Positions 1 through 64,000 of a stretch of 64,000 nt of DNA are shown here, piece after piece. Numbering within the stretch: the first letter of the stretch is position 1; each line of letters opens with the position of its first letter. The stretch lies in NCBI GenBank assembly GCA_024508935.1, contig JANINW010000011.1:78255-142254 (forward strand). Reading direction: 5' to 3'. The notes beneath the pieces were generated by a model. That model saw nothing but the letters and a program-made list of their open reading frames with translations, was not told the DNA's origin and did no database searches. This DNA comes from Flavipsychrobacter sp. (GTDB taxonomy: Bacteria > Bacteroidota > Bacteroidia > Chitinophagales > Chitinophagaceae). The position numbers and the translations under genes are program-made.

Positions 1-453
1 ATTTTTCCAAAACAGGTGAACAACAGCCCCGCTCAACTCGGCCCCAGTGGACGGACGCTTACCTGTTTTCTCGCGCATGCGGTCAACTACGGCATCTTTC
101 ACCTTCAGGTTGGCAAACATGCTGTTATTGATCGTTTCGTTCATCACATTGCTGGTGATGGAAAAATAGCCATCTGCCTCCAGCAGTTTTTCCCAGGGAT
201 AGGATAAGGCATTCCGGTATATTTCGTCTGCGTTGAATGCTTCGAATTGCTTGAGGCTATATAATACCTGGCTGGCACACCGCAGGTTTAGGTTTAATTT
301 TATGCAATCGTTCATCGTTGCTTTCAACCGCACACCTGTCACAAAGGTTTCTTCTATTTCAAAACCAAGCTCTTTTACCTCCTGTTCAAGGTAAGGAGCC
401 AGGCGTTTATGGCAGGTAATTGTAACCGGGGCAACTGTTGTATATAAAGACAT
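1..453 (-). CDS. THUMP-domain class I SAM-dependent rRNA methyltransferase, N-terminal part (cut by window edge)
   Basis: This open frame is missing from the ORF track because its stop lies outside the window. It reads from an ATG at 453 with MSLYTTVAPVTITCHKRLAP and runs open to base 1 (151 codons). The segment LAPYLEQEVKELGFEIEETF, followed by a THUMP-like stretch and ending TGKRPSTGAELSGAVVHLFW, resembles the N-terminus of RlmL/RlmK-type 23S rRNA guanine-N2 methyltransferases (the Ypsc-like group of Bacteroidota). The catalytic Rossmann domain would lie outside the window, so the activity is inferred from the N-terminal domain alone. Ferritin lies upstream on the same strand, with a hairpin between the two genes, so it is probably transcribed separately. 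Confidence 0.75.
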   Translation of the reverse strand, partial: MSLYTTVAPVTITCHKRLAPYLEQEVKELGFEIEETFVTGVRLKATMNDCIKLNLNLRCASQVLYSLKQFEAFNADEIYRNALSYPWEKLLEADGYFSITSNVMNETINNSMFANLKVKDAVVDRMREKTGKRPSTGAELSGAVVHLFWKN

Positions 454-500
454 GAGGCTGCAAAGATAATGGCTACTGTATACATCCCCTTAATGAAATT

Positions 501-522
501 AAGCCCCACAAATGCGGGGCTT
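501..522 (-). terminator. Hairpin terminator after ferritin
   Basis: A seven-base-pair stem AAGCCCC/GGGGCTT with an 8-nt loop lies 20 nt past the ferritin stop. The T-tract on the minus strand is short, so termination may be partial. Confidence 0.5.
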
Positions 523-542
523 TTCTCAATGTATATTCGAGG

Positions 543-1094
543 TTATGGATTATCTGTTGTAGCGTCCTGCGCCAGCTTGGCTTCATCAGGCATTTTTTCA
601 AGGTCGCGGTCAAGAGTGTATAGTGCATCGTTTTTTGCATCTGGTCCGCCGGCTATTTTTATCTTATCCAGCAGATCCAATGCCAATGTTTCCTCTTCAA
701 CCTGTTCCTTCACAAACCACTGCAGGAAATTCCAGGTGGCCCAATCCTGCTCATCAAAGCTCAGCCTTACCAGTTTGTAAATAGATTCCGTATTGCCCAC
801 TTCCTGTTCAAACACTTTTTCAAAGCAATTATTTACATTTTTTGGGTTATCACCGGGGCCGGGTATAGGTTCAATTTTCACCTCGGCACCGCGTTCCAAT
901 ATATATTCCAGGAATTTCATCATATGGTTACGTTCTTCCTGCGCATGCCTGAACAGGAAATTGGCAATGCCTTTATATCCCTGGGCATCCGCCCAGGAGG
1001 CATAGGAAAGATATATCTGAGATGCGTGTGCTTCCCTGGTTATCTGGCTGTTGAGACCTTCAGCCATCCGTGATGATAAACGATTGTGATTCAT
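543..1094 (-). CDS. Ferritin (bacterial non-haem, FtnA-like)
   Basis: A 183-residue four-helix ferritin that oxidises Fe(II) at a dinuclear centre and stores the mineral in a 24-mer cage in the cytoplasm. Ferroxidase ligands are visible in the expected order: E21 in the first helix (TREAHAS), E54 and H57 in HAQEERNHMM, E98 (FEQEV), and Q131 with E134 in KEQVEEE. The C-terminal extension (about 20 residues) is acidic. No haem-ligating methionine context typical of bacterioferritin was noted, so the FtnA type is preferred. It is monocistronic, flanked by hairpins on both sides. No Fur-box-like sequence was recognised upstream. Confidence 0.95.
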   Translation of the reverse strand: MNHNRLSSRMAEGLNSQITREAHASQIYLSYASWADAQGYKGIANFLFRHAQEERNHMMKFLEYILERGAEVKIEPIPGPGDNPKNVNNCFEKVFEQEVGNTESIYKLVRLSFDEQDWATWNFLQWFVKEQVEEETLALDLLDKIKIAGGPDAKNDALYTLDRDLEKMPDEAKLAQDATTDNP

Positions 1095-1155
1095 AATTGT
1101 GTGTTATAGCGAAATCAACACTATAATTATGCCACCGCTATTATTTAATTTCTAT

Positions 1156-1190
1156 AATGCCCAAAGATAATTTAAGTGTCTTTGGGCATT
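1156..1190 (-). terminator. 12-bp hairpin terminator after the VOC gene
   Basis: The perfect inverted repeat AATGCCCAAAGA/TCTTTGGGCATT lies just beyond the VOC stop and before the ferritin leader. It has an 11-nt loop and is followed on the minus strand by an A/T-rich run without a clean U-tract. Confidence 0.6.
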
Positions 1191-1201
1191 TAAAGGCTTG
1201 G

Positions 1202-1657
1202 TTATCCGTTTGCAGCTTTTTCCAGGTCTGCTATTATTATTTTGTCCATTTTCATCATAGCATCCATCACCCTGCCTGCTTTCATGCGGTCAGTATCTTG
1301 CAGCAGCCTGCTTAATATTGTGGGTACTATTTGCCAGGACAGGCCATATTTATCTTTCAGCCATCCGCACCTGCTAGGCTCACCACCATCTACGGTCAGG
1401 CTGTTCCAGTAATAATCTACTTCTTCCTGTGTTTCACAGTTTACAAACAGGGAAATAGACTCGTTGAATTTGAACATAGGGCCGCCATTAAATGCGGTCA
1501 GCTCCTGCCCGTTTATCCGGAAGGTTACGCCCATGGCAGTTTCGCCGGGACCCGGCATAGTACTGAGGATTTTTGAGTCTTTAAATATTGAGCAATAAAA
1601 ATTAGCGGCTTCCTGGGCTTTGCCATCGTACCATAAGAATGGGGTGATCTTTTGCAT
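1202..1657 (-). CDS. VOC-family protein (PhnB/3-demethylubiquinone methyltransferase-like fold)
   Basis: A 151-residue protein opening MQKITPFLWYDGKAQEAANF, the typical start of the PhnB-like branch of the vicinal-oxygen-chelate superfamily. These have paired beta-alpha-beta-beta-beta modules and often a metal site. The motif CGWLKDKYGLSWQIVP is the characteristic C-terminal module seen in many Bacteroidota paralogues. The substrate is unknown and the family includes proteins with no demonstrated enzymatic activity. A -7 promoter element lies 37 bp upstream of the ATG and a hairpin follows, so it is a single-gene unit. Confidence 0.85.
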   Translation of the reverse strand: MQKITPFLWYDGKAQEAANFYCSIFKDSKILSTMPGPGETAMGVTFRINGQELTAFNGGPMFKFNESISLFVNCETQEEVDYYWNSLTVDGGEPSRCGWLKDKYGLSWQIVPTILSRLLQDTDRMKAGRVMDAMMKMDKIIIADLEKAANG

Positions 1658-1693
1658 ATAGTTTAGTGTTTAAGCTGTTTAAAAATGATAATG

Positions 1694-1701
1694 CAAACAT
1701 A
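1694..1701 (-). promoter_or_regulatory. -7 element (TATGTTTG) for the VOC gene
   Basis: The minus strand reads TATGTTTG, matching the Bacteroidota TAnnTTTG -7 consensus, 37 bp upstream of the VOC start codon. No clear -33 TTTG was found at the usual spacing. Confidence 0.5.
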
Positions 1702-1907
1702 GTAACGCTTATGATGATTATTAGGGCGTGTAAACGACATTGTAAAGGGCATTTTGCGACAGCTTTTAATTGAATTGTGTGTGCTACATCACAATCTATA
1801 GCCATGCAACACTGTAATTTTATCATAACGTTAAACCCGTATTCACAAGCCTATACGCTGATAAAAAGCAATTATAGCCGGGGCTTATCTAAGCAGTAAT
1901 TTTTAAA

Positions 1908-1915
1908 TATCTTTG
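1908..1915 (+). promoter_or_regulatory. -7 element (TATCTTTG) for the peroxiredoxin gene
   Basis: TATCTTTG matches the TAnnTTTG consensus and lies 34 bp upstream of the peroxiredoxin ATG. The 250-bp stretch between this and the divergent VOC gene holds no convincing gene. Confidence 0.55.
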
Positions 1916-1949
1916 CCCGCCGATTATAAAAACAAAAATTAAATAAATT

Positions 1950-2585
1950 ATGAATGTGTTGACAGGGAAAAAAGCCCCATTGTTTAAAGATGACGCCGTA
2001 GTGAACGGAAATGAGTTTGTTGAGAATTTCTCACTGGAACAGTATATTGGTAAAAAGAATGTAGTATTCTTCTTTTACCCGCTTGATTTTACTTTTGTGT
2101 GCCCTACAGAGCTGGTGGCATTCCAGGATCAACTGGCTGAATTTGAGAAAAGAGATACGGTAGTGGTAGCTTGTTCAACAGATTCAAAATACTCACACTG
2201 GGCGTGGCTGAATACAGAACGCAACAAGGGCGGTATTAAAGGTGTTACCTACCCGATAGTAGCCGATAACTCTAAAATGATAGCCATTAACTATGGTGTA
2301 CTGGCGGGTAACTATTCTTTCAACGACGGCCAAATGTCTTTTGAAGGTAACCCGGTAGCTTATCGTGGTTTATTCCTGATAGATAAGCAAGGTGTGGTGC
2401 GCCACCAGGTGATAAACGACCTGCCGCTGGGCCGCAGTGTAGATGAAACCCTACGTATGGTAGATGCATTGAACTTCCATGAAGAAAATGGTGAAGTTTG
2501 TCCTGCCAACTGGAACAAAACGAAAGAAGGCCTTAAAACAACTGCCGCTGATATAGCACATTACCTGGAAACGCATACTAATTAA
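1950..2585 (+). CDS. Typical 2-Cys peroxiredoxin (AhpC/TSA family)
   Basis: A 211-residue thiol peroxidase reducing H2O2 and organic peroxides. The peroxidatic cysteine is C51 in FTFVCPTEL and the resolving cysteine is C184 in GEVCPANW, so this is a typical 2-Cys enzyme acting as a dimer or decamer in the cytoplasm. The GGLG motif linked to over-oxidation sensitivity reads GGIK here and there is no C-terminal YF, so the enzyme is probably of the robust type (inference from known family behaviour). No ahpF-like reductase is nearby, so it presumably uses thioredoxin. It has its own promoter and a strong terminator. Confidence 0.95.
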   Translation: MNVLTGKKAPLFKDDAVVNGNEFVENFSLEQYIGKKNVVFFFYPLDFTFVCPTELVAFQDQLAEFEKRDTVVVACSTDSKYSHWAWLNTERNKGGIKGVTYPIVADNSKMIAINYGVLAGNYSFNDGQMSFEGNPVAYRGLFLIDKQGVVRHQVINDLPLGRSVDETLRMVDALNFHEENGEVCPANWNKTKEGLKTTAADIAHYLETHTN

Positions 2586-2608
2586 TTGCAGTTCCTGGCA
2601 AAATAGTG

Positions 2609-2637
2609 AAAGCCGCTTCGACAGAAGCGGCTTTTTT
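2609..2637 (+). terminator. Intrinsic terminator after peroxiredoxin
   Basis: AAAGCCGCTTC/GAAGCGGCTTT stem followed by TTTTTT. The AAAGCCGCT core recurs at several other terminators in the window. Confidence 0.9.
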
Positions 2638-2665
2638 ATTAGATGTAGCGTTTCTAAAAAGGAGA

Positions 2666-2704
2666 AAGTCCCGCAATGCTTTGTCTGATTACTTTGCGGG
2701 ACCA
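2666..2704 (-). terminator. Hairpin after the GyrI-like gene
   Basis: GTCCCGCAA/TTGCGGGAC inverted repeat with a 17-nt loop, about 20 nt past the GyrI-like stop. On the minus strand it is followed by a T-rich run (TTTCTCCTTTTT). Confidence 0.6.
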
Positions 2705-2724
2705 GGAGAGTAAAGGAATGAATA

Positions 2725-3204
2725 TTATTTAACTAAGAAATAAATGTTGGTTTTCCATTTTGCCGGGTCTTTGTCTATCATCGGGTCCGACAGATATTCT
2801 TCTATCATAAGTTCTTTTTTCAACCCATTGTCAGCAAGGTATTTATCCATAGCCTGGTAAGCAGGTACCATGGTCTCATAAGAGCCAATATGCATTGTAG
2901 TAACAACCTTTGAGGCGGGTAATATCACTTTCTCCAATGTTCCGGTATCGGGAATATTGCCCTGTACAGCTATGGCCGCTGCAAGATCAGTCTCATTTTT
3001 AACCTCATCTATCTTGTAATAGAATGCACACGGCATGCCGTCAGGTCTTAACCCTGCCTGCCCGATGAAGCTATATAGGGTACCATAGTTTTCTTTAAAG
3101 AAATCGGACAGTTTATTGAATGGAACGGTGGCTCTTTTGGTAAGAAACTGCCTTTCCGGCCAGTTGATGGTATTGATAGTATATGTTGAGGTATTTGTTT
3201 CCAT
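2725..3204 (-). CDS. GyrI-like / AraC effector-binding domain protein
   Basis: A 159-residue stand-alone protein with features of the GyrI-like small-molecule-binding fold (AraC_E_bind/SHS2 type): RQFLTKRATVPFNKLSDFF near the N-terminus, then GLRPDGMPCAFYY, the central KVVTTMHIGSYETMVPAYQAM helix entry, and a terminal strand NIYFLVK. There is no helix-turn-helix, so it is not itself an AraC regulator. Family members bind hydrophobic ligands, inhibit gyrase or hydrolyse small molecules; which applies here cannot be told. It is monocistronic and convergent with the peroxiredoxin gene. Confidence 0.75.
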   Translation of the reverse strand: METNTSTYTINTINWPERQFLTKRATVPFNKLSDFFKENYGTLYSFIGQAGLRPDGMPCAFYYKIDEVKNETDLAAAIAVQGNIPDTGTLEKVILPASKVVTTMHIGSYETMVPAYQAMDKYLADNGLKKELMIEEYLSDPMIDKDPAKWKTNIYFLVK

Positions 3205-3352
3205 TGTTATTGGTTTTCTGTGTACGAAATTATGCTGGTCAGCAGCTAGGGAATATGAGCGTAGTCAGCTTTCATCATGAGTTTTGTCAGTATCATTATT
3301 TATTAATAATTACTATTTTGTCCCTGGCATAAGCTCCTATTAAAAAAGAATA

Positions 3353-3823
3353 ATGAAACCGGAAGTAAAAATTACACTTATATACCTGTTACTGGGGTTG
3401 CTATGGATCTATTTCAGCGATAAGATCGTTCTGATGTTCCCGGATAATGATTTCAGAACATCATTGCAAACCGTTAAAGGATTTGTATATGTAGGCTTTA
3501 CATCTGCCGTGCTCTATTTATTGCTGAAAGGGTTTTATAACGAACTGAATAACAGGGTTAAACAACTGGAAGAGAGCGGAACACAATTGAGGGCCCAAAA
3601 TGAAAAACTGCAGGATATATCATGGATGCAATCGCATGTGGTAAGGGCACCCTTGGCCAGCTTGATGGGTTGCCTGCACCTTATTAAAGATGTGGACCAT
3701 ACACAGGAAGAACGCGAGGCCGCGATTGAAAATATTCTGCATTCTGCCAACGAATTGGATACGGTCATCAGGCAGATCTCTCAAAAATCAGAAAATTTGC
3801 ATAACGGGGAAAGTAAAGCTTAG
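3353..3823 (+). CDS. Membrane protein with a histidine-kinase dimerisation (DHp) domain but no ATPase domain
   Basis: A 156-residue protein with two predicted membrane segments (about residues 7-25 and 43-60), a coiled-coil linker (LNNRVKQLEES...LRAQNEKLQ) and a DHp-like helix pair. The putative phospho-acceptor sits in MQSHVVRAPLASLMG, the H-box pattern of Chitinophagaceae sensor kinases. The frame ends about 50 residues after the H-box, with no N, G1 or G2 boxes here or in the gap before the next gene, so it cannot phosphorylate itself. It may be phosphorylated by a partner kinase, act as a phosphatase scaffold or be a truncated relic. The frame is intact, with no nearby frameshifted remnant. 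Confidence 0.75.
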   Translation: MKPEVKITLIYLLLGLLWIYFSDKIVLMFPDNDFRTSLQTVKGFVYVGFTSAVLYLLLKGFYNELNNRVKQLEESGTQLRAQNEKLQDISWMQSHVVRAPLASLMGCLHLIKDVDHTQEEREAAIENILHSANELDTVIRQISQKSENLHNGESKA

Positions 3824-3867
3824 TCTTTTACCTTAGTTATACTTTACTTTACGCTAAACTTATCTCT

Positions 3868-4434
3868 ATGAAAAAAATAGTACAGTTCCAGCATATATCG
3901 CTTGACGGATTTGTAGCAGGGCCTAATGGGGAAATGAACTGGATACATGTGGACGAAGAGATTTTTGATTATGTGGGTGCCAGCATCAAATCGTCTGACA
4001 CAGCTATTTACGGACGTGTCACTTACGAAATGATGGAAGGCTATTGGCCAACCGCAGCTGACAAGCCCAACGCTTCAAAACATGATATAGAACATGCACG
4101 CTGGTACAAAAATGTCAACAAAGTAGTATTATCCAGGTCGATGCAGGGGAGGGAGATGCCTCATACAAAAATTATCAGTGATGATATTTCCCGCCAGATC
4201 ATGCAATTGAAGGAGGGCGAAGGGCCTGACATGATTATATTCGGTAGCCCCTCTGCAACTCATTCACTAATGCATGAAGGCTTGATCGATAAGTTCTGGT
4301 TTTTTGTTAACCCCGTCTTGTTGGGTGAAGGCATACCTGCTTTCAAAAATATCGAACAGCTTACTCAGTTACAGTTAACAAACAGTAAAACATTTTCTTC
4401 CGGTGTTGTATGCCTGCATTACAGTAAGTTGTAG
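3868..4434 (+). CDS. Dihydrofolate reductase-family (RibD C-terminal domain) protein
   Basis: A 188-residue protein starting MKKIVQFQHISLDGFVAGPNGEMNW, the hallmark N-terminus of the RibD_C/DHFR-like reductase family common in Bacteroidota. AIYGRVTYEMMEGYWP and MIIFGSPSATHSLMHEGLIDKFWFFVNPVLLGEGIPAF complete the nucleotide-binding Rossmann-like fold. It lacks the deaminase half of RibD. Family members are NAD(P)H-dependent reductases of mostly unknown substrate; a riboflavin role should not be assumed. It lies 44 bp after the DHp protein and 29 bp before the Nudix gene, so the three may be co-transcribed. Confidence 0.85.
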   Translation: MKKIVQFQHISLDGFVAGPNGEMNWIHVDEEIFDYVGASIKSSDTAIYGRVTYEMMEGYWPTAADKPNASKHDIEHARWYKNVNKVVLSRSMQGREMPHTKIISDDISRQIMQLKEGEGPDMIIFGSPSATHSLMHEGLIDKFWFFVNPVLLGEGIPAFKNIEQLTQLQLTNSKTFSSGVVCLHYSKL

Positions 4435-4463
4435 GTATCTGTGACAGTATAAAGGAATGAAAG

Positions 4464-4922
4464 ATGAAACTGAGTGCAGGGTTATTATTGTATCGCAATA
4501 CAACAGGACAATTAGAAGTTTTATTAGTGCATCCCGGTGGCCCTTTCTGGAAGAAAAAGGACTTAGGGGCGTGGTCTATACCTAAAGGTGAGTATAATGA
4601 CCCAGAAGATGCGCTCACAGCTGCACGGCGCGAATTTAAAGAGGAGACCGGGATGGATATAGATGGCAATTTTCTGCCATTGACACCTATAAAGCAAAAA
4701 AGCGGTAAAATAGTGCATGCATTTGCCATAGCTGCAGATATAGATGCCTCGAAGATCGTAAGCAACACATTTCCTTTAGAATGGCCGCCAAAATCAGGTA
4801 AAATGATAGATGTACCGGAAATAGATAAAGCCGAATGGTTCATGTTAGCCGAGGCCAGGCAAAAAATAAATACTGCCCAATTTCAACTGCTCGAAGAGCT
4901 TACGCTGATATTGGGTAAGTAA
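4464..4922 (+). CDS. Nudix hydrolase
   Basis: A 152-residue Nudix protein with a complete Nudix box (G-x5-E-x7-REFKEETGM, about residues 42-64) that binds Mg2+ and cleaves nucleoside-diphosphate-linked substrates. The opening KLSAGLLLYR...LEVLLVHPGGPFW and the segment DLGAWSIPKGEY are typical of the subgroup annotated as ADP-ribose/Ap4A-type NTP pyrophosphohydrolases, but substrate specificity cannot be read from sequence. An AAAGGA stretch sits about 10 nt upstream of the chosen ATG. Its stop is only 5 bp from the stop of the convergent CHAD gene. Confidence 0.9.
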   Translation: MKLSAGLLLYRNTTGQLEVLLVHPGGPFWKKKDLGAWSIPKGEYNDPEDALTAARREFKEETGMDIDGNFLPLTPIKQKSGKIVHAFAIAADIDASKIVSNTFPLEWPPKSGKMIDVPEIDKAEWFMLAEARQKINTAQFQLLEELTLILGK

Positions 4923-4927
4923 TACAT

Positions 4928-5695
4928 CTAGATGCTTTCTACCCTAATACGTGCTCTTATCAATGCTTTCTTCTCTTCCCATTGCCGGCGGATGTGTGTA
5001 GCTATGGCACTACTGTGTTCAGGGGCTATGCTACCCAACAAAGAGAGGTGGACTACATGGTCCTGGTATTCATTAAGCGTGTCCATTAGCGTGCTTAATG
5101 CCGACAGGCTTTTTCTATTAGCTATGGGTAAATACTCGTCTTCATCGGCTTTTAATGCTTTGATGTTATAGGATATATCCTTCAGGGCTTTCCTTATGCT
5201 ATGCATATCCTCATCCGGTATATCGTTCTTCAGTAATTCATCAATCTCCTTGGTTTTATTCCTGATGAACCTATTCAGTACTTTTCCCGGCAGCTTCGAA
5301 GGCATGCGATGCAAAATTTCCCTGCGCGCCTTATGAAATTTGAAATGTCTAATAACCCTAATAAGCTGTACGCTTGCATGGTCGACCTCGCCGGTTACAA
5401 TATCAGGGTAACTATCCGTGTCTTTAAAAAACGGTAGTATTACCTGCCTGTATAGCTGGAGATTACGCACCTCGCCTGCGGCATGGTATATATGCTTTAA
5501 GCCTTCCGGAACCTGTAGCTTTTTATCTGCACCATCGGCTGATGCAGCCAGGCGTATAAGCGCCCTGAGTTTTTTAAAGCTCACCCTTAGGCGGTGTATC
5601 ACTTCTGCGTCATTGGTAGAAAATAGCTGCAAGGCATGATGTTCTATATCATCCATTTTCTGTTTTACCATTCTTTGCAGCTTCCGTTTTTTCAT
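4928..5695 (-). CDS. CHAD domain protein (polyphosphate-associated)
   Basis: A 255-residue all-helical protein. The conserved histidine/arginine helices characteristic of CHAD are visible: VIHRLRVSFKKLRALIRL near residues 34-51 and DMHSIRKALKDISYNIKALK in the second half, with HVVHLSLLG resembling the conserved QDHxVxL segment. CHAD domains bind inorganic polyphosphate through basic helices and are often found with polyphosphate kinases or CYTH phosphatases. No such partner is visible here. The protein is rich in Lys and Arg, consistent with polyanion binding. Confidence 0.85.
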   Translation of the reverse strand: MKKRKLQRMVKQKMDDIEHHALQLFSTNDAEVIHRLRVSFKKLRALIRLAASADGADKKLQVPEGLKHIYHAAGEVRNLQLYRQVILPFFKDTDSYPDIVTGEVDHASVQLIRVIRHFKFHKARREILHRMPSKLPGKVLNRFIRNKTKEIDELLKNDIPDEDMHSIRKALKDISYNIKALKADEDEYLPIANRKSLSALSTLMDTLNEYQDHVVHLSLLGSIAPEHSSAIATHIRRQWEEKKALIRARIRVESI

Positions 5696-5782
5696 AAAAT
5701 AAAGTTACGCACGATAATCAACCCTTATATTGCTTCCAATGTTATATTTACACATCAGGGAACGGATATTTAAAGCTGTAGC

Positions 5783-6130
5783 ATGAATAGATTATTGTAT
5801 ACGGCCCTTATTATTGCCGGCGTAGTGGCTATAGCGGTAGCCGATATACTGCTTAAAAAAGCCGCTGACTCAGGCAACTATCTTTCTGCCTTAAAGCATC
5901 CACTTATGCCGGTTGTCGTACTACTATACCTGTTCCAGGTAGCTGTATTTCTTTTTGTATTTGTAAAACGTATAGACCTTAGTACGGTAGGGATATTGCA
6001 AACGGCGTTGTACGCTGTTATTGTGCTGGGTGCCGGTATCCTGTTTTTCAAAGAAGAAATATCGCTGGTTAAGGGAATAGGTATAGCCCTGGCTCTTATA
6101 GGGGTAGCGCTGATCAATTCCAGTGATTAA
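5783..6130 (+). CDS. Small four-helix membrane protein, SMR/EamA-like
   Basis: A 115-residue protein with four hydrophobic segments and the C-terminal half ILFFKEEISLVKGIGIALALIGVALINSS, the signature ending of small multidrug resistance and EamA half-transporters. TM1 carries an aspartate (VADILLKKA) where SMR drug exporters have a conserved glutamate at residue 14, so classical drug export is doubtful. It looks closer to ArnE/ArnF-like or DMT half-proteins. It probably dimerises in the inner membrane. It stands alone, with no partner SMR gene adjacent. Confidence 0.75.
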   Translation: MNRLLYTALIIAGVVAIAVADILLKKAADSGNYLSALKHPLMPVVVLLYLFQVAVFLFVFVKRIDLSTVGILQTALYAVIVLGAGILFFKEEISLVKGIGIALALIGVALINSSD

Positions 6131-6219
6131 CAGGCACTTATCCACGCAATGTTTATAACCAGTATTATTAAATGATATATCTCTTATGTAGATTTAAGCA
6201 CTGATCTATCAAACATAAT

Positions 6220-6432
6220 ATGTCTATAGAATTAAACCTGGTAAAAGCCGCTATCGAAAAAGAAAAATGCAGTGTACATGGTGAATACCCCGAGGTGAGG
6301 GTAAATGCCATGCAGCTGGAAATAAGCACCTGCTGCGATGCATTTCATGACCATCTTGAACCCGTTATGAACCAGGTGGCCAATGAAGTAATGCATAAAC
6401 GGATAGAGCAGATCTCCGGCATCTTTAAATAA
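6220..6432 (+). CDS. Small conserved-looking cytosolic protein with Cys/His pairs, function unknown
   Basis: A 70-residue protein, MSIELNLVKAAIEKEKCSVHGEYP..., with no signal peptide or membrane segment. It contains CSVHGEYPEV and STCCDAFHDHLEP, so a C-x2-H and a CC-x3-H-x-H set could bind a metal. The pattern of an N-terminal helix, a short beta segment and a C-terminal helix is plausible for a small folded domain. It is not recognised. The reading frame, start spacing and plausible amino-acid composition support it as a real gene. Confidence 0.6.
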   Translation: MSIELNLVKAAIEKEKCSVHGEYPEVRVNAMQLEISTCCDAFHDHLEPVMNQVANEVMHKRIEQISGIFK

Positions 6433-6519
6433 CTGCAGTCTTTTAACGGCGTTTGTAGTTTCGTCTCATTATAAAATTATCTATCTTAGAGAGGATGTGA
6501 TTTAAACTATCACCCGCCT

Positions 6520-7971
6520 ATGATCCGGATATATTTGGCTATGCTGCTTATGGCCGTTACTATGACTGTACAAGCACAAAGATGTTCCTGTATAAAGGAG
6601 TTGCAGTTTTTAGAAAATAAGGTAGAACACAACCTACCATCTTATTACGACCAGGTGGTGCTGCAAAAACGAGAAAAGGCTTATAAGCAACACAGGGAAC
6701 GTATAGATGAAATAGCCGCTTCCATAACTGACAGTAGTCAGTGCATCTATCTTACAGCACGCTATATTTCTTTTTTCAGAGACGAGCACCTGGCCATAAA
6801 CTATAAAGACGCTATCTATCCTTTTTCGTGGGAAGACAATGATACAGCCGGCATGCGCGCCTTTTTCAGCCGTGAAAAGGTTTATCGTTTCCCCCATGAA
6901 AGGATGGTGCGTGTAGGGCCCGAAGGCTATTGGAGCAGCCGTGACGGCAAAATGAAAGTGCAGGTGATAGCGAATAAAAACGCGTTGTGGGACTATATTG
7001 GTCTTGTAGTAATTGGTGATAAAAAATACTGGACCCCAGGACAAATAAAGTTTGCGCTAAAGAAAAAAGCTCATAGCGATTTTGAGTGTATTTATCTTTC
7101 GGGGAGCAGGAAACCAACTGTAATACAGGCACAGCTGAAAGATAGCGTGTTGAACTTTGGCAGAATAACAGAATACTATCGAATAGCCGGACCGGATGAC
7201 ATTCCGGTAACAAGGCCTGCTTACACACCGTCTGGCGAGTTTGAATTTAATGAGCTTTCACCCGAAACGGCTTATCTGCGGATACCATCCTTTGATTATG
7301 AGAATACCCCGTTTATTGATTCACTGGTTAAAACTAACCTCCCCAGGATCGTTTCTAAACGCAATATAATAATTGATGTCAGGGATAATGAAGGCGGCAG
7401 CGATCGGGCCTGGCAATCGTTATTGCCCCTGGTGTACGATAAAAGAGAATTTATATCACCGATGGCTTCTACCGAATTTGGTGGGCCTGATATTATAGCC
7501 TATTATGAGCAGCATGAGTATGAGAATTGCAAAACGCGTGAAGATAGCCTGCAAGATGAAAGTATAATAATGATGCTAAAGAAACATCCCGGTGAATATA
7601 TGCCCCTGGCGTTTGATAAAGGCAACCTGGATACATTCTATAAAAGTCCGAAAAATGTAGCCATACTTATGGACCGCTGGTGTGCAAGTTCTACAGAAGG
7701 TTTTATACTGGCAGCCAGGCAAAACAAAAAAGTAAAGCTGTATGGCGAGAATACCTGGGGCATGTGCTCTTATGGAGATTGGATGACTGTAGATATGCCA
7801 TGCCTGCCGGTAGCCGTAAATATGCCTACGAAGAAAATGACCATGCGGAACGGTGCGGATTACGAAAGCATTGGCATAAGCCCGGATGTGAAACTGAATA
7901 TCGGTACAAAGGATAAATGGATAGCACAGGTGCAGGATAATATGGAACATCCTACGGCTTCCGGAAAATGA
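6520..7971 (+). CDS. S41-family (C-terminal processing-type) peptidase, exported
   Basis: A 483-residue protein with an N-terminal signal peptide (cleavage likely after VQAQ, about residue 20). The S41 core is in the second half: RNIIIDVRDNEGGSDRAW (the IDLRxNxGG strand), then NVAILMDRWCASSTEGFILAAR, which carries the nucleophilic serine, and KVKLYGENTWGMCSYG. No PDZ domain is evident between the N-terminal region and the core, unlike CtpA. It probably acts in the periplasm or at the outer membrane on peptides or misfolded proteins. It lies alone between two small genes. Confidence 0.85.
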   Translation: MIRIYLAMLLMAVTMTVQAQRCSCIKELQFLENKVEHNLPSYYDQVVLQKREKAYKQHRERIDEIAASITDSSQCIYLTARYISFFRDEHLAINYKDAIYPFSWEDNDTAGMRAFFSREKVYRFPHERMVRVGPEGYWSSRDGKMKVQVIANKNALWDYIGLVVIGDKKYWTPGQIKFALKKKAHSDFECIYLSGSRKPTVIQAQLKDSVLNFGRITEYYRIAGPDDIPVTRPAYTPSGEFEFNELSPETAYLRIPSFDYENTPFIDSLVKTNLPRIVSKRNIIIDVRDNEGGSDRAWQSLLPLVYDKREFISPMASTEFGGPDIIAYYEQHEYENCKTREDSLQDESIIMMLKKHPGEYMPLAFDKGNLDTFYKSPKNVAILMDRWCASSTEGFILAARQNKKVKLYGENTWGMCSYGDWMTVDMPCLPVAVNMPTKKMTMRNGADYESIGISPDVKLNIGTKDKWIAQVQDNMEHPTASGK

Positions 7972-8047
7972 TAACAATGGCGGGAGCAATATATTAGTTA
8001 TATTAAATATTCCTTCGGATATTTGATGTATCACTAAACATCATTTT

Positions 8048-8341
8048 ATGATCCACGTACATGACATCTTTGTCTGCAAGCCCGGCAATGCGTCTAAGCT
8101 TGCAAAAATGTTTAAGGAAGCGATGGAAGGAAATAAAGAACTGGTGCACATAATGACAGATCTTACCGGCCAGTATAACAGGGTAATAATGGTAAGCCAG
8201 TATGATAACCTCGGCGCTTTCGAGCAGAGCTTTGAGAAATACATGCAGAATAGTGAGGAGATGAAACGGATGCAGGAAAAAATGCAGGGCTACCAGGATA
8301 TGTTCCTGACAGGGTCAAGGGAGATATACCGGGTTTGGTAA
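8048..8341 (+). CDS. Dimeric alpha/beta-barrel-like small protein (NIPSNAP/ABM-type), function unknown
   Basis: A 97-residue cytosolic protein. The pattern MIHVHDIFVCKPGNASKLAKMFKEAM, then YNRVIMVSQYDNLGAFEQSFEKYM, and a terminal SREIYRVW fits the strand-helix-strand layout of ferredoxin-like dimeric barrels (antibiotic-biosynthesis monooxygenase or NIPSNAP type). No catalytic residues can be assigned. It is followed by a strong terminator and appears monocistronic. Confidence 0.65.
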   Translation: MIHVHDIFVCKPGNASKLAKMFKEAMEGNKELVHIMTDLTGQYNRVIMVSQYDNLGAFEQSFEKYMQNSEEMKRMQEKMQGYQDMFLTGSREIYRVW

Positions 8342-8367
8342 GAAAACATACACACAAAAAAATTGTT

Positions 8368-8393
8368 AAAGCCGCTACTATGATAGCGGCTTT
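8368..8393 (+). terminator. Intrinsic terminator
   Basis: AAAGCCGCTA/TAGCGGCTTT stem with a 6-nt loop. It is another member of the recurring AAAGCCGCT family. Confidence 0.85.
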
Positions 8394-8554
8394 ATTATAT
8401 AATACAGAACTATTTGGATAGGCTTATGAGTTTAAGATTTTGAATTACTTTTTTATAATTGCGGTGTTGCGACTTCCATAGCGGTATATTAATGACTAAA
8501 GTCTTTGTACTTTTAAGTTTATTTGTTTCAAGTATAAATATACATTCGCCAACT

Positions 8555-9925
8555 ATGCCGATATCTGAATTTATTAAAAAAATAAACAGTTCATGGTATA
8601 GGCTTATAGGCAGTTCGGACGCGTTTTCTTTAGAAGCCCGCATATTTCACTCCATTAATATTGGGTTGGTGCTGCTTACGGCAGTTTATGCCCCTTATAA
8701 TCTTTTTGAAGGGCTTTATGTAGCTGCAATTTCCGCTGCGGTAATAGCTGGTTTTTTCTATTTTCAATATTATAATTCCCGGTTTCGAGGTAAAACACAT
8801 AATAACAGCATATTTGCATTGACCGGGATATTGCTTTTCTCTGTCAATTATTTTTCCAATGCAGGTATAAATGGTTCTACTGATCTGATATGGCCCTCTT
8901 ATCTGCTGCTGGTACTAGCTATCTCGCCTTACCGCCAGCATCTTTTATGGGTTGCTGTTTATATAACTGTCTTTTTAATTTTACACCTCATTGAATATAA
9001 TTATCCTTTGCTGGTAAAGCATCCTTTTGATATGGGCAAAGGGAAATTCATTGACCGCATTACAGCTTTCCCAATGCCTGTTGTTGCTACTGCTATCATC
9101 ATCATTTTCATAAGAAAAAGCTACGACAAGGAAAGGGCAGCTGCAGAAGAAAAGGCTGCTACTATTGAACTCCGTAATGAACAGATACTGCGGCAAAAGC
9201 ATGAATTGGAGCAAAGCAACGCCGAAAAGAACAAGCTTTTGTCTATCATATCACATGATATGCGGGCTCCATTTATCCACATCCAAGGCTATTTACGTTT
9301 AATAAACCAGGTTGAAATTGATGCACCTGAACGCCTGACGCTCGAAAAGGAATTGCTGAATGAAACCGACCAAATGATGGATATGCTCTCCAATCTGCTC
9401 CACTGGTCGCGGTCACAAATGGAAGGTGTTACTGCTGACCTCGTGGAAGCGAACTTATTTACAGTACTCAATAAGACCCTGGAGATAGAAAAGAACTTAG
9501 CTTCGAGAAAGCAAATCGATTTAAACTACGAGATAGATACAGATATAGTGGTAAATGCTGATGTTAATATGTTGCAGCTGGTAATACGTAATACCGTTAA
9601 TAATGCCATTAAGTTTACTCAATCTGGAGGGACCATAAATATTCAGGCATTGGTATTATCTAATGAGTGTAGGGTGATAGTTGCTGATAATGGGATAGGG
9701 ATAGACCCTAAAAAAGCAAATACCATTTTCTCGACGACGTCAATATCAACATTTGGGACAAATAATGAGAAGGGAGCAGGATTGGGCTTGTCTTTATGTA
9801 AAGAGTTTATTGAACTGCAAGGTGGTAGTATAGATTTTGAAAGCATACCTGGAAAGGGATCCACTTTTTATATTTCTATTCCGCTGGTATCAAAGAATAT
9901 TAAACACAAAGATCTTATTGTTTAA
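8555..9925 (+). CDS. Membrane sensor histidine kinase
   Basis: An orphan HisKA/HATPase kinase. The N-terminal half has about six membrane segments (from GLVLLTAVYAPYN to VVATAIIIIFI) with no large periplasmic sensor loop. A coiled-coil follows (EEKAATIELRNEQILRQKHEL), then the H-box SIISHDMRAPFIHIQGY, N-box NTVNNAIKF, G1 DNGIGI and G2 GAGLGLSLC. The ORF extends back to 8459. The ATG at 8555 (MPISEFIKKINSSW) was chosen because it gives the usual soluble leader before TM1. A start at 8492 (MTKVFVLLSLF) would add a signal-like segment and cannot be excluded. No response regulator is adjacent, so the output is unknown. Confidence 0.85.
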   Translation: MPISEFIKKINSSWYRLIGSSDAFSLEARIFHSINIGLVLLTAVYAPYNLFEGLYVAAISAAVIAGFFYFQYYNSRFRGKTHNNSIFALTGILLFSVNYFSNAGINGSTDLIWPSYLLLVLAISPYRQHLLWVAVYITVFLILHLIEYNYPLLVKHPFDMGKGKFIDRITAFPMPVVATAIIIIFIRKSYDKERAAAEEKAATIELRNEQILRQKHELEQSNAEKNKLLSIISHDMRAPFIHIQGYLRLINQVEIDAPERLTLEKELLNETDQMMDMLSNLLHWSRSQMEGVTADLVEANLFTVLNKTLEIEKNLASRKQIDLNYEIDTDIVVNADVNMLQLVIRNTVNNAIKFTQSGGTINIQALVLSNECRVIVADNGIGIDPKKANTIFSTTSISTFGTNNEKGAGLGLSLCKEFIELQGGSIDFESIPGKGSTFYISIPLVSKNIKHKDLIV

Positions 9926-9950
9926 CCGGGTGCACAGGAAAGAGTATAGT

Positions 9951-9975
9951 AAAAGCCGCTATCAGAGCGGCTTTT
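9951..9975 (+). terminator. Intrinsic terminator after the sensor kinase
   Basis: AAAAGCCGCT/AGCGGCTTTT perfect stem with a 5-nt loop. It lies between the kinase and the convergent tRNA gene and is symmetrical enough to work in both directions. Confidence 0.85.
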
Positions 9976-9983
9976 AGTTATAG

Positions 9984-10056
<73 letters not shown>

Positions 10057-10099
10057 GTAAAGCGCATCAAAAGTAAATATTCAGTTCTAAAAACAGAAA

Positions 10100-11377
10100 T
10101 TAATTGATGGTATAATCTACCAAGCTGTTTACCCATTGGGGGCGGTATGCTGTTTGTATTTTTATATAGTTGTCTGTATAGCCTTCCATTAGTCCATTCT
10201 TCTCTGCACTTTCAAATAACACTTTCCTGTTTTGCCCGCGGTGCTGTTCTGTAAAGTATTGCATCTTTTGGTAAGAAAGGTTGCGCAGCGCCTTGTTGCG
10301 CTCGTGGCGTATGTTTATGGGCACTACCGGTTTTATATCCAGCGCCAGCGTATTGGCTCTTTCCGAATAAGTGAATACGTGGAAATATGATACATCGAGG
10401 CTGTGCAGGAAATCGAAAGTATCTTTAAAGTCTTCATCTGTTTCCGAAGGGAAGCCAACTATCACATCCACACCTATGCAGCAATGAGGCATCAGTTCCT
10501 TAATGCGCGCCACACGGTCGGCATACAGGTCGCGGCGGTAACGGCGGCGCATGGCGCCCAGTATTTTGTCGCTACCGCTTTGCAGGGGTATATGAAAATG
10601 CGGCATGAATTTTTTCGACTGTGCTACAAATTCTATCACCTCGTTGCTCAGCAGGTTGGGCTCTATAGATGATATACGGTAACGTTCTATGCCTTCTATT
10701 TCATCCAATGCCTGCACCAGTTCGTAAAAAGACTCTTCGCGTTTTTTGCCGCCATCAAATCCTTTACCAAAGTCCCCGAGGTTTATACCCGTCAGCACTA
10801 TTTCTTTGGTGCCGCTTGCTGCCAGCTCGCGCACATTCTTTAGTACACCTTCTATGCTATCGCTACGGCTATGACCGCGTGCCAGCGGAATGGTGCAGAA
10901 GCTACAGTTGTAGTCGCAGCCGTCCTGCACCTTCAGGAAAGTGCGCGTACGGTCGTTTATAGAATAGGAGCTGTTGAAACCTTGCACTTCATCAATATCG
11001 CAACTGCATATTTTTGTGCTGTCGCCTTTCACTATTTCACTAAGGTGCTTAGAAAGATTGAACTTTTCTGCTGCACCCAGTACCAGGTCTACACCTTCTA
11101 TTTCTGCTATCTCTTTAGGTTTTAGCTGTGCATAGCAGCCAGTTATTACCACCAATGCTTCTGGGGCACGTCTTTGTATGCGGCGAACTATCTGGCGACA
11201 TTCTTTGTCTGCATTATCGGTAACAGAGCAGGTATTTATTACATACACATCAGCATGTTCCTCAAAATCTTTCTTCACAAAACCATCGGCCTCCAGCATA
11301 CGGCTGAGCGTTGATGTTTCGGAATAATTGAGCTTGCAGCCTAATGTATGAAATGCTACTGATCTGGCCTGTTGCAT
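10100..11377 (-). CDS. mtaB: tRNA (t6A37) C2-methylthiotransferase MtaB
   Basis: A 425-residue radical-SAM methylthiotransferase that converts t6A37 to ms2t6A37 in tRNAs reading ANN codons. The N-terminal UPF0004 domain supplies the auxiliary cluster cysteines C14 (TLGCKLN), C50 (NTCSVTD) and C81 (ITGCYAQ). The radical-SAM CxxxCxxC is C154/C158/C161 (CDYNCSFC). Opening with FHTLGCKLNYSE and carrying GINLGDFG identifies the MtaB branch rather than MiaB or RimO. A short TRAM-like region ends the protein. It lies directly next to tRNA-Lys(CUU). MtaB modifies Lys tRNAs, so the neighbourhood is fitting but may be chance. Confidence 0.93.
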   Translation of the reverse strand: MQQARSVAFHTLGCKLNYSETSTLSRMLEADGFVKKDFEEHADVYVINTCSVTDNADKECRQIVRRIQRRAPEALVVITGCYAQLKPKEIAEIEGVDLVLGAAEKFNLSKHLSEIVKGDSTKICSCDIDEVQGFNSSYSINDRTRTFLKVQDGCDYNCSFCTIPLARGHSRSDSIEGVLKNVRELAASGTKEIVLTGINLGDFGKGFDGGKKREESFYELVQALDEIEGIERYRISSIEPNLLSNEVIEFVAQSKKFMPHFHIPLQSGSDKILGAMRRRYRRDLYADRVARIKELMPHCCIGVDVIVGFPSETDEDFKDTFDFLHSLDVSYFHVFTYSERANTLALDIKPVVPINIRHERNKALRNLSYQKMQYFTEQHRGQNRKVLFESAEKNGLMEGYTDNYIKIQTAYRPQWVNSLVDYTIN

Positions 11378-11385
11378 AAGGGCTG

Positions 11386-11393
11386 CAAAATTA
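11386..11393 (-). promoter_or_regulatory. -7 element (TAATTTTG) for mtaB
   Basis: The minus strand reads TAATTTTG, matching TAnnTTTG, ending 9 bp from the mtaB start. The transcript would be nearly leaderless. Confidence 0.5.
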
Positions 11394-11434
11394 AGTATAA
11401 TACCAATACAGTTAGGTAAGTCAGCATATTTTCG

Positions 11435-11442
11435 TATCTTTG
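11435..11442 (+). promoter_or_regulatory. -7 element (TATCTTTG) for the lipoprotein gene
   Basis: Exact TAnnTTTG match, 10 bp before the ATG at 11453. It is divergent from the mtaB promoter within the same 75-bp spacer. Confidence 0.55.
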
Positions 11443-11452
11443 AATAGCATAT

Positions 11453-12007
11453 ATGAGGAAAATTTTGTTAGTAGCTGCCATGCTCTTATCCGGTTGCGAT
11501 GGCTGTGATAAAGTGAAGCAACTGGCCAATATCAATAAAGACATTGAGTATAAGGAAACAGTAGACCTGCCGGGTTTGCCGGGCGGAGATACCATTATAC
11601 CGCTCGAGGGCATTTCTGCCGATTTGCCGCGTTATGCAATGGCAACCAATTCAGCCGAATACCTGAAGCAGTATAATACCAGCCCCAACCTGGTGACGCA
11701 TGTAAAACTGAAAAGCCTGGGTATGACCATACTAGCGCCGGATGCTCAATATTTTAATTTCCTGGACTCTGTAAGATTGTTTGTAAATGCACCGGGACTC
11801 CCTGAACAGCTGGCAGCCTATAAATACACTATTGCCAAAGGGATGAAAACCATTGATATGGATGTAACGGACCTGAACCTTAAGGAGTATTTTCTGAAAG
11901 ACTCTATGTATTTCCGCATCAATGCTCACTTTACGGCCATACCTGATGACAGTACAAAGCTGGAGATAAAATCAATCTTCAATATACTGGCCAATCCACT
12001 GAATTAA
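11453..12007 (+). CDS. Lipoprotein of unknown function
   Basis: A 184-residue lipoprotein: the signal sequence MRKILLVAAMLLSGC ends in a lipobox with acylated C15, followed by DGCDKVKQ. The mature part has no domain I recognise. It alternates beta-strand-like segments (VTHVKLKSLGMTILA, SVRLFVNAPGLPEQLAAY, KLEIKSIFNILANPL), suggesting a small beta-rich or LEA/WHy-like fold. It is probably anchored in the periplasm or outer membrane. It is monocistronic, with its own promoter and a long shared terminator. Confidence 0.75.
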   Translation: MRKILLVAAMLLSGCDGCDKVKQLANINKDIEYKETVDLPGLPGGDTIIPLEGISADLPRYAMATNSAEYLKQYNTSPNLVTHVKLKSLGMTILAPDAQYFNFLDSVRLFVNAPGLPEQLAAYKYTIAKGMKTIDMDVTDLNLKEYFLKDSMYFRINAHFTAIPDDSTKLEIKSIFNILANPLN

Positions 12008-12019
12008 TACCTGTGTTTA

Positions 12020-12060
12020 TAAAAGCAACAGGCCCTTCATTGAAGGGCCTGTTGCTTTTA
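12020..12060. terminator. Long bidirectional terminator
   Basis: A 19-bp perfect stem (TAAAAGCAACAGGCCCTTC and its complement) with a 3-nt loop. It lies between two convergent genes and provides A/U tracts on both sides. Confidence 0.9.
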
Positions 12061-12073
12061 TATGTGGGTTTGT

Positions 12074-12970
12074 TTAGAACCTGTAACCTATTTTGAATGC
12101 AAATTGACCATAAGGCTGATCTTCATTTATGCCGTTATAGTTATAACTGTATCCTGAACCGGCACTTGTTTCATCATAGTATATAAAGCCCAGGTTGAGC
12201 TCTACACCCAGGTACAAATGCGGGGTAGGATACATATTAAGTGAGTTGGTGATAGACATACCCATCCTTAATCTTTCTACTGCGCCTGAATACGGATACG
12301 AAATTATGTTACCCTGGTTATCATACACAGGTCCGTAATAATAACCAGGCTCAGTACCGTAGGTGAACAGGAAGTTGGGTCCTACAGAATACCTTACTTT
12401 GCCTCGGTTACCGGTTGGGTAAAACTTTACACCCGGCATAACATTGATGGTAGAATAGGTAGAGTTGTTATATCCGCCGTTGTAATTATTATAATACGGG
12501 TAATTGCCTGCGTAATAATTAGAATTATCGGGGTTGAAAGTCCAGGCAAATGGCAGGTAGAAACTGGCTATGCCTTTTTTTCCTAAAACCCTCTCATAAG
12601 CAAGACCAATACCAAACCCGTCATTATTTACAACAATGGGCGACAAGGCAAGGATATTGTTGCCATAGTGCACATTCGATTTCTCTTTTTTGCCCGGCAT
12701 AGCATGTTTTGTTTCTTTCCTGGCATCCATTTCATCCAGTTCTTCCTCTGTGCCGTTTTGGTATTCTATGCGTTCCAGCTCGCTTTTATTGATGGTATAC
12801 AGCGGGCCTTCGGGGTTATCGGTCCTTTTGTAGCTTACTGTCCGGGCATTTACTTCTTTCACCTTCACTTCCACAACATCGCCGTTGCGCTTATAAATTT
12901 TGTCCTGCGCTATGGCGTTTGATACCAGCAGCAGGGTAGGGATACTTAATAAATAAGATTTTAAGTTCAT
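12074..12970 (-). CDS. Outer-membrane beta-barrel protein with N-terminal YKRNGD domain
   Basis: A 298-residue exported protein with a signal peptide cleaved after NAIAQ. An N-terminal region of about 60 residues (DKIYKRNGDVVEVKVKEVNARTVSYKR...SELERIEYQNG) matches a repeat-like domain widespread in Bacteroidota secreted proteins. The C-terminal part is a predicted 8-strand-type barrel ending FAFKIGYRF, with the terminal aromatic F typical of BAM substrates. A low-complexity Tyr/Asn/Gly loop (YYAGNYPYYNNYNGGYNN) is probably surface exposed. Ligand and role are unknown. Confidence 0.8.
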   Translation of the reverse strand: MNLKSYLLSIPTLLLVSNAIAQDKIYKRNGDVVEVKVKEVNARTVSYKRTDNPEGPLYTINKSELERIEYQNGTEEELDEMDARKETKHAMPGKKEKSNVHYGNNILALSPIVVNNDGFGIGLAYERVLGKKGIASFYLPFAWTFNPDNSNYYAGNYPYYNNYNGGYNNSTYSTINVMPGVKFYPTGNRGKVRYSVGPNFLFTYGTEPGYYYGPVYDNQGNIISYPYSGAVERLRMGMSITNSLNMYPTPHLYLGVELNLGFIYYDETSAGSGYSYNYNGINEDQPYGQFAFKIGYRF

Positions 12971-13026
12971 ACAGGTGTTTATTTTGTTCTATTATAGCAC
13001 AGATTGTGCCAATATTATATTTTCTA

Positions 13027-14199
13027 TTAATTATAAGTGAAACTGCCGTAAGGACTATCGATAACGACTTCTTTTTTATCAGCCATTTCAACATGCCCCG
13101 ATACCTGGGCATCAATATTAAACTCCCCGGCTATTTCAATTATTGCAGCTGCCGTTTCTTTATCCGTAAATATTTCCAGTCTTTGACCCATGTTGAATAC
13201 CTGGTACATTTCACGCCAGTCTGTTCCTGCCGATTGCTGTATCATGGTAAATAACGGCGGAGGTGTCAATAAATTGTCTTTAACTACACGCAGTGCAGAT
13301 GGCAGGTAATGCAGGCATTTGCTTTGACCACCACCGCTGCAGTGTATAATGCCATGTATTTTATCAAAATGGTCCTGCAATATCCTCAATACTACCGGTG
13401 CATAGGTGCGGGTAGGAGATAAGATCATTTTTCCTACGTTCAGCGGTGTAGCAGTGGCGTCTGTAAGTCTGTAATTACCGTTGTACACCACATCCTCGGG
13501 CAGGTTAGGATCTACACTTTCGGGATATTTTGTTTTGTATTCTTTATGAAGCAATTCATGACGGGCGCTGGTAAGACCATTGCTGCCCATACCGCTGTTA
13601 TATTCGTCCTCGTAGCTGGCCTGGCCATAGCTGGCTAAGGAAACCACCACATCGCCGGGCTGCATTTTTTCGGTCGTCACCAGTTTGTCGCGACGCATGC
13701 GGCAGGCCATAGTGCCATCTACAATTACCGTACGTACCACATCTCCTACATCGGCTGTTTCGCCACCCATCAGCAGTACGTCTACACCATAATCTTTCAG
13801 CCTGTCGAAATAAGATTGCGTGCCATTGATTATTTCAGAGATGACCTCTCCCGGTATCAGGTTTTTATTGCGTCCTATAGTAGAGGAATAAGTAAAAGGA
13901 CCTACTGCGCCTACACATAACAGGTCATCTATATTCATCACTATTGAATCAATGGCTATGCCTTTCCATACACTCAGGTCGCCGGTTTCTTTCCAGTACA
14001 TATAGGCCAGTACCGATTTTGTACCTGCGCCGTCAGCATGCATCAGGTTGCAATATTCCGGGTCATTACCCCAATAATCAGGGTATATTTTGCAAAAAGC
14101 ATTGGGGTAAAGCCCCTTATCCAATTTTGCAATGGCACGATGTACATCCTCTTTTTGGGCCGAAACGCCACGCTGGTTATATCTGTTATTATCAGGCAT
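13027..14199 (-). CDS. purM: Phosphoribosylformylglycinamidine cyclo-ligase (AIR synthase), Bacteroidota long form
   Basis: A 390-residue PurM/AIR synthase catalysing ATP-dependent closure of FGAM to AIR, step five of purine synthesis. The N-terminal substrate/ATP loop is seen in LMHADGAGTKSVLAYMYW and MNIDDLLCVGAVG. MGGETADVGDVV and the central GLTSARHELL segment follow, and IIHCSGGGQSKCLHYL aligns with the glycine-rich segment of the C-terminal domain. It is longer than the E. coli form (about 345 residues), which is usual in Bacteroidota. It stands alone, not in a pur operon, with a -7 element 26 bp upstream. Confidence 0.92.
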   Translation of the reverse strand: MPDNNRYNQRGVSAQKEDVHRAIAKLDKGLYPNAFCKIYPDYWGNDPEYCNLMHADGAGTKSVLAYMYWKETGDLSVWKGIAIDSIVMNIDDLLCVGAVGPFTYSSTIGRNKNLIPGEVISEIINGTQSYFDRLKDYGVDVLLMGGETADVGDVVRTVIVDGTMACRMRRDKLVTTEKMQPGDVVVSLASYGQASYEDEYNSGMGSNGLTSARHELLHKEYKTKYPESVDPNLPEDVVYNGNYRLTDATATPLNVGKMILSPTRTYAPVVLRILQDHFDKIHGIIHCSGGGQSKCLHYLPSALRVVKDNLLTPPPLFTMIQQSAGTDWREMYQVFNMGQRLEIFTDKETAAAIIEIAGEFNIDAQVSGHVEMADKKEVVIDSPYGSFTYN

Positions 14200-14224
14200 T
14201 TATGTAAAATGGTAAATCTGGCCC

Positions 14225-14232
14225 CAAAACTA
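14225..14232 (-). promoter_or_regulatory. -7 element (TAGTTTTG) for purM
   Basis: The minus strand reads TAGTTTTG (TAnnTTTG consensus), 26 bp upstream of the purM ATG. Confidence 0.5.
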
Positions 14233-14362
14233 CGTTCTTAATGGAAAAGGACGAAGTTTAATATCAACTAATTGATTGGGCGTTGTTTTCTCCCTTTTCA
14301 TCTTTATTAGGCTTTTATTGAATGGATAATTTCCTATATTTAGAGTTTAAACTAATTACTTT

Positions 14363-17300
14363 ATGAACCACCTTTACCGCTGCTTTATCCTGTCAGCTGC
14401 AGCCCTGTTATCCGGCAATATATATGCCCGCGAAGGAACACTACCTGTTGTAAAGCAGCAAAATAAAAGCCCGCTCTGTTTTATTGAAAACAAAGGCCAG
14501 GTTATAGACCAGTATAATCATAGCCGTAAGGATATTGATTATAAGATAAAAACGCCTGGTATGAGCATTTTTATTGGTGATGCCGCCATCCATTACCAAT
14601 GGGTAAAGCAGGAGGCATTGCCTGCCGAAGAAATGACCCCGGAGAAAATGTCTAAAAATGGCCCTCCGAAAGCAGGTAAGGCAGACTTGTACCGCATGGA
14701 TGTAAGCCTGGTAGGTGCTAATAAAAATGCCATGGTTATACAGAATGAAAGCAACGATTATTACGAGAACTATTATACTGAGCCAATTGGCCTGAAAGGG
14801 GCAGTGGTTCATTCATTCAAACGCATTACTTATAAAGATGTGTACCCGCACATAGATTGGGTATTATATATAAACAACGGAGCGCTGAAGTATGATTTTG
14901 TAGTGCATCCCGGTGGTAATGTAAAAGATATACAGTTAAAATACGGTGGCGCCACAATGCTGGAAATGAAGCAGGGTGCTTTGGTAGCTACTACACCAAT
15001 GGGCAGCATTACAGAACATAAGCCTTATAGTTATGATGCCGCCACCAACCAGGAAATACCCTCTTCTTTTGCATTAAATGAATCTGTATTAAGTTTCAAT
15101 ATAAGCGGCACTGCCAGCAGCGATCTTGTAATAGACCCGCAAATGGATTGGGCAACTTATTATGGTGGCAGCAATGCTGAATATTCTTATGGCGATGGGG
15201 ATGATGGCACGAATGTGTATATGACCGGCTGGACAAATAGCACGAGTAATATTGCTACCAGCGGAGCCTATCAAACCTCTCTCAACTCTTCGAGTTCTAA
15301 TGCATACGATGCATTCCTGGCTAAATTCAGCCCCTCGGGCAGTCTTTTATGGGCTACTTATTATGGCGGTGCGTATTACGATTGGGGACATGGGACAGCC
15401 TGTGACCCAACAGGTAACGTATATATGTCTGGTAGCACAGGCAGCCCCTCTAATATTGCAACAAGTGGTGCACATCAAACATCTTATGGAGGTCCTTCTA
15501 CCAGTTCTTATGGTGATGACTTCCTGGCTAAATTCAGCAGTAGTGGTTCTTTGTTATGGGCCACTTATTATGGTGGTTCTTCTAATGAACAATATGGGCA
15601 TGTGGCCTGCGACCCATCAGGTAATGTGTTTCTTAGCGGCTGGACCAGTAGTTCGAATGATATTGCCACGAGCGGTTCCTACCAATCCAGCATATCAGGT
15701 AGTAATGATGCTTACATAGCAAAATTTAACAGCAGTGGTGTAAGGCAATGGGGCACCTATTATGGTGGTAGCAACCAGGAAGATAGTTGGGGGTCAACTT
15801 GCGATCCTTCCGGTAATATCATAATCTGCGGCTGGACATATAGTACCAGCGGTATAGCAACTACTGGTGCTCACCAAACTTCACTTTCAGGTTCTTATGA
15901 TGCTTTCATTGCTAAATTCACATCTTCAGGATCAATAAGCTGGGGCACATACTTCGGCGGTTCCTCTAGCGAATATGCTTATGATGTAGCATCAGATGCT
16001 TCCGGAAATATATTTGCTGTAGGATGGACTTATAGTACTAACGGCATAGCTACAACAGGTGCATATCAGACCACACTTAACAATAGTACGTCGAGTTTAT
16101 ATGATGGGTTTGTAACAAAGTTTAACAGCACAGGTACGCAGCAATGGGGTACTTACTATGGCGATGCAGGACAGGAATATATGTGGGGTGTTGATATTGG
16201 CGCCAATGGATATGTTTATTGTTCTGGTTGGACAAATAGCTCAAGCGGTATAGCTACTCCCGGTGCATATCAAACCTCTCCTGGGGGTGGGCAGGATGCC
16301 ATGTTTGTTGAGTTTACCAATAGTGGTACACGTATGTACGCTACCTATTTCGGCGGTAGCAATATAGAGTATGGATATGGCGGTGTAGCCTGTACAGCGG
16401 CAGCGGTTTATTTCAGTGGCTGGACCTATAGTTCGAGTGGCATAGCTACCAGTGGCGCTTACCAAACCAGTTTGGGTGGCACGTATGATGCCTTTTTGGC
16501 TAAGTTCCTGATAGATACCCTTCCTGTTATTAAACAGCCATTCACAGATACGGCTTTGTGTGCCGGTGATACTTTGCGACTGCAATTTGATGTGTCGTAT
16601 AAATTCCGGTCAACCAATGTGTTCACCGCACAGTTATCTAATGCATCGGGCAGCTTTGCATCGCCTGTTAATATTGGTACGCTGGCAACTGATACGGCCG
16701 GCACTATTGTTTGTATCATACCGCCCGGCACGCCTACAGGCGCGGGTTATCGTGTGCGTATTGTTGCTACCAACCCTGTGCGTATATCGTCTGATAACGG
16801 GAAAAATATAGGTATTGGTAATAGTCTGGCCAAACCGGTAGCATCCAGCAACAGCCCTGTGTGCTCCGGCAGCGACTTAAACCTGTTCGGCTCAACTACC
16901 ACCAGTTCTACTGCTATACAATGGAGCTGGACAGGACCTAATAGTTTCACTTCCAGCTTGCAGAATCCAACTATTACATCGCCTACGGCTGCCAACGCCG
17001 GCAATTATATACTTACTGCCCAGCTCTATGGCTGTAAAGGCAAGGATACTACCTCTGTAACGGTAATAGCATTACCTGCACCAAGCGGTATAATAGCTAC
17101 CAGTAACAGTCCTGTGTGCGAGAACGATACTTTAAGATTATACTCCACTAATTCTTCTTCAGGCTCTGTCTATAGCTGGACAGGCCCCAACAGCTTTAGT
17201 GCCAATACACAGAATACAACACTTATACATCCCACAGCAGCAGCTGCCGGCGATTATATAGTTTCAGCCACTTTGAACGGTTGCTCTGTAAAGGATACCG

Positions 17301-19117
17301 TAAGTATTATAGTTAAACCGGTATCAGTAAGTTTTACAGCTACTGATAATAGCCCCGTATGCGCAGGCGGTACCTATAGTATGAATGCTTCCAGCACATC
17401 TACCGGTGTTGTTTTTACCTGGGCAGGGCCAAACAGCTTTAGTGCAGGTATACCTAATCCGTCTTTATCCGGGGTTACCAGCAGCAATGCAGGCGATTAC
17501 GTTGTTACTGCTACACTTAACGGGTGCTCATTACGGGATACTCTTACCCTCGTAGTAAATCCATTACCGGCTAAGCCGGTGGCAGGCAGCAATACACCTG
17601 TATGTACGGGTACCTCGCTGAACCTGACGGCATCTACTACAACTACCGGTGTAGGTTACACCTGGGTAGGACCAAACAGCTTTAGTTCATCAACGCAAAA
17701 CCCATCTGTCAGCAATGTTACTATGGCTGCAGGAGGTGATTATGTTGTTACTGCAACCATTACTGCAACCGGCTGTATTGCCAAAGACACAGAAACGGTA
17801 GTTGTAAGGCCAACACCTATAGTGAATGCGTTTAATAATACGCCGATATGCGAAGGCGGTACGGTGAATTTGACTTCAACGGCAACGCCAACAGGAGCTT
17901 TCTTATGGACAGGGCCTAATAGTTATACTTCATCTGTCCAGAACCCGGCCATGACGAACGCAAGTCCAAATGCTTCCGGAGATTATATTGTAGCTGTTAC
18001 CCTCAATGGATGTACGGGTAGGGATACTACAACTGTTACGGTAAAACCTAATCCTATTATGCCTGTTACAGGTAGTAACAGTCCTGTTTGTATTGGTGCT
18101 ACGCTCAACCTGACAGCAGCGTCGAATGCCGGCGCTACTTATAGCTGGACGGGACCTAATACCTTTAGCTCTACACTGCAAAACCCTACTAAGACGAACA
18201 TGACGACCAATGATGCAGGTAATTATTCTGTCATAGCTACACTTAATGGTTGTGTATCGCCGGCAGGCAGTACAACAGTGGTAGTAAATCCTGTACCTTT
18301 CGTAGTAATCTACCCTACACCTGGCGACAGTATCTGCCAGGGTAATACCGTAACATTTATTGCGCTGCCTGCAAATGCAAGTGCTAATCCTACCTACAAA
18401 TGGACGCGCAACTCCAGTCCTTCTGTACTCAGCACTACCAATACCCTTGTAAGCACCAGCATCAATAATAATGATGTGATACGCTGTGAGATGACTGAGC
18501 CAAGCAAATGCGGATCGGCGTATAAAGACACCAGCAACGAAGTGAAAATGACCGTACTGCCATACCTCGCGCCGTCTGTATCCATCACTTCCAATCCTAC
18601 CACGCCATTATCTCCTAATGAGCTGATAACCTTTACTGCATTGCCGGTGAATGGTGGTAACAATCCTAAGTTTCAGTGGAAGATAAATAATGCAGACCAG
18701 GTGGGTGCTACCAATATTACATGGGCTACCCAGCAATTGTCTAACAACGATAGTGTAAGCGTTATTATGACCAGCGATTACCGCTGTCCGCAGCCAACAA
18801 CCGCTACCAGCAATAAGATAAAAGTAACTGTACTGACGGGCGTTAGTAATGTGAAAGGCGGTACTAATATGCAATTATATCCTAACCCTAACTCGGGCAA
18901 GTTTACAGTACATGGCAATACCATATTGAAAAACGGTACTGCTGAACTGCAAATAGTGAATGCAGTAGGACAGTTGGTGTATAAAACTACTGCCGAAATA
19001 AAAGGCGGGGAATTGGAAACTGTGATTAACCTTAGCGAGATGGCCAATGGTACTTACTTGCTGAAGCTGAAAGCAGGTGAGCAAACAGATGCCATCAGGT
19101 TTACCATCAGCAGGTAA
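14363..19117 (+). CDS. Giant secreted protein: DUF7948-like domain, seven SBBP repeats, Ig-like array, T9SS sorting domain
   Basis: A 1584-residue surface or secreted protein. A signal peptide (residues 1-22) is followed by a domain opening CFIENKGQVIDQYNHSRKDI that typically precedes SBBP repeats. Residues about 262-715 hold seven beta-propeller-like SBBP repeats, each with a W(A/G)TYYGG strand and a GNVYxxGWT strand. After a linker domain (about 715-828) come six Ig-like modules with SNSPVC...WTGPNSF...LNGC, each carrying a cysteine pair, then two more Ig/PKD-like modules. From about 1502 a type A T9SS C-terminal domain (LYPNPNSGKF ... GTYLLKLKAG) directs export and surface anchoring. Likely an adhesin or gliding-associated protein; no catalytic domain is visible. 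Confidence 0.9.
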   Translation: MNHLYRCFILSAAALLSGNIYAREGTLPVVKQQNKSPLCFIENKGQVIDQYNHSRKDIDYKIKTPGMSIFIGDAAIHYQWVKQEALPAEEMTPEKMSKNGPPKAGKADLYRMDVSLVGANKNAMVIQNESNDYYENYYTEPIGLKGAVVHSFKRITYKDVYPHIDWVLYINNGALKYDFVVHPGGNVKDIQLKYGGATMLEMKQGALVATTPMGSITEHKPYSYDAATNQEIPSSFALNESVLSFNISGTASSDLVIDPQMDWATYYGGSNAEYSYGDGDDGTNVYMTGWTNSTSNIATSGAYQTSLNSSSSNAYDAFLAKFSPSGSLLWATYYGGAYYDWGHGTACDPTGNVYMSGSTGSPSNIATSGAHQTSYGGPSTSSYGDDFLAKFSSSGSLLWATYYGGSSNEQYGHVACDPSGNVFLSGWTSSSNDIATSGSYQSSISGSNDAYIAKFNSSGVRQWGTYYGGSNQEDSWGSTCDPSGNIIICGWTYSTSGIATTGAHQTSLSGSYDAFIAKFTSSGSISWGTYFGGSSSEYAYDVASDASGNIFAVGWTYSTNGIATTGAYQTTLNNSTSSLYDGFVTKFNSTGTQQWGTYYGDAGQEYMWGVDIGANGYVYCSGWTNSSSGIATPGAYQTSPGGGQDAMFVEFTNSGTRMYATYFGGSNIEYGYGGVACTAAAVYFSGWTYSSSGIATSGAYQTSLGGTYDAFLAKFLIDTLPVIKQPFTDTALCAGDTLRLQFDVSYKFRSTNVFTAQLSNASGSFASPVNIGTLATDTAGTIVCIIPPGTPTGAGYRVRIVATNPVRISSDNGKNIGIGNSLAKPVASSNSPVCSGSDLNLFGSTTTSSTAIQWSWTGPNSFTSSLQNPTITSPTAANAGNYILTAQLYGCKGKDTTSVTVIALPAPSGIIATSNSPVCENDTLRLYSTNSSSGSVYSWTGPNSFSANTQNTTLIHPTAAAAGDYIVSATLNGCSVKDTVSIIVKPVSVSFTATDNSPVCAGGTYSMNASSTSTGVVFTWAGPNSFSAGIPNPSLSGVTSSNAGDYVVTATLNGCSLRDTLTLVVNPLPAKPVAGSNTPVCTGTSLNLTASTTTTGVGYTWVGPNSFSSSTQNPSVSNVTMAAGGDYVVTATITATGCIAKDTETVVVRPTPIVNAFNNTPICEGGTVNLTSTATPTGAFLWTGPNSYTSSVQNPAMTNASPNASGDYIVAVTLNGCTGRDTTTVTVKPNPIMPVTGSNSPVCIGATLNLTAASNAGATYSWTGPNTFSSTLQNPTKTNMTTNDAGNYSVIATLNGCVSPAGSTTVVVNPVPFVVIYPTPGDSICQGNTVTFIALPANASANPTYKWTRNSSPSVLSTTNTLVSTSINNNDVIRCEMTEPSKCGSAYKDTSNEVKMTVLPYLAPSVSITSNPTTPLSPNELITFTALPVNGGNNPKFQWKINNADQVGATNITWATQQLSNNDSVSVIMTSDYRCPQPTTATSNKIKVTVLTGVSNVKGGTNMQLYPNPNSGKFTVHGNTILKNGTAELQIVNAVGQLVYKTTAEIKGGELETVINLSEMANGTYLLKLKAGEQTDAIRFTISR
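15146..16511 (+). repeat. Seven tandem SBBP-repeat modules within the giant protein
   Basis: Degenerate coding repeats of about 60-70 codons, each starting with a (D/L/R/S/Q/M)(W/Y)(A/G)TY(Y/F)GG strand. The repeats are diverged at DNA level, so they are protein-level rather than recent duplications. Confidence 0.8.
16846..18300 (+). repeat. Six tandem Ig-like modules within the giant protein
   Basis: Coding repeats of about 78-82 codons, each with N(S/T)P(V/I)C near the start, WTGPNSF (or a close variant such as WAGPNSF) in the middle and a second cysteine in LNGC or a variant. Each module probably has one disulfide. Confidence 0.8.
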
Positions 19118-19132
19118 GCACTGATAAACCAT

Positions 19133-19169
19133 AAATAATAAAGCCCGCTTTAAGCGGGCTTTATTATTT
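19133..19169. terminator. Bidirectional terminator between the giant gene and rplY
   Basis: A perfect 17-bp palindromic stem with core AAAGCCCGCTT/AAGCGGGCTTT and A/T flanks, between two convergent genes. Confidence 0.9.
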
Positions 19170-19187
19170 ATAAGATAAACCGGGAGA

Positions 19188-19775
19188 TTATTTCTTACCG
19201 GTTTTTGCTTCTTCAGTTTCAGCCTGGCGCAGGGCACGGGTAGTAACTACTGATGCTACTGGTATACGCGGTGAGTTCATGATCTCGATATTATCAACTT
19301 TGATATCTTCTACACGTACGTTACCGCCAATCTGCAGTTTTTCGATATTCACTTCCAGGTGTTCCGCCAGGTATTTAGGCAGGGTACGCACCTTTACAGT
19401 TTTCAGTTTCACTTCCAAACGGCCACCGGCTTTAACACCTTCAGGCTGGCCTACGAATTTCAATGGCAGGTTGGCGATCATTTTACGGTCTTCAACCAGT
19501 TCCAGGAAGTCAACATGGTTCAGGGCATCTGTAACCACATCAAATTGCAGGTCTTTTACAATAGCACGGTAAGTTTTACCATCTACAGAAATTTCAGCAA
19601 GCTGGAATTCAGGTGTGTACACCAGTGCCTTGAATGCAGTAGTTGGTGCACTGAAGTGGATGGTTTCTGTACCACCGTAGATAACACATGGAATTTGTCC
19701 TTCAGAACGAGCTGCGCGTGCTGCTTTTTTGCCACGTGCGCTTCTGATTTGTCCTTCGATTCTTACACTTTTCAT
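19188..19775 (-). CDS. rplY: 50S ribosomal protein L25 / general stress protein Ctc
   Basis: A 195-residue two-domain L25 (CTC/TL5 form) binding 5S rRNA. The N-terminal domain runs MKSVRIEGQIRSARGKKAARAARSEGQIPCVIYGG, and the C-terminal TL5 domain contains LVEDRKMIANLPLKFVGQPEGVKAGG and ends with a charged tail. The ORF track begins 16 codons earlier at MFDGYTPGV. The ATG at 19775 is preferred because family members begin at MKxVxIEG and the upstream codons do not resemble the family. It sits downstream of prs on the same strand, a gene order (prs-rplY) that is common in bacteria. Confidence 0.93.
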   Translation of the reverse strand: MKSVRIEGQIRSARGKKAARAARSEGQIPCVIYGGTETIHFSAPTTAFKALVYTPEFQLAEISVDGKTYRAIVKDLQFDVVTDALNHVDFLELVEDRKMIANLPLKFVGQPEGVKAGGRLEVKLKTVKVRTLPKYLAEHLEVNIEKLQIGGNVRVEDIKVDNIEIMNSPRIPVASVVTTRALRQAETEEAKTGKK

Positions 19776-19930
19776 TTTTAGTGTCTTTTTTCTTTCAACA
19801 CCGGGCGTATACCCGTCAAACATCCGGAAGTTGAAACAGTTTTTTAAATAATGTTCGGCTTTGTGCCAGACAGGTTTTTTTGTTTAAACAGTCGTTATTA
19901 AAGACCAATGGAGGCTTTGCCGCCACTGAT

Positions 19931-20875
19931 TTATTTCTTATGGCTATGAATAAATAAAGAACTAATCGATTTATTCTCAAAAGTATTGCGGATAGCTACG
20001 GCAAAAAGCTCAGCTGTGGATAATACTTTTATTTTTGGCGATTGTTGTTTCAGCGGTATGGTATCGCAAACTACCAGTTCTTCCAGTTCAGAAGCAGCTA
20101 TGTTTTCATAAGCCTTACCACTCAATACCGGGTGGGTGCAAAATGCACGTACCGATAAAGCCCCGCGTTCTTTCAATAATGCTGCAGATTTGCTCAAAGT
20201 ACCTGCTGTATCACAGATATCGTCTATCAGCACCACATTCTTGCCTGTAACATCGCCTATTACAGTCATAGCAGCTACTTCGTTTGCGCGTTTGCGTTGT
20301 TTATCGCAAATAACCATGTCGGTCTCAAAATACTTGGCTACTTCGCGCACACGGTTAGTACTGCCAACGTCGGGGGCCGCAAAGATAAGGTCTTTTATCT
20401 TAAGATTTTCAATATACGGGATGAAAATTGCTGAGCTATCCAGGTGATCAACCGGTATATCAAAGAAACCTTGAATTTGAGGGGCATGCAGGTCCATCGT
20501 CATTACCCGGTTAGCACCGGCTGTGGTCAGCAGGTTAGCCACCAGCTTAGAGGCTATTGCTACACGCGGTTTGTCCTTACGGTCTTGCCTGGCGAAGCCA
20601 AAATATGGGATAACGGCTGTTATATAGCCGGCAGAAGCACGGCGGGCAGCGTCTATCATCATTAAAAGCTCCATCAGGTTGTCTGAAGGTGCAAAGGTGG
20701 ACTGTACCAAGAAAACATAATCACCACGGATAGATTCCTTGTAAACCGGCTGGAATTCGCCGTCACTGAATTTCTGGATGCTGAGATCGCCCAGCTTTTT
20801 ACCGAATGATTTGGCTATCTGTTCGGCAAGGTAAGTAGAACCTGTGCCGGAGAATATCTTTACGGAAGACTGCAT
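19931..20875 (-). CDS. prs: Ribose-phosphate pyrophosphokinase (PRPP synthetase)
   Basis: A 314-residue class I PRPP synthetase making PRPP from ribose-5-phosphate and ATP for purine, pyrimidine, His, Trp and NAD synthesis. Motifs: VKIFSGTGSTYLAEQIA at the start, YFGFARQDRKDKPRVAIASK (ATP/flexible loop), MTMDLHAPQIQGFFDIPVDHL, and the PRPP loop VLIDDICDTAGTL. The ORF track starts at 20896, but a -7 promoter element overlaps that codon. The ATG at 20875 therefore gives the usual length and a short leader. rplY follows 155 bp downstream. Confidence 0.95.
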   Translation of the reverse strand: MQSSVKIFSGTGSTYLAEQIAKSFGKKLGDLSIQKFSDGEFQPVYKESIRGDYVFLVQSTFAPSDNLMELLMMIDAARRASAGYITAVIPYFGFARQDRKDKPRVAIASKLVANLLTTAGANRVMTMDLHAPQIQGFFDIPVDHLDSSAIFIPYIENLKIKDLIFAAPDVGSTNRVREVAKYFETDMVICDKQRKRANEVAAMTVIGDVTGKNVVLIDDICDTAGTLSKSAALLKERGALSVRAFCTHPVLSGKAYENIAASELEELVVCDTIPLKQQSPKIKVLSTAELFAVAIRNTFENKSISSLFIHSHKK

Positions 20876-20893
20876 GTTTTGGGAAATGAACTG

Positions 20894-20923
20894 CAAATTT
20901 AGACAAACAGGGGGTTTGTCAAA
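20894..20923 (-). promoter_or_regulatory. Promoter of prs (-33 TTTG, -7 TAAATTTG)
   Basis: On the minus strand TTTG (20923-20920) is followed by an 18-nt spacer and TAAATTTG (20901-20894). Both elements match the Bacteroidota sigma consensus. This fixes the prs start at 20875. Confidence 0.7.
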
Positions 20924-20947
20924 GGTGTTTTTTATATAGAAATAAAT

Positions 20948-22324
20948 TTACTTTTTCTTTGGCCATTCTGCCCAATATTCTTTCTCATTCATCAGGTATT
21001 GGGAATCACTGTCTTCCAGTTGCAATTTGCCAAAAACACGCCAATAATACGCAGCAGTCATTCGATCATAATGGATAATATTATAGCTAAATTGGTATGT
21101 CTGGAAAAGGTTTAGCGCTATAAAGAATATTAAAATGGTATTACCTGCAATTTTCAGTGCATAGCTTTTGTAGCTTTTAAATGCTTCAATTAAAGCAGCA
21201 AGCGGCAAGGCAATAATAGCTAACGCTTCTACAAGCGGCCGGCATCCGAAACTCCCACCATACCACCAGCAATACCAGCTGAATACCAGGTAGATAAGCC
21301 CTATCATACATAAGAGTGGCGCTAATACCAGCTTTCTATCCTTTTTCCAAAGGTAATAAAAGCCCACGGAACCAATAAATGCAATAGGGGTGTATACAAA
21401 CCAGCCCTTTCTGAAACTGAATAAACCTTTGAGGATTTGAGGGTTAGAAAAATTAAAAAACTCGTCCTGGTATGAAAAGTAGATCCAATGTCCTGTAATG
21501 TAATGCCAATAGCTCATCTGCAGCAATGCAACCGCCATAAAACAGCAGAAGGCTATAATGACGTCCCGGTAATACTGTATAAGCAGTCCTAATTTATTTT
21601 TCAGATCAGTAAGGGTATACACCTGCCATAGTATAGGTATCAATACTGTAACTATATTTATCGGCCTTGTAATAATAATAAACCCTAAAACTATCCCTAT
21701 TGCGTACAAATGTCTGGACTTATATTGACTGTGCCACAAGTCGGTATAAAATAGCAGCGCGGCAAATAGCATAAACGAATAAGGATGGCTCATCCCGGGG
21801 TCAAACGCGGTATAATGGTACAGGTTGGTTCCCAGGCCTATGCAAACCAGTGTAATGGTCGTCGTGCTATCAGTAAAATAGCGTAGCAGAAAGGCTCTCA
21901 AAAAACAAAGCCCGGTTATAGTCCAGAATATTGAGCAAAAGAACATTGCCCACTGGTAGGGCAGGCTATAGCCGTCGGGTTCTGCCTTTTTTGAAACTTT
22001 AGTGTATATATGCGCAGCCGCAAAGAAAGGCAACTCAAAGCATGATACGCCTACTGCATATTTATTCAATCTTCTTCCATTAGGCTGTTCGTATGTTGCC
22101 CACCAGGGTTCCCGGTTTGTAAACCGGTATTTGTAAAGGATATCATTATAAAAAGATAAGCCCGAAATGTCATGATAAATAAAGGTGGCCGGCAAATAGG
22201 AATAATAGCCAAACTTGTCCCATGAAAAAACAATATTGTCTTCCCTCCATTTTGGCTCCCGGTTAAAAACTATAAATACGTATAAAGCAGCAAGGATAAC
22301 TAACAGCCATTTAGACCTCATCAT
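20948..22324 (-). CDS. Polytopic membrane protein, possible GT-C-type glycosyltransferase
   Basis: A 458-residue integral membrane protein with about ten hydrophobic segments and an N-terminal loop rich in aromatic and charged residues (REDNIVFSWDKFGYYSYLPATFIYHD). This layout resembles the GT-C glycosyltransferase/mannosyltransferase superfamily (first-loop acidic residues, YLPA..., RPINIVTVLIPI), but the DXD-type motif is not certain. It may transfer a sugar from a polyprenyl-phosphate donor in cell-surface glycan synthesis. The upstream 109 bp separates it from divergent osmC. Function remains inferred. Confidence 0.6.
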   Translation of the reverse strand: MMRSKWLLVILAALYVFIVFNREPKWREDNIVFSWDKFGYYSYLPATFIYHDISGLSFYNDILYKYRFTNREPWWATYEQPNGRRLNKYAVGVSCFELPFFAAAHIYTKVSKKAEPDGYSLPYQWAMFFCSIFWTITGLCFLRAFLLRYFTDSTTTITLVCIGLGTNLYHYTAFDPGMSHPYSFMLFAALLFYTDLWHSQYKSRHLYAIGIVLGFIIITRPINIVTVLIPILWQVYTLTDLKNKLGLLIQYYRDVIIAFCCFMAVALLQMSYWHYITGHWIYFSYQDEFFNFSNPQILKGLFSFRKGWFVYTPIAFIGSVGFYYLWKKDRKLVLAPLLCMIGLIYLVFSWYCWWYGGSFGCRPLVEALAIIALPLAALIEAFKSYKSYALKIAGNTILIFFIALNLFQTYQFSYNIIHYDRMTAAYYWRVFGKLQLEDSDSQYLMNEKEYWAEWPKKK

Positions 22325-22433
22325 GTTAATTTATGGTACACAAAATATAAACTATCGGGCATAATGATTTGTTATCAGCGTGATAAACTTATTTTTGACG
22401 AATAATCACCAATTTTAAAACCACAATAATAAT

Positions 22434-22847
22434 ATGAGACGCAAAGCAACAGCCGTATGGAACGGTTCCGGTAAAGAAGGTAAGGGTAACCTCAGCACCC
22501 AAAGCACCGTTTTAAATCAAACGCAATATTCTTACGGCTCACGTTTTGAAGAAGGTGTAGGCACTAATCCTGAAGAGTTGATGGCAGCTGCGCACGCAGG
22601 TTGTTTCAGCATGAAATTATCTTTTGTGCTGGGTGCAGCAGGTTTTACGCCAGATGAGATCCATACAGATTGTGTGATAACGCTGGATAATGGTGTTATC
22701 AGCAAAAGCGAATTAACCGTTAGGGCAAAAGTTCCGGGAATCGATGCCGCAAAATTCCAGGAATGTGCTGAAGATGCAAAGGCCAATTGCCCTGTATCGA
22801 AAGCGTACAGTGCTTTGGAAATAACTATGGATGCAGCACTTGCTTAA
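22434..22847 (+). CDS. OsmC-family organic hydroperoxide reductase
   Basis: A 137-residue OsmC-type thiol peroxidase. The two conserved cysteines are present: the peroxidatic one in AAAHAGCFSMKLSF (about residue 58) and the second in DAKANCPVSKAY near residue 120. TNPEELMAAAHAGCFSM is the family signature. It reduces organic hydroperoxides as a cytosolic homodimer. The start MRRKATAVWNGSGKEGKGNLST matches OsmC rather than Ohr. It is monocistronic, closed by a strong hairpin. Confidence 0.93.
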   Translation: MRRKATAVWNGSGKEGKGNLSTQSTVLNQTQYSYGSRFEEGVGTNPEELMAAAHAGCFSMKLSFVLGAAGFTPDEIHTDCVITLDNGVISKSELTVRAKVPGIDAAKFQECAEDAKANCPVSKAYSALEITMDAALA

Positions 22848-22866
22848 GGTAGTCTGCTATAAATAA

Positions 22867-22903
22867 AAATGCGGCAATCCAGTTCATTGATTGCCGCATT
22901 TTT
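22867..22903. terminator. Terminator between osmC and the LutA-like gene
   Basis: A stem AAATGCGGCAATC/GATTGCCGCATTT with T-tracts on both strands, between convergent genes. Confidence 0.9.
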
Positions 22904-22921
22904 GTATTAAATCAGTTAATA

Positions 22922-23644
22922 TTACCATCCGCTGGCCAATACATCTGCAATATGCAGTGTCTGGATGGGTAAATTGTTTTTGTTGATATATCCCTGTATG
23001 TGCATCATACAAGATACATCGGTTGATATCATGTACTTTGCACCTGTATCCAGGGCGCTTTGTACCTTGGTTTGCGCCATTCCTAAAGATATAGGTTCAT
23101 ATTTTACAGCAAAAGTACCGCCAAAGCCACAGCAGGTTTCTGCTTCTTTCATCTCTACTATTTCCAGGCCTTTCACATTTTGCAGCAGTTTGCGCGGACC
23201 TTGTTTAATGCCACATTCTCTTAGTGCCCCGCAGGCATCATGGTATGTAGCCTTACCGTTCAATACGGCGCCTACATTATCCACTTTCAAAACTTCTGTC
23301 AGGAATTCCGTGAATTCAAACATCTTACCGCGCACCTGGTTGCTGAGCAAATGCCCCGAACTGTTATCAAACATGCGGTCGTAGTAATTACGTACATAGC
23401 CTGTGCAGGAGCCGCTGGGCCCTACAATATATCCTTCACCACTAAAGTCTTTAAGAAATTTATCAGCTACAGATTTAGCTTCATCCCAGTAGCCGGCATT
23501 GAATGCGGGCTGCCCGCAGCAGGTTTGTTTGGCGTTGTAAGTAACATTGCAGCCTAGTTTTTCCAGCACCTTAACCATATTCATGCCGGTTTCAGGATAA
23601 AGCTGGTCTACAAAGCAGGGTATAAAAAGTTGTACCTGGTACAT
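22922..23644 (-). CDS. (Fe-S)-binding CCG-motif protein, LutA/YkgE-like
   Basis: A 240-residue protein with two cysteine-rich CCG domains: IPCFVDQLYPE...QTCCGQPAFNAGYWDEA, and YHDACGALRECG...ETCCGFGGTFAVKY. These CCG modules occur in LutA (lactate oxidation) and in GlcF/HdrB subunits, binding an Fe-S cluster or forming a docking module. LutB and LutC partners are not adjacent, so a lactate role is unproven. It starts 8 bp after ribH on the same strand and is probably translated from the same message. Confidence 0.88.
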   Translation of the reverse strand: MYQVQLFIPCFVDQLYPETGMNMVKVLEKLGCNVTYNAKQTCCGQPAFNAGYWDEAKSVADKFLKDFSGEGYIVGPSGSCTGYVRNYYDRMFDNSSGHLLSNQVRGKMFEFTEFLTEVLKVDNVGAVLNGKATYHDACGALRECGIKQGPRKLLQNVKGLEIVEMKEAETCCGFGGTFAVKYEPISLGMAQTKVQSALDTGAKYMISTDVSCMMHIQGYINKNNLPIQTLHIADVLASGW

Positions 23645-23652
23645 GTTGATCT

Positions 23653-24147
23653 CTATATTTTTCTTCTGCTGTTTTTAATCATTTTCAGGGCTGTAATGGC
23701 AGCTTCCTCACCTTTATGCCCGTGTTCTCCACCTAGTCTTTCCCATGCCTGCTGCTCATTATCCAGGGTCAGCACACCGAAAATTACCGGTACCGGCAGT
23801 GTCAGGTTCAGTTGGGTAATTCCTTCTGTCACGGCCTTACACACATATTCGAAATGGGGTGTGCCGCCCCGTATCACCGTGCCAAAAGCAATAATAGCTT
23901 CTGGTGCAGATGACTTGCCTGCGTGCATCTCCCATAGCTGGCGGCAGGCAAATGGCAATTCAAAACTGCCGGGTACGGCTAGTTTCTCGGTAATAGTGGT
24001 ACCGAATTGCCCGGCTATCCTTTCGCAGCCTGCTACCAGTTCGCCAACTATTTTCTCATTCCATTCGGTATATACAATGGCTATGTTGGCACCCTGCAAT
24101 TGCTGCAGGGATGATGTGTCTAATAATGATGTGCTGTTTTGTGACAT
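23653..24147 (-). CDS. ribH: 6,7-dimethyl-8-ribityllumazine synthase
   Basis: A 164-residue lumazine synthase, condensing the diaminouracil with dihydroxybutanone phosphate in riboflavin synthesis; it assembles as pentamers or a 60-mer. Motifs: VAGCERIAGQF...PGSFELPFACRQL, the substrate loop IAFGTVIRGGTPHFEYVCKAVTEGI and the terminal PVIFGVLTLDNEQQAWER...GHKGEEAA. The usual RGET loop reads RGGT. No other rib genes or FMN riboswitch are adjacent. The ATG follows 11 nt after a terminator-like hairpin in the leader. Confidence 0.95.
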   Translation of the reverse strand: MSQNSTSLLDTSSLQQLQGANIAIVYTEWNEKIVGELVAGCERIAGQFGTTITEKLAVPGSFELPFACRQLWEMHAGKSSAPEAIIAFGTVIRGGTPHFEYVCKAVTEGITQLNLTLPVPVIFGVLTLDNEQQAWERLGGEHGHKGEEAAITALKMIKNSRRKI

Positions 24148-24158
24148 GGAAATAAAAA

Positions 24159-24191
24159 ATCCCCTTTTCGCCGTAAAGGTAAAAAGGGGAG
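24159..24191 (-). terminator. Terminator/attenuator-like hairpin in the ribH leader
   Basis: On the minus strand TCCCCTTTTT...AAAAGGGGA is followed by TTTTTTATTT, ending just before the ribH ATG. It may end the TPR-gene transcript or regulate ribH by attenuation. Confidence 0.7.
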
Positions 24192-24216
24192 ATTAATAAT
24201 GTTAGTATTAAACTTA

Positions 24217-24912
24217 TTATTCTACAACACCAAGGCGAGCCAGGTATTTATCCATGTCGCGTCCCTGCTGCGAAAAAGGATATTCATCGCGTATGCGCAT
24301 GTATACTTTTTTAGCATCTTCTGTTTTGCCATCCAGTTCGTATGATACACCTAAGCGATACAGGTAAAGCGGAGTGTAAGCAATATTGTCTTTATCGCTG
24401 CTGGCTTTTTCGTAAAATTCGATAGCTTTCTTCTTGTTGCCGCTTTCCATATACGCGTCACCCAATGCACCCCATGCAGCATAAGCTACTTTAGTACCAT
24501 TGCCGTCAAAATCTTCCAGTTGTTTGATAGCATTTTTATGATCGCCCATGCGCAGGTAACAAACACCTGCATAATAATGGCAAAGATTAGCAGTAGCTGT
24601 ACCACTGTATTTCTTCTCTATTTTCAGGAAACCCTGGTGCTGGCCATCACCGTTCAGGGCTTTATCCATAGAGTCTACCTCAAAATAGCGCTGTGCAAAA
24701 GCTATAGCAGTACCTGCTTTCTCTTCACGCGGAGCTTTGTATAATTTCTGATATGCGAAGAATAAAACGATAGCACCAAGCACTACTGTAACTATAGTAT
24801 TGATACGTTTTTTGTTTTCTTCATATTTGAGTTGCAGGTTCTCTAATGCATTAGGGCCTTCAACCGATGTTATTTTTTCTTCGCCGGGTTTAGTTCTTGC
24901 TGAATTTGCCAT
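24217..24912 (-). CDS. TPR protein with a single membrane anchor (YfgM/BamD-like)
   Basis: A 231-residue protein with a cytosolic N-terminus of about 37 residues, one membrane helix (TIVTVVLGAIVLFFAYQKLY) and a periplasmic TPR array: NLCHYYAGVCYLRMGDHKNAIKQLE, AYAAWGALGDAYMESGNKKKAIEFYEKA and LYLYRLGVSYELDGKTEDAKKVYMRI. This single-pass plus TPR layout resembles YfgM, which works at the SecYEG translocon with PpiD. That role is inferred. It lies 63 bp downstream of pdhA and is followed by a hairpin. Confidence 0.8.
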   Translation of the reverse strand: MANSARTKPGEEKITSVEGPNALENLQLKYEENKKRINTIVTVVLGAIVLFFAYQKLYKAPREEKAGTAIAFAQRYFEVDSMDKALNGDGQHQGFLKIEKKYSGTATANLCHYYAGVCYLRMGDHKNAIKQLEDFDGNGTKVAYAAWGALGDAYMESGNKKKAIEFYEKASSDKDNIAYTPLYLYRLGVSYELDGKTEDAKKVYMRIRDEYPFSQQGRDMDKYLARLGVVE

Positions 24913-24975
24913 TAACTATTTATAATTATTCGTTTATTAATGTTTATTATTCGTTTCCTGTAAATCTATCTGTTA

Positions 24976-25968
24976 TTAGTCAGTAATAAAAGGATAGTTT
25001 TCGTCGGTATAGATGTCTTTATACAATTCATTGTCATCCGGCCATGGGCTTTCTTCCGCAAATTGCACAGCTTCTTCCACTTCCACACGTACTTTTTCAT
25101 TAATAGCCTCTATCTCAGCCTCGGTAGCCCATTTATTGTTCATTATGGTATTGAGCACCTGGTTGATGGGGTCTTTCTCTTTATATTCTTCAACTTCTTC
25201 TTTCGTACGGTATTTGGCAGGGTCGCTCATAGAGTGGCCACGGTAACGGTAAGTTTTTATTTCGAGGAAAGTTGGGCCGCCTTTTTCACGAGCGCGTTTT
25301 ACGGCACGCTCTATGGCTTTATGCACTTCTTCGCAGCTCATACCATCTACGCTATCACCGGGCATATCATATGCATCGGCAAGGCGGTATATATCCAGTG
25401 CTTTAGAGGTACGTTCCAGTGAAGTGCCCATTGCATAGTAGTTATTTTCGCAAATGAATACAACGGGCAGGTTCCATAACACGGCCATATTGAAAGTTTC
25501 GTGCAGCAGGCCCTGGCGGGCTGCGCCATCGCCAAACAGGCATATGGTAGCACGGTCGTTGCCGTTATAATGGTCTGCAAAGGCTATACCTGCACCCAGG
25601 CCTATTTGGCCGCCCACTATACCGTGGCCACCAAAAAAGCGTTTTTCTTTAGAAAAGAAGTGCATACTGCCGCCTTTACCTTTAGTACAGCCGGTAGCCT
25701 TACCATACAGTTCGGCCATACATTCTTTGGAAGATATCCCTTTTGCAATAGCCAGGCCGTGGTCGCGGTAAGCAGTAATAACATTGTCATCGTCGCGGAT
25801 AGCGGTCATCATACCGGCTGCAACGGCTTCCTGGCCTATGTACAGGTGGCAAAAGCCGCGTATTTTCTGCATACCATACAATTGCCCTGTCTTTTCTTCA
25901 AAGCGGCGCAATAGCAGCATTATCTCGTACCAGTATAAATAAGTCTCTTTACCGAAGGGAGTCTGCAC
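24976..25968 (-). CDS. pdhA: Pyruvate dehydrogenase E1 component, alpha subunit
   Basis: A 330-residue E1-alpha of the heterotetrameric pyruvate dehydrogenase, decarboxylating pyruvate with thiamine diphosphate. The TPP motif is GDGAARQG...ENNYY. RGHSMSDPAKYRTKEEVEEY carries the phosphorylation-loop region, and FCHLYIGQEAVAAG is the family hallmark. The ORF track starts at 26028, inside the recF coding region. A GTG at 25968 gives VQTPFGKETYLYWYE and the usual Bacteroidota length, and avoids the overlap. E1-beta and E2 are not next to it, so the complex is encoded at dispersed sites. Confidence 0.9.
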   Translation of the reverse strand: MQTPFGKETYLYWYEIMLLLRRFEEKTGQLYGMQKIRGFCHLYIGQEAVAAGMMTAIRDDDNVITAYRDHGLAIAKGISSKECMAELYGKATGCTKGKGGSMHFFSKEKRFFGGHGIVGGQIGLGAGIAFADHYNGNDRATICLFGDGAARQGLLHETFNMAVLWNLPVVFICENNYYAMGTSLERTSKALDIYRLADAYDMPGDSVDGMSCEEVHKAIERAVKRAREKGGPTFLEIKTYRYRGHSMSDPAKYRTKEEVEEYKEKDPINQVLNTIMNNKWATEAEIEAINEKVRVEVEEAVQFAEESPWPDDNELYKDIYTDENYPFITD

Positions 25969-26017
25969 GGTTTTAATAAATTTGTGCGAAAATATAAAAA
26001 CTTTCGTTCCTTTCTGC

Positions 26018-27094
26018 TTGACTTTCATAAAGAAAATAACATTACTGCAATTCCGTAACTATTCATCTGGTTCATTTGAATGTGTACACCCGGTAACCTG
26101 CATTACAGGCCCTAATGGCAGCGGCAAAACCAATTTGCTGGATGCTGTCTATTACCTGTGCTATACGAAAAGCTATTTTACCGCTTACCAGCAGAATACT
26201 GTACAAAAAGGCATGGATGGGTTTAGGGTAGAAGGTATATTTGAAAAAAATAATAAGTCTGAGACGATCAGCTGTAAATGGAAGCAAGGCAAGAAGGAAA
26301 TATCTGCAGATGGGGTTGAATATGAACGTATTACAGACCATATAGGCAAATATGCTGCTGTAATGATAGCCCCGGATGATATGGAGCTGATAAATGATGG
26401 CAGTGAAATGCGCCGCAAATGGGTAGACAGTATCCTGAGCCAAACAGACAAAGAGTATTTTGAGCGGTTGATGCGCTACCAGAAGGTATTGCTACAACGG
26501 AATGCCTGGCTGAAGCTGCATGCAATAAACCCGCCTTCCAACAGCCCCGAACTGGAATATTATAATCGTGAGCTTGCCGCAGATGGTACTTATATCCACC
26601 GGCACCGCGTAACTTTCCTCTCAGAATTCCTGCCCACCCTCGAACGGTATTACCGGCAGCTATCGAGTGGCAAGGAAAGCGTGCAGGTGAAATACGATAG
26701 CGACCTGACAGACAATGATCTGTATAAATTACTTGAACAAGGCTTGCAGCACGACCTGAGATTGCAACGCACGCTGAAAGGCATTCATAAAGATGATTGG
26801 GGCTTTACATTGAATAATATCTCGCTGAAAGGGTTTGGCTCACAGGGACAGAAGAAAAGTTTCCTGTTTGCCATGAAACTGGCGCAGTATACTTACCTGG
26901 GGGGTAAACTGGGGCACCTGCCAATTTTATTGCTCGACGATATTTTTGAAAAGCTGGACCAGGATAGAATGGAGGCCTTGCTGCGCATAATACGGGCTGA
27001 GGGCTTTGGACAGGTATTGCTGACAGATACACATGCAGGCCGCGTGAAGGCGGCATTCGGGGAAGGAGTAGAGGTTGGGTTTATTGAACTGTGA
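26018..27094 (+). CDS. recF: DNA replication and repair protein RecF
   Basis: An SMC-like ABC ATPase that loads RecA on gapped DNA with RecO/RecR. Walker A is GPNGSGKTN, the signature motif lies in KGFGSQGQKKSFLFAMKLAQY, and Walker B is ILLLDDIFEKLD. The usual opening is KKITLLQFRNYSSGSFE, so a TTG at 26018 (LTFIKKITLLQF) is chosen. A TTG at 25982 gives 12 more residues, and no ATG start exists. It is divergent from pdhA. Here recF is far from dnaA/dnaN, as in other Bacteroidota. Confidence 0.92.
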   Translation: MTFIKKITLLQFRNYSSGSFECVHPVTCITGPNGSGKTNLLDAVYYLCYTKSYFTAYQQNTVQKGMDGFRVEGIFEKNNKSETISCKWKQGKKEISADGVEYERITDHIGKYAAVMIAPDDMELINDGSEMRRKWVDSILSQTDKEYFERLMRYQKVLLQRNAWLKLHAINPPSNSPELEYYNRELAADGTYIHRHRVTFLSEFLPTLERYYRQLSSGKESVQVKYDSDLTDNDLYKLLEQGLQHDLRLQRTLKGIHKDDWGFTLNNISLKGFGSQGQKKSFLFAMKLAQYTYLGGKLGHLPILLLDDIFEKLDQDRMEALLRIIRAEGFGQVLLTDTHAGRVKAAFGEGVEVGFIEL

Positions 27095-27101
27095 TGAAGG
27101 A

Positions 27102-27638
27102 TCACGGCTGCATGATTGAGTATATAATGTTTGTTGAATAGATGCCACCGGGCAGGTTACCGGCAGGGTTAGCCTTATACTTTATAGAAAATGTTTTATT
27201 AGGGCCTGTGCTGCCCAGATCTATAATGGTAGATGCGCCGGGACGTATATTGATGAACTTATTATTAGACATGCCGCCTGTATTGTTTTCTGTAACCATT
27301 AATTGCAATAAACTGGATACAGGTATTTTAGGTGCAGGATATTGACTGCCTTTATAATCGAAGTTATTTGATGTGCTTTGAATAGTGACGCTGAAATTGT
27401 CGGTAGAATGCACCATTATTTGTTGCTCATCCGAAACGGCGCCATCTGAATAATTGTCTGTAGAGTTGAGTGCGAGTTTTACCACCGGGTCGGTGATACC
27501 AGCGTTATTTGCAAACTTTACCGATATAGCATTGGGCAATTCGAGGCTTATTTTTTTGGAGGTGCCGGTTGACATTTGTGCATTAGCAGCTCCAATAAAA
27601 CCACTAATAAAGGTTAGGGTCAGCAGGTATTTTTTCAT
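27102..27638 (-). CDS. Secreted beta-rich protein of unknown function
   Basis: 178 residues from MKKYLLTLTFISGFIGAANAQ, a clear signal peptide; the ORF track start 10 codons upstream lacks it. The mature protein is beta-sandwich-like: KISLELPNAISVKFANN, QIMVHSTDNFSVTIQST, PVSSLLQLMV, and a terminal PGGIYSTNIIYSIMQP reminiscent of the last strand of fimbrial or spore-coat-U/DUF4402-type proteins. The family assignment is a guess. Its stop lies 7 bp from the recF stop, convergent. Confidence 0.65.
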   Translation of the reverse strand: MKKYLLTLTFISGFIGAANAQMSTGTSKKISLELPNAISVKFANNAGITDPVVKLALNSTDNYSDGAVSDEQQIMVHSTDNFSVTIQSTSNNFDYKGSQYPAPKIPVSSLLQLMVTENNTGGMSNNKFINIRPGASTIIDLGSTGPNKTFSIKYKANPAGNLPGGIYSTNIIYSIMQP

Positions 27639-27818
27639 GTTGGCGGTTGGGTCATTTAGATAAGGCAAAGATGCTGCCGGTAACCATTGCTGCCAAGAAA
27701 AACAGGCAGGTTAACTACCCGTTCAAAAATGAAAAAAAATATATTGTATAAGCAGGTGGAAATCCATGTACACACATTTTCCTGTATTATATTTACAGGA
27801 AACCGTTAAACCTTTTCT

Positions 27819-30215
27819 GTGCGTTTATTTTCTCTTTTAGCACTTGTATTTACGCTGCTTTTCAATTCTGCCCGGGCGCAGGCTGTTATTTACGGTAAAG
27901 TCATAGATGATAAGGGTGCCGCAATAACAAATGCTGATATTGTATTAATAATGCTACAGGACAGCAGTATCCTGAAGGCTGATATAACTGATAGTGCAGG
28001 GGAGTATAAAATACAGTTCGATGTAAAAAGCAATTTGCTGGCCAGGATAAGTGCCGTTGGCTACATCGATGCATTTTTTCTGATAGATCCGATAGATGCT
28101 AATATCGAACATGATATTAGAATGGCCCCCATAGCTAATAAGCTTAAAGAGGTGACAATTGTTACTGCCGCTAAGCCTTTGATAGAACGTAAGCCGGACC
28201 GTATTGTGTTTAATGTAGCCACAAGCGTAGCTTCTATTGGGGCAGATGCCTATGACGCATTGCGCAAAGCCCCGGGAGTAAGAGTAACGGATAATGGAGT
28301 AGGGATGGTAGGGAAAAGCACCGTGAGCATAATGATAAATGAGCGGCTGGTAAGACTTAGTGGTAATGAACTCGAAGCATTTTTACGAACCATATCGGCT
28401 GAAAATATCACTAAAATAGAGGTGATAGCCACACCGCCTGCACGGTACGATGCACAAGGCAATGCCGGTATAATCAATATCATTACTAAAAAGTCTTCAA
28501 AAAACGGCTTTAATGGCGATATCGGAATTGGTTACCAGCAGCGTACAAAAGGATCTGAAAAGTTTAGTGAGAATTTGAATTTCCGGCATAATAAATGGAA
28601 TATATACAATACCGGTACTACCAATAATTTCAATTTTTATTCTACTCAAAATACAAAGGCTCCCTATGCTACCCAAATACAGCGGCAATACTTTACACAG
28701 AAGAATAACCCTTTGTATAATCGTTACGAACTGGGTATTGATTACAATATTACGCCTGCCAGTGTAATAGGCATTCTATACACTATCGGTTCTACAGACC
28801 GGCATACGGGGCAATATTATAATGCACCTGTTACAGATATTGTATCTGGCTTGCAGGATTCTACTTTGCGTACCGATGCCATAGAGCGCGAAAACGCTGT
28901 AAGAAATGTGCTGAACCTGAACTATGAATGGAAAATAGATTCTACCGGCAAAAAACTAAATGTTGATGCCGATTATTTTACACGAACTGAAAACGATAGC
29001 CGCAATTTCATTTCAGAAACTTTTCTTCCCGGCGGATATCTGGCTAGGCCTGCAGGGTATAATCGTACTTTGGGTAAACAGCAGGTTGATATAACATCCC
29101 TGAAAGCAGATATGGTACTACCTGCAGCTTTTGCCGAAATATCATTCGGCGTTAAGGCATCATCTGTGCATACCTATAGCAATAACAGGTTCTCGAGCCT
29201 GGAAGGCAGCGATTATGTCCCTGATATATCGAAGACCAATGAATTTGACTATAAAGAAAATACCGGGGCGCTCTATGCCAGCGCTGTAAGATCTGCAGGA
29301 CAATTTGAAATGCAGCTTGGTTTAAGGGGAGAATACACGCAGACCAAAGGTATTTCCTATACACTTGCACAGACCATTAACCGGCATTATTTTCAGCTAT
29401 TTCCTACCGGGTATTTACAATATAGCCTTAATGAGGATAATGTCTTTAACCTTAGCTACAGCAGGCGCATAGATCGACCCAGCTTCGAAGAAATGAACCC
29501 CTTCCGCTCTTATGGTTCAGGTACCACTTACGAAAGCGGCAACCCCTTTCTGCAACCGTCTTTCAGTAATAATATTGAATTGAGCTACACATTGCAATCT
29601 AAATACACCTTAACTGCATTTACAGAGCTGGTACATAATTTTTATACGCGGGTATCGAAAGTAGATGTGTTGAATAATACCTTTTACTATACAGCCGACA
29701 ATGCCGGCAACGCTATCAATACGGGACTGTCTGCAAGCCTCGTGTTTTCGCCGGTCAAATGGTGGGAAACAAATATCCAGGCAGCCGGCTACTATAATAA
29801 GATAACATCTTCTTATTATAGCACACAGGCTGCTGCAAATGGTACAGGCGCTTTCTCATTTCAAACCGATAATACTTTTACCTGCAATAAAGCAAAAACA
29901 ATCCTTGCATCTGCGGGTTTCAGGTATACTTCGCGCCAGCAAGATGATTTTGATATTCAATCTTCTTTTTATACTGTGGAAGCTGGTGTCAAGATGTTGT
30001 TTTTCGATAAGAAGCTGACTTTTGCAATGAATATGTTTGATATTTTCCGCACGGAGAAATATCATTTTGTGAACCAATATAATGGTGTGACCCAGGATAA
30101 TTATTTCGATGCCCAATGCCTGCGGTTGTCACTAGGATGGAAATTCGGGAACAATAAACTAAAGGCAAAGCGCGACCGGGAAACAGGTACAGACGAGATC
30201 CGGCGTTCTAAATAG
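27819..30215 (+). CDS. TonB-dependent-receptor-like outer-membrane beta-barrel protein
   Basis: A 798-residue exported protein starting at a GTG, with signal peptide MRLFSLLALVFTLLFNSARAQ. Next is a carboxypeptidase-regulatory-like domain (AVIYGKVIDDKGAAITNADIVL, residues about 22-105), then a plug-like region (GADAYDALRKAPGVRVTDNG, IEVIATPPARYDAQGNAGIINIITKK), then a large barrel. This matches the outer-membrane beta-barrel family allied to SusC/TonB receptors; no TonB box was identified and no SusD partner is adjacent. Substrate unknown. The charged tail (NKLKAKRDRETGTDEIRRSK) is unusual for a barrel terminus. Confidence 0.85.
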   Translation: MRLFSLLALVFTLLFNSARAQAVIYGKVIDDKGAAITNADIVLIMLQDSSILKADITDSAGEYKIQFDVKSNLLARISAVGYIDAFFLIDPIDANIEHDIRMAPIANKLKEVTIVTAAKPLIERKPDRIVFNVATSVASIGADAYDALRKAPGVRVTDNGVGMVGKSTVSIMINERLVRLSGNELEAFLRTISAENITKIEVIATPPARYDAQGNAGIINIITKKSSKNGFNGDIGIGYQQRTKGSEKFSENLNFRHNKWNIYNTGTTNNFNFYSTQNTKAPYATQIQRQYFTQKNNPLYNRYELGIDYNITPASVIGILYTIGSTDRHTGQYYNAPVTDIVSGLQDSTLRTDAIERENAVRNVLNLNYEWKIDSTGKKLNVDADYFTRTENDSRNFISETFLPGGYLARPAGYNRTLGKQQVDITSLKADMVLPAAFAEISFGVKASSVHTYSNNRFSSLEGSDYVPDISKTNEFDYKENTGALYASAVRSAGQFEMQLGLRGEYTQTKGISYTLAQTINRHYFQLFPTGYLQYSLNEDNVFNLSYSRRIDRPSFEEMNPFRSYGSGTTYESGNPFLQPSFSNNIELSYTLQSKYTLTAFTELVHNFYTRVSKVDVLNNTFYYTADNAGNAINTGLSASLVFSPVKWWETNIQAAGYYNKITSSYYSTQAAANGTGAFSFQTDNTFTCNKAKTILASAGFRYTSRQQDDFDIQSSFYTVEAGVKMLFFDKKLTFAMNMFDIFRTEKYHFVNQYNGVTQDNYFDAQCLRLSLGWKFGNNKLKAKRDRETGTDEIRRSK

Positions 30216-30301
30216 AGATAGTTTATTTATTTTTACAATATATAAGCCTGTATTGTATTTCAGCGCCGGAATAGTATAACCGTAAATTAGTATAGCTTTC
30301 T

Positions 30302-30309
30302 TACCTTTG
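30302..30309 (+). promoter_or_regulatory. -7 element (TACCTTTG) for citrate synthase
   Basis: Exact TAnnTTTG match, 46 bp upstream of the gltA ATG. The -33 position is A/T-rich without a clear TTTG. Confidence 0.6.
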
Positions 30310-30355
30310 TGTGCGTTAAAAAATCCTACAACAAACACAGCACGATTATATTACT

Positions 30356-31675
30356 ATGGGTTACGTAAAAGATAAATTCAAAGCAGTAGCTGAAGAACAG
30401 GCTAAGGAAATCAAAACCCTGATCCAGGAACATGGAGAAATGGTTTTAGACAAAGTGACAATAGCACAGGCTTACCAGGGTATGCGTGGTATTCCGGGTC
30501 TTATCACTGAAACATCATTACTGGATTCAAATGAAGGTATCCGTTTCCGTGGTTATTCTATTCCTGAACTGAGGGAAAAATTACCACATGCTGAAGGCGG
30601 AAGTGAACCATTGCCGGAAGGTTTGTTTTACCTGATGCTTACAGGCACAGTTCCTACACAGGAAGATACTGAACATATATCTGCTACATGGGCACGCCGT
30701 TCTCATGTGCCTAACCACGTATTTGACAGCATTGAAGCCTTGCCGGTTTCAACACACCCGATGACGCAATTTTGCGTGGCTGTGTTGGCTTTGCAAACTG
30801 AATCGAAATTTGCAAAAGCATACGAAGAAGGTATCAGCAAAAAAGATTACTGGGATTATGTGTATGAAGATACAATGACCCTGATAGCACGCCTGCCGCG
30901 TGTTGCGGCATATATCTATCGCCGTAAATACAAGAACGGTGAACATATTCAGCCGGATGGTATGCTGGACTGGAGTGCGAACTTTGCACACATGCTGGGT
31001 TATGATGAAGATAGCTTTAAAGAACTGATGCGCCTGTACCTGACTATTCACTCAGATCATGAAGGTGGTAATGTATCAGCCCATGCTACACACCTGGTAG
31101 GTTCTGCATTAAGCGATCCTTACCTTTCTTTTGCAGCAGGTATGACGGGCCTGGCTGGTCCTTTACACGGCCTTGCCAACCAGGAAGTAATACGCTGGAT
31201 AGAAGAACTGCAGGAAAACCTGGGTACACAGGAACCAAGCAAAGAGCAGATAGCAGAGTATATCAAGAAAACATTAAGTGAAGGTAAAGTTGTACCGGGA
31301 TATGGTCACGCGGTTTTGCGTAAAACAGATCCACGCTTTACTGCACAAATGGAATTTGCTAAAAAGCACTGCCCGGACGACCCTACGGTAAAAACAGTAT
31401 GGAATGTGTATGAAGTAGCGCCTCCAATACTGGAAGGTACCGGAAAGATTAAAAACCCATGGCCTAACGTAGATGCGCATTCAGGCTCATTGCTGAAACA
31501 CTACGGCCTGGTAGAAGAAGACTTCTATACCGTGTTGTTCGGTGTATCGCGTGCGTTGGGTGTATTGGCCAGCCTTTGTTGGGACAGGGCCCTGGGCTTT
31601 GCTATCGAACGTCCGAAGTCTATGACTACTGACTGGATAAAGAAATTTATCGCTAAGAACCAAACGGTAGCTTAA
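30356..31675 (+). CDS. gltA: Citrate (Si)-synthase, mitochondrial type
   Basis: A 439-residue citrate synthase condensing oxaloacetate and acetyl-CoA in the first TCA step. The active-site histidines lie in [15 protein letters not shown] and [11 protein letters not shown], with the catalytic aspartate in [10 protein letters not shown]. The C-terminal two thirds ([12 protein letters not shown]..., [42 protein letters not shown]) follow the animal mitochondrial enzyme much more closely than the E. coli-type NADH-regulated GltA. It is probably dimeric and not NADH-inhibited (inference). It has its own promoter and terminator; other TCA genes are not adjacent. Confidence 0.93.
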
Positions 31676-31702
31676 TAAGCACAAACGTTAAAGTCAAAAT
31701 AT

Positions 31703-31730
31703 AAAAGGATGGGCTGTTGCCCGTCCTTTT
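31703..31730 (+). terminator. Terminator after citrate synthase
   Basis: AAAAGGATGGGC/GCCCGTCCTTTT stem (one T-G wobble) with a TTTTT tail. Confidence 0.85.
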
Positions 31731-31815
31731 TCATTTGTGCGCAGGCAGCTTATTTTATATTAAACAGTTATCTTTGCGCCTCTGCTAAAATTGAAAATCC
31801 ATAAATTATATATAA

Positions 31816-32790
31816 ATGAACAAGGGTCCTGTTTCTCAGTTTATTCAACATCATTATCGCCACTTCAATGCGGCAGCGCTGGTAGATGCTGCAAAAGGGT
31901 ATGAGACCCATTTGCTGGAAGGCGGAAAAATGCTGGTATCACTGGCAGGTGCGATGAGCACTGCCGAACTGGGCATCTCTCTTGCTGAAATGATACGCCA
32001 GGGCAAAGTAGATATCATCAGCTGTACAGGTGCCAACCTGGAAGAGGATATTATGAACCTGGTAGCCCATACGCATTATAAACGCGTACCCAACTACCGC
32101 GATTTAAGTCCGAAAGAAGAATGGGAACTGCTGGAAGGTGGCTTTAACCGCGTGACCGATACCTGTATCCCTGAAGAAGAAGCATTCCGCCGAATACAGC
32201 GCCATATACACAAAATATGGAAGGATGCAGAGGATAAAGGTGAGCGTTATTTTCCGCATGAGTACATGTATAAACTGCTGCTGAGCGAAGTAATGAAACC
32301 GGACTATGAAATAGATCCTAAACATAGCTGGATGATAGCGGCAGCTGAAAAGAACCTGCCGATAGTAGTACCGGGATGGGAAGACAGCACTATGGGTAAT
32401 ATCTTTGCTTCTTACTGCATAAAAGGTGAACTGAAAGCAAGCACCATGAAGAGTGGTATTGAATACATGGTATGGCTGGCTGACTGGTATCGTAACAATT
32501 CAGCAGGTAAGGGTGTAGGCTTTTTCCAGATAGGTGGCGGTATAGCGGGCGATTTCCCGATATGTGTAGTGCCTATGATGTACCAGGACCTGGAATGGCA
32601 TGATGTACCTTTCTGGAGCTATTTCTGCCAGATAAGTGATTCTACTACGTCTTATGGTTCTTACAGTGGTGCTGTGCCTAATGAAAAAATCACCTGGGGT
32701 AAACTAGATATCAATACCCCTAAATTTATTGTAGAAAGTGACGCTACCATCGTAGCTCCCCTGATATTTGCCTACCTTTTAGGTTGGTAA
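31816..32790 (+). CDS. Deoxyhypusine synthase-like protein lacking the catalytic lysine
   Basis: A 324-residue deoxyhypusine-synthase-fold protein. NAD-site and core segments are recognisable: VSLAGAMSTAELG, ISCTGANLEEDI, IVVPGWEDSTMGNIFASY, GVGFFQIGGGIAGDF and NEKITWGKLDINTPKFIVESDATIVAPLIFAYLLG. In true DHS the GGG is followed by V-x-K-H, where the Lys carries the aminobutyl imine. Here the matching residues are GIAGD (G245, D246), so canonical eIF5A modification is not expected; bacteria also lack eIF5A. Related bacterial proteins have been linked to polyamine synthesis (homospermidine-type), which is only an inference here. Confidence 0.9.
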   Translation: MNKGPVSQFIQHHYRHFNAAALVDAAKGYETHLLEGGKMLVSLAGAMSTAELGISLAEMIRQGKVDIISCTGANLEEDIMNLVAHTHYKRVPNYRDLSPKEEWELLEGGFNRVTDTCIPEEEAFRRIQRHIHKIWKDAEDKGERYFPHEYMYKLLLSEVMKPDYEIDPKHSWMIAAAEKNLPIVVPGWEDSTMGNIFASYCIKGELKASTMKSGIEYMVWLADWYRNNSAGKGVGFFQIGGGIAGDFPICVVPMMYQDLEWHDVPFWSYFCQISDSTTSYGSYSGAVPNEKITWGKLDINTPKFIVESDATIVAPLIFAYLLGW

Positions 32791-32813
32791 TTATACGCAA
32801 TATGAATAGATAT

Positions 32814-32840
32814 AGCGCGATGGTTAGCCATCGCGCTTTT
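32814..32840 (+). terminator. Terminator after the DHS-like gene
   Basis: AGCGCGATGG/CCATCGCGCT stem with loop TTAG and a TTTTTATTTT tail. Confidence 0.85.
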
Positions 32841-33061
32841 TATTTTGCCTGTTCCTTTCTTTTCTGCGGGTTTACCACCGGCATTTTATTCTTCATAGTA
32901 TCTACCTTCTCTATAGGCATTTTGTACTTGCTGGAATCTATTGGCAGTTCCTTAACGAATGGAACTACCTTACCCGTATCTATTTTCTGTCCTGCATTGT
33001 TTTGCGCTATAGCCGTTGCCATTTTAAATATCATCAACAATATACCCACTAGCTTTTTCAT
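32840..33061 (-). CDS. Small secreted protein of unknown function
   Basis: A 73-residue protein from MKKLVGILLMIFKMATAIAQ, a convincing signal peptide; the ORF track start 20 codons upstream lacks it. The mature part of about 53 residues is Lys/Pro/Asp-rich (VVPFVKELPIDSSKYKMPIEKVDTMKNKMPVV) and probably disordered, with two similar KMP(I/V) segments. No homologue is recognised. Its 3' end abuts the terminator of the convergent DHS-like gene. The signal peptide makes it more than an accidental ORF. Confidence 0.5.
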   Translation of the reverse strand: MKKLVGILLMIFKMATAIAQNNAGQKIDTGKVVPFVKELPIDSSKYKMPIEKVDTMKNKMPVVNPQKRKEQAK

Positions 33062-33222
33062 AACTGCCCGTTTATTCTGCTTAATAGCATTAAAAAGCCA
33101 TGCCCACAGCCGGAGAAACATCGGTAATACCTTTCTTTAATACAAGCTTAACTTTAGGTATACAATACCGGGATAGAGATAACTCATAGCCATTATCCGC
33201 GTTTTCCGTGCGGTATTGGTTT

Positions 33223-34734
33223 TTACTTAATTTTTCCCAGCAAATATTCCATGCCAGTTAGTTCGGCACAGGTGGCAATGGCCGTGATGCTAACGCCGAG
33301 AACCCCATGCAGGTTCACATTCTGCCCGGTGAGTAAAAGATTGGGTATGCGGGTGCGGGTGGCAATTTGTGTTTCGGCAGGTTTGTTTATGTCCTTCAGT
33401 ATGCCGTAGAGGGAACCTGCAGGTGTGCCGGTATAGTCGCGGTAGGTAAGCGGGGTAGCAGCACTATGGCTTATAATATTACCCTTTAACTCAGGCAAGC
33501 GTGGGTATAATGTTTCCAGTAGTTTTTCTGTCTTTTCTTCCTTGAATGCTGTGTATGCTTCGCCACGGTCATGTTCATTGCCGGTTCGGTTCTCCGTGTC
33601 ATGCCATTGGGTTACTTCTTCATAATGCATATAGCACAGTGCGGATACACTTTCTGCATAACCGGGATTGGCAGCATCTTCTGTAAAGAACAGTGCGTAA
33701 TTCGCAGGCCATTGCCCAGCCCTGTACGCTGTAGCCTCCCAAACATTTCCAGACCGGTGCCAGTAAATATTATAATGCCGCATAGGAACTGTACCGGGCT
33801 TCAAAACCATATTCAGCATAAAAGAAGATATGGTTTGTGCCAGGCCGTTTATACGGTTTCGGTAGGCAGGGCGTAACATGGAGGTTTGCAGCATTCCTAG
33901 CAACACCTGGGGATGCACATTCGCTATGAATTGTTTGCCATAGAACCGCTCATGTTCCCGGTTTTCTGCATAAACAATGCTGCCATTCTCTTCCACCAGT
34001 TTAGTTACTTCGGTATTCCTGTACACAACACCGCCATGTGCCTGCAATTCCTGCCACAGAAATTTTGCTATCTGCGAGCTGCCGGGTACTATTTTATGAC
34101 TGCTGTGCATATAGCTTTCAATTACCAGGGCATGTAGGTAAAAAGGCGTACGTTCCGCTACGCCGGCGTATAGCAGGTTATTGCCGGCAAGTACGTTTTG
34201 CAATAGATTATTACCGGTAATACTTTGCAGGGTTTGGGTTAGCCCCAAACCTGCTACCGCTGCTTTTTCGTCGGCACTGCCGTTACGCAGCCTGTATAGG
34301 GGGAAATGATCGCCAATATTTTTTACAGCTTTTATATAATCTTGTAAAGCCTGTTTTTCCCCGGGGAAATAGGGCAGGAGTTGTTCTGTGAAATTATCAA
34401 AACCCTGCGCCTGTGGGTAAAGCATTTCATCGTCACCTAAAGCTATTTTATCGAAGGCGTCCCTGTCAAAAGCTTTTAGTTTAAGCTTGTCCATTATGCC
34501 TGCATAGCTGAAAATACGGTTGAGCGTATGGCCTTCCCCCAGTCCGCCTATATAATGTACGCAGCTGTCAAATACTTTTTTTTGCAGCGAAAAGGTTTGC
34601 AGGCAGCCGCCTACCTGTTTGTCTTTTTCCAGCACGCATACTTTCATGCCTTCTTTGGCAAGTATTACGCCTGACAACAGGCCACCCAGCCCGCTGCCAA
34701 CAATAACTACATCGTATGTATTAGCAGTGGACAA
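33223..34734 (-). CDS. FAD-dependent CrtI/RetSat-like oxidoreductase
   Basis: A 503-residue flavoprotein of the phytoene desaturase/all-trans-retinol 13,14-reductase superfamily. The FAD-binding dinucleotide fold lies in YDVVIVGSGLGGLLSGVILAKEGMKVCVLEK, followed by QVGGCLQTF, and the C-terminal FAD motif is NLLLTGQNVNLHGVLGVSITA. Sequences of this type are commonly annotated as retinol saturases in Bacteroidota, but substrate is unknown; no crtB or other carotenoid genes are visible nearby. Its start lies 18 bp after the glmM stop on the same strand, suggesting a two-gene transcript. Confidence 0.85.
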   Translation of the reverse strand: MSTANTYDVVIVGSGLGGLLSGVILAKEGMKVCVLEKDKQVGGCLQTFSLQKKVFDSCVHYIGGLGEGHTLNRIFSYAGIMDKLKLKAFDRDAFDKIALGDDEMLYPQAQGFDNFTEQLLPYFPGEKQALQDYIKAVKNIGDHFPLYRLRNGSADEKAAVAGLGLTQTLQSITGNNLLQNVLAGNNLLYAGVAERTPFYLHALVIESYMHSSHKIVPGSSQIAKFLWQELQAHGGVVYRNTEVTKLVEENGSIVYAENREHERFYGKQFIANVHPQVLLGMLQTSMLRPAYRNRINGLAQTISSFMLNMVLKPGTVPMRHYNIYWHRSGNVWEATAYRAGQWPANYALFFTEDAANPGYAESVSALCYMHYEEVTQWHDTENRTGNEHDRGEAYTAFKEEKTEKLLETLYPRLPELKGNIISHSAATPLTYRDYTGTPAGSLYGILKDINKPAETQIATRTRIPNLLLTGQNVNLHGVLGVSITAIATCAELTGMEYLLGKIK

Positions 34735-34752
34735 GTGTTCTTGAAAATTTGA

Positions 34753-36147
34753 TTATTCGGCAGCAGCAAACATCATTTCACGAATGTCGTCCATGATGTG
34801 TTTGGCAACATTCCCCGCAGTTGTTTCGCTGGTACTTTCAGCATAGATGCGTATAATAGGCTCGGTATTAGATGTGCGCAGGTGCACCCAATCCTTGTCA
34901 AATTCTATACGCAGGCCATCTTCTGTATTGATGGGTTGCTTTTTGTATTTCTTCTTTATCTGGTCAAATATCTTTTTCACATTCACATTCTCATCCAGTT
35001 CTATTTTATTCTTCGAAATAAAATAGTCAGGATAAGTGCTGCGTAATGCTTTTGCAGATTTACCAAATTTGGCCAGGTGAGTCAGGAAAAGTGCAATGCC
35101 TATCATTGCATCGCGGCCGTAATGCAGTTCTGGTACTATCACACCACCATTGCCTTCTCCGCCTATCACTGCATTCACCTCTTTCATTTTCTTTACCACG
35201 TTCACCTCGCCAACAGCACTGGGGAAGTATTCGCCACCATGTTTTTCCGTCACATCGCGCAGGGCGCGGGTAGAGGAGAGGTTGGAAACAGTATTGCCTT
35301 TCTTATGGCCCAGTATATAATCTGCTATGGCTACCAATGTGTATTCTTCACCAAAGAGGCTGCCATCTTCGCAAACAAAGCAAAGCCTGTCTACATCAGG
35401 GTCTACAGCTATGCCCAGGTGTGCATTTTTCTTTTCTACCTCGTGGCAAAGCTCCGTAAGGTTTTCAGGAAGCGGCTCGGGGTTATGTGCAAAACGACCT
35501 GTCACTTCTTCATTTATCACGGTTACCGTTTCTACTCCAAGCGCCTTCAGCAACTGTGGTACGGCTATGGCACCGGTTGAGTTAACAGGATCAACAATTA
35601 TTTTAAAGTTTTTAGCCCTTATGGTTTCTACATCTACCAGCGGGTGCTGCAGGATAAGGTCTATATGTTTCTGTATGTATGCATCATCCAGGCTAAGCTT
35701 ACCCAGTTTATTGATCTCAGCATAGGTCGGGTCGTTCTTTTCTGCATCGTCCAGTATCCATTGCCCGTCTGCACCGCTTAAAAATTCACCGTCACTGTTC
35801 AGCAGTTTTAGTGCATTCCATTCTTTAGGATTATGGCTGGCAGTAAGGATAATACCACCCGCAGCTTTTTCCCATTTCACCGCCATCTCTACAGTAGGTG
35901 TAGTGCTCAGGCCCAGGTCCGTTACATTGAAACCCATGCCCTGCAAAGTAGACACAACCAGGTTGCGTACCATTTCGCCGGAAATGCGGCCGTCACGGCC
36001 TATAATTATTGTATTGTTATCGCCCTGCTGTTTTATCCAGGCACCGTACGATGTCGTGAATTTTACAATATCGATGGGTGTAAGCCCTTTACCGGCTTTC
36101 CCACCAATAGTTCCCCTGATTCCGGATATAGATTTGATCAATGCCAT
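34753..36147 (-). CDS. glmM: Phosphoglucosamine mutase-type alpha-D-phosphohexomutase
   Basis: A 464-residue phosphohexomutase. The phosphorylated serine is S104 in LTASHNPKEWNALKLL, and the Mg2+ loop is DPDVDRL (249-255). The sugar loop GGEGNGGVIVPELHYGRDA and the phosphate loop RTSNTEPIIRIYAES complete the active site. The start KSISGIRGTIGG and the Bacteroidota context favour GlmM (GlcN-6-P to GlcN-1-P for UDP-GlcNAc), but phosphomannomutase or phosphoglucomutase activity cannot be excluded. The metal motif usually reads DGDGDR or DPDADR; DPDVDR is a mild variant. Confidence 0.88.
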   Translation of the reverse strand: MALIKSISGIRGTIGGKAGKGLTPIDIVKFTTSYGAWIKQQGDNNTIIIGRDGRISGEMVRNLVVSTLQGMGFNVTDLGLSTTPTVEMAVKWEKAAGGIILTASHNPKEWNALKLLNSDGEFLSGADGQWILDDAEKNDPTYAEINKLGKLSLDDAYIQKHIDLILQHPLVDVETIRAKNFKIIVDPVNSTGAIAVPQLLKALGVETVTVINEEVTGRFAHNPEPLPENLTELCHEVEKKNAHLGIAVDPDVDRLCFVCEDGSLFGEEYTLVAIADYILGHKKGNTVSNLSSTRALRDVTEKHGGEYFPSAVGEVNVVKKMKEVNAVIGGEGNGGVIVPELHYGRDAMIGIALFLTHLAKFGKSAKALRSTYPDYFISKNKIELDENVNVKKIFDQIKKKYKKQPINTEDGLRIEFDKDWVHLRTSNTEPIIRIYAESTSETTAGNVAKHIMDDIREMMFAAAE

Positions 36148-36325
36148 AAATTCCTGTAAGAAAAATTCAAGCCGCTAAGATAAGATTTTAGCAGGCGGTT
36201 TTCAATATTTTAGTAAAAGCCGTTCAATACTTATGCGAATTTCTAACATTTATTTAGCAATCTTATATGTGTAAGGTATTTCATCTGAACCGGCGTTTTG
36301 CTTAATTTGTAGCAAATTCCCTTTT

Positions 36326-39151
36326 ATGCGATCCTTTTCCCGACTCCTGCTGCGATGCGGCTTGTGTAGCTTTATTGCACTGGCAACGCCATGTGTACCG
36401 GTACTGGCACAAGACCTGAATGCCAAACTACCTGTTGATACTAAGATAACTAAAGGCAAACTGCCTAATGGCCTTACTTATTACATAAGGCCCAATCATA
36501 AACCTGAAAAGAAAGTAGAACTACGGCTGGTAGTAAATGCAGGGTCAATACTTGAAGATAATGACCAGCAAGGGCTGGCACACTTCATGGAGCACATGAA
36601 CTTCAACGGCACTAAAAACTTCCAGAAGAATGAACTGGTGAGCTACCTCCAGTCTATAGGGGTAGAATTTGGCGCCGACCTAAATGCGTATACCAGCTTT
36701 GATGAGACGGTATATATACTGCCTATACCTACCGATAAAGAAGGCAATCTTGAAAAAGGTTTCCAGATAATAGAAGATTGGGCGCATAATGCCTTACTTA
36801 CGGATAATGATATAGATGGTGAACGTGGAGTAGTGCTGGAAGAAAGCCGCCTTGGTAAGGGTGCCGAGCAGCGTATGATGGATAAGTACCTGCCAACCTT
36901 ATTGGCCAATTCACGCTATGCTGAACGCCTGCCTATTGGTAAGGATGATATCCTGAAGAACTTCAAATACGATGTGGTACGCCGCTTTTATAAAGACTGG
37001 TACCGCCCCGACCTGCAGGCAGTAGTAGTTGTAGGTGATATTGATGTACCTACGGCTATGAAATACATCAATAAACATTTTGCAGGGCTTAAAAATCCTG
37101 CCAATGAGAAGAAGCGGTTCGCTTCAGACGTGCCGGCACGTACTAAGGCAGAAGCTATGGTACTTACCGATAAAGAAGCTACCAACTACCAGTTACAATT
37201 GATATTCCCGTCTTATAAAAAGAAAGAAGAAAAGACCCTGGGCGACTACCGGGCAAACATGGTACACACGCTGATGACCCAGATGCTGAACCGTCGCCTG
37301 AATGACCTGGCGCGCGGCAGCAACCCTCCATTCCCTTTCGCAGTAACCAGTATAGACGGCTGGGCAAGAGGGTATGAAAGCTTCAGCACCTTTACCATGT
37401 TTGGCAAGGAAGGCCCCGAAAAAGCATTGAATGCACTTACCGCAGAACTGGTACGTGCTAAAAAGTATGGGTTCAACGCCGGCGAAATGGAACTGACCAA
37501 AAAGGAAATGCTGAGCGGTATAGAAAAAATATATAATGAACGCAATACAACCGAAAGTGGTAATATGGTGGACGAGTACATCCGAAACTTCCTTACCGAT
37601 GAACCAATTCCCGGTATTGAAAATGAATACAGCTATTACCAGCAATTGCTGCCGGGTATAAGCCTCGAAGAAGTGAACAATTTTGCCAAAGAGGCCATGG
37701 CCAGCAATAATATTTTCTCCCTGGTAACAGGTCCTGATAAGGCAGATGTAAAGCTGCCTACCAGTGCAGAGCTGGTGTTACTGACCCAAAAGGGTATGCA
37801 GCAGGATGTGAAGCCTATGGAGGAAAAGCAAGTAGCCAGCAGCATTATGGATTTCAAACCTAATGCAGGCAAAGTTGTATCTAAAACCGAAGAGAAAGAC
37901 CTGGGGGCTACAACTTATACGTTGAGCAATGGTATTAAGGTAACCGTTAAGAGCACTGATTTTAAAAGCGATGAAATAGTGCTGAGAGGCCTGAAGAAAG
38001 GTGGTACCAATAACTATGGTATAGAAGATAAATATTCGGCCCAATATGCCCCGGCTGTTATTAGCGCCATGGGTGCAGCAAATTTTACGCCTACCGACCT
38101 GGAGAAAGTAATTGCCGGTAAAAATATAAAAGCAAGCGCCAGCTTTACAGGCATACAGAATAATGTATCGGCCAGCAGCAGTGTAAAAGACCTGGAAAGT
38201 ATGTTCCAGTTATTATACCTGAAGCTGATGCACCCCCGTACGGATGAGGCCCTGTTTAATGCATACAAAGAAAAACAGATAACCCAGTTGCAGTTTTTGA
38301 CGGCCAACCCGCAATTAGGTTTTGTAGATACATTGTTCAGTGTACTGTATAATAACAATCCGTTGGCGCCTTCTCCATTACCTAAACCAGAGCATTACAA
38401 TGCCATTAAACTGGACCGCGCAATGGATATTTACCGCAATGAATTTGGTACTGCCGATGGTTATCAGTTTTTTATAGTGGGCAATGTATCGCAGGACGCC
38501 ATTGTGCCGCTTATCGAAACTTACCTGGGCAGCATACCAGCTTCCAACCGTACGCCTATGTTCAGGGACAATGGTGTAAGGCCGGTGAATGGTGAACACA
38601 AACTGACCGTGAAAAAGGGCACAGAGAAACAAAGCCTGATATTCGGCATGTATGATGGTGAAGTGGCCTATTCTGAAGACCTGGCTTTGAAGATACAGGC
38701 TGTATCGGAAGTGCTTAATATAAAAGTAACAGAAGACCTGCGGGAGAAACTAAGCGGTATCTATGGCGGCGGATATTTTGCCAATATCTCTCAATATCCT
38801 TATTCTCACTATTCAGTAGGTGTACAGTTGCCTTGCGGCCCTGAGAATGTAGATAAGCTGCTGGATGCCTCTGATAATATTGTGAAAAATCTGGTAGCCA
38901 AAGGACCTGAAGCCAAGGACCTGGAGAAAGTGAAAAATCAATGGCATGAGCAGCACCGCGATAAAATGAAAGAAAACGGCTATTGGAGCTCGCAGCTGGA
39001 GCAGATACTGTTTTGGGGTAAGGACAGGAAACACATGCTGGAATATGATAAATGGGTAAATCAACTTACGGCTAAAGACATACAGCAAACAACAAAGATG
39101 CTGTTCGATGGCAAGAATAAATTCATGGCTGTTTTATATCCCGAGTCTTAA
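36326..39151 (+). CDS. Periplasmic M16-family zinc metalloprotease (insulinase-like)
   Basis: A 941-residue exported M16 peptidase with signal peptide (cleavage near PVLAQ, residue 29). The inverted zinc motif is H86-F-M-E-H90 in GLAHFMEHMNFNGT, with the third ligand Glu in RGVVLEESRLG about 80 residues later. It carries two homologous halves of about 450 residues; the second, inactive half begins around YTLSNGIKVTVKSTDF. Such pitrilysin-like enzymes clamp and degrade peptides in the periplasm. It is monocistronic, closed by a GC-rich terminator. Confidence 0.93.
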   Translation: MRSFSRLLLRCGLCSFIALATPCVPVLAQDLNAKLPVDTKITKGKLPNGLTYYIRPNHKPEKKVELRLVVNAGSILEDNDQQGLAHFMEHMNFNGTKNFQKNELVSYLQSIGVEFGADLNAYTSFDETVYILPIPTDKEGNLEKGFQIIEDWAHNALLTDNDIDGERGVVLEESRLGKGAEQRMMDKYLPTLLANSRYAERLPIGKDDILKNFKYDVVRRFYKDWYRPDLQAVVVVGDIDVPTAMKYINKHFAGLKNPANEKKRFASDVPARTKAEAMVLTDKEATNYQLQLIFPSYKKKEEKTLGDYRANMVHTLMTQMLNRRLNDLARGSNPPFPFAVTSIDGWARGYESFSTFTMFGKEGPEKALNALTAELVRAKKYGFNAGEMELTKKEMLSGIEKIYNERNTTESGNMVDEYIRNFLTDEPIPGIENEYSYYQQLLPGISLEEVNNFAKEAMASNNIFSLVTGPDKADVKLPTSAELVLLTQKGMQQDVKPMEEKQVASSIMDFKPNAGKVVSKTEEKDLGATTYTLSNGIKVTVKSTDFKSDEIVLRGLKKGGTNNYGIEDKYSAQYAPAVISAMGAANFTPTDLEKVIAGKNIKASASFTGIQNNVSASSSVKDLESMFQLLYLKLMHPRTDEALFNAYKEKQITQLQFLTANPQLGFVDTLFSVLYNNNPLAPSPLPKPEHYNAIKLDRAMDIYRNEFGTADGYQFFIVGNVSQDAIVPLIETYLGSIPASNRTPMFRDNGVRPVNGEHKLTVKKGTEKQSLIFGMYDGEVAYSEDLALKIQAVSEVLNIKVTEDLREKLSGIYGGGYFANISQYPYSHYSVGVQLPCGPENVDKLLDASDNIVKNLVAKGPEAKDLEKVKNQWHEQHRDKMKENGYWSSQLEQILFWGKDRKHMLEYDKWVNQLTAKDIQQTTKMLFDGKNKFMAVLYPES

Positions 39152-39170
39152 GATTAATAATTATTACCGG

Positions 39171-39194
39171 AAGGGCGCCTATCAGGCGCCCTTT
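39171..39194 (+). terminator. Terminator after the M16 protease
   Basis: AAGGGCGCCT/AGGCGCCCTT stem with a 3-nt loop and a TTTT tail. Confidence 0.85.
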
Positions 39195-39332
39195 TGCATT
39201 TATCGGCACTAACAAAATATTAACTTAGTAGGCATAGTACCGGCAGCCGCTTTGTGCGTCTTATAATAAAGCATTGAAGTGGCAGCGGTTGTTATCTTTA
39301 ATCCCGTAGACCTGGCAACAACAGAGAATTAT

Positions 39333-39893
39333 ATGGCGGACAGCCACTTAATGTATAAAGATGATTCGGCATCATTTGGCAATGTTTTTAAAACTTGTTT
39401 TAAAAGCCTGTATATCTATGCCCATTCTATACTAAAGGACGAGGTAATGGCTGAAGAAGTAGTGCAGCAGGTATTTTGCAAGCTGTGGGAGAAGAAGGAA
39501 CAGCTAGAAGTGCAGACATCTATAAAATCTTACCTCTACCGGGCTGTGCATAATGAAAGCATTAATTACCTGCGCAGGATGAAGGTGCGGACCGATTATA
39601 AGCAGCAGGTATTAAAGACAACAGCCGAAGGGGCAGAGCATACAGATAGGGTGGAGTTGAAAGAATTGCAACAAAAAATAGACATAGCGCTTGGCGACCT
39701 GCCGGAACAGTGCCGTACCATATTCCAGCTAAGCCGCTATGAAGAACTGAACTACCGCGAAATTGCCGATAGGCTGGATATATCTGTTAGTACTGTAAAA
39801 AACCAGGTAGGTAAAGCACTACGAATATTGCGCGGGCGCCTGGCAGATTATTTACCGGCGATGGCCTTTTTAATTGTTTACCTGAAAAATTGA
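39333..39893 (+). CDS. ECF-type RNA polymerase sigma factor
   Basis: A 186-residue ECF sigma factor. Region 2 is FGNVFKTCFKSLYIYAHSILKDEVMAEEVVQQVFCKLW, with the -10-binding segment around YLYRAVHNESINYLRR. Region 4 is LPEQCRTIFQLSRYEELNYREIADRLDISVSTVKNQVGKAL, a helix-turn-helix. The ORF track starts at a GTG 18 codons upstream; the ATG at 39333 (MADSHLMYKDD) gives the family length. It is 4 bp upstream of an anti-sigma-like gene, the arrangement of the FecI/FecR-type pairs of Bacteroidota. Confidence 0.92.
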   Translation: MADSHLMYKDDSASFGNVFKTCFKSLYIYAHSILKDEVMAEEVVQQVFCKLWEKKEQLEVQTSIKSYLYRAVHNESINYLRRMKVRTDYKQQVLKTTAEGAEHTDRVELKELQQKIDIALGDLPEQCRTIFQLSRYEELNYREIADRLDISVSTVKNQVGKALRILRGRLADYLPAMAFLIVYLKN

Positions 39894-39897
39894 TATT

Positions 39898-40875
39898 GTG
39901 AAAGGGGTTAATGAATTTTTTATGGACGAATTGCTGGCAGCTTATCTTGCAGGGCAAGCTACTGTGGAGGAGCAGCGTATTGTGGAGGATTGGATAGATG
40001 CCTCCCCGGCCAATAGAAAGCAATTTGACGATTTTAAGCTAATATGGAATGAGAGCAAAGCATTGGTCGCAGACCTGCCTGTAGATGCCGATGCTGCATG
40101 GATGCGTTTCCAGGGTCTTGTAGGTAAAGGGAGTACAAAAAGCATTGCGTTTCGTCCATCGTACAACTGGCTGAAAGTAGCCGCAGTTTTATTACTGTTG
40201 GCAGGTGGAGCCTTGCTTACTTACCGGATGAGCATTAATAAGACGGTACCTATGGTCGCTGAAATTGCCCCGGTTCCGGCAGCTGTAAGGCAGGTACCCC
40301 CAACGATAAACAAAGCACTAAAGATAGAAGAGAAGCAAGAAGTGATAGGCTCGGCAGCTTCTGCTCAGGCTGTAACGCCTGTTAGCCCGGAACCTCCTGT
40401 AAAAGAACCAGCGGAATATGCACCGGTGATAGCTAAAAAAATAAAGAAGGATCCTATACCTGCAGATGACTGCAAGTCGAAAAATTTTGTTTGCAACAGC
40501 ACACCTTGCCCCATAGAGGTATGTATCGTTCAGAAAAGTAATTGCAGCAACGATGTGCCTTATTCAGTTTATAATTGCAGCGTGATACGGCCCGATGAAT
40601 CAGGGAAACTATGCTATAAGGCGATGGATGATAAGCTTTACGAAAATTGCTCACTTACAGTACAGGAAATACGTATTAAAAGGCTGTCTACCGGTGAGAC
40701 CATTGTATTGAACGACCGCTCCAGGCCGGTATCAGCCCAGGATGCATTTGAATATATCACGGGAGAGAAAAAAGGAGATATTGTAGCCGGCGTTTTTCAT
40801 TCCGATTGTAATAATGTATCTAAGGATTATAGCCTCAGGATAGATAACCAGTACGGTAACTTGTTGTTCCGATAA
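39898..40875 (+). CDS. Membrane anti-sigma factor with Cys-rich C-terminal region
   Basis: 325 residues from a GTG (or 317 from the ATG at 39922). The N-terminal anti-sigma part is MDELLAAYLAGQATVEEQRIVEDWIDASPANRKQFDDF, typical of FecR-family proteins; one membrane helix follows (WLKVAAVLLLLAGGALLTY). The rest is unlike the usual FecR iron-dicitrate sensor: a Pro/Ala/Glu-rich linker and then a periplasmic segment with nine cysteines (DDCKSKNFVCNSTPCPIEVC...), ending in a beta-rich stretch. It presumably holds the upstream sigma factor until an envelope signal is sensed. Confidence 0.8.
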   Translation: MKGVNEFFMDELLAAYLAGQATVEEQRIVEDWIDASPANRKQFDDFKLIWNESKALVADLPVDADAAWMRFQGLVGKGSTKSIAFRPSYNWLKVAAVLLLLAGGALLTYRMSINKTVPMVAEIAPVPAAVRQVPPTINKALKIEEKQEVIGSAASAQAVTPVSPEPPVKEPAEYAPVIAKKIKKDPIPADDCKSKNFVCNSTPCPIEVCIVQKSNCSNDVPYSVYNCSVIRPDESGKLCYKAMDDKLYENCSLTVQEIRIKRLSTGETIVLNDRSRPVSAQDAFEYITGEKKGDIVAGVFHSDCNNVSKDYSLRIDNQYGNLLFR

Positions 40876-40882
40876 GTCTATA

Positions 40883-43303
40883 CTAAACAGGTATTATTAC
40901 AGTAAAAATGGCTCCTTCCCCCGGTTTGCCATCGGCAAATATGGTACCTCCATGGTTTTCCGCTATTTTTTTGCAAATTGCTAAACCTATTCCGGTGCCT
41001 TCGTATTCGCTCCTGCCGTGCAGTTTTTGAAATATCGTGAATATCCTGTTTTTATATTCATTGTTGAAGCCAATACCATTGTCTGAAAATTCAATTTGCA
41101 GGTAGCGTTTGGCCTTTGGCAGGTGAAATTCTTTAACTTCTGCACTAGTGAGGTATTTGCAGTGCACCTGTATTTCCGGTATCACATTTTCTCTCGAAAA
41201 CTTAAGCGAATTGCTGATAAGATTTTGAAACAGCCTGCGGAATTGTGACGCAACTACCTTTACTTCCGGCAGATCATTGCACGTTATCACAGCCTGCTTC
41301 TCTTCTATTTTATATTCAAGTGTTTTAATCGTTTCATCAAATATCTCCTTCAGGTTGCATATTTCTGTTTCTGCATCGCCCGATAAGGTGGAGATGGTCA
41401 ATAGGTCATTTATTAGTGCCTGCATTCTTTTCGATGCATCAATGATCTTATCTACATAACGGCGTCCGTCATCATTCATGTTTACTGCATGGAGTTGCTG
41501 CAGGCGGTCGGCAAATATGCTTATTTTCCGCAGGGGTTCTTTCAGATCATGGCTCGCTACATAGGCATATTCTTCCAGGCTGGCATTCGATTGCAGCAGT
41601 TGCATATTTTTTTGCTGCAGTGCCTGTTCTGCATTTTCCTGGTTGGTTATATCAATAGAAACATTTAATACCTCTTCTACTTTACCATTTTTATCCCGGC
41701 CGAACACGGTCCCGAAAGTTTGAAACCAGCGGTACTCTCCCTCGCTGTTTTTTAGGCGGTATTTGAATGCGGCTATTAGTTCCTTACCATCTGCGGGAAT
41801 ATTACTGTTTGCTTCGGCAAGCGCTTCGTTGTTTCTTTCTGTTACAATGGCTATATCTTCCGGGTGTAGTATTTCCATGAAGAAAGATATACCCTTGTCA
41901 TAAACTGTTTTGGGCTCATAACCCAGTAAGGTTTTCAGCGCATCATTGACAAAGGTGTACTGGCCGGTATTGATATTGTAGGAAGCTATGAGCGATGGGG
42001 TAGTGTCTGTTATCTTCTGAATGAAAGCACGGCTCTCATGCACACGTTTTTCTGCAAGATATTCTTTAGTAATGTCCTGCGATGTGCCGAATAGCTTTAC
42101 AGCCTTACCATCTTTATTCAGCATAACATCGCCCTTGCCCAACAGGTATTTTATCTTTCCTCCCGGCAATATTATGCGGTGCATGCGCTCATAAGGCTGA
42201 TGTTTTTGCAGGCAGTTATTAACTGCATCCTGCATCAGTCCTGCATCATCGGGATGGAGCATTGCAGCGTATTGTTCATAGCTAATAGGCTCCTGCGTGG
42301 GGTTTAAACCATATATGCGGTACATTTCATCAGACCAGATAACGGTATTATCGTCAATCAACCACTCCCAGTTACCGATATGAGACATGGCCTGTGCCTG
42401 TTTATATAGCATTTCTTTTTGCTGTAGTTCTGCTATCAGCATCAGGCGTTCTGTCACATCCTGCAGTACGCCTATTACTTTTAGTGGCTTGCCTTCAGTA
42501 GTTTCTGCTATACGGGCCTTAGAGTAAATATATTTTATCCTGTTCCCGGGTAAAACGATCCTGTAATGAACATCATAATCCTTAAGCTCTTGCAAGTCCT
42601 GAGAAGCTTTAACGGTGATGCATATATCTTCCGGGTGAACAAAGCTCTTGATATGGTCCAATTCCAGTGGTATGTCTTTGGGTATCTCAAAAATATTGTA
42701 CACTTCATCACTCCAGCTTATCTCATTGGTTTGAAAGTTCCATTCCCAGTTACCCATCATATTCATGGCCTGGGCTTCTTTATAGAGTGCTTCGCTTTTT
42801 TGCAGTCTTTGTTTCAGTATGTTGACATAGGTGTTTGTAGCGCCGGTGTTTGCTTCCTTTTCGTATACATCCAGTTCTTTGATCAATTCTATGATCTCGA
42901 ACGGATCGGAACTATAAAGCGGGATTATCTTTAAAAATGCCTGTTTGCGGATATAAGTAGTGGCTGTGATATCTTCTACGGTCAGGTCTTCTCTTCCCAG
43001 CAGGCCTATCTGGTCGTCTTCCCATGTTTTAAGGGATTCCTGCAGCTTTTCATACAGCCTGTTCTCTTCAGCGTGTTTTAAAAAATCGGTATGAGCAGGC
43101 AGCCCTATTTCTATTAGTTGTTCGTCGGTATACTGTGTCAGAAATTTCAGCATGGGCAGGTCTATCGCTCGCGATAAATGCAGCTGCTCCTTTATATAGT
43201 CGATGAGGTGGTGTTCGCGAACAAACCTGGCAAATGCAGGTAACCTGCTAAATAACAGCTTGCTGTTTTTTTGTTCTGTTGCTTTTTCTGCAAAGGCGTC
43301 CAA
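40883..43303 (-). CDS. Cytosolic three-PAS sensor histidine kinase with an unusual N-terminal domain
   Basis: An 806-residue soluble kinase starting at a TTG; no in-frame ATG precedes it. An N-terminal all-helical region of about 170 residues (FVREHHLIDYIKEQLHLSRAIDLPMLKFL...) is not recognised. Three PAS_3-type domains follow, the first two with MGNWEW/IGNWEW starts and PxxRIKYI/GGKIKYL ends, the third with MEILHPEDIAIV. The transmitter has H-box YVASHDLKEPLRKI, N-box LISNSLKF, DNGIGF and GTGIGLAIC. No membrane segment or adjacent response regulator is seen, so the input is probably intracellular. Confidence 0.85.
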   Translation of the reverse strand: MDAFAEKATEQKNSKLLFSRLPAFARFVREHHLIDYIKEQLHLSRAIDLPMLKFLTQYTDEQLIEIGLPAHTDFLKHAEENRLYEKLQESLKTWEDDQIGLLGREDLTVEDITATTYIRKQAFLKIIPLYSSDPFEIIELIKELDVYEKEANTGATNTYVNILKQRLQKSEALYKEAQAMNMMGNWEWNFQTNEISWSDEVYNIFEIPKDIPLELDHIKSFVHPEDICITVKASQDLQELKDYDVHYRIVLPGNRIKYIYSKARIAETTEGKPLKVIGVLQDVTERLMLIAELQQKEMLYKQAQAMSHIGNWEWLIDDNTVIWSDEMYRIYGLNPTQEPISYEQYAAMLHPDDAGLMQDAVNNCLQKHQPYERMHRIILPGGKIKYLLGKGDVMLNKDGKAVKLFGTSQDITKEYLAEKRVHESRAFIQKITDTTPSLIASYNINTGQYTFVNDALKTLLGYEPKTVYDKGISFFMEILHPEDIAIVTERNNEALAEANSNIPADGKELIAAFKYRLKNSEGEYRWFQTFGTVFGRDKNGKVEEVLNVSIDITNQENAEQALQQKNMQLLQSNASLEEYAYVASHDLKEPLRKISIFADRLQQLHAVNMNDDGRRYVDKIIDASKRMQALINDLLTISTLSGDAETEICNLKEIFDETIKTLEYKIEEKQAVITCNDLPEVKVVASQFRRLFQNLISNSLKFSRENVIPEIQVHCKYLTSAEVKEFHLPKAKRYLQIEFSDNGIGFNNEYKNRIFTIFQKLHGRSEYEGTGIGLAICKKIAENHGGTIFADGKPGEGAIFTVIIPV

Positions 43304-43427
43304 GGTAGTGGTGTTTGCCGTGTCAATTAAAGTTATAAGTTAGTATAAGCCTGGTTATTTGCCAACCATTTTTTTTATAAAAACCTCTAATGTTTTCAGC
43401 AAAAAACCATGCCTGCATATAAAAATT

Positions 43428-43451
43428 AAGCCATGCTAAACAGCATGGCTT
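43428..43451 (-). terminator. Terminator after recA
   Basis: AAGCCATGCT/AGCATGGCTT stem with loop AAAC. On the minus strand it is followed by AATTTTTA. Confidence 0.85.
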
Positions 43452-43480
43452 ATCTCTATGTTTTATCCCGTTGAATATTG

Positions 43481-44470
43481 TTATTGCTGCTGCAATGCTT
43501 CACGTATCCTGGCTTCTATTTCGGCGGCTACTTCAGGGTTGTCTGCAAGAAATTGTTTTACTGCATCACGGCCCTGGCCAATTTTATTATCGCCGTAGCT
43601 GAACCATGAACCGCTTTTTTGCAGTATACCCAGTTCTACGCCCATATCGATGATCTCACCTACCTTGCTGATACCCTCACCGAAGATAATATCAAATTCT
43701 ACCTGGCGGAAAGGAGGCGCCACTTTATTTTTTACCACTTTTACACGGGTACGGTTACCGCTGGCTACATCACCATCTTTTATCTGGCTTACACGGCGGA
43801 TATCAAGACGTACAGAAGCGTAGAATTTCAGTGCGTTACCACCTGTAGTTGTTTCCGGATTGCCAAACATTACACCTATTTTTTCGCGGAGCTGGTTGAT
43901 GAATATACAGCAGCAACCGGTACGGCTGATAGTGGCTGTGAGTTTACGCAATGCCTGGCTCATTAACCTTGCCTGCAAGCCCATTTTGCTGTCACCCATT
44001 TCACCTTCCAGTTCTCCCTTAGGCACCAGGGCAGCTACAGAGTCTATTACTACAACATCTACTGCTCCTGATGATATCAGGCGGTCGGCTATTTCCAAAC
44101 CTTGTTCACCATAGTCCGGCTGAGAGATGATCAGGTTATCTACATCTACACCCAGTTTGCGGGCATAGCTCGCGTCAAAAGCATGTTCCGCATCTATTAT
44201 GGCGCATATACCGCCTTTTTTCTGTGCTTCTGCAATAGTATGTATAGCTATAGTTGTTTTACCTGAAGATTCGGGGCCGTATATTTCTATGATACGTCCC
44301 ACGGGGAAACCGCCTACGCCCAAGGCTACATCCAGCCCAAGTGAGCCGGTACTTATCACATCTATCTTATCCTGTTGCTTGTCGCCCAGCATCATTACCG
44401 AGCCTTTACCATAATCCTTTTCGATCTTATCCAGTGCTAGTTTCAGCACTTTTAATTTGTCTTCTGCCAT
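43481..44470 (-). CDS. recA: Recombinase RecA
   Basis: A 329-residue RecA, forming ATP-dependent filaments on ssDNA for homologous recombination and SOS co-protease activity. Walker A is G65-PESSGKT-T73; MSQALRKLT and the loop following [10 protein letters not shown]-like [16 protein letters not shown] (L2) mark the DNA-binding region. The ORF track begins at 44530 with 20 codons unlike the family; the ATG at 44470 ([26 protein letters not shown]) is the conserved start. The upstream region carries a prominent inverted repeat. Downstream is a strong terminator. Confidence 0.96.
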
Positions 44471-44522
44471 TTGCTTAAGCTTTTGAAGTGTGTTAAATAT
44501 GATGCTAAGGTAAAACAAGATT

Positions 44523-44571
44523 TTGTACAAATGTGCAAATAGTTATCCACATTTGTATAGCCATTGTACAA
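44523..44571 (-). promoter_or_regulatory. Candidate operator region upstream of recA with a DnaA box
   Basis: Two TTGTACAA palindromes (44523-44530 and 44564-44571) flank a perfect 10-bp inverted repeat TACAAATGTG-N12-CACATTTGTA (44526-44535/44548-44557). An exact DnaA box TTATCCACA lies at 44543-44551. It is 53-101 bp upstream of the recA ATG, where an SOS-type repressor would be expected to bind. The binding protein is inferred, not seen. Confidence 0.6.
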
Positions 44572-44611
44572 GTCCCTCATTTTATAGCAAAATACTGAAG
44601 ATTTTTCCATT

Positions 44612-44640
44612 AAAAAAGCCGCTCAACAAGAGCGGCTTTA
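44612..44640 (-). terminator. Terminator after the dnaB region
   Basis: AAAGCCGCTC/GAGCGGCTTT stem with loop AACAA. The minus strand ends in TTTTTTA. Another copy of the recurring AAAGCCGCT core. Confidence 0.85.
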
Positions 44641-44669
44641 TAACGGTTATTAGTAAGCAAGAGTTTTTT

Positions 44670-45008
44670 TTAAAATGGCGCGTCATCATCTGGCCCGGCT
44701 TGACCCGGAGGAGGCATGCGGAACTGCGATGGTGGCGGAGGCATATCATCATCATCAAAATTATAGTCATTGGCCTTTGATGGCATAGTCTGGAAGCCGC
44801 CGGGGATGAACATTTTCGAACCACCGAATTCACCCGGGTCCCTGCGTATGCCTGCCTGCGGATTATCGCCTGCAGGTTTAAACCCGCCACTGCCGGCGCC
44901 AGGAGGAAACCCGCCGCCACTGCCAAAGCCACCATCGAATCCGAAATTATCGGCAGGAAGGTCTACGAATTTCTGGTATTCTTTTATGAAGCGCACTTTT
45001 ACTGTATC
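44670..45008 (-). pseudogene. dnaB: C-terminal part of dnaB in a different frame
   Basis: Read from 45008 the minus strand gives DTVKVRFIKEYQKFVDLPADNFG, which aligns with the last helicase-core strand of DnaB (GTVRLTF in E. coli). It is then followed by a Gly/Pro-rich tail of about 95 residues ending PGQAGPDDDAPF. The ORF track lists only its last 108 residues as if they were a separate protein starting MRFIKEYQKF. Its frame is offset from the upstream dnaB ORF, which stops at 44999. This makes it the displaced end of the same gene. Confidence 0.85.
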
Positions 45009-46333
45009 GGTACTACCGTTTCTCCCTCAATAGGCTGCCCCATTTCATCATTATTGATACCATAGTATTCCGGGCGGTAGAGGAACATAACCATATCAGC
45101 ATCCTGTTCAATGGCTCCCGATTCACGGAGGTCACTCAACTGCGGCACTTTACTTTCTTTACGGCTTTCTACCGAACGGTTCAACTGCGACAGGGCTATA
45201 ATAGGTATTTCCAGTTCTTTTGCCAGTGCTTTAAGATCGCGTGATATTTTAGATATTTCCTGCTCACGGTTACCTCCTTTGTCTATAGAAGCCTGCATCA
45301 GCTGCAGGTAGTCTATTATAATTAACTGAATATCATGTTTTTGCTTCAGGCGGCGTGCTTTGGCGCGCAGCTCAAAGATGTTCAGGGCCGCCTGGTCATC
45401 CAGGAAGATAGGGGCGGACGCCAGTTTATTCATGCGCTGGGTCATCTGCACAAATTCATGCTCCTGCATACGGCCTTTGGTAATGGCTTCCATGCTTACT
45501 TCCGTTACGGCTGCGAGCATCCTTTTTACCAGCTGTCCCGCACCCATTTCAAGAGAGAAGAAGGCAACCGGGAAAGGCTTGGCACTGTTCATAGATGCAT
45601 TCATGGCCAGGTTAAGACAGAAGGCTGTTTTACCCACCGCAGGACGGGCAGCCAGGATGATAAGATCCGTTTTCTGCCAGCCGGAAGTCAGTTTATCCAA
45701 AGGCACGTAGCCCGATGGAACGCCGGTCAGGTCATCCTTTTTATTTTTGGCTTCTTCTATCTCGTGTACGGTGCGCACCAGTACCTCTTTCAGGCTTTTG
45801 AAGTTCTTACGCAGGTGTTTATCAGTGATCTCGTACAGGTTTGATTCTGCCTTATCCAGCAGGTCGAATACGTCAGTGCTGTCTTCATAGGCATCGCCTA
45901 TTACCTGCCCGGATATGCGTATCAGCTCACGCTGGATGAATTTTTCCATTACAATACGCGCGTGGGCCTCAACGTGGGCACTCGATACTACGCTCATTGT
46001 GAGACGGGTAAGGTAATATGCACCGCCTACTATCTCCAATTCATCTGTTTTGCGTAGTTCTTCAGTCACAGTCAGCAAGTCTACCGGCATACCCTTATCG
46101 AAAAGGCGGCGGATAGCTGCATATATCTTTTGGTTAGCGTCTACATAAAAGCAGTCTGCGCTTTGAATGATCTCCAGTACCTCGGCCAGCTTATCCTTTT
46201 CCAGCATTACGGCACCCAGTACCGCTTCTTCCAGCTCGGGAGCCTGGGGTGGTACCTTGCCATAAACAAGGTTGGTTATATCTGGTTTCCTGCTACGTGT
46301 ATTGCCAAATTCTTTCTTGATGTTTAATGCCAT
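44999..46333 (-). CDS. dnaB: Replicative DNA helicase DnaB, frameshifted near the C-terminus
   Basis: 444 codons of DnaB, the 5'-3' replicative helicase. The N-terminal domain covers APELEEAVLGAVMLEKD...; Walker A is ARPAVGKTAF (about 219-228); Walker B is LIIIDYLQLM; the following SQLNRSVESR and LSDLRESGAIEQDADMVMFLYRPEYY are intact. It then reads ETVVPIQ and stops. In DnaB generally this point continues with roughly IIxGKxRNGPxGTVRL; that KxRNG segment carries the arginine finger. The segment is absent and the rest lies in the next frame (44670-45008). Either a sequence error or a broken gene; see findings. Confidence 0.9.
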   Translation of the reverse strand: MALNIKKEFGNTRSRKPDITNLVYGKVPPQAPELEEAVLGAVMLEKDKLAEVLEIIQSADCFYVDANQKIYAAIRRLFDKGMPVDLLTVTEELRKTDELEIVGGAYYLTRLTMSVVSSAHVEAHARIVMEKFIQRELIRISGQVIGDAYEDSTDVFDLLDKAESNLYEITDKHLRKNFKSLKEVLVRTVHEIEEAKNKKDDLTGVPSGYVPLDKLTSGWQKTDLIILAARPAVGKTAFCLNLAMNASMNSAKPFPVAFFSLEMGAGQLVKRMLAAVTEVSMEAITKGRMQEHEFVQMTQRMNKLASAPIFLDDQAALNIFELRAKARRLKQKHDIQLIIIDYLQLMQASIDKGGNREQEISKISRDLKALAKELEIPIIALSQLNRSVESRKESKVPQLSDLRESGAIEQDADMVMFLYRPEYYGINNDEMGQPIEGETVVPIQ

Positions 46334-46554
46334 CGTGGGTTAGTCTGTTATATATGTTGTATTTATGTCCCTTAATACTTCTCCCAGTACCGTTTTAACG
46401 GTTTAACCTTTACTTATCATTGCGGTAACAATTTCTTCATGTTAACCAAGGATTAAAAAAAGGTTAATGGAGCGTTGTAAAACCTAATGTAGTCTGAAAA
46501 ATGAAAGTGCAAACGCTTTGAAAAAACAAAACTTATAAATGTGATGCTCACCTC

Positions 46555-46604
46555 TTGTACACCAGTTTATCCCCATATCCTTATAGAAACAGTAGTATTG
46601 TACA
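46555..46604. promoter_or_regulatory. Paired TTGTACA sites resembling the recA upstream region
   Basis: TTGTACA at 46555-46561 and 46598-46604 (43-bp period, against 41 at recA) flank TTTATCCCCA and a TATAG, echoing the order seen upstream of recA. The similarity is partial and may be chance. Confidence 0.35.
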
Positions 46605-46698
46605 CAAAGTTAAGCATCAATACACAGGTATTTCACATAGTACCCACAATAAAATGTGTATAAAACTTTATAAGCCAGATTTTTGCAAAAGGATGCGA

Positions 46699-46733
46699 TT
46701 TGCTATAAACATGCCACGCTTGGGCTATCTTTA
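46699..46733 (+). promoter_or_regulatory. Possible promoter of pheT
   Basis: TTTG (46699-46702) and TATCTTTA (46726-46733) resemble the -33 and -7 elements with a 23-nt spacer; the final G of the -7 consensus is replaced by A. It lies 23 bp before the ATG. Confidence 0.4.
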
Positions 46734-46756
46734 CCACAAAATTCATTCAAAATTAG

Positions 46757-49162
46757 ATGATAATCTCGTACCAGTGGTTGCTCAATTACCTCCCGGAAGC
46801 GCTCCCGGTAGGCGATCTGGGCAATATTTTGACATCCATAGGCCTTGAAGTTGAAGCAATAGAACCGGCAGAAGCAGTAAAAGGAAGCCTTGCAGGGCTT
46901 GTGATAGGAGAGGTGCTCACCTGTGAGAAACACCCTAATGCGGATAAACTCAAAATTACAACAGTAAATATAGGCAACGGCCGGGAACCACTTCACATCG
47001 TATGCGGCGCACCCAATGTGGAAGCAGGTCAGCGGGTAGTAGTGGCACCGGTTGGCACCACAGTACATCCTACAGAAGGAGAAGCTTTTTTGATAAAAAG
47101 TGCCAAAATAAGGGGCGAGCAAAGTGAAGGGATGATCTGTGCCGAAGATGAGATTGGTCTTGGTAAGAGCCATGCTGGCATCATGATATTGCCCGCAGAT
47201 GCACCAATAGGCATGCCGGCAAAGGAATATTTTAAAATACCGGATGCTGACTTTGCAATACATATTGGTCTTACCCCCAATCGCAGCGATGCTATGAGCC
47301 ATATTGGTGTGGCCAGGGATGTGTGCGCCTATTTATCGCACCACCGGGGTGGAAAATATGCTGTGAATATGCCTGTAGTAAATATGCCGGCTATAGGTGA
47401 TAAGCAAATAGGTATAGCAATAAACATAGAAAACGCAGATGCATGTGCCAGGTACACAGGTATCAGCATAGCAGGCGTTAAAATAGCACCTTCCCCTGAA
47501 TGGCTGCAGCGAAGGCTGAATGCTATAGGCATTAGATCTATCAACAACGTGGTAGATATTACCAACTACGTATTACATGAATATGGCCAGCCATTGCATG
47601 CATTTGATGCAGATAAAATACAAGGGAATGCAATACATGTGAAATGCCTGCCGCAGGACACTAAATTCAACACACTGGATGATAAAGAGCGTAAGCTGAA
47701 TGATAATGACCTGATGATATGCGATGCGGTACATGGATTATGTATTGCAGGTGTGTTTGGTGGCGCGGGCAGTGGGGTGTCTGATACTACAACCAATATT
47801 TTCCTGGAGAGTGCTTATTTCGATGCTACCTATGTAAGGCGTACTTCTATGTTTCATGGGCTGCGTACGGATGCCGCTACTCATTTTGAAAAAGGCGTAG
47901 ACATCAATAATGTAGTGCCTGCGCTGAAACGTGCAGCAGCACTTATTGTTGAAATAGCCGGCGGACAAATAGCTTCGGAAATAAAAGATGTAGTGGCGCG
48001 CGAAATATCGCCTGTAAAAGTACATGCTACTTATAGTTATATCCATAAGCTGAGTGGTAAGAACTATGACAAAAAATCAATAAAAGAGATATTGGTTGCA
48101 TTGGGTTTTGTGGTAGAGGCTGAAACAGAAGAAGGGTTGACCCTGGCAGTACCATCTAATAAGACAGATGTAAAGCAACCGGCTGATATAGTAGAAGAAG
48201 TATTGAGGATAGACGGACTGGATAGTATTGAGATACCCGACAGGCTGAATATCAGCCTGAACAGGCCAATGCCCAATGACAGGGGAGAGCGGGATAAGAT
48301 AGCTAATACATTAAGCGCCACGGGCTTTAAAGAGATCGTTACCAATTCCATAGTAAACAGTAAGTATTATCCTGAGCGTACAGACCTTGTACGTATGCTC
48401 AACAGCCTTACGAGCGAACTGGATGTATTGCGTCCCTCTATGCTGGAAAGCGGCCTGGAGATCGTACAGTATAACTGCAATCGCCGGAATACAGACCTGG
48501 CGTTGTACGAGTTTGGTAAAACATATACTCTGGAAAATGGAGGTTATAAGGAACAAACACAACTAGCACTGTATGTGACTGGTGACGTAAGTTCTAAAAG
48601 CTGGAACCAGGTTCCGGGCACGGGAGATGTATATTATCTGAAAGGTATTATACAAAACCTGTTTGCATTAGGTGGTGTCAGCAAGGCAGCTATCAGCTAC
48701 GATGAGGATGGTACTAAATGGAAATGGAAGAACGAGGTATTGTGTGCTATTGAAGAAGTGCCGGCTAAAACACTGAATGCTTTTGATATAAAGCAGCCTG
48801 TTTATTTTGCGTATATCAATTGGGACTTGTGGCTGAAAGCGACTGCGGCAAACAAAATCCGCTACAACGAAGTGGCTAAGTTCCCGGCCGTGGAGCGCGA
48901 CCTTGCAGTGATATTGGATAAGTCAGTTACTTACCTGCAGGTACAGCAGGTGACTGACCAGCAAAAAATTGAATCATTAACTGGTTTTGGGTTGTTCGAT
49001 GTGTTTGAGAGTGAAAAACTTGGCGCAGGTAAGAAATCTTATGCATTGAATTACACATTCCAGTTACAAGACCGTACCTTAACAGATGGGGAAATAGAAC
49101 AGGTAATGACGCAATTGATGAATGCGTATAAAACTAAACTGCAAGCTCAAATTCGTGAATAA
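46757..49162 (+). CDS. pheT: Phenylalanyl-tRNA synthetase beta subunit
   Basis: An 801-residue PheRS beta chain (bacterial long form), partner of PheS in the alpha2-beta2 enzyme. The tRNA-binding EMAP-like domain (LVIGEVLTCEKHPNADKLKITTVNIG) is at residues about 40-150. The B3/B4 domain follows (VDITNYVLHEYGQPLHAFDADKI), then the B5 domain (KEILVALGFVVE), the core catalytic-like region, and a C-terminal FDX-ACB anticodon-binding domain (YNEVAKFPAVERDLAVILDKSVTYLQV). pheS is elsewhere, as usual in Bacteroidota. Its stop overlaps the next start (TAATG), implying translational coupling. Confidence 0.96.
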   Translation: MIISYQWLLNYLPEALPVGDLGNILTSIGLEVEAIEPAEAVKGSLAGLVIGEVLTCEKHPNADKLKITTVNIGNGREPLHIVCGAPNVEAGQRVVVAPVGTTVHPTEGEAFLIKSAKIRGEQSEGMICAEDEIGLGKSHAGIMILPADAPIGMPAKEYFKIPDADFAIHIGLTPNRSDAMSHIGVARDVCAYLSHHRGGKYAVNMPVVNMPAIGDKQIGIAINIENADACARYTGISIAGVKIAPSPEWLQRRLNAIGIRSINNVVDITNYVLHEYGQPLHAFDADKIQGNAIHVKCLPQDTKFNTLDDKERKLNDNDLMICDAVHGLCIAGVFGGAGSGVSDTTTNIFLESAYFDATYVRRTSMFHGLRTDAATHFEKGVDINNVVPALKRAAALIVEIAGGQIASEIKDVVAREISPVKVHATYSYIHKLSGKNYDKKSIKEILVALGFVVEAETEEGLTLAVPSNKTDVKQPADIVEEVLRIDGLDSIEIPDRLNISLNRPMPNDRGERDKIANTLSATGFKEIVTNSIVNSKYYPERTDLVRMLNSLTSELDVLRPSMLESGLEIVQYNCNRRNTDLALYEFGKTYTLENGGYKEQTQLALYVTGDVSSKSWNQVPGTGDVYYLKGIIQNLFALGGVSKAAISYDEDGTKWKWKNEVLCAIEEVPAKTLNAFDIKQPVYFAYINWDLWLKATAANKIRYNEVAKFPAVERDLAVILDKSVTYLQVQQVTDQQKIESLTGFGLFDVFESEKLGAGKKSYALNYTFQLQDRTLTDGEIEQVMTQLMNAYKTKLQAQIRE

Positions 49163-49437
49163 TGCAGCAACTGGATATACTAAATATCAAATTAGATGCA
49201 CTGCTGAAAAAATATGCAGCACTACAGGCCGAAAATAAAAGCCTGAAAGATACTGTTGCACGCCAGCTGCAGCAGATAGACACGCTGAATGAAAAGGCCG
49301 GCAGGCTGGAAGAAGACAGGCATGTGGCAGATATAGGCAAAGTAGTTGCTGATAATACTGATAAGGCGGGGGTACGTAAACAGATAGATAGCCTGATTGG
49401 TGAAATAGACAAAATTCTTATTACGCTGAATGATTAA
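49162..49437 (+). CDS. Small coiled-coil protein encoded after pheT
   Basis: A 91-residue, almost wholly helical protein with heptad-like spacing (LDILNIKLDALLKKYAALQAENKSLKDTVARQLQQIDTLNEKAGRLEED). It resembles the ZapB-sized coiled-coil protein often found next to pheT and zapA in Bacteroidota, but no zapA follows here. A role in cell division is therefore speculative. The ATG overlaps the pheT stop by one base, and its own stop overlaps the next gene. Confidence 0.75.
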   Translation: MQQLDILNIKLDALLKKYAALQAENKSLKDTVARQLQQIDTLNEKAGRLEEDRHVADIGKVVADNTDKAGVRKQIDSLIGEIDKILITLND

Positions 49438-49921
49438 GTGTGCTCACCTGTATTGGCTAATTATTGCTGGCATCCTGTTTGCAGCTTGCACACCAGAAAG
49501 GGATCCGTGCCTACAGCCCAAGTCTGTATCATTGCGCTTTGGAACCTATAAAACGGCCGATACAGGCACTTTGGGCAAGGATTCTATATTGCCTGCTGCA
49601 ATTATAGGTATGGTAGATAGTCCGTACGTTTTTTACCTGGGTGCGAAAAGCAATAAATACCAGTTGCTATTGTCGCCATTGGCAGATAGTGTACGCTGGT
49701 TTATTATGCCCGATAGCAATGCTGCCAATAAAGTATTGAGAGATACTGTTACATTTCATTACCAGAAGCATTTGCATTTTATTTCTACCGGCTGCGGCTA
49801 TAATTATTATTATACGCTTAATAATATTACCCAGACAGATAATTATATCGATTCCATTAAGATCACCAATGCGGAGGTAACTACTGAAGCTAATATTGAA
49901 CATGTTAAAATATTTTATTAG
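49430..49921 (+). CDS. DUF6452-like lipoprotein
   Basis: A 163-residue lipoprotein with signal sequence ending in a lipobox (LIIAGILFAAC, acylated C20), followed by TPERDPCLQPKSVSLRFGTY. The mature part is beta-rich, with paired cysteines in DPCLQ and STGCGYNYYYTL. The pattern resembles the DUF6452 family, usually next to a DUF6048 outer-membrane protein, as here. Function unknown. It overlaps the coiled-coil gene by 8 bp and the next gene by 20 bp. Confidence 0.7.
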   Translation: MIKCAHLYWLIIAGILFAACTPERDPCLQPKSVSLRFGTYKTADTGTLGKDSILPAAIIGMVDSPYVFYLGAKSNKYQLLLSPLADSVRWFIMPDSNAANKVLRDTVTFHYQKHLHFISTGCGYNYYYTLNNITQTDNYIDSIKITNAEVTTEANIEHVKIFY

Positions 49922-50594
49922 TATATATTTTTTGATGTTTTCTTTTGCAGCTTCTGCGCAGGAGGATATGGAAGACGATGAGCCGTCAAAGCCGGTTGTA
50001 AAGGCAGATTCTTTTCATCAGCTAAGGTTTGAAGCTGATGTGTTCAAACCCATTATGTTCTCCCGCAGTGCAGACAGGAAGGAATACGGTTTTAATGTTG
50101 ACTATTACTGGAAAAAGGAATTGTATTTTGTATTGGAAGGCGGGGCCGGCAATGCCAGGCTCCGGTACCCCGATCTGCAATATGATACCCGTAATACTTT
50201 TTTCAAAGCAGGTATCAATAAGGGCATACTTAGCAGACTCAGCACCAAAGACTGGGATATGGCTTTTATAGGGCTTCGGTATGCTGTAGCACCTATTACC
50301 AGGAGCGCCGGTACCTATGCTGTAGTAGATTCTTTTTTTGGCAGTACAAATGGTGTAATAGCCCCTCAAAATATTACTGCTCATTGGGTAGAAGTAACCG
50401 GTGGTGTAAGGGTTGAACTAATAAAGGGCTTTTTTGCCGGGTGGAATGTACGGGGTAAATTCAGGCTGAATGGGAAAAAGTTTACGGAATTGCCGCCGGT
50501 ATATATAGCCGGTTATGGCAAGGGTGATAAGAACAGTGTTTTCGATTTCAATTTTTATATAGCTTATGCCATACGGTGGCGAAAGCACCCCTGA
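49902..50594 (+). CDS. DUF6048-like outer-membrane protein
   Basis: 230 residues from the ATG at 49902 (MLKYFISIYFLMFSFAASAQ, signal peptide); the track uses a TTG two codons earlier. After an acidic stretch (EDMEDDEPSKP) come beta-barrel-like strands: QLRFEADVFKPIM, FNVDYYWKKELYFVLEGG, HWVEVTGGVRVELIKGFFAGWNVRGKF, ending FDFNFYIAYAIRWRKHP. Overlap with the lipoprotein gene suggests the two products act together at the outer membrane. Function unknown. Confidence 0.7.
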   Translation: MLKYFISIYFLMFSFAASAQEDMEDDEPSKPVVKADSFHQLRFEADVFKPIMFSRSADRKEYGFNVDYYWKKELYFVLEGGAGNARLRYPDLQYDTRNTFFKAGINKGILSRLSTKDWDMAFIGLRYAVAPITRSAGTYAVVDSFFGSTNGVIAPQNITAHWVEVTGGVRVELIKGFFAGWNVRGKFRLNGKKFTELPPVYIAGYGKGDKNSVFDFNFYIAYAIRWRKHP

Positions 50595-50600
50595 TGGCTG

Positions 50601-51986
50601 CTATAGCACACCATAAGTCACTTCACTTTCTTTTAGTGCTTTTTCCAACTCTTTTTCTCGTTTCTGTATCTGCAGGCGGGTAGGGGAAAATACCCATTTA
50701 GTACGTAACCGGTTCAGCCGGTCTTTTGGCGGCAGGAATATCAATCTTTTCAGCCAATTCCAGGCTACAAAATGTTTAAATACATTGGAGACTTTTACCA
50801 GGTAGATAACCGTAGTAGCATCGCACTGGCTCAGTAAGGACTGTAGTTCCCCCACATCTGTAAGGGATGATATGCATAATACCGCCCCTTTTCGGGCATT
50901 GAAATATTGAAGTGGGCTCCTGTCATGCTGCCAGTCACTGTTGCTGATGATCCTTGCACTCTTTTCTGCTTCTGTTAAATGCTCCGGTACATGCAGCTCT
51001 TGCTCCGGTATATAACGCAGCGCCCATTCTTTCTTTGATAAAGTGTCATATACCGTCCAGACGCTGTTTTTATAATAGTTGAGCATCTCTTTAAAATATC
51101 CTTCGCTTAACCATTGGCGTCTCGTGGCAGCATAAAAAGAAGCATAGAAATACAGGTGAGAAGCATAAGGTTCAAACATTTCGGGTACCCGCACCACAAG
51201 GTCCCTGTTTTTGGCATACACCTTCCAAACAATACGGCGTACGTCATCACCGCTTTCAAAGTCTTTATAATTATGATATTCCCCTTCTACCCGCCGCAAC
51301 TGTTCTATACGCACATCCATGCTCTCTGTCTGTTTGGGATATACATCCTTATCCTCATCTTTGGCCAGCACAGGTGGCTGGTAAAAACTTCCCGCAAGCG
51401 GCTGCGAGGCCGCAAAAGAAAAGAGGTGCAGCATATCTTCAAAATAAACAAAGCTCCCTTTTAATTGGTATTCTCTTACATCAGGCAGTTCTATTCTGCT
51501 TTTGCCGGCAATAGCTGCTCTTAATATGCTCTTCTCTTTACGTTTATTAGACAGCAGGCTGAATTTGCCGGTCATGTTATGGTCGTCGTAGATCAATCGC
51601 CCTTTTACAAAACCCAGGAGAGGACGTTGTACTCCTTCCAGCAAAGCATTGAGAAATAGTTTGTTTTTTTTGCCTTGTATACTTTCCGTTGTAAAATTTA
51701 CCTGTAGCGAAATATTGTTTTTTTTGCGGATCCAGAGGTAATACAACCAGCTTACGAATGTGCTGACTATAGAAAGGACTACTAATCCCGTCACAAACCA
51801 CAGGGCTATTTTCCCCATTAAAATAAGAAATGGCCTGGTGGCGGTTGGGTCATCATTGGTTACCAATGGCTGGTATAATAAACGGAATGAAATGTAAACG
51901 GCAACTCCACACAGAAGCGTATTGATTGTAAAGGGAAAATACTGTGCATAATAACGGATGTACCATTTAATTTGTCGCCATTTCAT
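50601..51986 (-). CDS. DUF58 domain membrane protein
   Basis: A 461-residue protein with two membrane helices near the N-terminus (about residues 17-40 and 58-84) and a DUF58 region: VRIEQLRRVEGEYHNYKDFESGDDVRRIVWKVYAKNRDLVVRVPEMF, the conserved Y-x-x-GDDxRxIxW motif. DUF58 proteins are usually encoded beside a MoxR AAA+ ATPase and VWA proteins. No such genes are seen here, so this copy is detached from the usual cluster. The protein lacks the later VWA-like extension and its role is unknown. Confidence 0.8.
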   Translation of the reverse strand: MKWRQIKWYIRYYAQYFPFTINTLLCGVAVYISFRLLYQPLVTNDDPTATRPFLILMGKIALWFVTGLVVLSIVSTFVSWLYYLWIRKKNNISLQVNFTTESIQGKKNKLFLNALLEGVQRPLLGFVKGRLIYDDHNMTGKFSLLSNKRKEKSILRAAIAGKSRIELPDVREYQLKGSFVYFEDMLHLFSFAASQPLAGSFYQPPVLAKDEDKDVYPKQTESMDVRIEQLRRVEGEYHNYKDFESGDDVRRIVWKVYAKNRDLVVRVPEMFEPYASHLYFYASFYAATRRQWLSEGYFKEMLNYYKNSVWTVYDTLSKKEWALRYIPEQELHVPEHLTEAEKSARIISNSDWQHDRSPLQYFNARKGAVLCISSLTDVGELQSLLSQCDATTVIYLVKVSNVFKHFVAWNWLKRLIFLPPKDRLNRLRTKWVFSPTRLQIQKREKELEKALKESEVTYGVL

Positions 51987-52121
51987 AAATACCTGCTGAC
52001 TTTCCTCTTTTTAGTGAAAATAATAAATAAGAGACGATGAACCTGTTAAAAGATATAGAAGATTTACTGTTGGTTCAGTTCTTATTATTTAATTTTAAGA
52101 TGAATTGATAAAACCATTTCT

Positions 52122-52916
52122 ATGAAACACTTCATCGCTATTTCTTTCTGTGTCCTTTTTTCCTGCCCTTTATTTGCGCAGCCGGGTAAAGGATATGCAC
52201 ATGAAGCAGCAGAAAAAAAATATGGAGAACCCGGTAAGGACAAACTGGAAGGCTGGATGGCTAATGTGGCCAATGCTAAAACAGAAGCAGCCTATGATTT
52301 TCCGTTATATATAAGCATGCATATAACCAGCTATAAGAATGAGGATAAAAAGGAGTCTGACATTCAATATTACATTAATGGTGCACAGAACACAGTAGGT
52401 TTCAAAGCGGCAGATGACAATAACAAAAAACGCAAGGATGAGATGTTCATGATCTATGATCATAAAAATCATAGCATGATCATGCTGAACGAAAAGGAAA
52501 AATCGGCAATGGCTATGAACCTAAATGCTTTTATGAGCGGAGATGCCATTAAAAGACGTGATGAAGGCAAGGGTGAAGCGCCTAAAAATGACATGAAGTG
52601 CAATAAAACCGGCAAGAGTAAAACCATACTTGGTTATAAATGCGAAGAATATGTTTGTATTGATGAGGACCGTAACCGGAAGAGTGAAATATGGGTAACA
52701 ACAAAGCTTAAAGGAGGAGGATTATCGCAGGCCTCGGCTTCCAATCCGTGGGCAGCTTATTTCAGTAATGCGGAAAAGATGGGAGGTATGATGATGGAAG
52801 GCAATTTTTACAAAAACGAGCATATAGAAAGCTCTATTGTTGTAACTGAGATCAATGAAAAATCAGATAAATCGGTGAAAATGAGTGATTACACTATGAA
52901 GCAATCATTCAGGTAG
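52122..52916 (+). CDS. DUF4412-like exported protein
   Basis: A 264-residue secreted protein with signal peptide MKHFIAISFCVLFSCPLFAQ. The middle part (MFMIYDHKNHSMIMLNEKEKSAMAMNLNAF) and KTILGYKCEEYVCIDEDRNRKSEIWVTTKL match the DUF4412 pattern: a probable lipocalin-like beta fold in which a reporter-like stretch CEEYxC precedes an IWVT strand. Function unknown. Asn/Lys/Met-rich composition. It is divergent from the DUF58 gene and stands alone. Confidence 0.75.
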   Translation: MKHFIAISFCVLFSCPLFAQPGKGYAHEAAEKKYGEPGKDKLEGWMANVANAKTEAAYDFPLYISMHITSYKNEDKKESDIQYYINGAQNTVGFKAADDNNKKRKDEMFMIYDHKNHSMIMLNEKEKSAMAMNLNAFMSGDAIKRRDEGKGEAPKNDMKCNKTGKSKTILGYKCEEYVCIDEDRNRKSEIWVTTKLKGGGLSQASASNPWAAYFSNAEKMGGMMMEGNFYKNEHIESSIVVTEINEKSDKSVKMSDYTMKQSFR

Positions 52917-52920
52917 GTGG

Positions 52921-53031
52921 TTAAACATTAATAAGTATTATAGCAGCGATAGCTATATAAATACAAACCAGGGTAGCAGTGATCCATCCGGAGCCGGATT
53001 GTGTTTGTTTCAGGGGCAATTTGTAAGACAT
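52921..53031 (-). CDS. Possible 36-residue single-pass membrane protein
   Basis: An open frame below the ORF-track length limit: ATG at 53031 gives MSYKLPLKQTQSGSGWITAT then a 15-residue hydrophobic stretch (LVCIYIAIAAIILINV) and a stop at 52921. An AGAGAAG precedes the ATG. It fills the gap between DUF4412 and the MauE-thioredoxin gene, and the amphipathic head plus single helix is plausible for a microprotein. It could be chance. Confidence 0.35.
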   Translation of the reverse strand: MSYKLPLKQTQSGSGWITATLVCIYIAIAAIILINV

Positions 53032-53157
53032 CTTCTCTTATTTATATCCTTAAATATTCACAGGCATGAAACCTCTGTTGTCTATATGTTTAATACAAAT
53101 ATTGCGCCAAAAAACTATAAAGCAAATACCTGACAAAAAAATTACAGTTAATTAAGA

Positions 53158-54090
53158 TTATGGCTTGGCCAACCATTTTTCAATTTCTCCCTGGCTCATA
53201 ATAATGTAGTTTGTCTCGGCTTCAACCCAGCTATTGTTTACCCAGTAAATAACAGGCCAGCTGTAGCCTACAAGGCCTGTAAACGCGTCTGCGTCAAGGC
53301 GGGTATGTGGTATGCTTTCCGCTCCTGTTTCTTTCCAGAAGGACTTGATATACTCTTCCCGGCCTGCCATAACGAAATAGAATGGGATGGAAGGATTCTT
53401 CTCTTTCATAATATGCATTTTGTGTGCAGCCATGCGGCAATGGGGACAGGCAAAACTCATAAATGCAATGATGTGCTTTCCTTTTCTCAGGTCTTCACGG
53501 GGCGGGTTTGATGATAAAGCAGGATTGTATATAGCGCTGAAATTCAATTGGAATTTGTCTTTCTTGAGCCAGTCGGGCTGCTGGTCGGGTAATGGGAATA
53601 AAATAAATGGTAAAGCAATTATTAATAATACTGATATAATACTGACGATATTAACCCATCTTTTTTGCAGGCCGTTGTGAAATTTCATTAAAAGGATCAC
53701 AGCTGTAAGAAGTACCGCATTTTTTGCTAAGGAAGACATCGGGCTCATCCAAATTGCATCTCCAAAACAGCCACAGTTGACGTTGTTTCCGAAAACAACC
53801 CTTAGGTATATGAGGTACCCACTTAAAACAAGTAGTAGAATTAATGCAGATTTTAGTACCCATTTATTTTTACCATAGAAATTGGTTAACAGCAGCAAGC
53901 CCAAAGCCGCTTCGAGGCCAATGAAGAACCTGGCAGCAAATGCTGCTAAAATCCATGGAAGATGGGCATACTCGACCATAGTATATTCAAAGCTCTGTAT
54001 TGGATTGAGCTTCGTATAAGCAGAATAGATGAATATGCTGCCAATTAAAACAGAGAGCAGGTATAAAGAGATCCGGGATATTAAACGCAT
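53158..54090 (-). CDS. MauE/DoxX-like membrane domain fused to a thioredoxin-fold domain
   Basis: 310 residues from the ATG at 54090; the track start at 54114 lies inside a terminator. The N-terminal half has four membrane helices of the MauE/DoxX type (GSIFIYSAYTKLNPIQSFEYTMVEY, RVVFGNNVNCGCFGD), with the typical CGCFG cysteine pair, followed by a fifth helix. The C-terminal half is a thioredoxin-like domain with active site ACPHC (FMSFACPHCRMAAHKM). This fusion moves reducing equivalents across the inner membrane or oxidises envelope proteins. It follows a small Cys-containing lipoprotein gene. Confidence 0.85.
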   Translation of the reverse strand: MRLISRISLYLLSVLIGSIFIYSAYTKLNPIQSFEYTMVEYAHLPWILAAFAARFFIGLEAALGLLLLTNFYGKNKWVLKSALILLLVLSGYLIYLRVVFGNNVNCGCFGDAIWMSPMSSLAKNAVLLTAVILLMKFHNGLQKRWVNIVSIISVLLIIALPFILFPLPDQQPDWLKKDKFQLNFSAIYNPALSSNPPREDLRKGKHIIAFMSFACPHCRMAAHKMHIMKEKNPSIPFYFVMAGREEYIKSFWKETGAESIPHTRLDADAFTGLVGYSWPVIYWVNNSWVEAETNYIIMSQGEIEKWLAKP

Positions 54091-54104
54091 GTAGATAAAA
54101 AAAG

Positions 54105-54134
54105 AAAAGGACATCCAAAAATAGATGTCCTTTT
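54105..54134 (-). terminator. Terminator after the small lipoprotein gene
   Basis: AAAAGGACATC/GATGTCCTTTT stem; on the minus strand followed by CTTTTTTTATC. It lies just upstream of the MauE-thioredoxin ATG, so that gene needs read-through or its own promoter. Confidence 0.85.
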
Positions 54135-54154
54135 TAACAAAAAGATGAATTTTC

Positions 54155-54358
54155 TTACAGTTTGCAGCTTCCGCCTACTGCTGAAGCTGAAGTATTCAGC
54201 GCATCGCAAGATTTCTTGGCGTCAGATTTTTTCACTTTGGTGTATTTATAAGATGATGATTGACCATTTATTGTACAAGTACAAGTGTAGTCTTTTTTGC
54301 AAGAAGTGAATGCTACTGCAAATAATGCGATTGCTGCAATTGGGGCGATTTTTTTCAT
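54155..54358 (-). CDS. Small Cys-containing lipoprotein
   Basis: 67 residues: MKKIAPIAAIALFAVAFTSC with lipobox at FTSC (C20), then a mature 48-residue peptide with CTCTINGQSSSYKYTKVKK...SCDALNTSASAVGGSCKL, holding four more cysteines. This is typical of small Bacteroidota surface lipoproteins with two disulfides. A -7 element is 28 bp upstream and a terminator follows. The adjacent thioredoxin-fused membrane protein could act on its cysteines (inference). Function unknown. Confidence 0.75.
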   Translation of the reverse strand: MKKIAPIAAIALFAVAFTSCKKDYTCTCTINGQSSSYKYTKVKKSDAKKSCDALNTSASAVGGSCKL

Positions 54359-54385
54359 AAGTATTGGTTTTTATTTAATTGATAA

Positions 54386-54393
54386 CAAATATA
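54386..54393 (-). promoter_or_regulatory. -7 element (TATATTTG) for the small lipoprotein gene
   Basis: The minus strand reads TATATTTG, an exact TAnnTTTG match 28 bp upstream of the start. Confidence 0.55.
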
Positions 54394-54713
54394 ATAGGCT
54401 GTTTTTTTATTCAATAGCATTAAGTGAAAAAATTATAAAAAAATATTTCATCTTAATGATTGTCAAAAGTATAGCCAGATTTTAAGCTCTATTATACCCC
54501 ATATCAGGTAAATTTGTATCCGTGCTGGTACTGAGGGATGCTAAGAGATGCTATTAAGCACACGAGTTTATATTATATTTCATAATGTTTAAAAAAAGAA
54601 ATAGCCGTTACAGACTATAAGCGATTGATTTTCAATCATAAATGATAGTTTTGAAAAATTCTTTGTGTTGTCCGTTCGTTAACGAAGGGTTTTTGAGGAT
54701 TTTTGGAATATTT
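54394..54713. other. A/T-rich intergenic region upstream of rpoB
   Basis: About 320 bp without a supported gene. It holds an isolated TAAATTTG -7-like element (54509-54516) and a 12-bp perfect palindrome TTCGTTAACGAA (54675-54686), 28 bp upstream of the rpoB -33 element. Confidence 0.5.
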
Positions 54714-54745
54714 TTTGCTTAATAGGGTAGCTATTTGTATATTTG
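54714..54745 (+). promoter_or_regulatory. Promoter of rpoBC (-33 TTTG, -7 TATATTTG)
   Basis: TTTG (54714-54717), 20-nt spacer, TATATTTG (54738-54745), followed by GCACTCCC. Both elements match the Bacteroidota consensus. Transcription would begin about 130 nt before the rpoB ATG. Confidence 0.75.
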
Positions 54746-54803
54746 CACTCCCTTTTCGGGGAGCTAGCACGTGCACGAATTATTATTGACGGAAATTTAT
54801 TGA

Positions 54804-54855
54804 TACAGATTTGACCTGTACTGATTGGCAATGCCTTTCGGAACAGGGTTTTTTT
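54804..54855 (+). promoter_or_regulatory. Attenuator-like element in the rpoB leader
   Basis: CCTGT (54815-54819) can pair with ACAGG (54843-54847), followed by seven T residues (54849-54855). The same segment can pair as TACAG (54804-54808)/CTGTA (54816-54820), excluding the first stem. An inner GGC-aat-GCC can strengthen the terminator form. Stems are short. Confidence 0.4.
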
Positions 54856-54883
54856 GTTTGTAAAAAGGAGTTTTTAACATATT

Positions 54884-57800
54884 ATGGCTATACCACAAAA
54901 AAGAACCGCTTCAGGGCGTGTAAACTTCGGCAAAATTCATGACGTTGCCGATACGCCGGATTTGCTGGGCATCCAGTTGCAATCTTTCCAGGATTTTTTC
55001 CAGTTGGAAACTACACCTGATAAGCGTAACAATGAAGGCCTGTTCCGTGTGTTCAAGGAAAACTTTCCAATCACTGACACCCGCAACATCTTCGTTCTCG
55101 AATTCCTTGACTATTTTATCGACCCGCCACGCTACACTATCGATGAGTGTATGGAAAGGGGCCTTACATACTCTGTTCCGCTGAAAGCCAAGCTGAAACT
55201 TAGCTGTAATGACGAGGAACACGTAGACTTTGAAACCATCGTGCAGGATGTGTTCCTGGGAAATATCCCGTACATGACACCACGCGGTACTTTCGTTATC
55301 AATGGTGCTGAGCGCGTTGTAGTTTCCCAGCTACACCGTTCTCCGGGCGTATTTTTCGGCCAGAGCGTACACCCCAACGGTACTAAAATATACAGCGCCC
55401 GTGTGATTCCTTTCAAAGGTGCATGGATGGAGTTTGCTACAGATATCAACAATGTTATGTATGCTTACATCGACCGTAAGAAGAAATTCCCGGTAACCAC
55501 GTTGTTGCGCTCTATCGGTTATGAAACAGATAAAGACATACTGGAATTGTTCGGTATGGCTGACGAAGTGAAAGCCGATAAGAAAACCCTGGAAGCCAAC
55601 ATAGGCCGCCGCCTGGCTGCCCGTGTACTGCGTACATGGACGGAAGACTTCGTGGATGAAGATACCGGTGAAGTTGTTACTATTGAGCGTAATGAAGTAG
55701 TATTGGACCGCGATAATACGCTGGATGAAGATAATGCTGCTATGATCATAGAAATGGGCATACCTACTATCTTCCTGCAAAAAGAAGAAGTAAGCGGCGA
55801 TTTCTCTATCATCTACAATACATTAAACAAGGATACTTCAAACTCTGAACTGGAAGCGGTACAGCATATCTACCGCCAGTTGCGTGGTTCTGACGCTCCG
55901 GATGATGAAACAGCACGTGGTATCATTGAAAAATTATTCTTCAGTGATAAACGTTATGACCTGGGTGAAGTAGGCCGTTATAAAATAAACCGTAAGCTGG
56001 GACTGGATATCAATCTTGATACTAAAGTATTGAGCAAAGAAGATATCATTTCCATCATTAAATACCTGGTTCGTCTTACCAATGGTAAAGCGGAAATAGA
56101 TGATATTGACCACTTAAGCAACCGTCGTGTACGTACTGTAGGTGAACAATTGTTTGCCCAGTTCGGCGTCGGTCTTGCACGTATGGCACGTACTATCCGC
56201 GAGCGTATGAACGTTCGTGATAACGAGGTGTTCACACCGATAGACCTGATCAATGCGCGTACGCTGTCTTCAGTTATCAATTCATTCTTCGGTACTTCAC
56301 AATTATCACAGTTCCTCGACCAGACCAACCCATTGTCTGAGATCACGCACAAGCGTCGTATCTCTGCGTTAGGCCCTGGTGGTCTGAGCCGTGAACGTGC
56401 CGGTTTCGAGGTGCGTGACGTACACTATAGCCACTACGGCCGCCTGTGTACTATTGAAACACCGGAAGGTCCGAACATCGGTCTTATCTCTACGCTTTGC
56501 GTACACGCTAAGATCAATGACATGGGCTTTATTGAAACACCTTACCGCAAAGTAAAAGATGGTAAAGTAGACCTGAAACACCATCATTACCTGAGCGCTG
56601 AAGAAGAAGATGAAGCGAAAATTGCCCAGGCAAACGTGCCTATGGATGACAAAGGCAATTTCGTAGAAGATAAAATTAAATCACGTCAAACCGGCGATTT
56701 CCCGATACTCGAACCATCTGAAGTAGAGTACATGGACGTTGCACCGAACCAGATCGTAGGTTTGAGTGCATCGCTGATCCCGTTCCTGGAGCACGATGAT
56801 GCCAACCGTGCGCTGATGGGATCGAACATGCAACGCCAGGCAGTACCGCTTATCCGCCCGCAGGTGCCTATAGTAGGTACAGGCCTGGAAGCTAAAGCTG
56901 CCCGCGATGCGCGTATCCAGATACATGCAGAAGGCAATGGTATAGTTGAGTATGTAGATGCTAACGAGATACATGTTCGTTACGACCGTGGTGAAAAAGA
57001 ACGCCTTGTATCATTTGAAGATGATCTGAAAGTTTACAACCTTACTAAATATAAGAAGACTAACCAAAGCACCAGCATTACACTACGTCCAAGCGTGGTA
57101 CGTGGTCAGAAGGTGAAAGAAGGTGATTTCCTTACTGAAGGTTATGCAACTAAAGATGGTGAGCTGGCACTGGGCCGCAACCTGAAAGTAGCGTTCATGC
57201 CTTGGAAAGGTTACAACTTCGAGGATGCCATCGTTATCAATGAAAAAGTAGTACGTGACGACCTGTTCACTTCAATACATATTGATGAGTATGAACTGGA
57301 AGTACGCGATACTAAACTGGGTGAAGAAGAGCTGACGCAAGATATCCCTAACGTATCGGAAGAAGCTACTAAAGACCTGGATGAGAATGGTATCATTCGT
57401 ATAGGTGCTCACGTAGGTGAAGGCGATATCCTGATCGGTAAGATCACTCCTAAAGGAGAAACAGATCCTACTCCTGAGGAAAAACTGTTACGCGCCATCT
57501 TCGGTGATAAAGCCGGTGATGCAAAAGATGCTTCATTGAAAGCTCCGAGCGGAACAGAAGGTATAGTAATTGATAAGCAATTATTCCAGCGCGCCAAGAA
57601 AGATAAAAACTCTAAGGTGCGTGAAAAAGCTGCTCTTGAGAAAATCGAAAAGGTTCATGAAAAGAACCTGGAAGACCTGAAGAGCCTGCTGATGGACAAA
57701 CTGATGACTTTGCTGAAAGACAAAGCATCTGCGGGTATCACAAATAACTTCGGTGAACTGGTACTGAGCAAAGGCGGTAAGTTCAATTCTAAAACTTTAG

Positions 57801-58696
57801 GTTCTATCGACTTCCAGAACGTTAACCCGTTAGGATGGACCGGTGATAAAGAAGTAGATGAGCTGATCAACCAACTGCTGCACAACTACAACATCAAATT
57901 CAACGAAGAATTAGGACGTTACAAACGTGAGAAATTCAACCTGAGCATAGGTGACGAACTTCCTGCCGGCGTTCTGAAACTGGCAAAAGTATACCTGGCA
58001 AGCAAGCGTAAGCTGAAAGTGGGTGATAAGATGGCGGGCCGCCACGGTAACAAAGGTATCGTTGCGAAGATCGTTCGTGAAGAAGATATGCCGTTCCTGG
58101 AAGACGGAACACCGGTTGATATCGTACTGAACCCGCTGGGTGTACCTTCACGTATGAACCTGGGCCAGATCTATGAAACTATTCTTGGATGGGCCGGTGA
58201 AAAACTGGGTGTGAAATTCGCTACGCCGATATTCGACGGTGCTTCTGTTGAAGAAATAGAAGGCCTCATCGCAAAAGCTGAATTACCTGATTACGGTCAC
58301 ACATATTTGTATGACGGTGAAACAGGTGAGCGCTTCCACCAGAAGGCAACAGTTGGTATCATTTACATGATCAAACTGCACCACATGGTAGATGATAAGA
58401 TGCACGCACGTTCTATCGGACCATACAGTCTTATTACGCAACAGCCATTGGGTGGTAAAGCACAGTTCGGTGGACAGCGTTTTGGTGAAATGGAGGTTTG
58501 GGCATTGGAAGCATATGGTGCAGCCAACATCCTGCAGGAATTGCTGACGCTGAAATCAGATGATATCATGGGCCGTGCCAAAACTTACGAGTCAATCGTT
58601 AAAGGTGACAACGTGCCTAAAGCCGGTATCCCTGAATCATTCAATGTATTGGTGAATGAACTGCGTGGATTAGGATTGGAATTGAAATTCGAATAG
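54884..58696 (+). CDS. rpoB: DNA-directed RNA polymerase beta subunit
   Basis: A 1270-residue RpoB forming one side of the active-site cleft. The rifampicin pocket reads [37 protein letters not shown] (about residues 466-502), with wild-type-like D, H and S at the main resistance positions. Later conserved segments [32 protein letters not shown] and [25 protein letters not shown] are intact. It opens [18 protein letters not shown], a Bacteroidota-type N-terminus. No rplL is upstream; a leader with its own promoter precedes it, and rpoC follows 72 bp later. Confidence 0.98.
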
Positions 58697-58768
58697 TAAA
58701 ATACTTAGCAGGGCAGGGTAACAACTGCTCTGCTTCAACTTAACTTTTTAAAATATTACTTTCTCGAT

Positions 58769-61700
58769 ATGGCTATTAAAAAAGAGAATCGTCCTAAGGC
58801 AGGGTTTAATAAGATTACCATAAGCCTGGCGTCTCCCGATACTATTCTGGACCGCTCTTATGGCGAGGTGTTAAAGCCTGAAACAATTAACTATCGTACT
58901 TACAAACCTGAACGTGATGGTTTGTTTTGCGAAAAAATATTCGGCCCGGTAAAGGATTACGAATGCTATTGCGGTAAATACAAACGTATACGCTATAAAG
59001 GCATCGTCTGCGACCGTTGCGGTGTTGAAGTAACTGAAAAGAAAGTACGCCGTGAGCGTATGGGCCACATTAAACTGGTGGTGCCTATCGTACACATCTG
59101 GTACTTCAAAAGCTTACCTAATAAAATAGGTTACCTGCTGGGTGTTAGCTCTAAGAAATTAGAGAGCATCGTATACTACGAACGTTATGTAGTAGTGCAG
59201 GCCGGTGAAGCAGATGACCTGATACGCCAGAAGCTGAATCTTAAAGATTCTGAGAATACACATCAGCAGCTGATAACTGAAGATGAATACCTGGAGATAC
59301 TGGATAGCATCTCTAAAGACAACCAGCACCTGCCTGATGAAGACCCTAATAAATTCATCGCTAAGATGGGTGCTGAAGCTGTGCATTCACTGCTGAGCCG
59401 TATAGACCTTGATCAATTGTCTTACGACCTGCGTAATGCTGCTGCCAATGAAACATCACAGCAACGTAAACAGGAAGCCCTGAAACGCCTGAGCGTGGTA
59501 GAAGCTTTCCGTGATGCAAATACACGTGTTGAAAACCGCCTGGAATGGACGGTAATGCAGTACATACCGGTTATTCCACCGGAACTGCGCCCGTTAGTAC
59601 CACTGGATGGCGGCCGTTTCGCGTCTTCTGACCTGAATGATCTTTATCGCCGTGTTATCATTCGTAACAACCGTTTGAAGCGCCTGATAGAAATTAAAGC
59701 ACCAGAAGTGATCCTGCGTAACGAAAAACGTATGCTGCAGGAAGCGGTAGACTCACTGTTTGATAACAGCCGTAAATCAAACGCTGTAAAAGCAGAAGGT
59801 GGCCGTGCACTGAAATCGCTGTCTGACGTATTGAAAGGTAAACAAGGTCGTTTCCGTCAAAACCTCCTGGGTAAACGTGTTGACTATTCAGGCCGTTCGG
59901 TTATCGTGGTAGGTCCTGAAATGAAACTGCATGAGTGCGGTTTACCAAAAGATATGGCTGCCGAACTGTTCAAACCATTCATCATCCGCAAGCTGATAGA
60001 AAGGGGTATAGTAAAAACAGTAAAGAGCGCTAAGAAACTGGTAGAACGTAAAGAAGCTGTTGTTTGGGATATCCTGGAAAATGTACTGAAAGGCCACCCG
60101 GTTCTGCTGAACCGTGCCCCAACGCTGCACAGGTTGTCTATACAGGCTTTCCAACCTAAACTGATTGAAGGTAAAGCGATACAGCTGCACCCGCTGGTGT
60201 GTTCTGCGTTCAACGCCGACTTTGACGGTGACCAGATGGCCGTACACGTACCATTGAGCCATGCTGCTATACTGGAAGCACAGTTGCTGATGCTTGCATC
60301 TCACAATATCCTTAACCCGCAGAACGGTACGCCGATCACCCTGCCTTCACAGGACATGGTACTTGGTCTGTACTACATCTCTAAAGGCAAAAAGACCATC
60401 GGAGATGATGTGGTGAAAGGTGAAGGTAAAGCGTTCTACAGCCCTGAAGAAGTGCTGATAGCTTATAACGAAGGCCGCGTAGACCTGCACGCCTGGATCA
60501 AAGTGAAAGTGGATGTTCGTGTTAAAGAAGGTGAGATACAGAAACAACTGCTGGAAACAACTGTAGGCCGTGTAATGTTCAACCAATTCGTTCCTAAAGA
60601 GAACGGTTTCGTTAATGCACTGCTTACTAAGAAATCTCTCCGTGAGATCATCGGTGATATCCTGAAAAATACCAACATACCTAAAACCGTACAGTTCCTG
60701 GATGATATCAAAACATTAGGTTTCCGTACGGCCTTCCGTGGTGGTCTGTCATTCAACATCAACGACCTTAAGGTGCCTGATGTGAAAGAAGAAATGATAC
60801 AGGCAGCACAAAGTGAAGTAGATGAGGTGTGGGATAACTATAACATGGGTCTTATCACGAATAACGAACGTTATAACCAGATCATCGATATCTGGTCTCG
60901 TGTAGACACCCGTGTAACAGAAACGCTGATACGTGAAATGGCAAATGATAAACAAGGTTTCAACTCTGTTTATATGATGCTGGATTCAGGTGCCCGTGGT
61001 TCTAAACAACAGGTAAAACAGCTGGCCGGTTTAAGGGGCCTGATGGCAAAACCTCGTCGTAGTGGTTCTACCGGTTCTGAGATCATTGAAAACCCGATCC
61101 TGTCTAACTTCAAAGTAGGTCTGTCAGTATTGGAATACTTCATCTCTACGCACGGTGCGCGTAAAGGTCTTGCGGATACCGCCCTTAAAACAGCGGATGC
61201 CGGTTACCTGACACGTCGTCTGGTAGACGTAGCACAGGATGTGGTGATCAATGAAGAAGACTGTGGTACACTGCGTGGTATTGCAACTACTGCACTGAAA
61301 GACAATGAAGAAATAGTAGAGCCACTGTACGATCGTATTCTCGGCCGTACCTCTCTGCATGATATATTCGATCCGCTGAATGACGAACTGATCGTTAAAG
61401 CCGGTGAAGAAATTACTGAAGATGTAGCTAAGCGTATAGACGAAACAGCAATAGATACTGTGGAGATACGTTCTGTACTTACCTGCGAAAGCCGCCGTGG
61501 TGTATGTGCCAAGTGCTATGGTAAAAACCTGGCAACCGGTTACATGACACAACAAGGTGATGCGGTAGGTATCATAGCTGCCCAGTCAATTGGTGAACCG
61601 GGTACACAGCTTACCCTGCGTACGTTCCACGTGGGTGGTGTGGCAGGTTCTTCTGCTATCGAGTCTCAATTAACTGCAAGGTTTGATGGTACTATCCAGT

Positions 61701-63091
61701 TCGATGGTCTGCGTACTACCACTTCAACAGATGCTGAAGGCGAAACTGTAAATGTAGTAATAGGCCGTACGGGTGAAGTACGTATCATAGACGTGGCTAA
61801 CGACAGGCTGCTCATTACTAATAACATTCCTTATGGTTCTCACCTGAAAGTGAAGAACGGCCAGAAAGTGAGCAAAGGCGATGTTATCTGTACATGGGAT
61901 CCGTTCAACGCCGTTATCGTTTCTGAAGTAAATGGTAAGATCCGCCTGGATAATGTTATCGAAGGTGTTACTTATCGCGAAGAAGCGGATGAGCAAACAG
62001 GTCACCGCGAAAAAGTGGTTATCGAAACAAAAGATAAGACCAAGATACCTGCCATTGTTGTAGAAGGCAAGGAAGAGAAGATGTACAACCTTCCGGTTGG
62101 TTCTCATATTATTGTTGCTGCAGGCGATGCAGTGCAGAACGGGCAGGTTATCGTTAAGATACCGCGTGTGATGGGCCGTAGCCGCGATATCACCGGTGGT
62201 CTGCCGCGTGTAACGGAATTGTTTGAAGCACGTAACCCGAGCAACCCGGCAATCGTAGCTGAAATTGACGGTGTGGTTTCATTCGGTAACGTAAAACGCG
62301 GTAACCGTGAGATCATCGTAGAATCGCGCGAAGGACTGATTAAAAAATACCTGGTTCCATTGACACGCCATATCATGGTGCAGGATGGTGACTTCGTAAA
62401 AGCCGGTACTTCACTTTCTGACGGTGCTACTACTCCTGGCGATATTCTCGCTATTAAAGGGCCGTTTGCTGTTCAGGAATACCTGGTAAACGAGATACAG
62501 GAAGTATACCGTTTGCAGGGTGTGAAGATCAATGATAAACACATTGAAGTGATCGTTCGCCAAATGATGCGTAAGGTAACTATCGTTGATCCGGGAGATA
62601 CCAAATTCCTGGAAGATGATACAGCCGATAAGTTTGACTTTATGGTAGAGAACGACTGGATATTTGATAAGAAAGTAGTTACTGAAGGTGGTGAATCGGA
62701 TAAACTGCACGCGGGTCAGATAGTAACGCTGCGCGAGATACGTGAAGAGAATAGTATGCTGCGCCGCGCTGATAAAAAGCTGGTAGAATACCGCGATGCT
62801 AACCCTGCTACATCAGCTCCGCTGCTGTTGGGTATCACTAAGGCATCACTGGGTACGCACAGTTGGATATCAGCTGCATCATTCCAGGAAACAACTAAAG
62901 TGCTTTCACAGGCAGCTATCAACGGTAAATCAGATAACCTGATGGGACTGAAAGAAAACGTAATTACAGGTAACCTGATACCAGCCGGTACCGGTAACCG
63001 TGAGTACGATGATATGATCGTAGGTTCTAAAGAGGAGTTTGAATTACTGATGGCTAACCGCGATGTACTTCAGTTTGATGAAGAAGAATAG
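58769..63091 (+). CDS. rpoC: DNA-directed RNA polymerase beta' subunit
   Basis: A 1440-residue RpoC. The N-terminal zinc-binding segment [25 protein letters not shown], the catalytic Mg2+ loop [12 protein letters not shown] (about residues 481-492), and the bridge-helix/trigger-loop regions ([48 protein letters not shown]) are all present. The second zinc site is [16 protein letters not shown]. It has no stop or frameshift. Co-transcribed with rpoB and ended by a 13-bp-stem terminator. Confidence 0.98.
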
Positions 63092-63110
63092 TATCAACTA
63101 TATGAAATGC

Positions 63111-63140
63111 AATAGCCGCTACAACTGTAGCGGCTATTTT
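63111..63140. terminator. Terminator between rpoC and lgt
   Basis: AATAGCCGCTACA/TGTAGCGGCTATT stem followed by TTTTTTT. It shares the GCCGCT/AGCGGC core of the recurring terminators and lies between convergent genes. Confidence 0.9.
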
Positions 63141-63168
63141 TTTGCAAGCAATTTTTATCAGCTAAAAA

Positions 63169-64000
63169 TTATACGGTAGTAGTTTGATTACGTTTTGCTG
63201 TGGCAATTAAGATGATACCAATAATAGCTAAGACAACAGATATGATCTCTGCCTGTGTAGGGTGCAGAAAGCCCCAGTCATACTTGTAATTCACGCGTAT
63301 CTTTTCAATAAAGAACCTTTCTATGCCGTTGAGGATCAGGTATAGGCCAAACATCTGCAGCGGGTATTTAAGCCGCTTACGCAAAGCCCATAACACAAAG
63401 AAGAGTGCCACGCAGGCAAACGCTTCATACAATGGGGTAGGAAATACCCCTGCAGGAAGCACTGAGCAATAGTAGCCACTGCAACCCTGTATCATCACAC
63501 CTTCATTATTTACATTGTGCGGATAGTTCATAGCAAACATCCAGTCGGGCAGCCAGGATGGAGCCGGTGCACTTATATGCGGTACCTTATCCAGGTTGCC
63601 GAAGTTGTTTATGAAGTAAGTAGATTTATCATGGAGTACAGACTGGAATTCGTTAGGTGCGGCAGCGTGAAGCTCTCCGGCCTCATTGGTTACATAGACG
63701 CTGTTAAATATGCCCCAGTCGCCATCTCCGGCAAACTGGCAGCCTAAACGGCCCAGGCCGTAAGCAAGCATCAACCCCGGTGCAGCAGCATCGCACAGGT
63801 ATTTAAAGCCAATATTGTGTTTACGGGCATAGATATAGAGTGTAATAGTTGCTACTATAAGACCGCCATAGAAAGTCAGTCCTGACGAAGAAAGTAAGTT
63901 GGCAATAGGATTAGCTATGAAATCATCCCATGTTTCGAAAGCGTTGAATATTTTGGCGCCTGCAAAGCCGCTTATCGCCGCTAAGATGCCCAGTTCTGTT
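63169..64000 (-). CDS. lgt: Prolipoprotein diacylglyceryl transferase, 5' end cut by window edge
   Basis: The frame stays open to 64000, beyond the ORF track start at 63774, so the 5' end is outside the window. Lgt transfers diacylglycerol to the lipobox cysteine of prolipoproteins in the inner membrane. The core reads ELGILAAISGFAGAKIFN, GLTFYGGLIVATITLYIYA and GLMLAYGLGRLGCQFAGDGDWG; the arginine of GRLGC matches the essential Arg of the family. Between this and FPTPLYEAFACV is an insertion of about 90 residues, usual in Bacteroidota. The conserved HGG reads YGG here. At least five membrane segments are visible. Six lipoprotein-like genes in this window are its likely substrates. Confidence 0.93.
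   Translation of the reverse strand, partial: TELGILAAISGFAGAKIFNAFETWDDFIANPIANLLSSSGLTFYGGLIVATITLYIYARKHNIGFKYLCDAAAPGLMLAYGLGRLGCQFAGDGDWGIFNSVYVTNEAGELHAAAPNEFQSVLHDKSTYFINNFGNLDKVPHISAPAPSWLPDWMFAMNYPHNVNNEGVMIQGCSGYYCSVLPAGVFPTPLYEAFACVALFFVLWALRKRLKYPLQMFGLYLILNGIERFFIEKIRVNYKYDWGFLHPTQAEIISVVLAIIGIILIATAKRNQTTTV

Follow-up and report, generated by a model that had tools for sequence, protein, structure and literature searches.

LexA boxes change repeatedly in evolution, by a route that is debated; the Gram-positive box is GAAC-N4-GTTC and the cyanobacterial one RGTAC-N3-DGTWC, both of them read by canonical winged-helix LexA proteins. The characterised repressors of other Bacteroidetes are non-canonical LexA proteins, which bind their boxes and have targets induced by mitomycin C (Sanchez-Osuna et al. 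2021, PMC8565304). In that paper, the group with the box CTAA-N5-TTAG combines an S24 peptidase carrying Ala-Gly, Ser and Lys residues with an N-terminal DNA-binding domain unrelated to LexA, is autoregulated, and targets recA, imuA-imuB-dnaE2 and dinB. The system described here shares these features, with targets (in one relative also parE) and an autoregulation that are predicted from sequence, but its box is different (16 bp, even-symmetric, TTGNACA-WW-TGTNCAA). The diverged, experimentally bound SOS site of Elizabethkingia anophelis, TTAC-AAATT-GTAA, has a similar TAC-AAAT-GTA look, but differs in its odd spacing (5) and belongs to another lineage (Weeksellaceae; PMC8565304).

The window, the whole stretch of 64,000 nucleotides that was analysed, belongs to a 3.76-Mb Chitinophagaceae genome (G000:C11). 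Both recA and dnaB lie on its minus strand, with a gap of ~200 bp between the dnaB tail and recA, and RecA matches were found in 40 of 41 relatives. The features of the region were the following:

43481-44470, minus strand: recA, the putative regulated gene; open reading frame with its ATG at 44470.
44505-44512, minus strand: candidate -7 element TACCTTAG, weak, 7 of 8 positions matching the Bacteroidetes TAnnTTTG, just downstream of the operator.
44523-44538, minus strand: site B, putative main operator, TTGCACATTTGTACAA in recA sense, 53–68 bp upstream of the recA ATG.
44526-44557, unstranded: perfect 10-bp inverted repeat, a product of sites A and B in opposite orientation.
44543-44551, plus strand: perfect DnaA-box-like nonamer TTATCCACA, a conserved neighbour overlapping site A.
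44545-44560, minus strand: site A, putative second, weaker operator, CTATACAAATGTGGAT in recA sense, 10.9 bits.
44564-44571, unstranded: second TTGTACAA, lone and half-site-like, 3.9 bits as a 16-bp site, absent at that position in relatives.
44615-44639: terminator-like hairpin, on the dnaB-tail side of the palindrome stretch.

The original prediction placed one large palindromic operator in this gap, and its reading of the letters was accurate: the stretch is non-coding, between the recA ATG and the dnaB tail with its hairpin; the two identical TTGTACAA palindromes 41 bp apart are located at 44523-44530 and 44564-44571; and the perfect 10-bp inverted repeat with a 12-nt spacer is formed by TACAAATGTG (44526-44535) and CACATTTGTA (44548-44557). 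The large operator itself did not survive comparison, as the functional unit appears to be a 16-bp pseudo-palindrome in more than one copy, and neither the large palindrome nor the TTGTACAA pairs. In the neighbouring gene, dnaB (window 44670-46333) is split by a frameshift with a break near 44990-45035, where the N part ends with GQPIEGETVVPIQ and a stop and the C part continues as NGSTDTVKVRFIKEYQKF in another frame; the probable cause is a short deletion or a fault in the assembly.

The consensus given above was obtained from 15 related recA promoters, namely that of the window genome, those from 12 more genomes of its genus and those from two genomes of a second genus (g68). Across both genera these promoters share a conserved 16-bp pseudo-palindrome, TTGTAC-AAAT-GTNNAA, and a weaker copy, ATACAAATGTGGAT, mostly 22–23 bp upstream. 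Site B is an exact match to TTGNACAWWTGTNCAA and is kept in all 15 promoters, while site A lies 22 bp from it (centre to centre, upstream in recA sense) and its core ACAAATGT is retained in most relatives, again with a spacing of mostly 22–23 bp. The 10-bp inverted repeat arises because the two sites, with their asymmetric AAAT centres, point opposite ways. The relatives also have TATNTTTG ~20 bp downstream of the operator; the recA of the window itself has no clear TAnnTTTG element.

A scoring matrix was trained on the promoters of the repressor gene only, and the recA promoters were held out. Among the 127,970 positions of the 64-kb window, site B ranked first with 21.2 bits, and the next unrelated site reached 13.3 bits. 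All 15 held-out recA promoters of the two genera scored 17.3–24.3 bits, whereas 96 other recA promoters had a median of 3.0. CTAA-N5-TTAG was distributed the other way, being found before recA in 50 of the 96 promoters outside the two repressor-sharing genera and in 0 of the 15 inside. Neither CTAA-N5-TTAG nor GGA-N5-TCC was present in any of the five own-genome promoters tested, and CTAA-N5-TTAG was absent from all four target promoters. The usual CTAA-N5-TTAG box is thus replaced by TTGNACAWWTGTNCAA in this lineage.

Because the 16-bp motif was derived from recA, with one S24 promoter consulted as well, the sites at the error-prone polymerase loci imuA and dinB confirm it independently. When one mismatch was allowed, the motif occurred at 6 sites in the own genome, against 2 for the control. 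Four of the six lie upstream of recA, imuA-imuB-dnaE2 (L119/L179), dinB (L123) and the S24 repressor gene (L126); of the remaining two, one is intergenic (L124) and one is a chance match within uvrA (L125). The proposal to look upstream of lexA, uvrA, dinB and imuB was therefore borne out for a LexA-like S24 gene, imuA-imuB-dnaE2 and dinB, besides recA, and failed for uvrA, upstream of which no site was found in this genome and whose sole near-match sits within the coding sequence. The expected enrichment at other repair genes was found with the refined 16-bp motif, also in related species, and this recurrence supports the further claim that an SOS repressor would act before recA.

Among 15 genus genomes, TTGNACAWWTGTNCAA had 57 exact matches against 4 for the reversed control, a comparison in which the congeneric genomes are not independent of one another. 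The occurrence of the 16-bp unit upstream of SOS genes is far beyond chance. In a tally over site clusters and recA positions, exact sites preceded the S24 repressor gene in 9 genomes, a second S24 gene in 1, imuA in 6, recA in 5, dinB in 2 and parE in 1. The remaining exact sites were mainly before helicase-like AAA_25 genes (9), DUF3987 genes (5), a 111-aa protein (6) and phage terminase small subunits (3).

Several of these loci touch on mobile elements. Operators before AAA_25-HTH helicase-like and DUF3987-HTH genes were seen in one clade of the genus, in some genomes in several copies (L129-L134, L137, L149-L153, L159, L169, L170, L177), and these may be SOS-controlled replication genes that belong to mobile elements. 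Operators upstream of terminase small subunit genes and of a gene that is RecT-like by eye, with no family match (loci L144, L148, L173, L164), suggest that prophages employ the host SOS repressor. The 111-aa protein, preceded by the operator in six genomes (L139, L155, L160, L168, L171, L176), had no match in Pfam, PHROG or NCBIfam and is a candidate new SOS gene. Two other patterns were rejected: TTGNACNNNNGTNCAA without the core was too loose (5 own-genome sites and 3 for the control), and the additional matches of ACAAATGTNYAA were mostly at unrelated genes or within genes, one before rpoD being kept as a lead. At L246 ~1490-1530, a gene that by eye resembles an rpoD-like sigma factor has two operator cores (ACAAATGTTTAATACATTTGTAC) ~130 bp ahead of it.

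No canonical LexA was found in the genome; the TIGR00498 model gave only E=0.17, through the S24 part (cut-off 110.95 bits). The genome has two S24 proteins, both with non-LexA N-termini, as in the non-canonical LexA of Bacteroidetes (PMC8565304). The lineage-specific SOS site first proposed is thereby supported with a non-canonical repressor as its probable reader. The protein that most likely reads the recA operator, judged from its sequence, is a phage-CI-like repressor of the following gene:

L006:1171-1914, encoded on G000:C93: S24-family repressor gene.

Its S24 peptidase domain matched PF00717 above the cut-off, and the self-cleavage residues Ala-Gly, Ser and Lys (AQAGY, SGDSM, VKRL) were invariant in 14 sequences. 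The PHROG repressor family phrog_4 covers residues 13-218. Compared with the CTAA-group repressors, the S24 part was 32% identical and the N-terminal domain 16%; an hhalign comparison of the N-terminus with the CTAA-group HTH gave E=0.0024 but a probability of 12%, and L006 lacks the GAYEExRA segment that the CTAA group conserves behind its recognition helix. Against Pfam, the N-terminus gave sub-threshold HTH matches only (Xre-like 0.0044, Phage_CI_repr 0.058), and this position below the cut-offs for CI-type HTH domains is a point against the L006 protein as the reader. In the solved-structure search, the profile of the repressor had 0 matches and the N-terminus alone weak HTH matches only. 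Orthologs of the L006 type occur throughout the genus and in g68. The N-terminus, a putative diverged HTH, occurred in 2 of the 104 genera sampled from the family, where the operator co-occurs; beyond these, the 396 genomes sampled across the phylum gave just weak matches (31–37% identity), all in one other genus. Unlike the CTAA group, the L006-type gene carries its own array of three operators, whose offsets are constant (0/+41/+60) in the second genus and in most genomes of the first; in G004 and G006 the array is further upstream or out of range. The repressor is predicted to control its own gene and canonical SOS genes, with predicted sites at its own gene, recA, imuA-imuB-dnaE2 and dinB.

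The second S24 protein of the genome is the following:

L005:1420-2196, own genome: second S24 repressor-like protein.

This paralog could be the main reader of the operator, or both could compete for it, as its S24 part is 64% identical to that of L006 and its start is preceded by ACAAATGT cores at distances of 69 and 126 bp. However, its N-terminal half is unrelated to that of L006, its promoter scores just 7.5 bits with the matrix, and a search of other genomes of the genus gave no L005-type protein, whereas the L006 type and the operator co-occur. We thus regard a leading or competing role of L005 as improbable.

We consider, at a probability of roughly 0.9, that the element upstream of recA is an SOS operator that would be bound by the L006 repressor and derepressed on DNA damage. 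A repressor dimer would bind the 16-bp site B, assisted by the weaker site A 22 bp upstream (~two helix turns), and, lying around the -33 region of the recA promoter, would obstruct RNA polymerase; such paired sites suggest cooperative binding as in phage CI. On DNA damage, RecA filaments would lead to cleavage of the repressor at the Ala-Gly bond, for which the catalytic Ser and Lys are present, and this would free recA, the repressor gene itself, imuA-imuB-dnaE2 and dinB. We infer the occupancy of site B and the RecA-stimulated self-cleavage because characterised Bacteroidetes repressors behave in this way (PMC8565304); binding by L006, repression and damage induction are likewise proposed by analogy. 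The same paper also describes recA genes in some Bacteroidetes that are not damage-induced, which counts against the SOS reading. Further points against it are the lack of a clear TAnnTTTG element at the recA of the window and the conserved TGTGGATAAC beside site A.

The nonamer TTATCCACA at 44543-44551 is a putative DnaA site, and the conserved part of the promoter might be this box, with recA tied to replication initiation and the palindromes incidental. It is present exactly in 10 of the 15 recA promoters of the two genera (~0.3% of shuffled promoters match exactly), as part of a conserved TGTGGATAAC that adjoins the weaker operator in most of them (window; L008-L018, L240) and whose conservation is not accounted for by the operator. 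In addition, the recA promoters of three near relatives (L037, L039, L040) carry the related TGTGGATAT without the operator. Nevertheless, the 16-bp operator is kept in more recA promoters than the DnaA box, 15 of 15, it is found again before imuA, dinB and the repressor gene, and the nonamer leaves the palindromes unexplained; in many other Chitinophagaceae, moreover, a similar TGTTGATAA comes immediately after the CTAA box, where it may be a promoter element. Replication control by this box, in place of SOS control by the operator, therefore seems very improbable. Other Chitinophagaceae recA promoters (L023-L028, L061, L065, L069) have CTAA-N5-TTAG, often with TGTTGATAA directly after it, which may be a -33 promoter element; a deep DnaA-box signal across the family was for this reason dropped.

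The inverted repeat on its own is weak evidence, because 1.7 perfect 10-bp repeats (spacer up to 30) are expected by chance per 64 kb of first-order Markov sequence and 18, mostly terminator-like, were observed in the window; the strong signal that had been seen in the palindrome is thus real as a sequence and modest as an argument. TTGTACAA was dropped as a motif, since its 113 copies genome-wide were not enriched over the ~92 expected (base-composition estimate), though pairs at most 60 bp apart occurred 0 times in 60 random 64-kb sequences. While the chance expectation for the repeats and the lack of TTGTACAA enrichment would agree with chance palindromes in an AT-rich spacer, the operator kept in 15 promoters and the enrichment of 57 against 4 refute chance, which we dismiss.

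The system type is known, that of the non-canonical LexA published in 2021, and the box is new: the main text of PMC8565304 does not describe this box, repressor subtype or operator array, and its supplementary tables list further diverged sites. The system is not a plain member of the CTAA-type group, because the defining box was tested and is absent. Its GTAC-N4-GTRC core has the dyad spacing of the Gram-positive and cyanobacterial LexA boxes, in a genome with no canonical LexA found, and this resemblance is probably convergent.

A wider history is conceivable, though we think it unlikely: the SOS box would have switched since the DNA-binding domain of the repressor was replaced or radically remodelled while the S24 half was kept, with L005, which joins a third N-terminus to a very similar S24 half, as a snapshot of this process; the regulon would have gained replication and mobile-element genes, and recA would be co-controlled with DnaA through the embedded box. 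In one genus and its sister genus the box has been exchanged throughout the SOS core, beside a family that retains the published one. Now that the probable partner repressor and its autoregulatory array have been located, the change of box can be tested on repressor and promoter pairs, and SOS genes become predictable in a group of environmental bacteria in which the published motif gives no hits.

Follow-up and report, generated by a model that had tools for sequence, protein, structure and literature searches.

A predicted SOS operator, TGTACA-N2-TGTACA, at recA of Flavipsychrobacter and a probably coincidental TTGTACA pair between dnaB and pheT

SOS repressors repeatedly change their operator in evolution. 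The LexA boxes of cyanobacteria and Gram-positive bacteria, GTAC-N4-GTWC and GAAC-N4-GTTC, are bound by canonical LexA, which carries the PF01726 domain. The operators published for the non-canonical LexA of Bacteroidetes are CTAA-N5-TTAG, reported for Chitinophagaceae, and GGA-N5-TCC (Sanchez-Osuna et al. 2021, PMC8565304), and the published Bacteroidetes SOS networks name dinB, a phage-like repressor, a DNA-repair radical SAM protein (SplB), and topoisomerase IV (PMC8565304). In Elizabethkingia anophelis, a diverged LexA paralogue uses TTAC-AAATT-GTAA; under the published model, a diverged paralogue takes over the regulon with a new box, and the operator motif is treated as variable (PMC8565304). 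Since the motif is variable in that model, a missing CTAA box rules out the CTAA kind of operator but leaves membership of the repressor family untouched. PMC8565304 was the only paper our literature search found that joins LexA, SOS, and Chitinophagaceae, and the 14-mer described below was found in none of the papers searched, although Table S10 in the supplement of PMC8565304 might list it.

We analyzed a 64,000-nucleotide stretch of the genome of a Flavipsychrobacter sp. (contig JANINW010000011.1, positions 78,255 to 142,254), referred to here as the window. recA lies on the reverse strand (43481..44470; Pfam PF00154, E 7.7e-139) with its ATG at 44470, while the listed open reading frame (349 aa) begins at a TTG further upstream. 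Approximately 50 bp upstream of the ATG is a predicted SOS/LexA operator, TTTGTACAAATGTGCAAA (44522..44539, forward strand). Operator-like sites resembling TGTACA-N2-TGTACA were present in 13 of 13 recA promoters examined in the genus, commonly as TTTGTACAAATGTTTAAA or TTTGTACAAATGTGCAAA. The predicted SOS box is the 14-mer TGTACA-AA-TGTACA, two 6-bp palindromic half-sites 8 bp apart. A matrix was trained on 36 TGTACA-N2-TGTACA-type sites, with this genome and all recA sites left out. When the window was scanned with this matrix, the recA site ranked first of 63,983 positions at 25.0 bits, with the runner-up at 8.7 bits. Based on its sequence, we predict that the recA site is a genuine SOS operator.

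Two further elements lie upstream. A weaker operator-like site, GCTATACAAATGTGGATA (44544..44561, reverse strand; 6.4 bits), overlaps TTATCCACA (44543-44551), and most genomes of the genus keep ACAAATGTGGATAA ahead of recA. A single TTGTACAA palindrome (44564..44571) lacks a partner half-site and had no high matrix score. As a single word, TTGTACAA was not enriched, with 113 copies in the genome versus roughly 90 estimated from base composition. An earlier note on this DNA had described two TTGTACA sites at recA around TTATCCACA and TATAG, and this layout is correct: TTGTACAA lies at 44523-44530 and 44564-44571 (period 41) around TTATCCACA. Its proposal of a two-site geometry, with TTGTACA words 38-46 bp apart, did not hold up; the functional unit would instead be TGTACA-N2-TGTACA, with half-sites 8 bp apart. 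Separately, TTATCCACA is a perfect DnaA box, and 9 of 13 genomes of the genus keep it beside the LexA-type recA operator (44543-44551 of the window; L167, L168, L172-L177).

The regulon was sampled by exact pattern search. Exact TGTACA-N2-TGTACA occurred at 44 places in 15 genus genomes, compared to 3 for the reversed control pattern. Sites with an AA/TT spacer were almost all intergenic, mostly no more than 300 bp from a gene start, and most sites with other spacers were inside genes. This genome has two exact places, one at the repressor gene and the other at a locus preceding imuA-imuB; allowing one mismatch added recA and a second imuA-imuB. Across the genus, the 14-mer preceded the repressor gene (10 genomes), imuA, dinB, the DNA-repair radical SAM gene TIGR03916, and a GyrB/ParE-type topoisomerase subunit gene. 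Further motif targets were phage or mobile-element genes, such as those for a terminase small subunit, DUF3987, and AAA_25 replication proteins.

Other features of these loci were also observed. The two imuA-imuB cassettes of this genome are on different contigs (L241, L254), both with a predicted SOS box. The predicted host box also lies on phage- or element-like replication and terminase genes (L258, L263, L277, L284, L266, L259, L271, L291). In five genomes, a family of approximately 110 aa (FSPKDARIIKDNEGKTPDELL; L269, L274, L278, L287, L289) carries a predicted SOS box at a distance of 35-39 bp from the start of the gene, on its upstream side; one member, L274, had no match in Pfam or PHROG.

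Two S24 proteins are encoded in this genome. L197 (247 aa, G000:C93:49763-50503) is a LexA-like S24 repressor whose own promoter carries TGTACAATTTATGTACAAGTGTACAA. Orthologues from the genus share 73-76% identity with it, most with the same kind of site upstream, and the lexA promoters of G009, G010, G011, and G014 contained no exact copy of the motif. The genus repressor has an S24 peptidase domain (PF00717, E 6.9e-09, residues 111-222). The motifs QAGY, GDSM, and MVKR were invariant in 7 of 7 aligned orthologues, placing the Ala-Gly cleavage site and the Ser-Lys dyad, and cleavage is predicted. Pfam reported no HTH_3 domain (PF01381) for the genus repressor, its alignment with a CTAA-type protein in BLASTP extends into the HTH, and the phrog_4 repressor family covers residues 13-218. 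No relatives were detected by sequence in the PDB at E <= 0.01. As for the non-canonical LexA of Bacteroidetes, predicted operators lie at the repressor's own gene, recA, and error-prone polymerase genes. The second S24 protein, L196 (G000:C26:5886-6377), is 64% identical to the LexA-like protein in its C-terminal half and different in its N-terminal half, possibly reflecting a domain swap.

The LexA-like S24 repressor most likely binds TTTGTACAAATGTACAAA as a dimer, with one subunit per TGTACA half-site, and would repress its own transcription along with that of recA, imuA-imuB, dinB, and further repair genes. Upon DNA damage, RecA filaments would promote self-cleavage of the repressor at the Ala-Gly bond, releasing the operators. 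Binding, repression, cleavage, and induction are expected by analogy with the repressor family. What we computed directly is how far the sites are conserved, where they lie, which genes they precede, the sequence features of the repressor, and how motif and repressor co-occur.

The closest kind of repressor so far described is the non-canonical LexA of Bacteroidetes. This predicted circuit resembles its CTAA-N5-TTAG group in having an S24 repressor with an Ala-Gly site, a Ser-Lys dyad, and a putative DNA-binding region at the N-terminus, in autoregulation, and in its targets, which include dinB-type polymerases, recA, a DNA-repair radical SAM protein, and topoisomerase IV (PMC8565304). Over 216 aa, the genus repressor shares 27% identity with an S24 protein of Chitinophagales that has CTAA-N5-TTAG in its promoter. 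It differs from that group in its operator, TGTACA-N2-TGTACA, and may differ in HTH_3: Pfam did not detect this domain here, but it was clear in the two scanned S24 proteins of other families that bear CTAA-N5-TTAG, and three CTAA-type S24 proteins gave HTH_3 scores of 33-60 bits. The E. anophelis paralogue is an earlier example of a repressor of this family whose motif diverged after paralogy, although it belongs to Weeksellaceae, recognizes another sequence, and keeps the 4-N5-4 geometry, while the sites described here are 6-bp palindromes 8 bp apart. TGTACA-N2-TGTACA also contains GTAC-N4-GTAC and has a half-site spacing similar to that of the cyanobacterial and Gram-positive boxes. However, unlike canonical LexA, the genus repressor had no PF01726 domain detectable by Pfam, and any such likeness would be convergent.

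Among 150 genomes of the family, the full-length repressor was confined to this genus and a single sister genus, with 73-74% identity for the copies outside this genome, and elsewhere among them the 14-mer occurred at chance level. Sister-genus lexA promoters carry TGTACA-type sites, and a dinB-like gene of G176 has the exact motif. CTAA-N5-TTAG was absent from recA and lexA promoters of the genus, where TGTACA-N2-TGTACA-type sites are found instead; it was visible by eye in the recA promoters of two other genera of the family (L181, L183) and lies before the S24 genes of G040, G042, and G043, which belong to other families of the order. A closer CTAA-type relative of the repressor (39-40% identity) was present in only 2 of 15 genus genomes, and was partial in one. 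In the simplest history, which follows the published model, control of the regulon would have passed to a diverged paralogue with a new box. We predict, from sequence comparison, that the LexA-like repressor controlling the SOS response in this genus and its sister genus has diverged and acts through a new SOS box in place of CTAA-N5-TTAG. TGTACA-N2-TGTACA appears to be a previously unreported SOS switch sequence, used by the genus instead of the published box of its relatives.

The spacer between dnaB and pheT compares poorly with these sites. dnaB, encoding the replicative helicase (44999..46333, reverse strand; Pfam PF03796 and PF00772), and pheT, encoding the phenylalanyl-tRNA synthetase beta chain (46757..49162, forward strand; PF03483, PF17759, and PF03147), are divergent. 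The earlier note had reported a TTGTACA pair with a 43-bp period here (46555-46604), and we confirmed it: the words lie on the forward strand at 46555-46561 and 46598-46604, around TTTATCCCCA (46566-46575) and a TATAG element. Single TTGTACA words were not enriched in the window (13 observed versus 11.95 expected). Same-strand pairs 38-46 bp apart numbered 3, with recA counted once per strand, compared to 0.015 in shuffles. Genome-wide, such pairs were seen at three places, recA, dnaB-pheT, and the second imuA on contig C28, while approximately 0.7 were expected by chance, which puts the dnaB-pheT pair within reach of chance.

Comparison with relatives pointed the same way. Twelve genomes of the genus, and many from elsewhere, share the divergent dnaB/pheT arrangement, yet TTGTACA was found in the spacer of 0 of 12 genus relatives with this layout, so the pairing lacks the conservation on which the earlier note had staked it. 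When aligned to relatives, the two words fall on AATCCAACAGTTTATCC and TTACCAACAAAGTTAC blocks, and so they look like lineage-specific substitutions. Each is a half-site without a partner that we judged non-functional, and the two conserved TGTACA-like half-sites 8 bp apart that mark the genus SOS operator were not found at dnaB-pheT. It is well supported that the pair is outside the SOS system. The pair at 46555/46598 would be an ordinary coincidence, specific to this lineage, in the DNA that separates two divergent promoters, those of dnaB and pheT. Of the shared regulator once proposed to act through TTGTACA-containing sites, what survives, with good support, concerns recA and other DNA-repair genes, not dnaB-pheT. 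Collectively, we consider it highly probable that the dnaB-pheT pair is coincidental and that the recA site is a genuine SOS operator under the LexA-like S24 repressor.

The true likeness of the two loci may be a TTATCCACA-type word, which 9 of 13 recA promoters of the genus keep, with related words clustering in the dnaB-pheT region of most relatives. The spacer has a predicted dnaB promoter of a presumed type (TTTG, 18 bp, TACATTAG; 46484..46513, reverse strand), whose element, CTAA[T/A]GTA when read on the forward strand, is conserved in nearly all 13 aligned genus genomes. A predicted pheT -7 element, TATCTTTAC (46726..46734, forward strand), was invariant in 13 of 13. Between the two promoters is a positionally conserved DnaA-box-like cluster (46567..46663), with TTATCCCCA at 46567-46575 on the forward strand and TTATACACA at 46655-46663 on the reverse strand. 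DnaA bound at TTATNCACA boxes in this cluster could tune dnaB, and perhaps pheT, with TTATCCACA at recA as a second target, which would explain the likeness noted between the loci. In support of this possibility, the dnaB-pheT spacers of 19 relatives held 17 copies of TTATNCACA, compared to 0.65 in shuffles (shuffle maximum, 4); conserved DnaA-box-like words were found in the window at 46567-46663 and in L007-L020 and L038-L044. The adjacency of TTATCCACA to the recA operator also fits. However, the region in this genome has a single exact TTATNCACA box, that of G004 has none, and the recA word overlaps an operator-like half-site. DnaA control of the spacer is therefore a tentative proposal, somewhat doubtful as it stands, and is compatible with the preferred explanation rather than exclusive of it. 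That replication and repair control are joined in the genus, with DnaA acting both at the conserved dnaB-pheT boxes and at TTATCCACA beside the recA LexA operator, seems unlikely, though the arrangement of these words would allow it. The DnaA-box-like cluster of dnaB-pheT sits far from the GC-skew origin.

Alternatively, the TGTACA-N2-TGTACA sites could belong to another regulator and precede SOS genes by chance. In its favour, several motif targets are mobile-element or phage-like genes, which, like the four lexA promoters without an exact copy, we counted against the preferred explanation. Opposing this idea, mobile elements commonly use host LexA boxes, most of the genus has the motif in the promoter of the LexA-like gene itself, motif and gene co-occur across genera, and the gene set is the SOS core, making a different regulator quite improbable. 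Similarly, the dnaB-pheT pair could be a real species-specific SOS-regulated site, in which case this species would induce dnaB or pheT on DNA damage. Pairs of this kind are rare by shuffling, with at least one in 5 of 400 window shuffles, and the second imuA of the same genome has a 41-bp TTGTACA pair. However, both dnaB-pheT words lack the partner half-site present at lexA, recA, and imuA sites. Compared to 25 bits at recA, the first word scored -3.3 bits (rank 275 in the window) and the second 4.3 bits (rank 19; shuffle p 0.19), no better than shuffled DNA; no dnaB-pheT spacer of a relative scored above background. We regard an SOS-regulated site here as very improbable, although a weak species-specific LexA contact at 46598, as its 4.3 bits might allow, is conceivable. 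That the spacer is the chromosomal replication origin (oriC), as a DnaA-box-like cluster between divergent genes beside the replicative helicase gene might suggest, is scarcely credible and was rejected on sampled GC skew, which places dnaB-pheT not at the skew minimum but on the terminus side in closed G004 (cumulative minimum near 3.1-3.3 Mb/0, maximum near 1.7 Mb, dnaB-pheT at 1.48 Mb) and in G006 (contig 2 maximum near 0.7 Mb, dnaB-pheT at 0.87 Mb).

Returning to the preferred explanation, in which a LexA-like S24 repressor acts at the recA operator, one Chitinophagaceae genus and its sister genus appear to have exchanged the published CTAA-N5-TTAG box for another, together with a diverged repressor, and to have mostly lost the old type of repressor. 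The old box is retained in neighbouring clades, which makes this a closely bracketed case for tracing operator replacement, and the new SOS box allows annotation of the SOS regulon in these genomes. If joint control by DnaA and LexA were true, recA would answer both to DNA damage, through the new SOS box, and to the level of DnaA.
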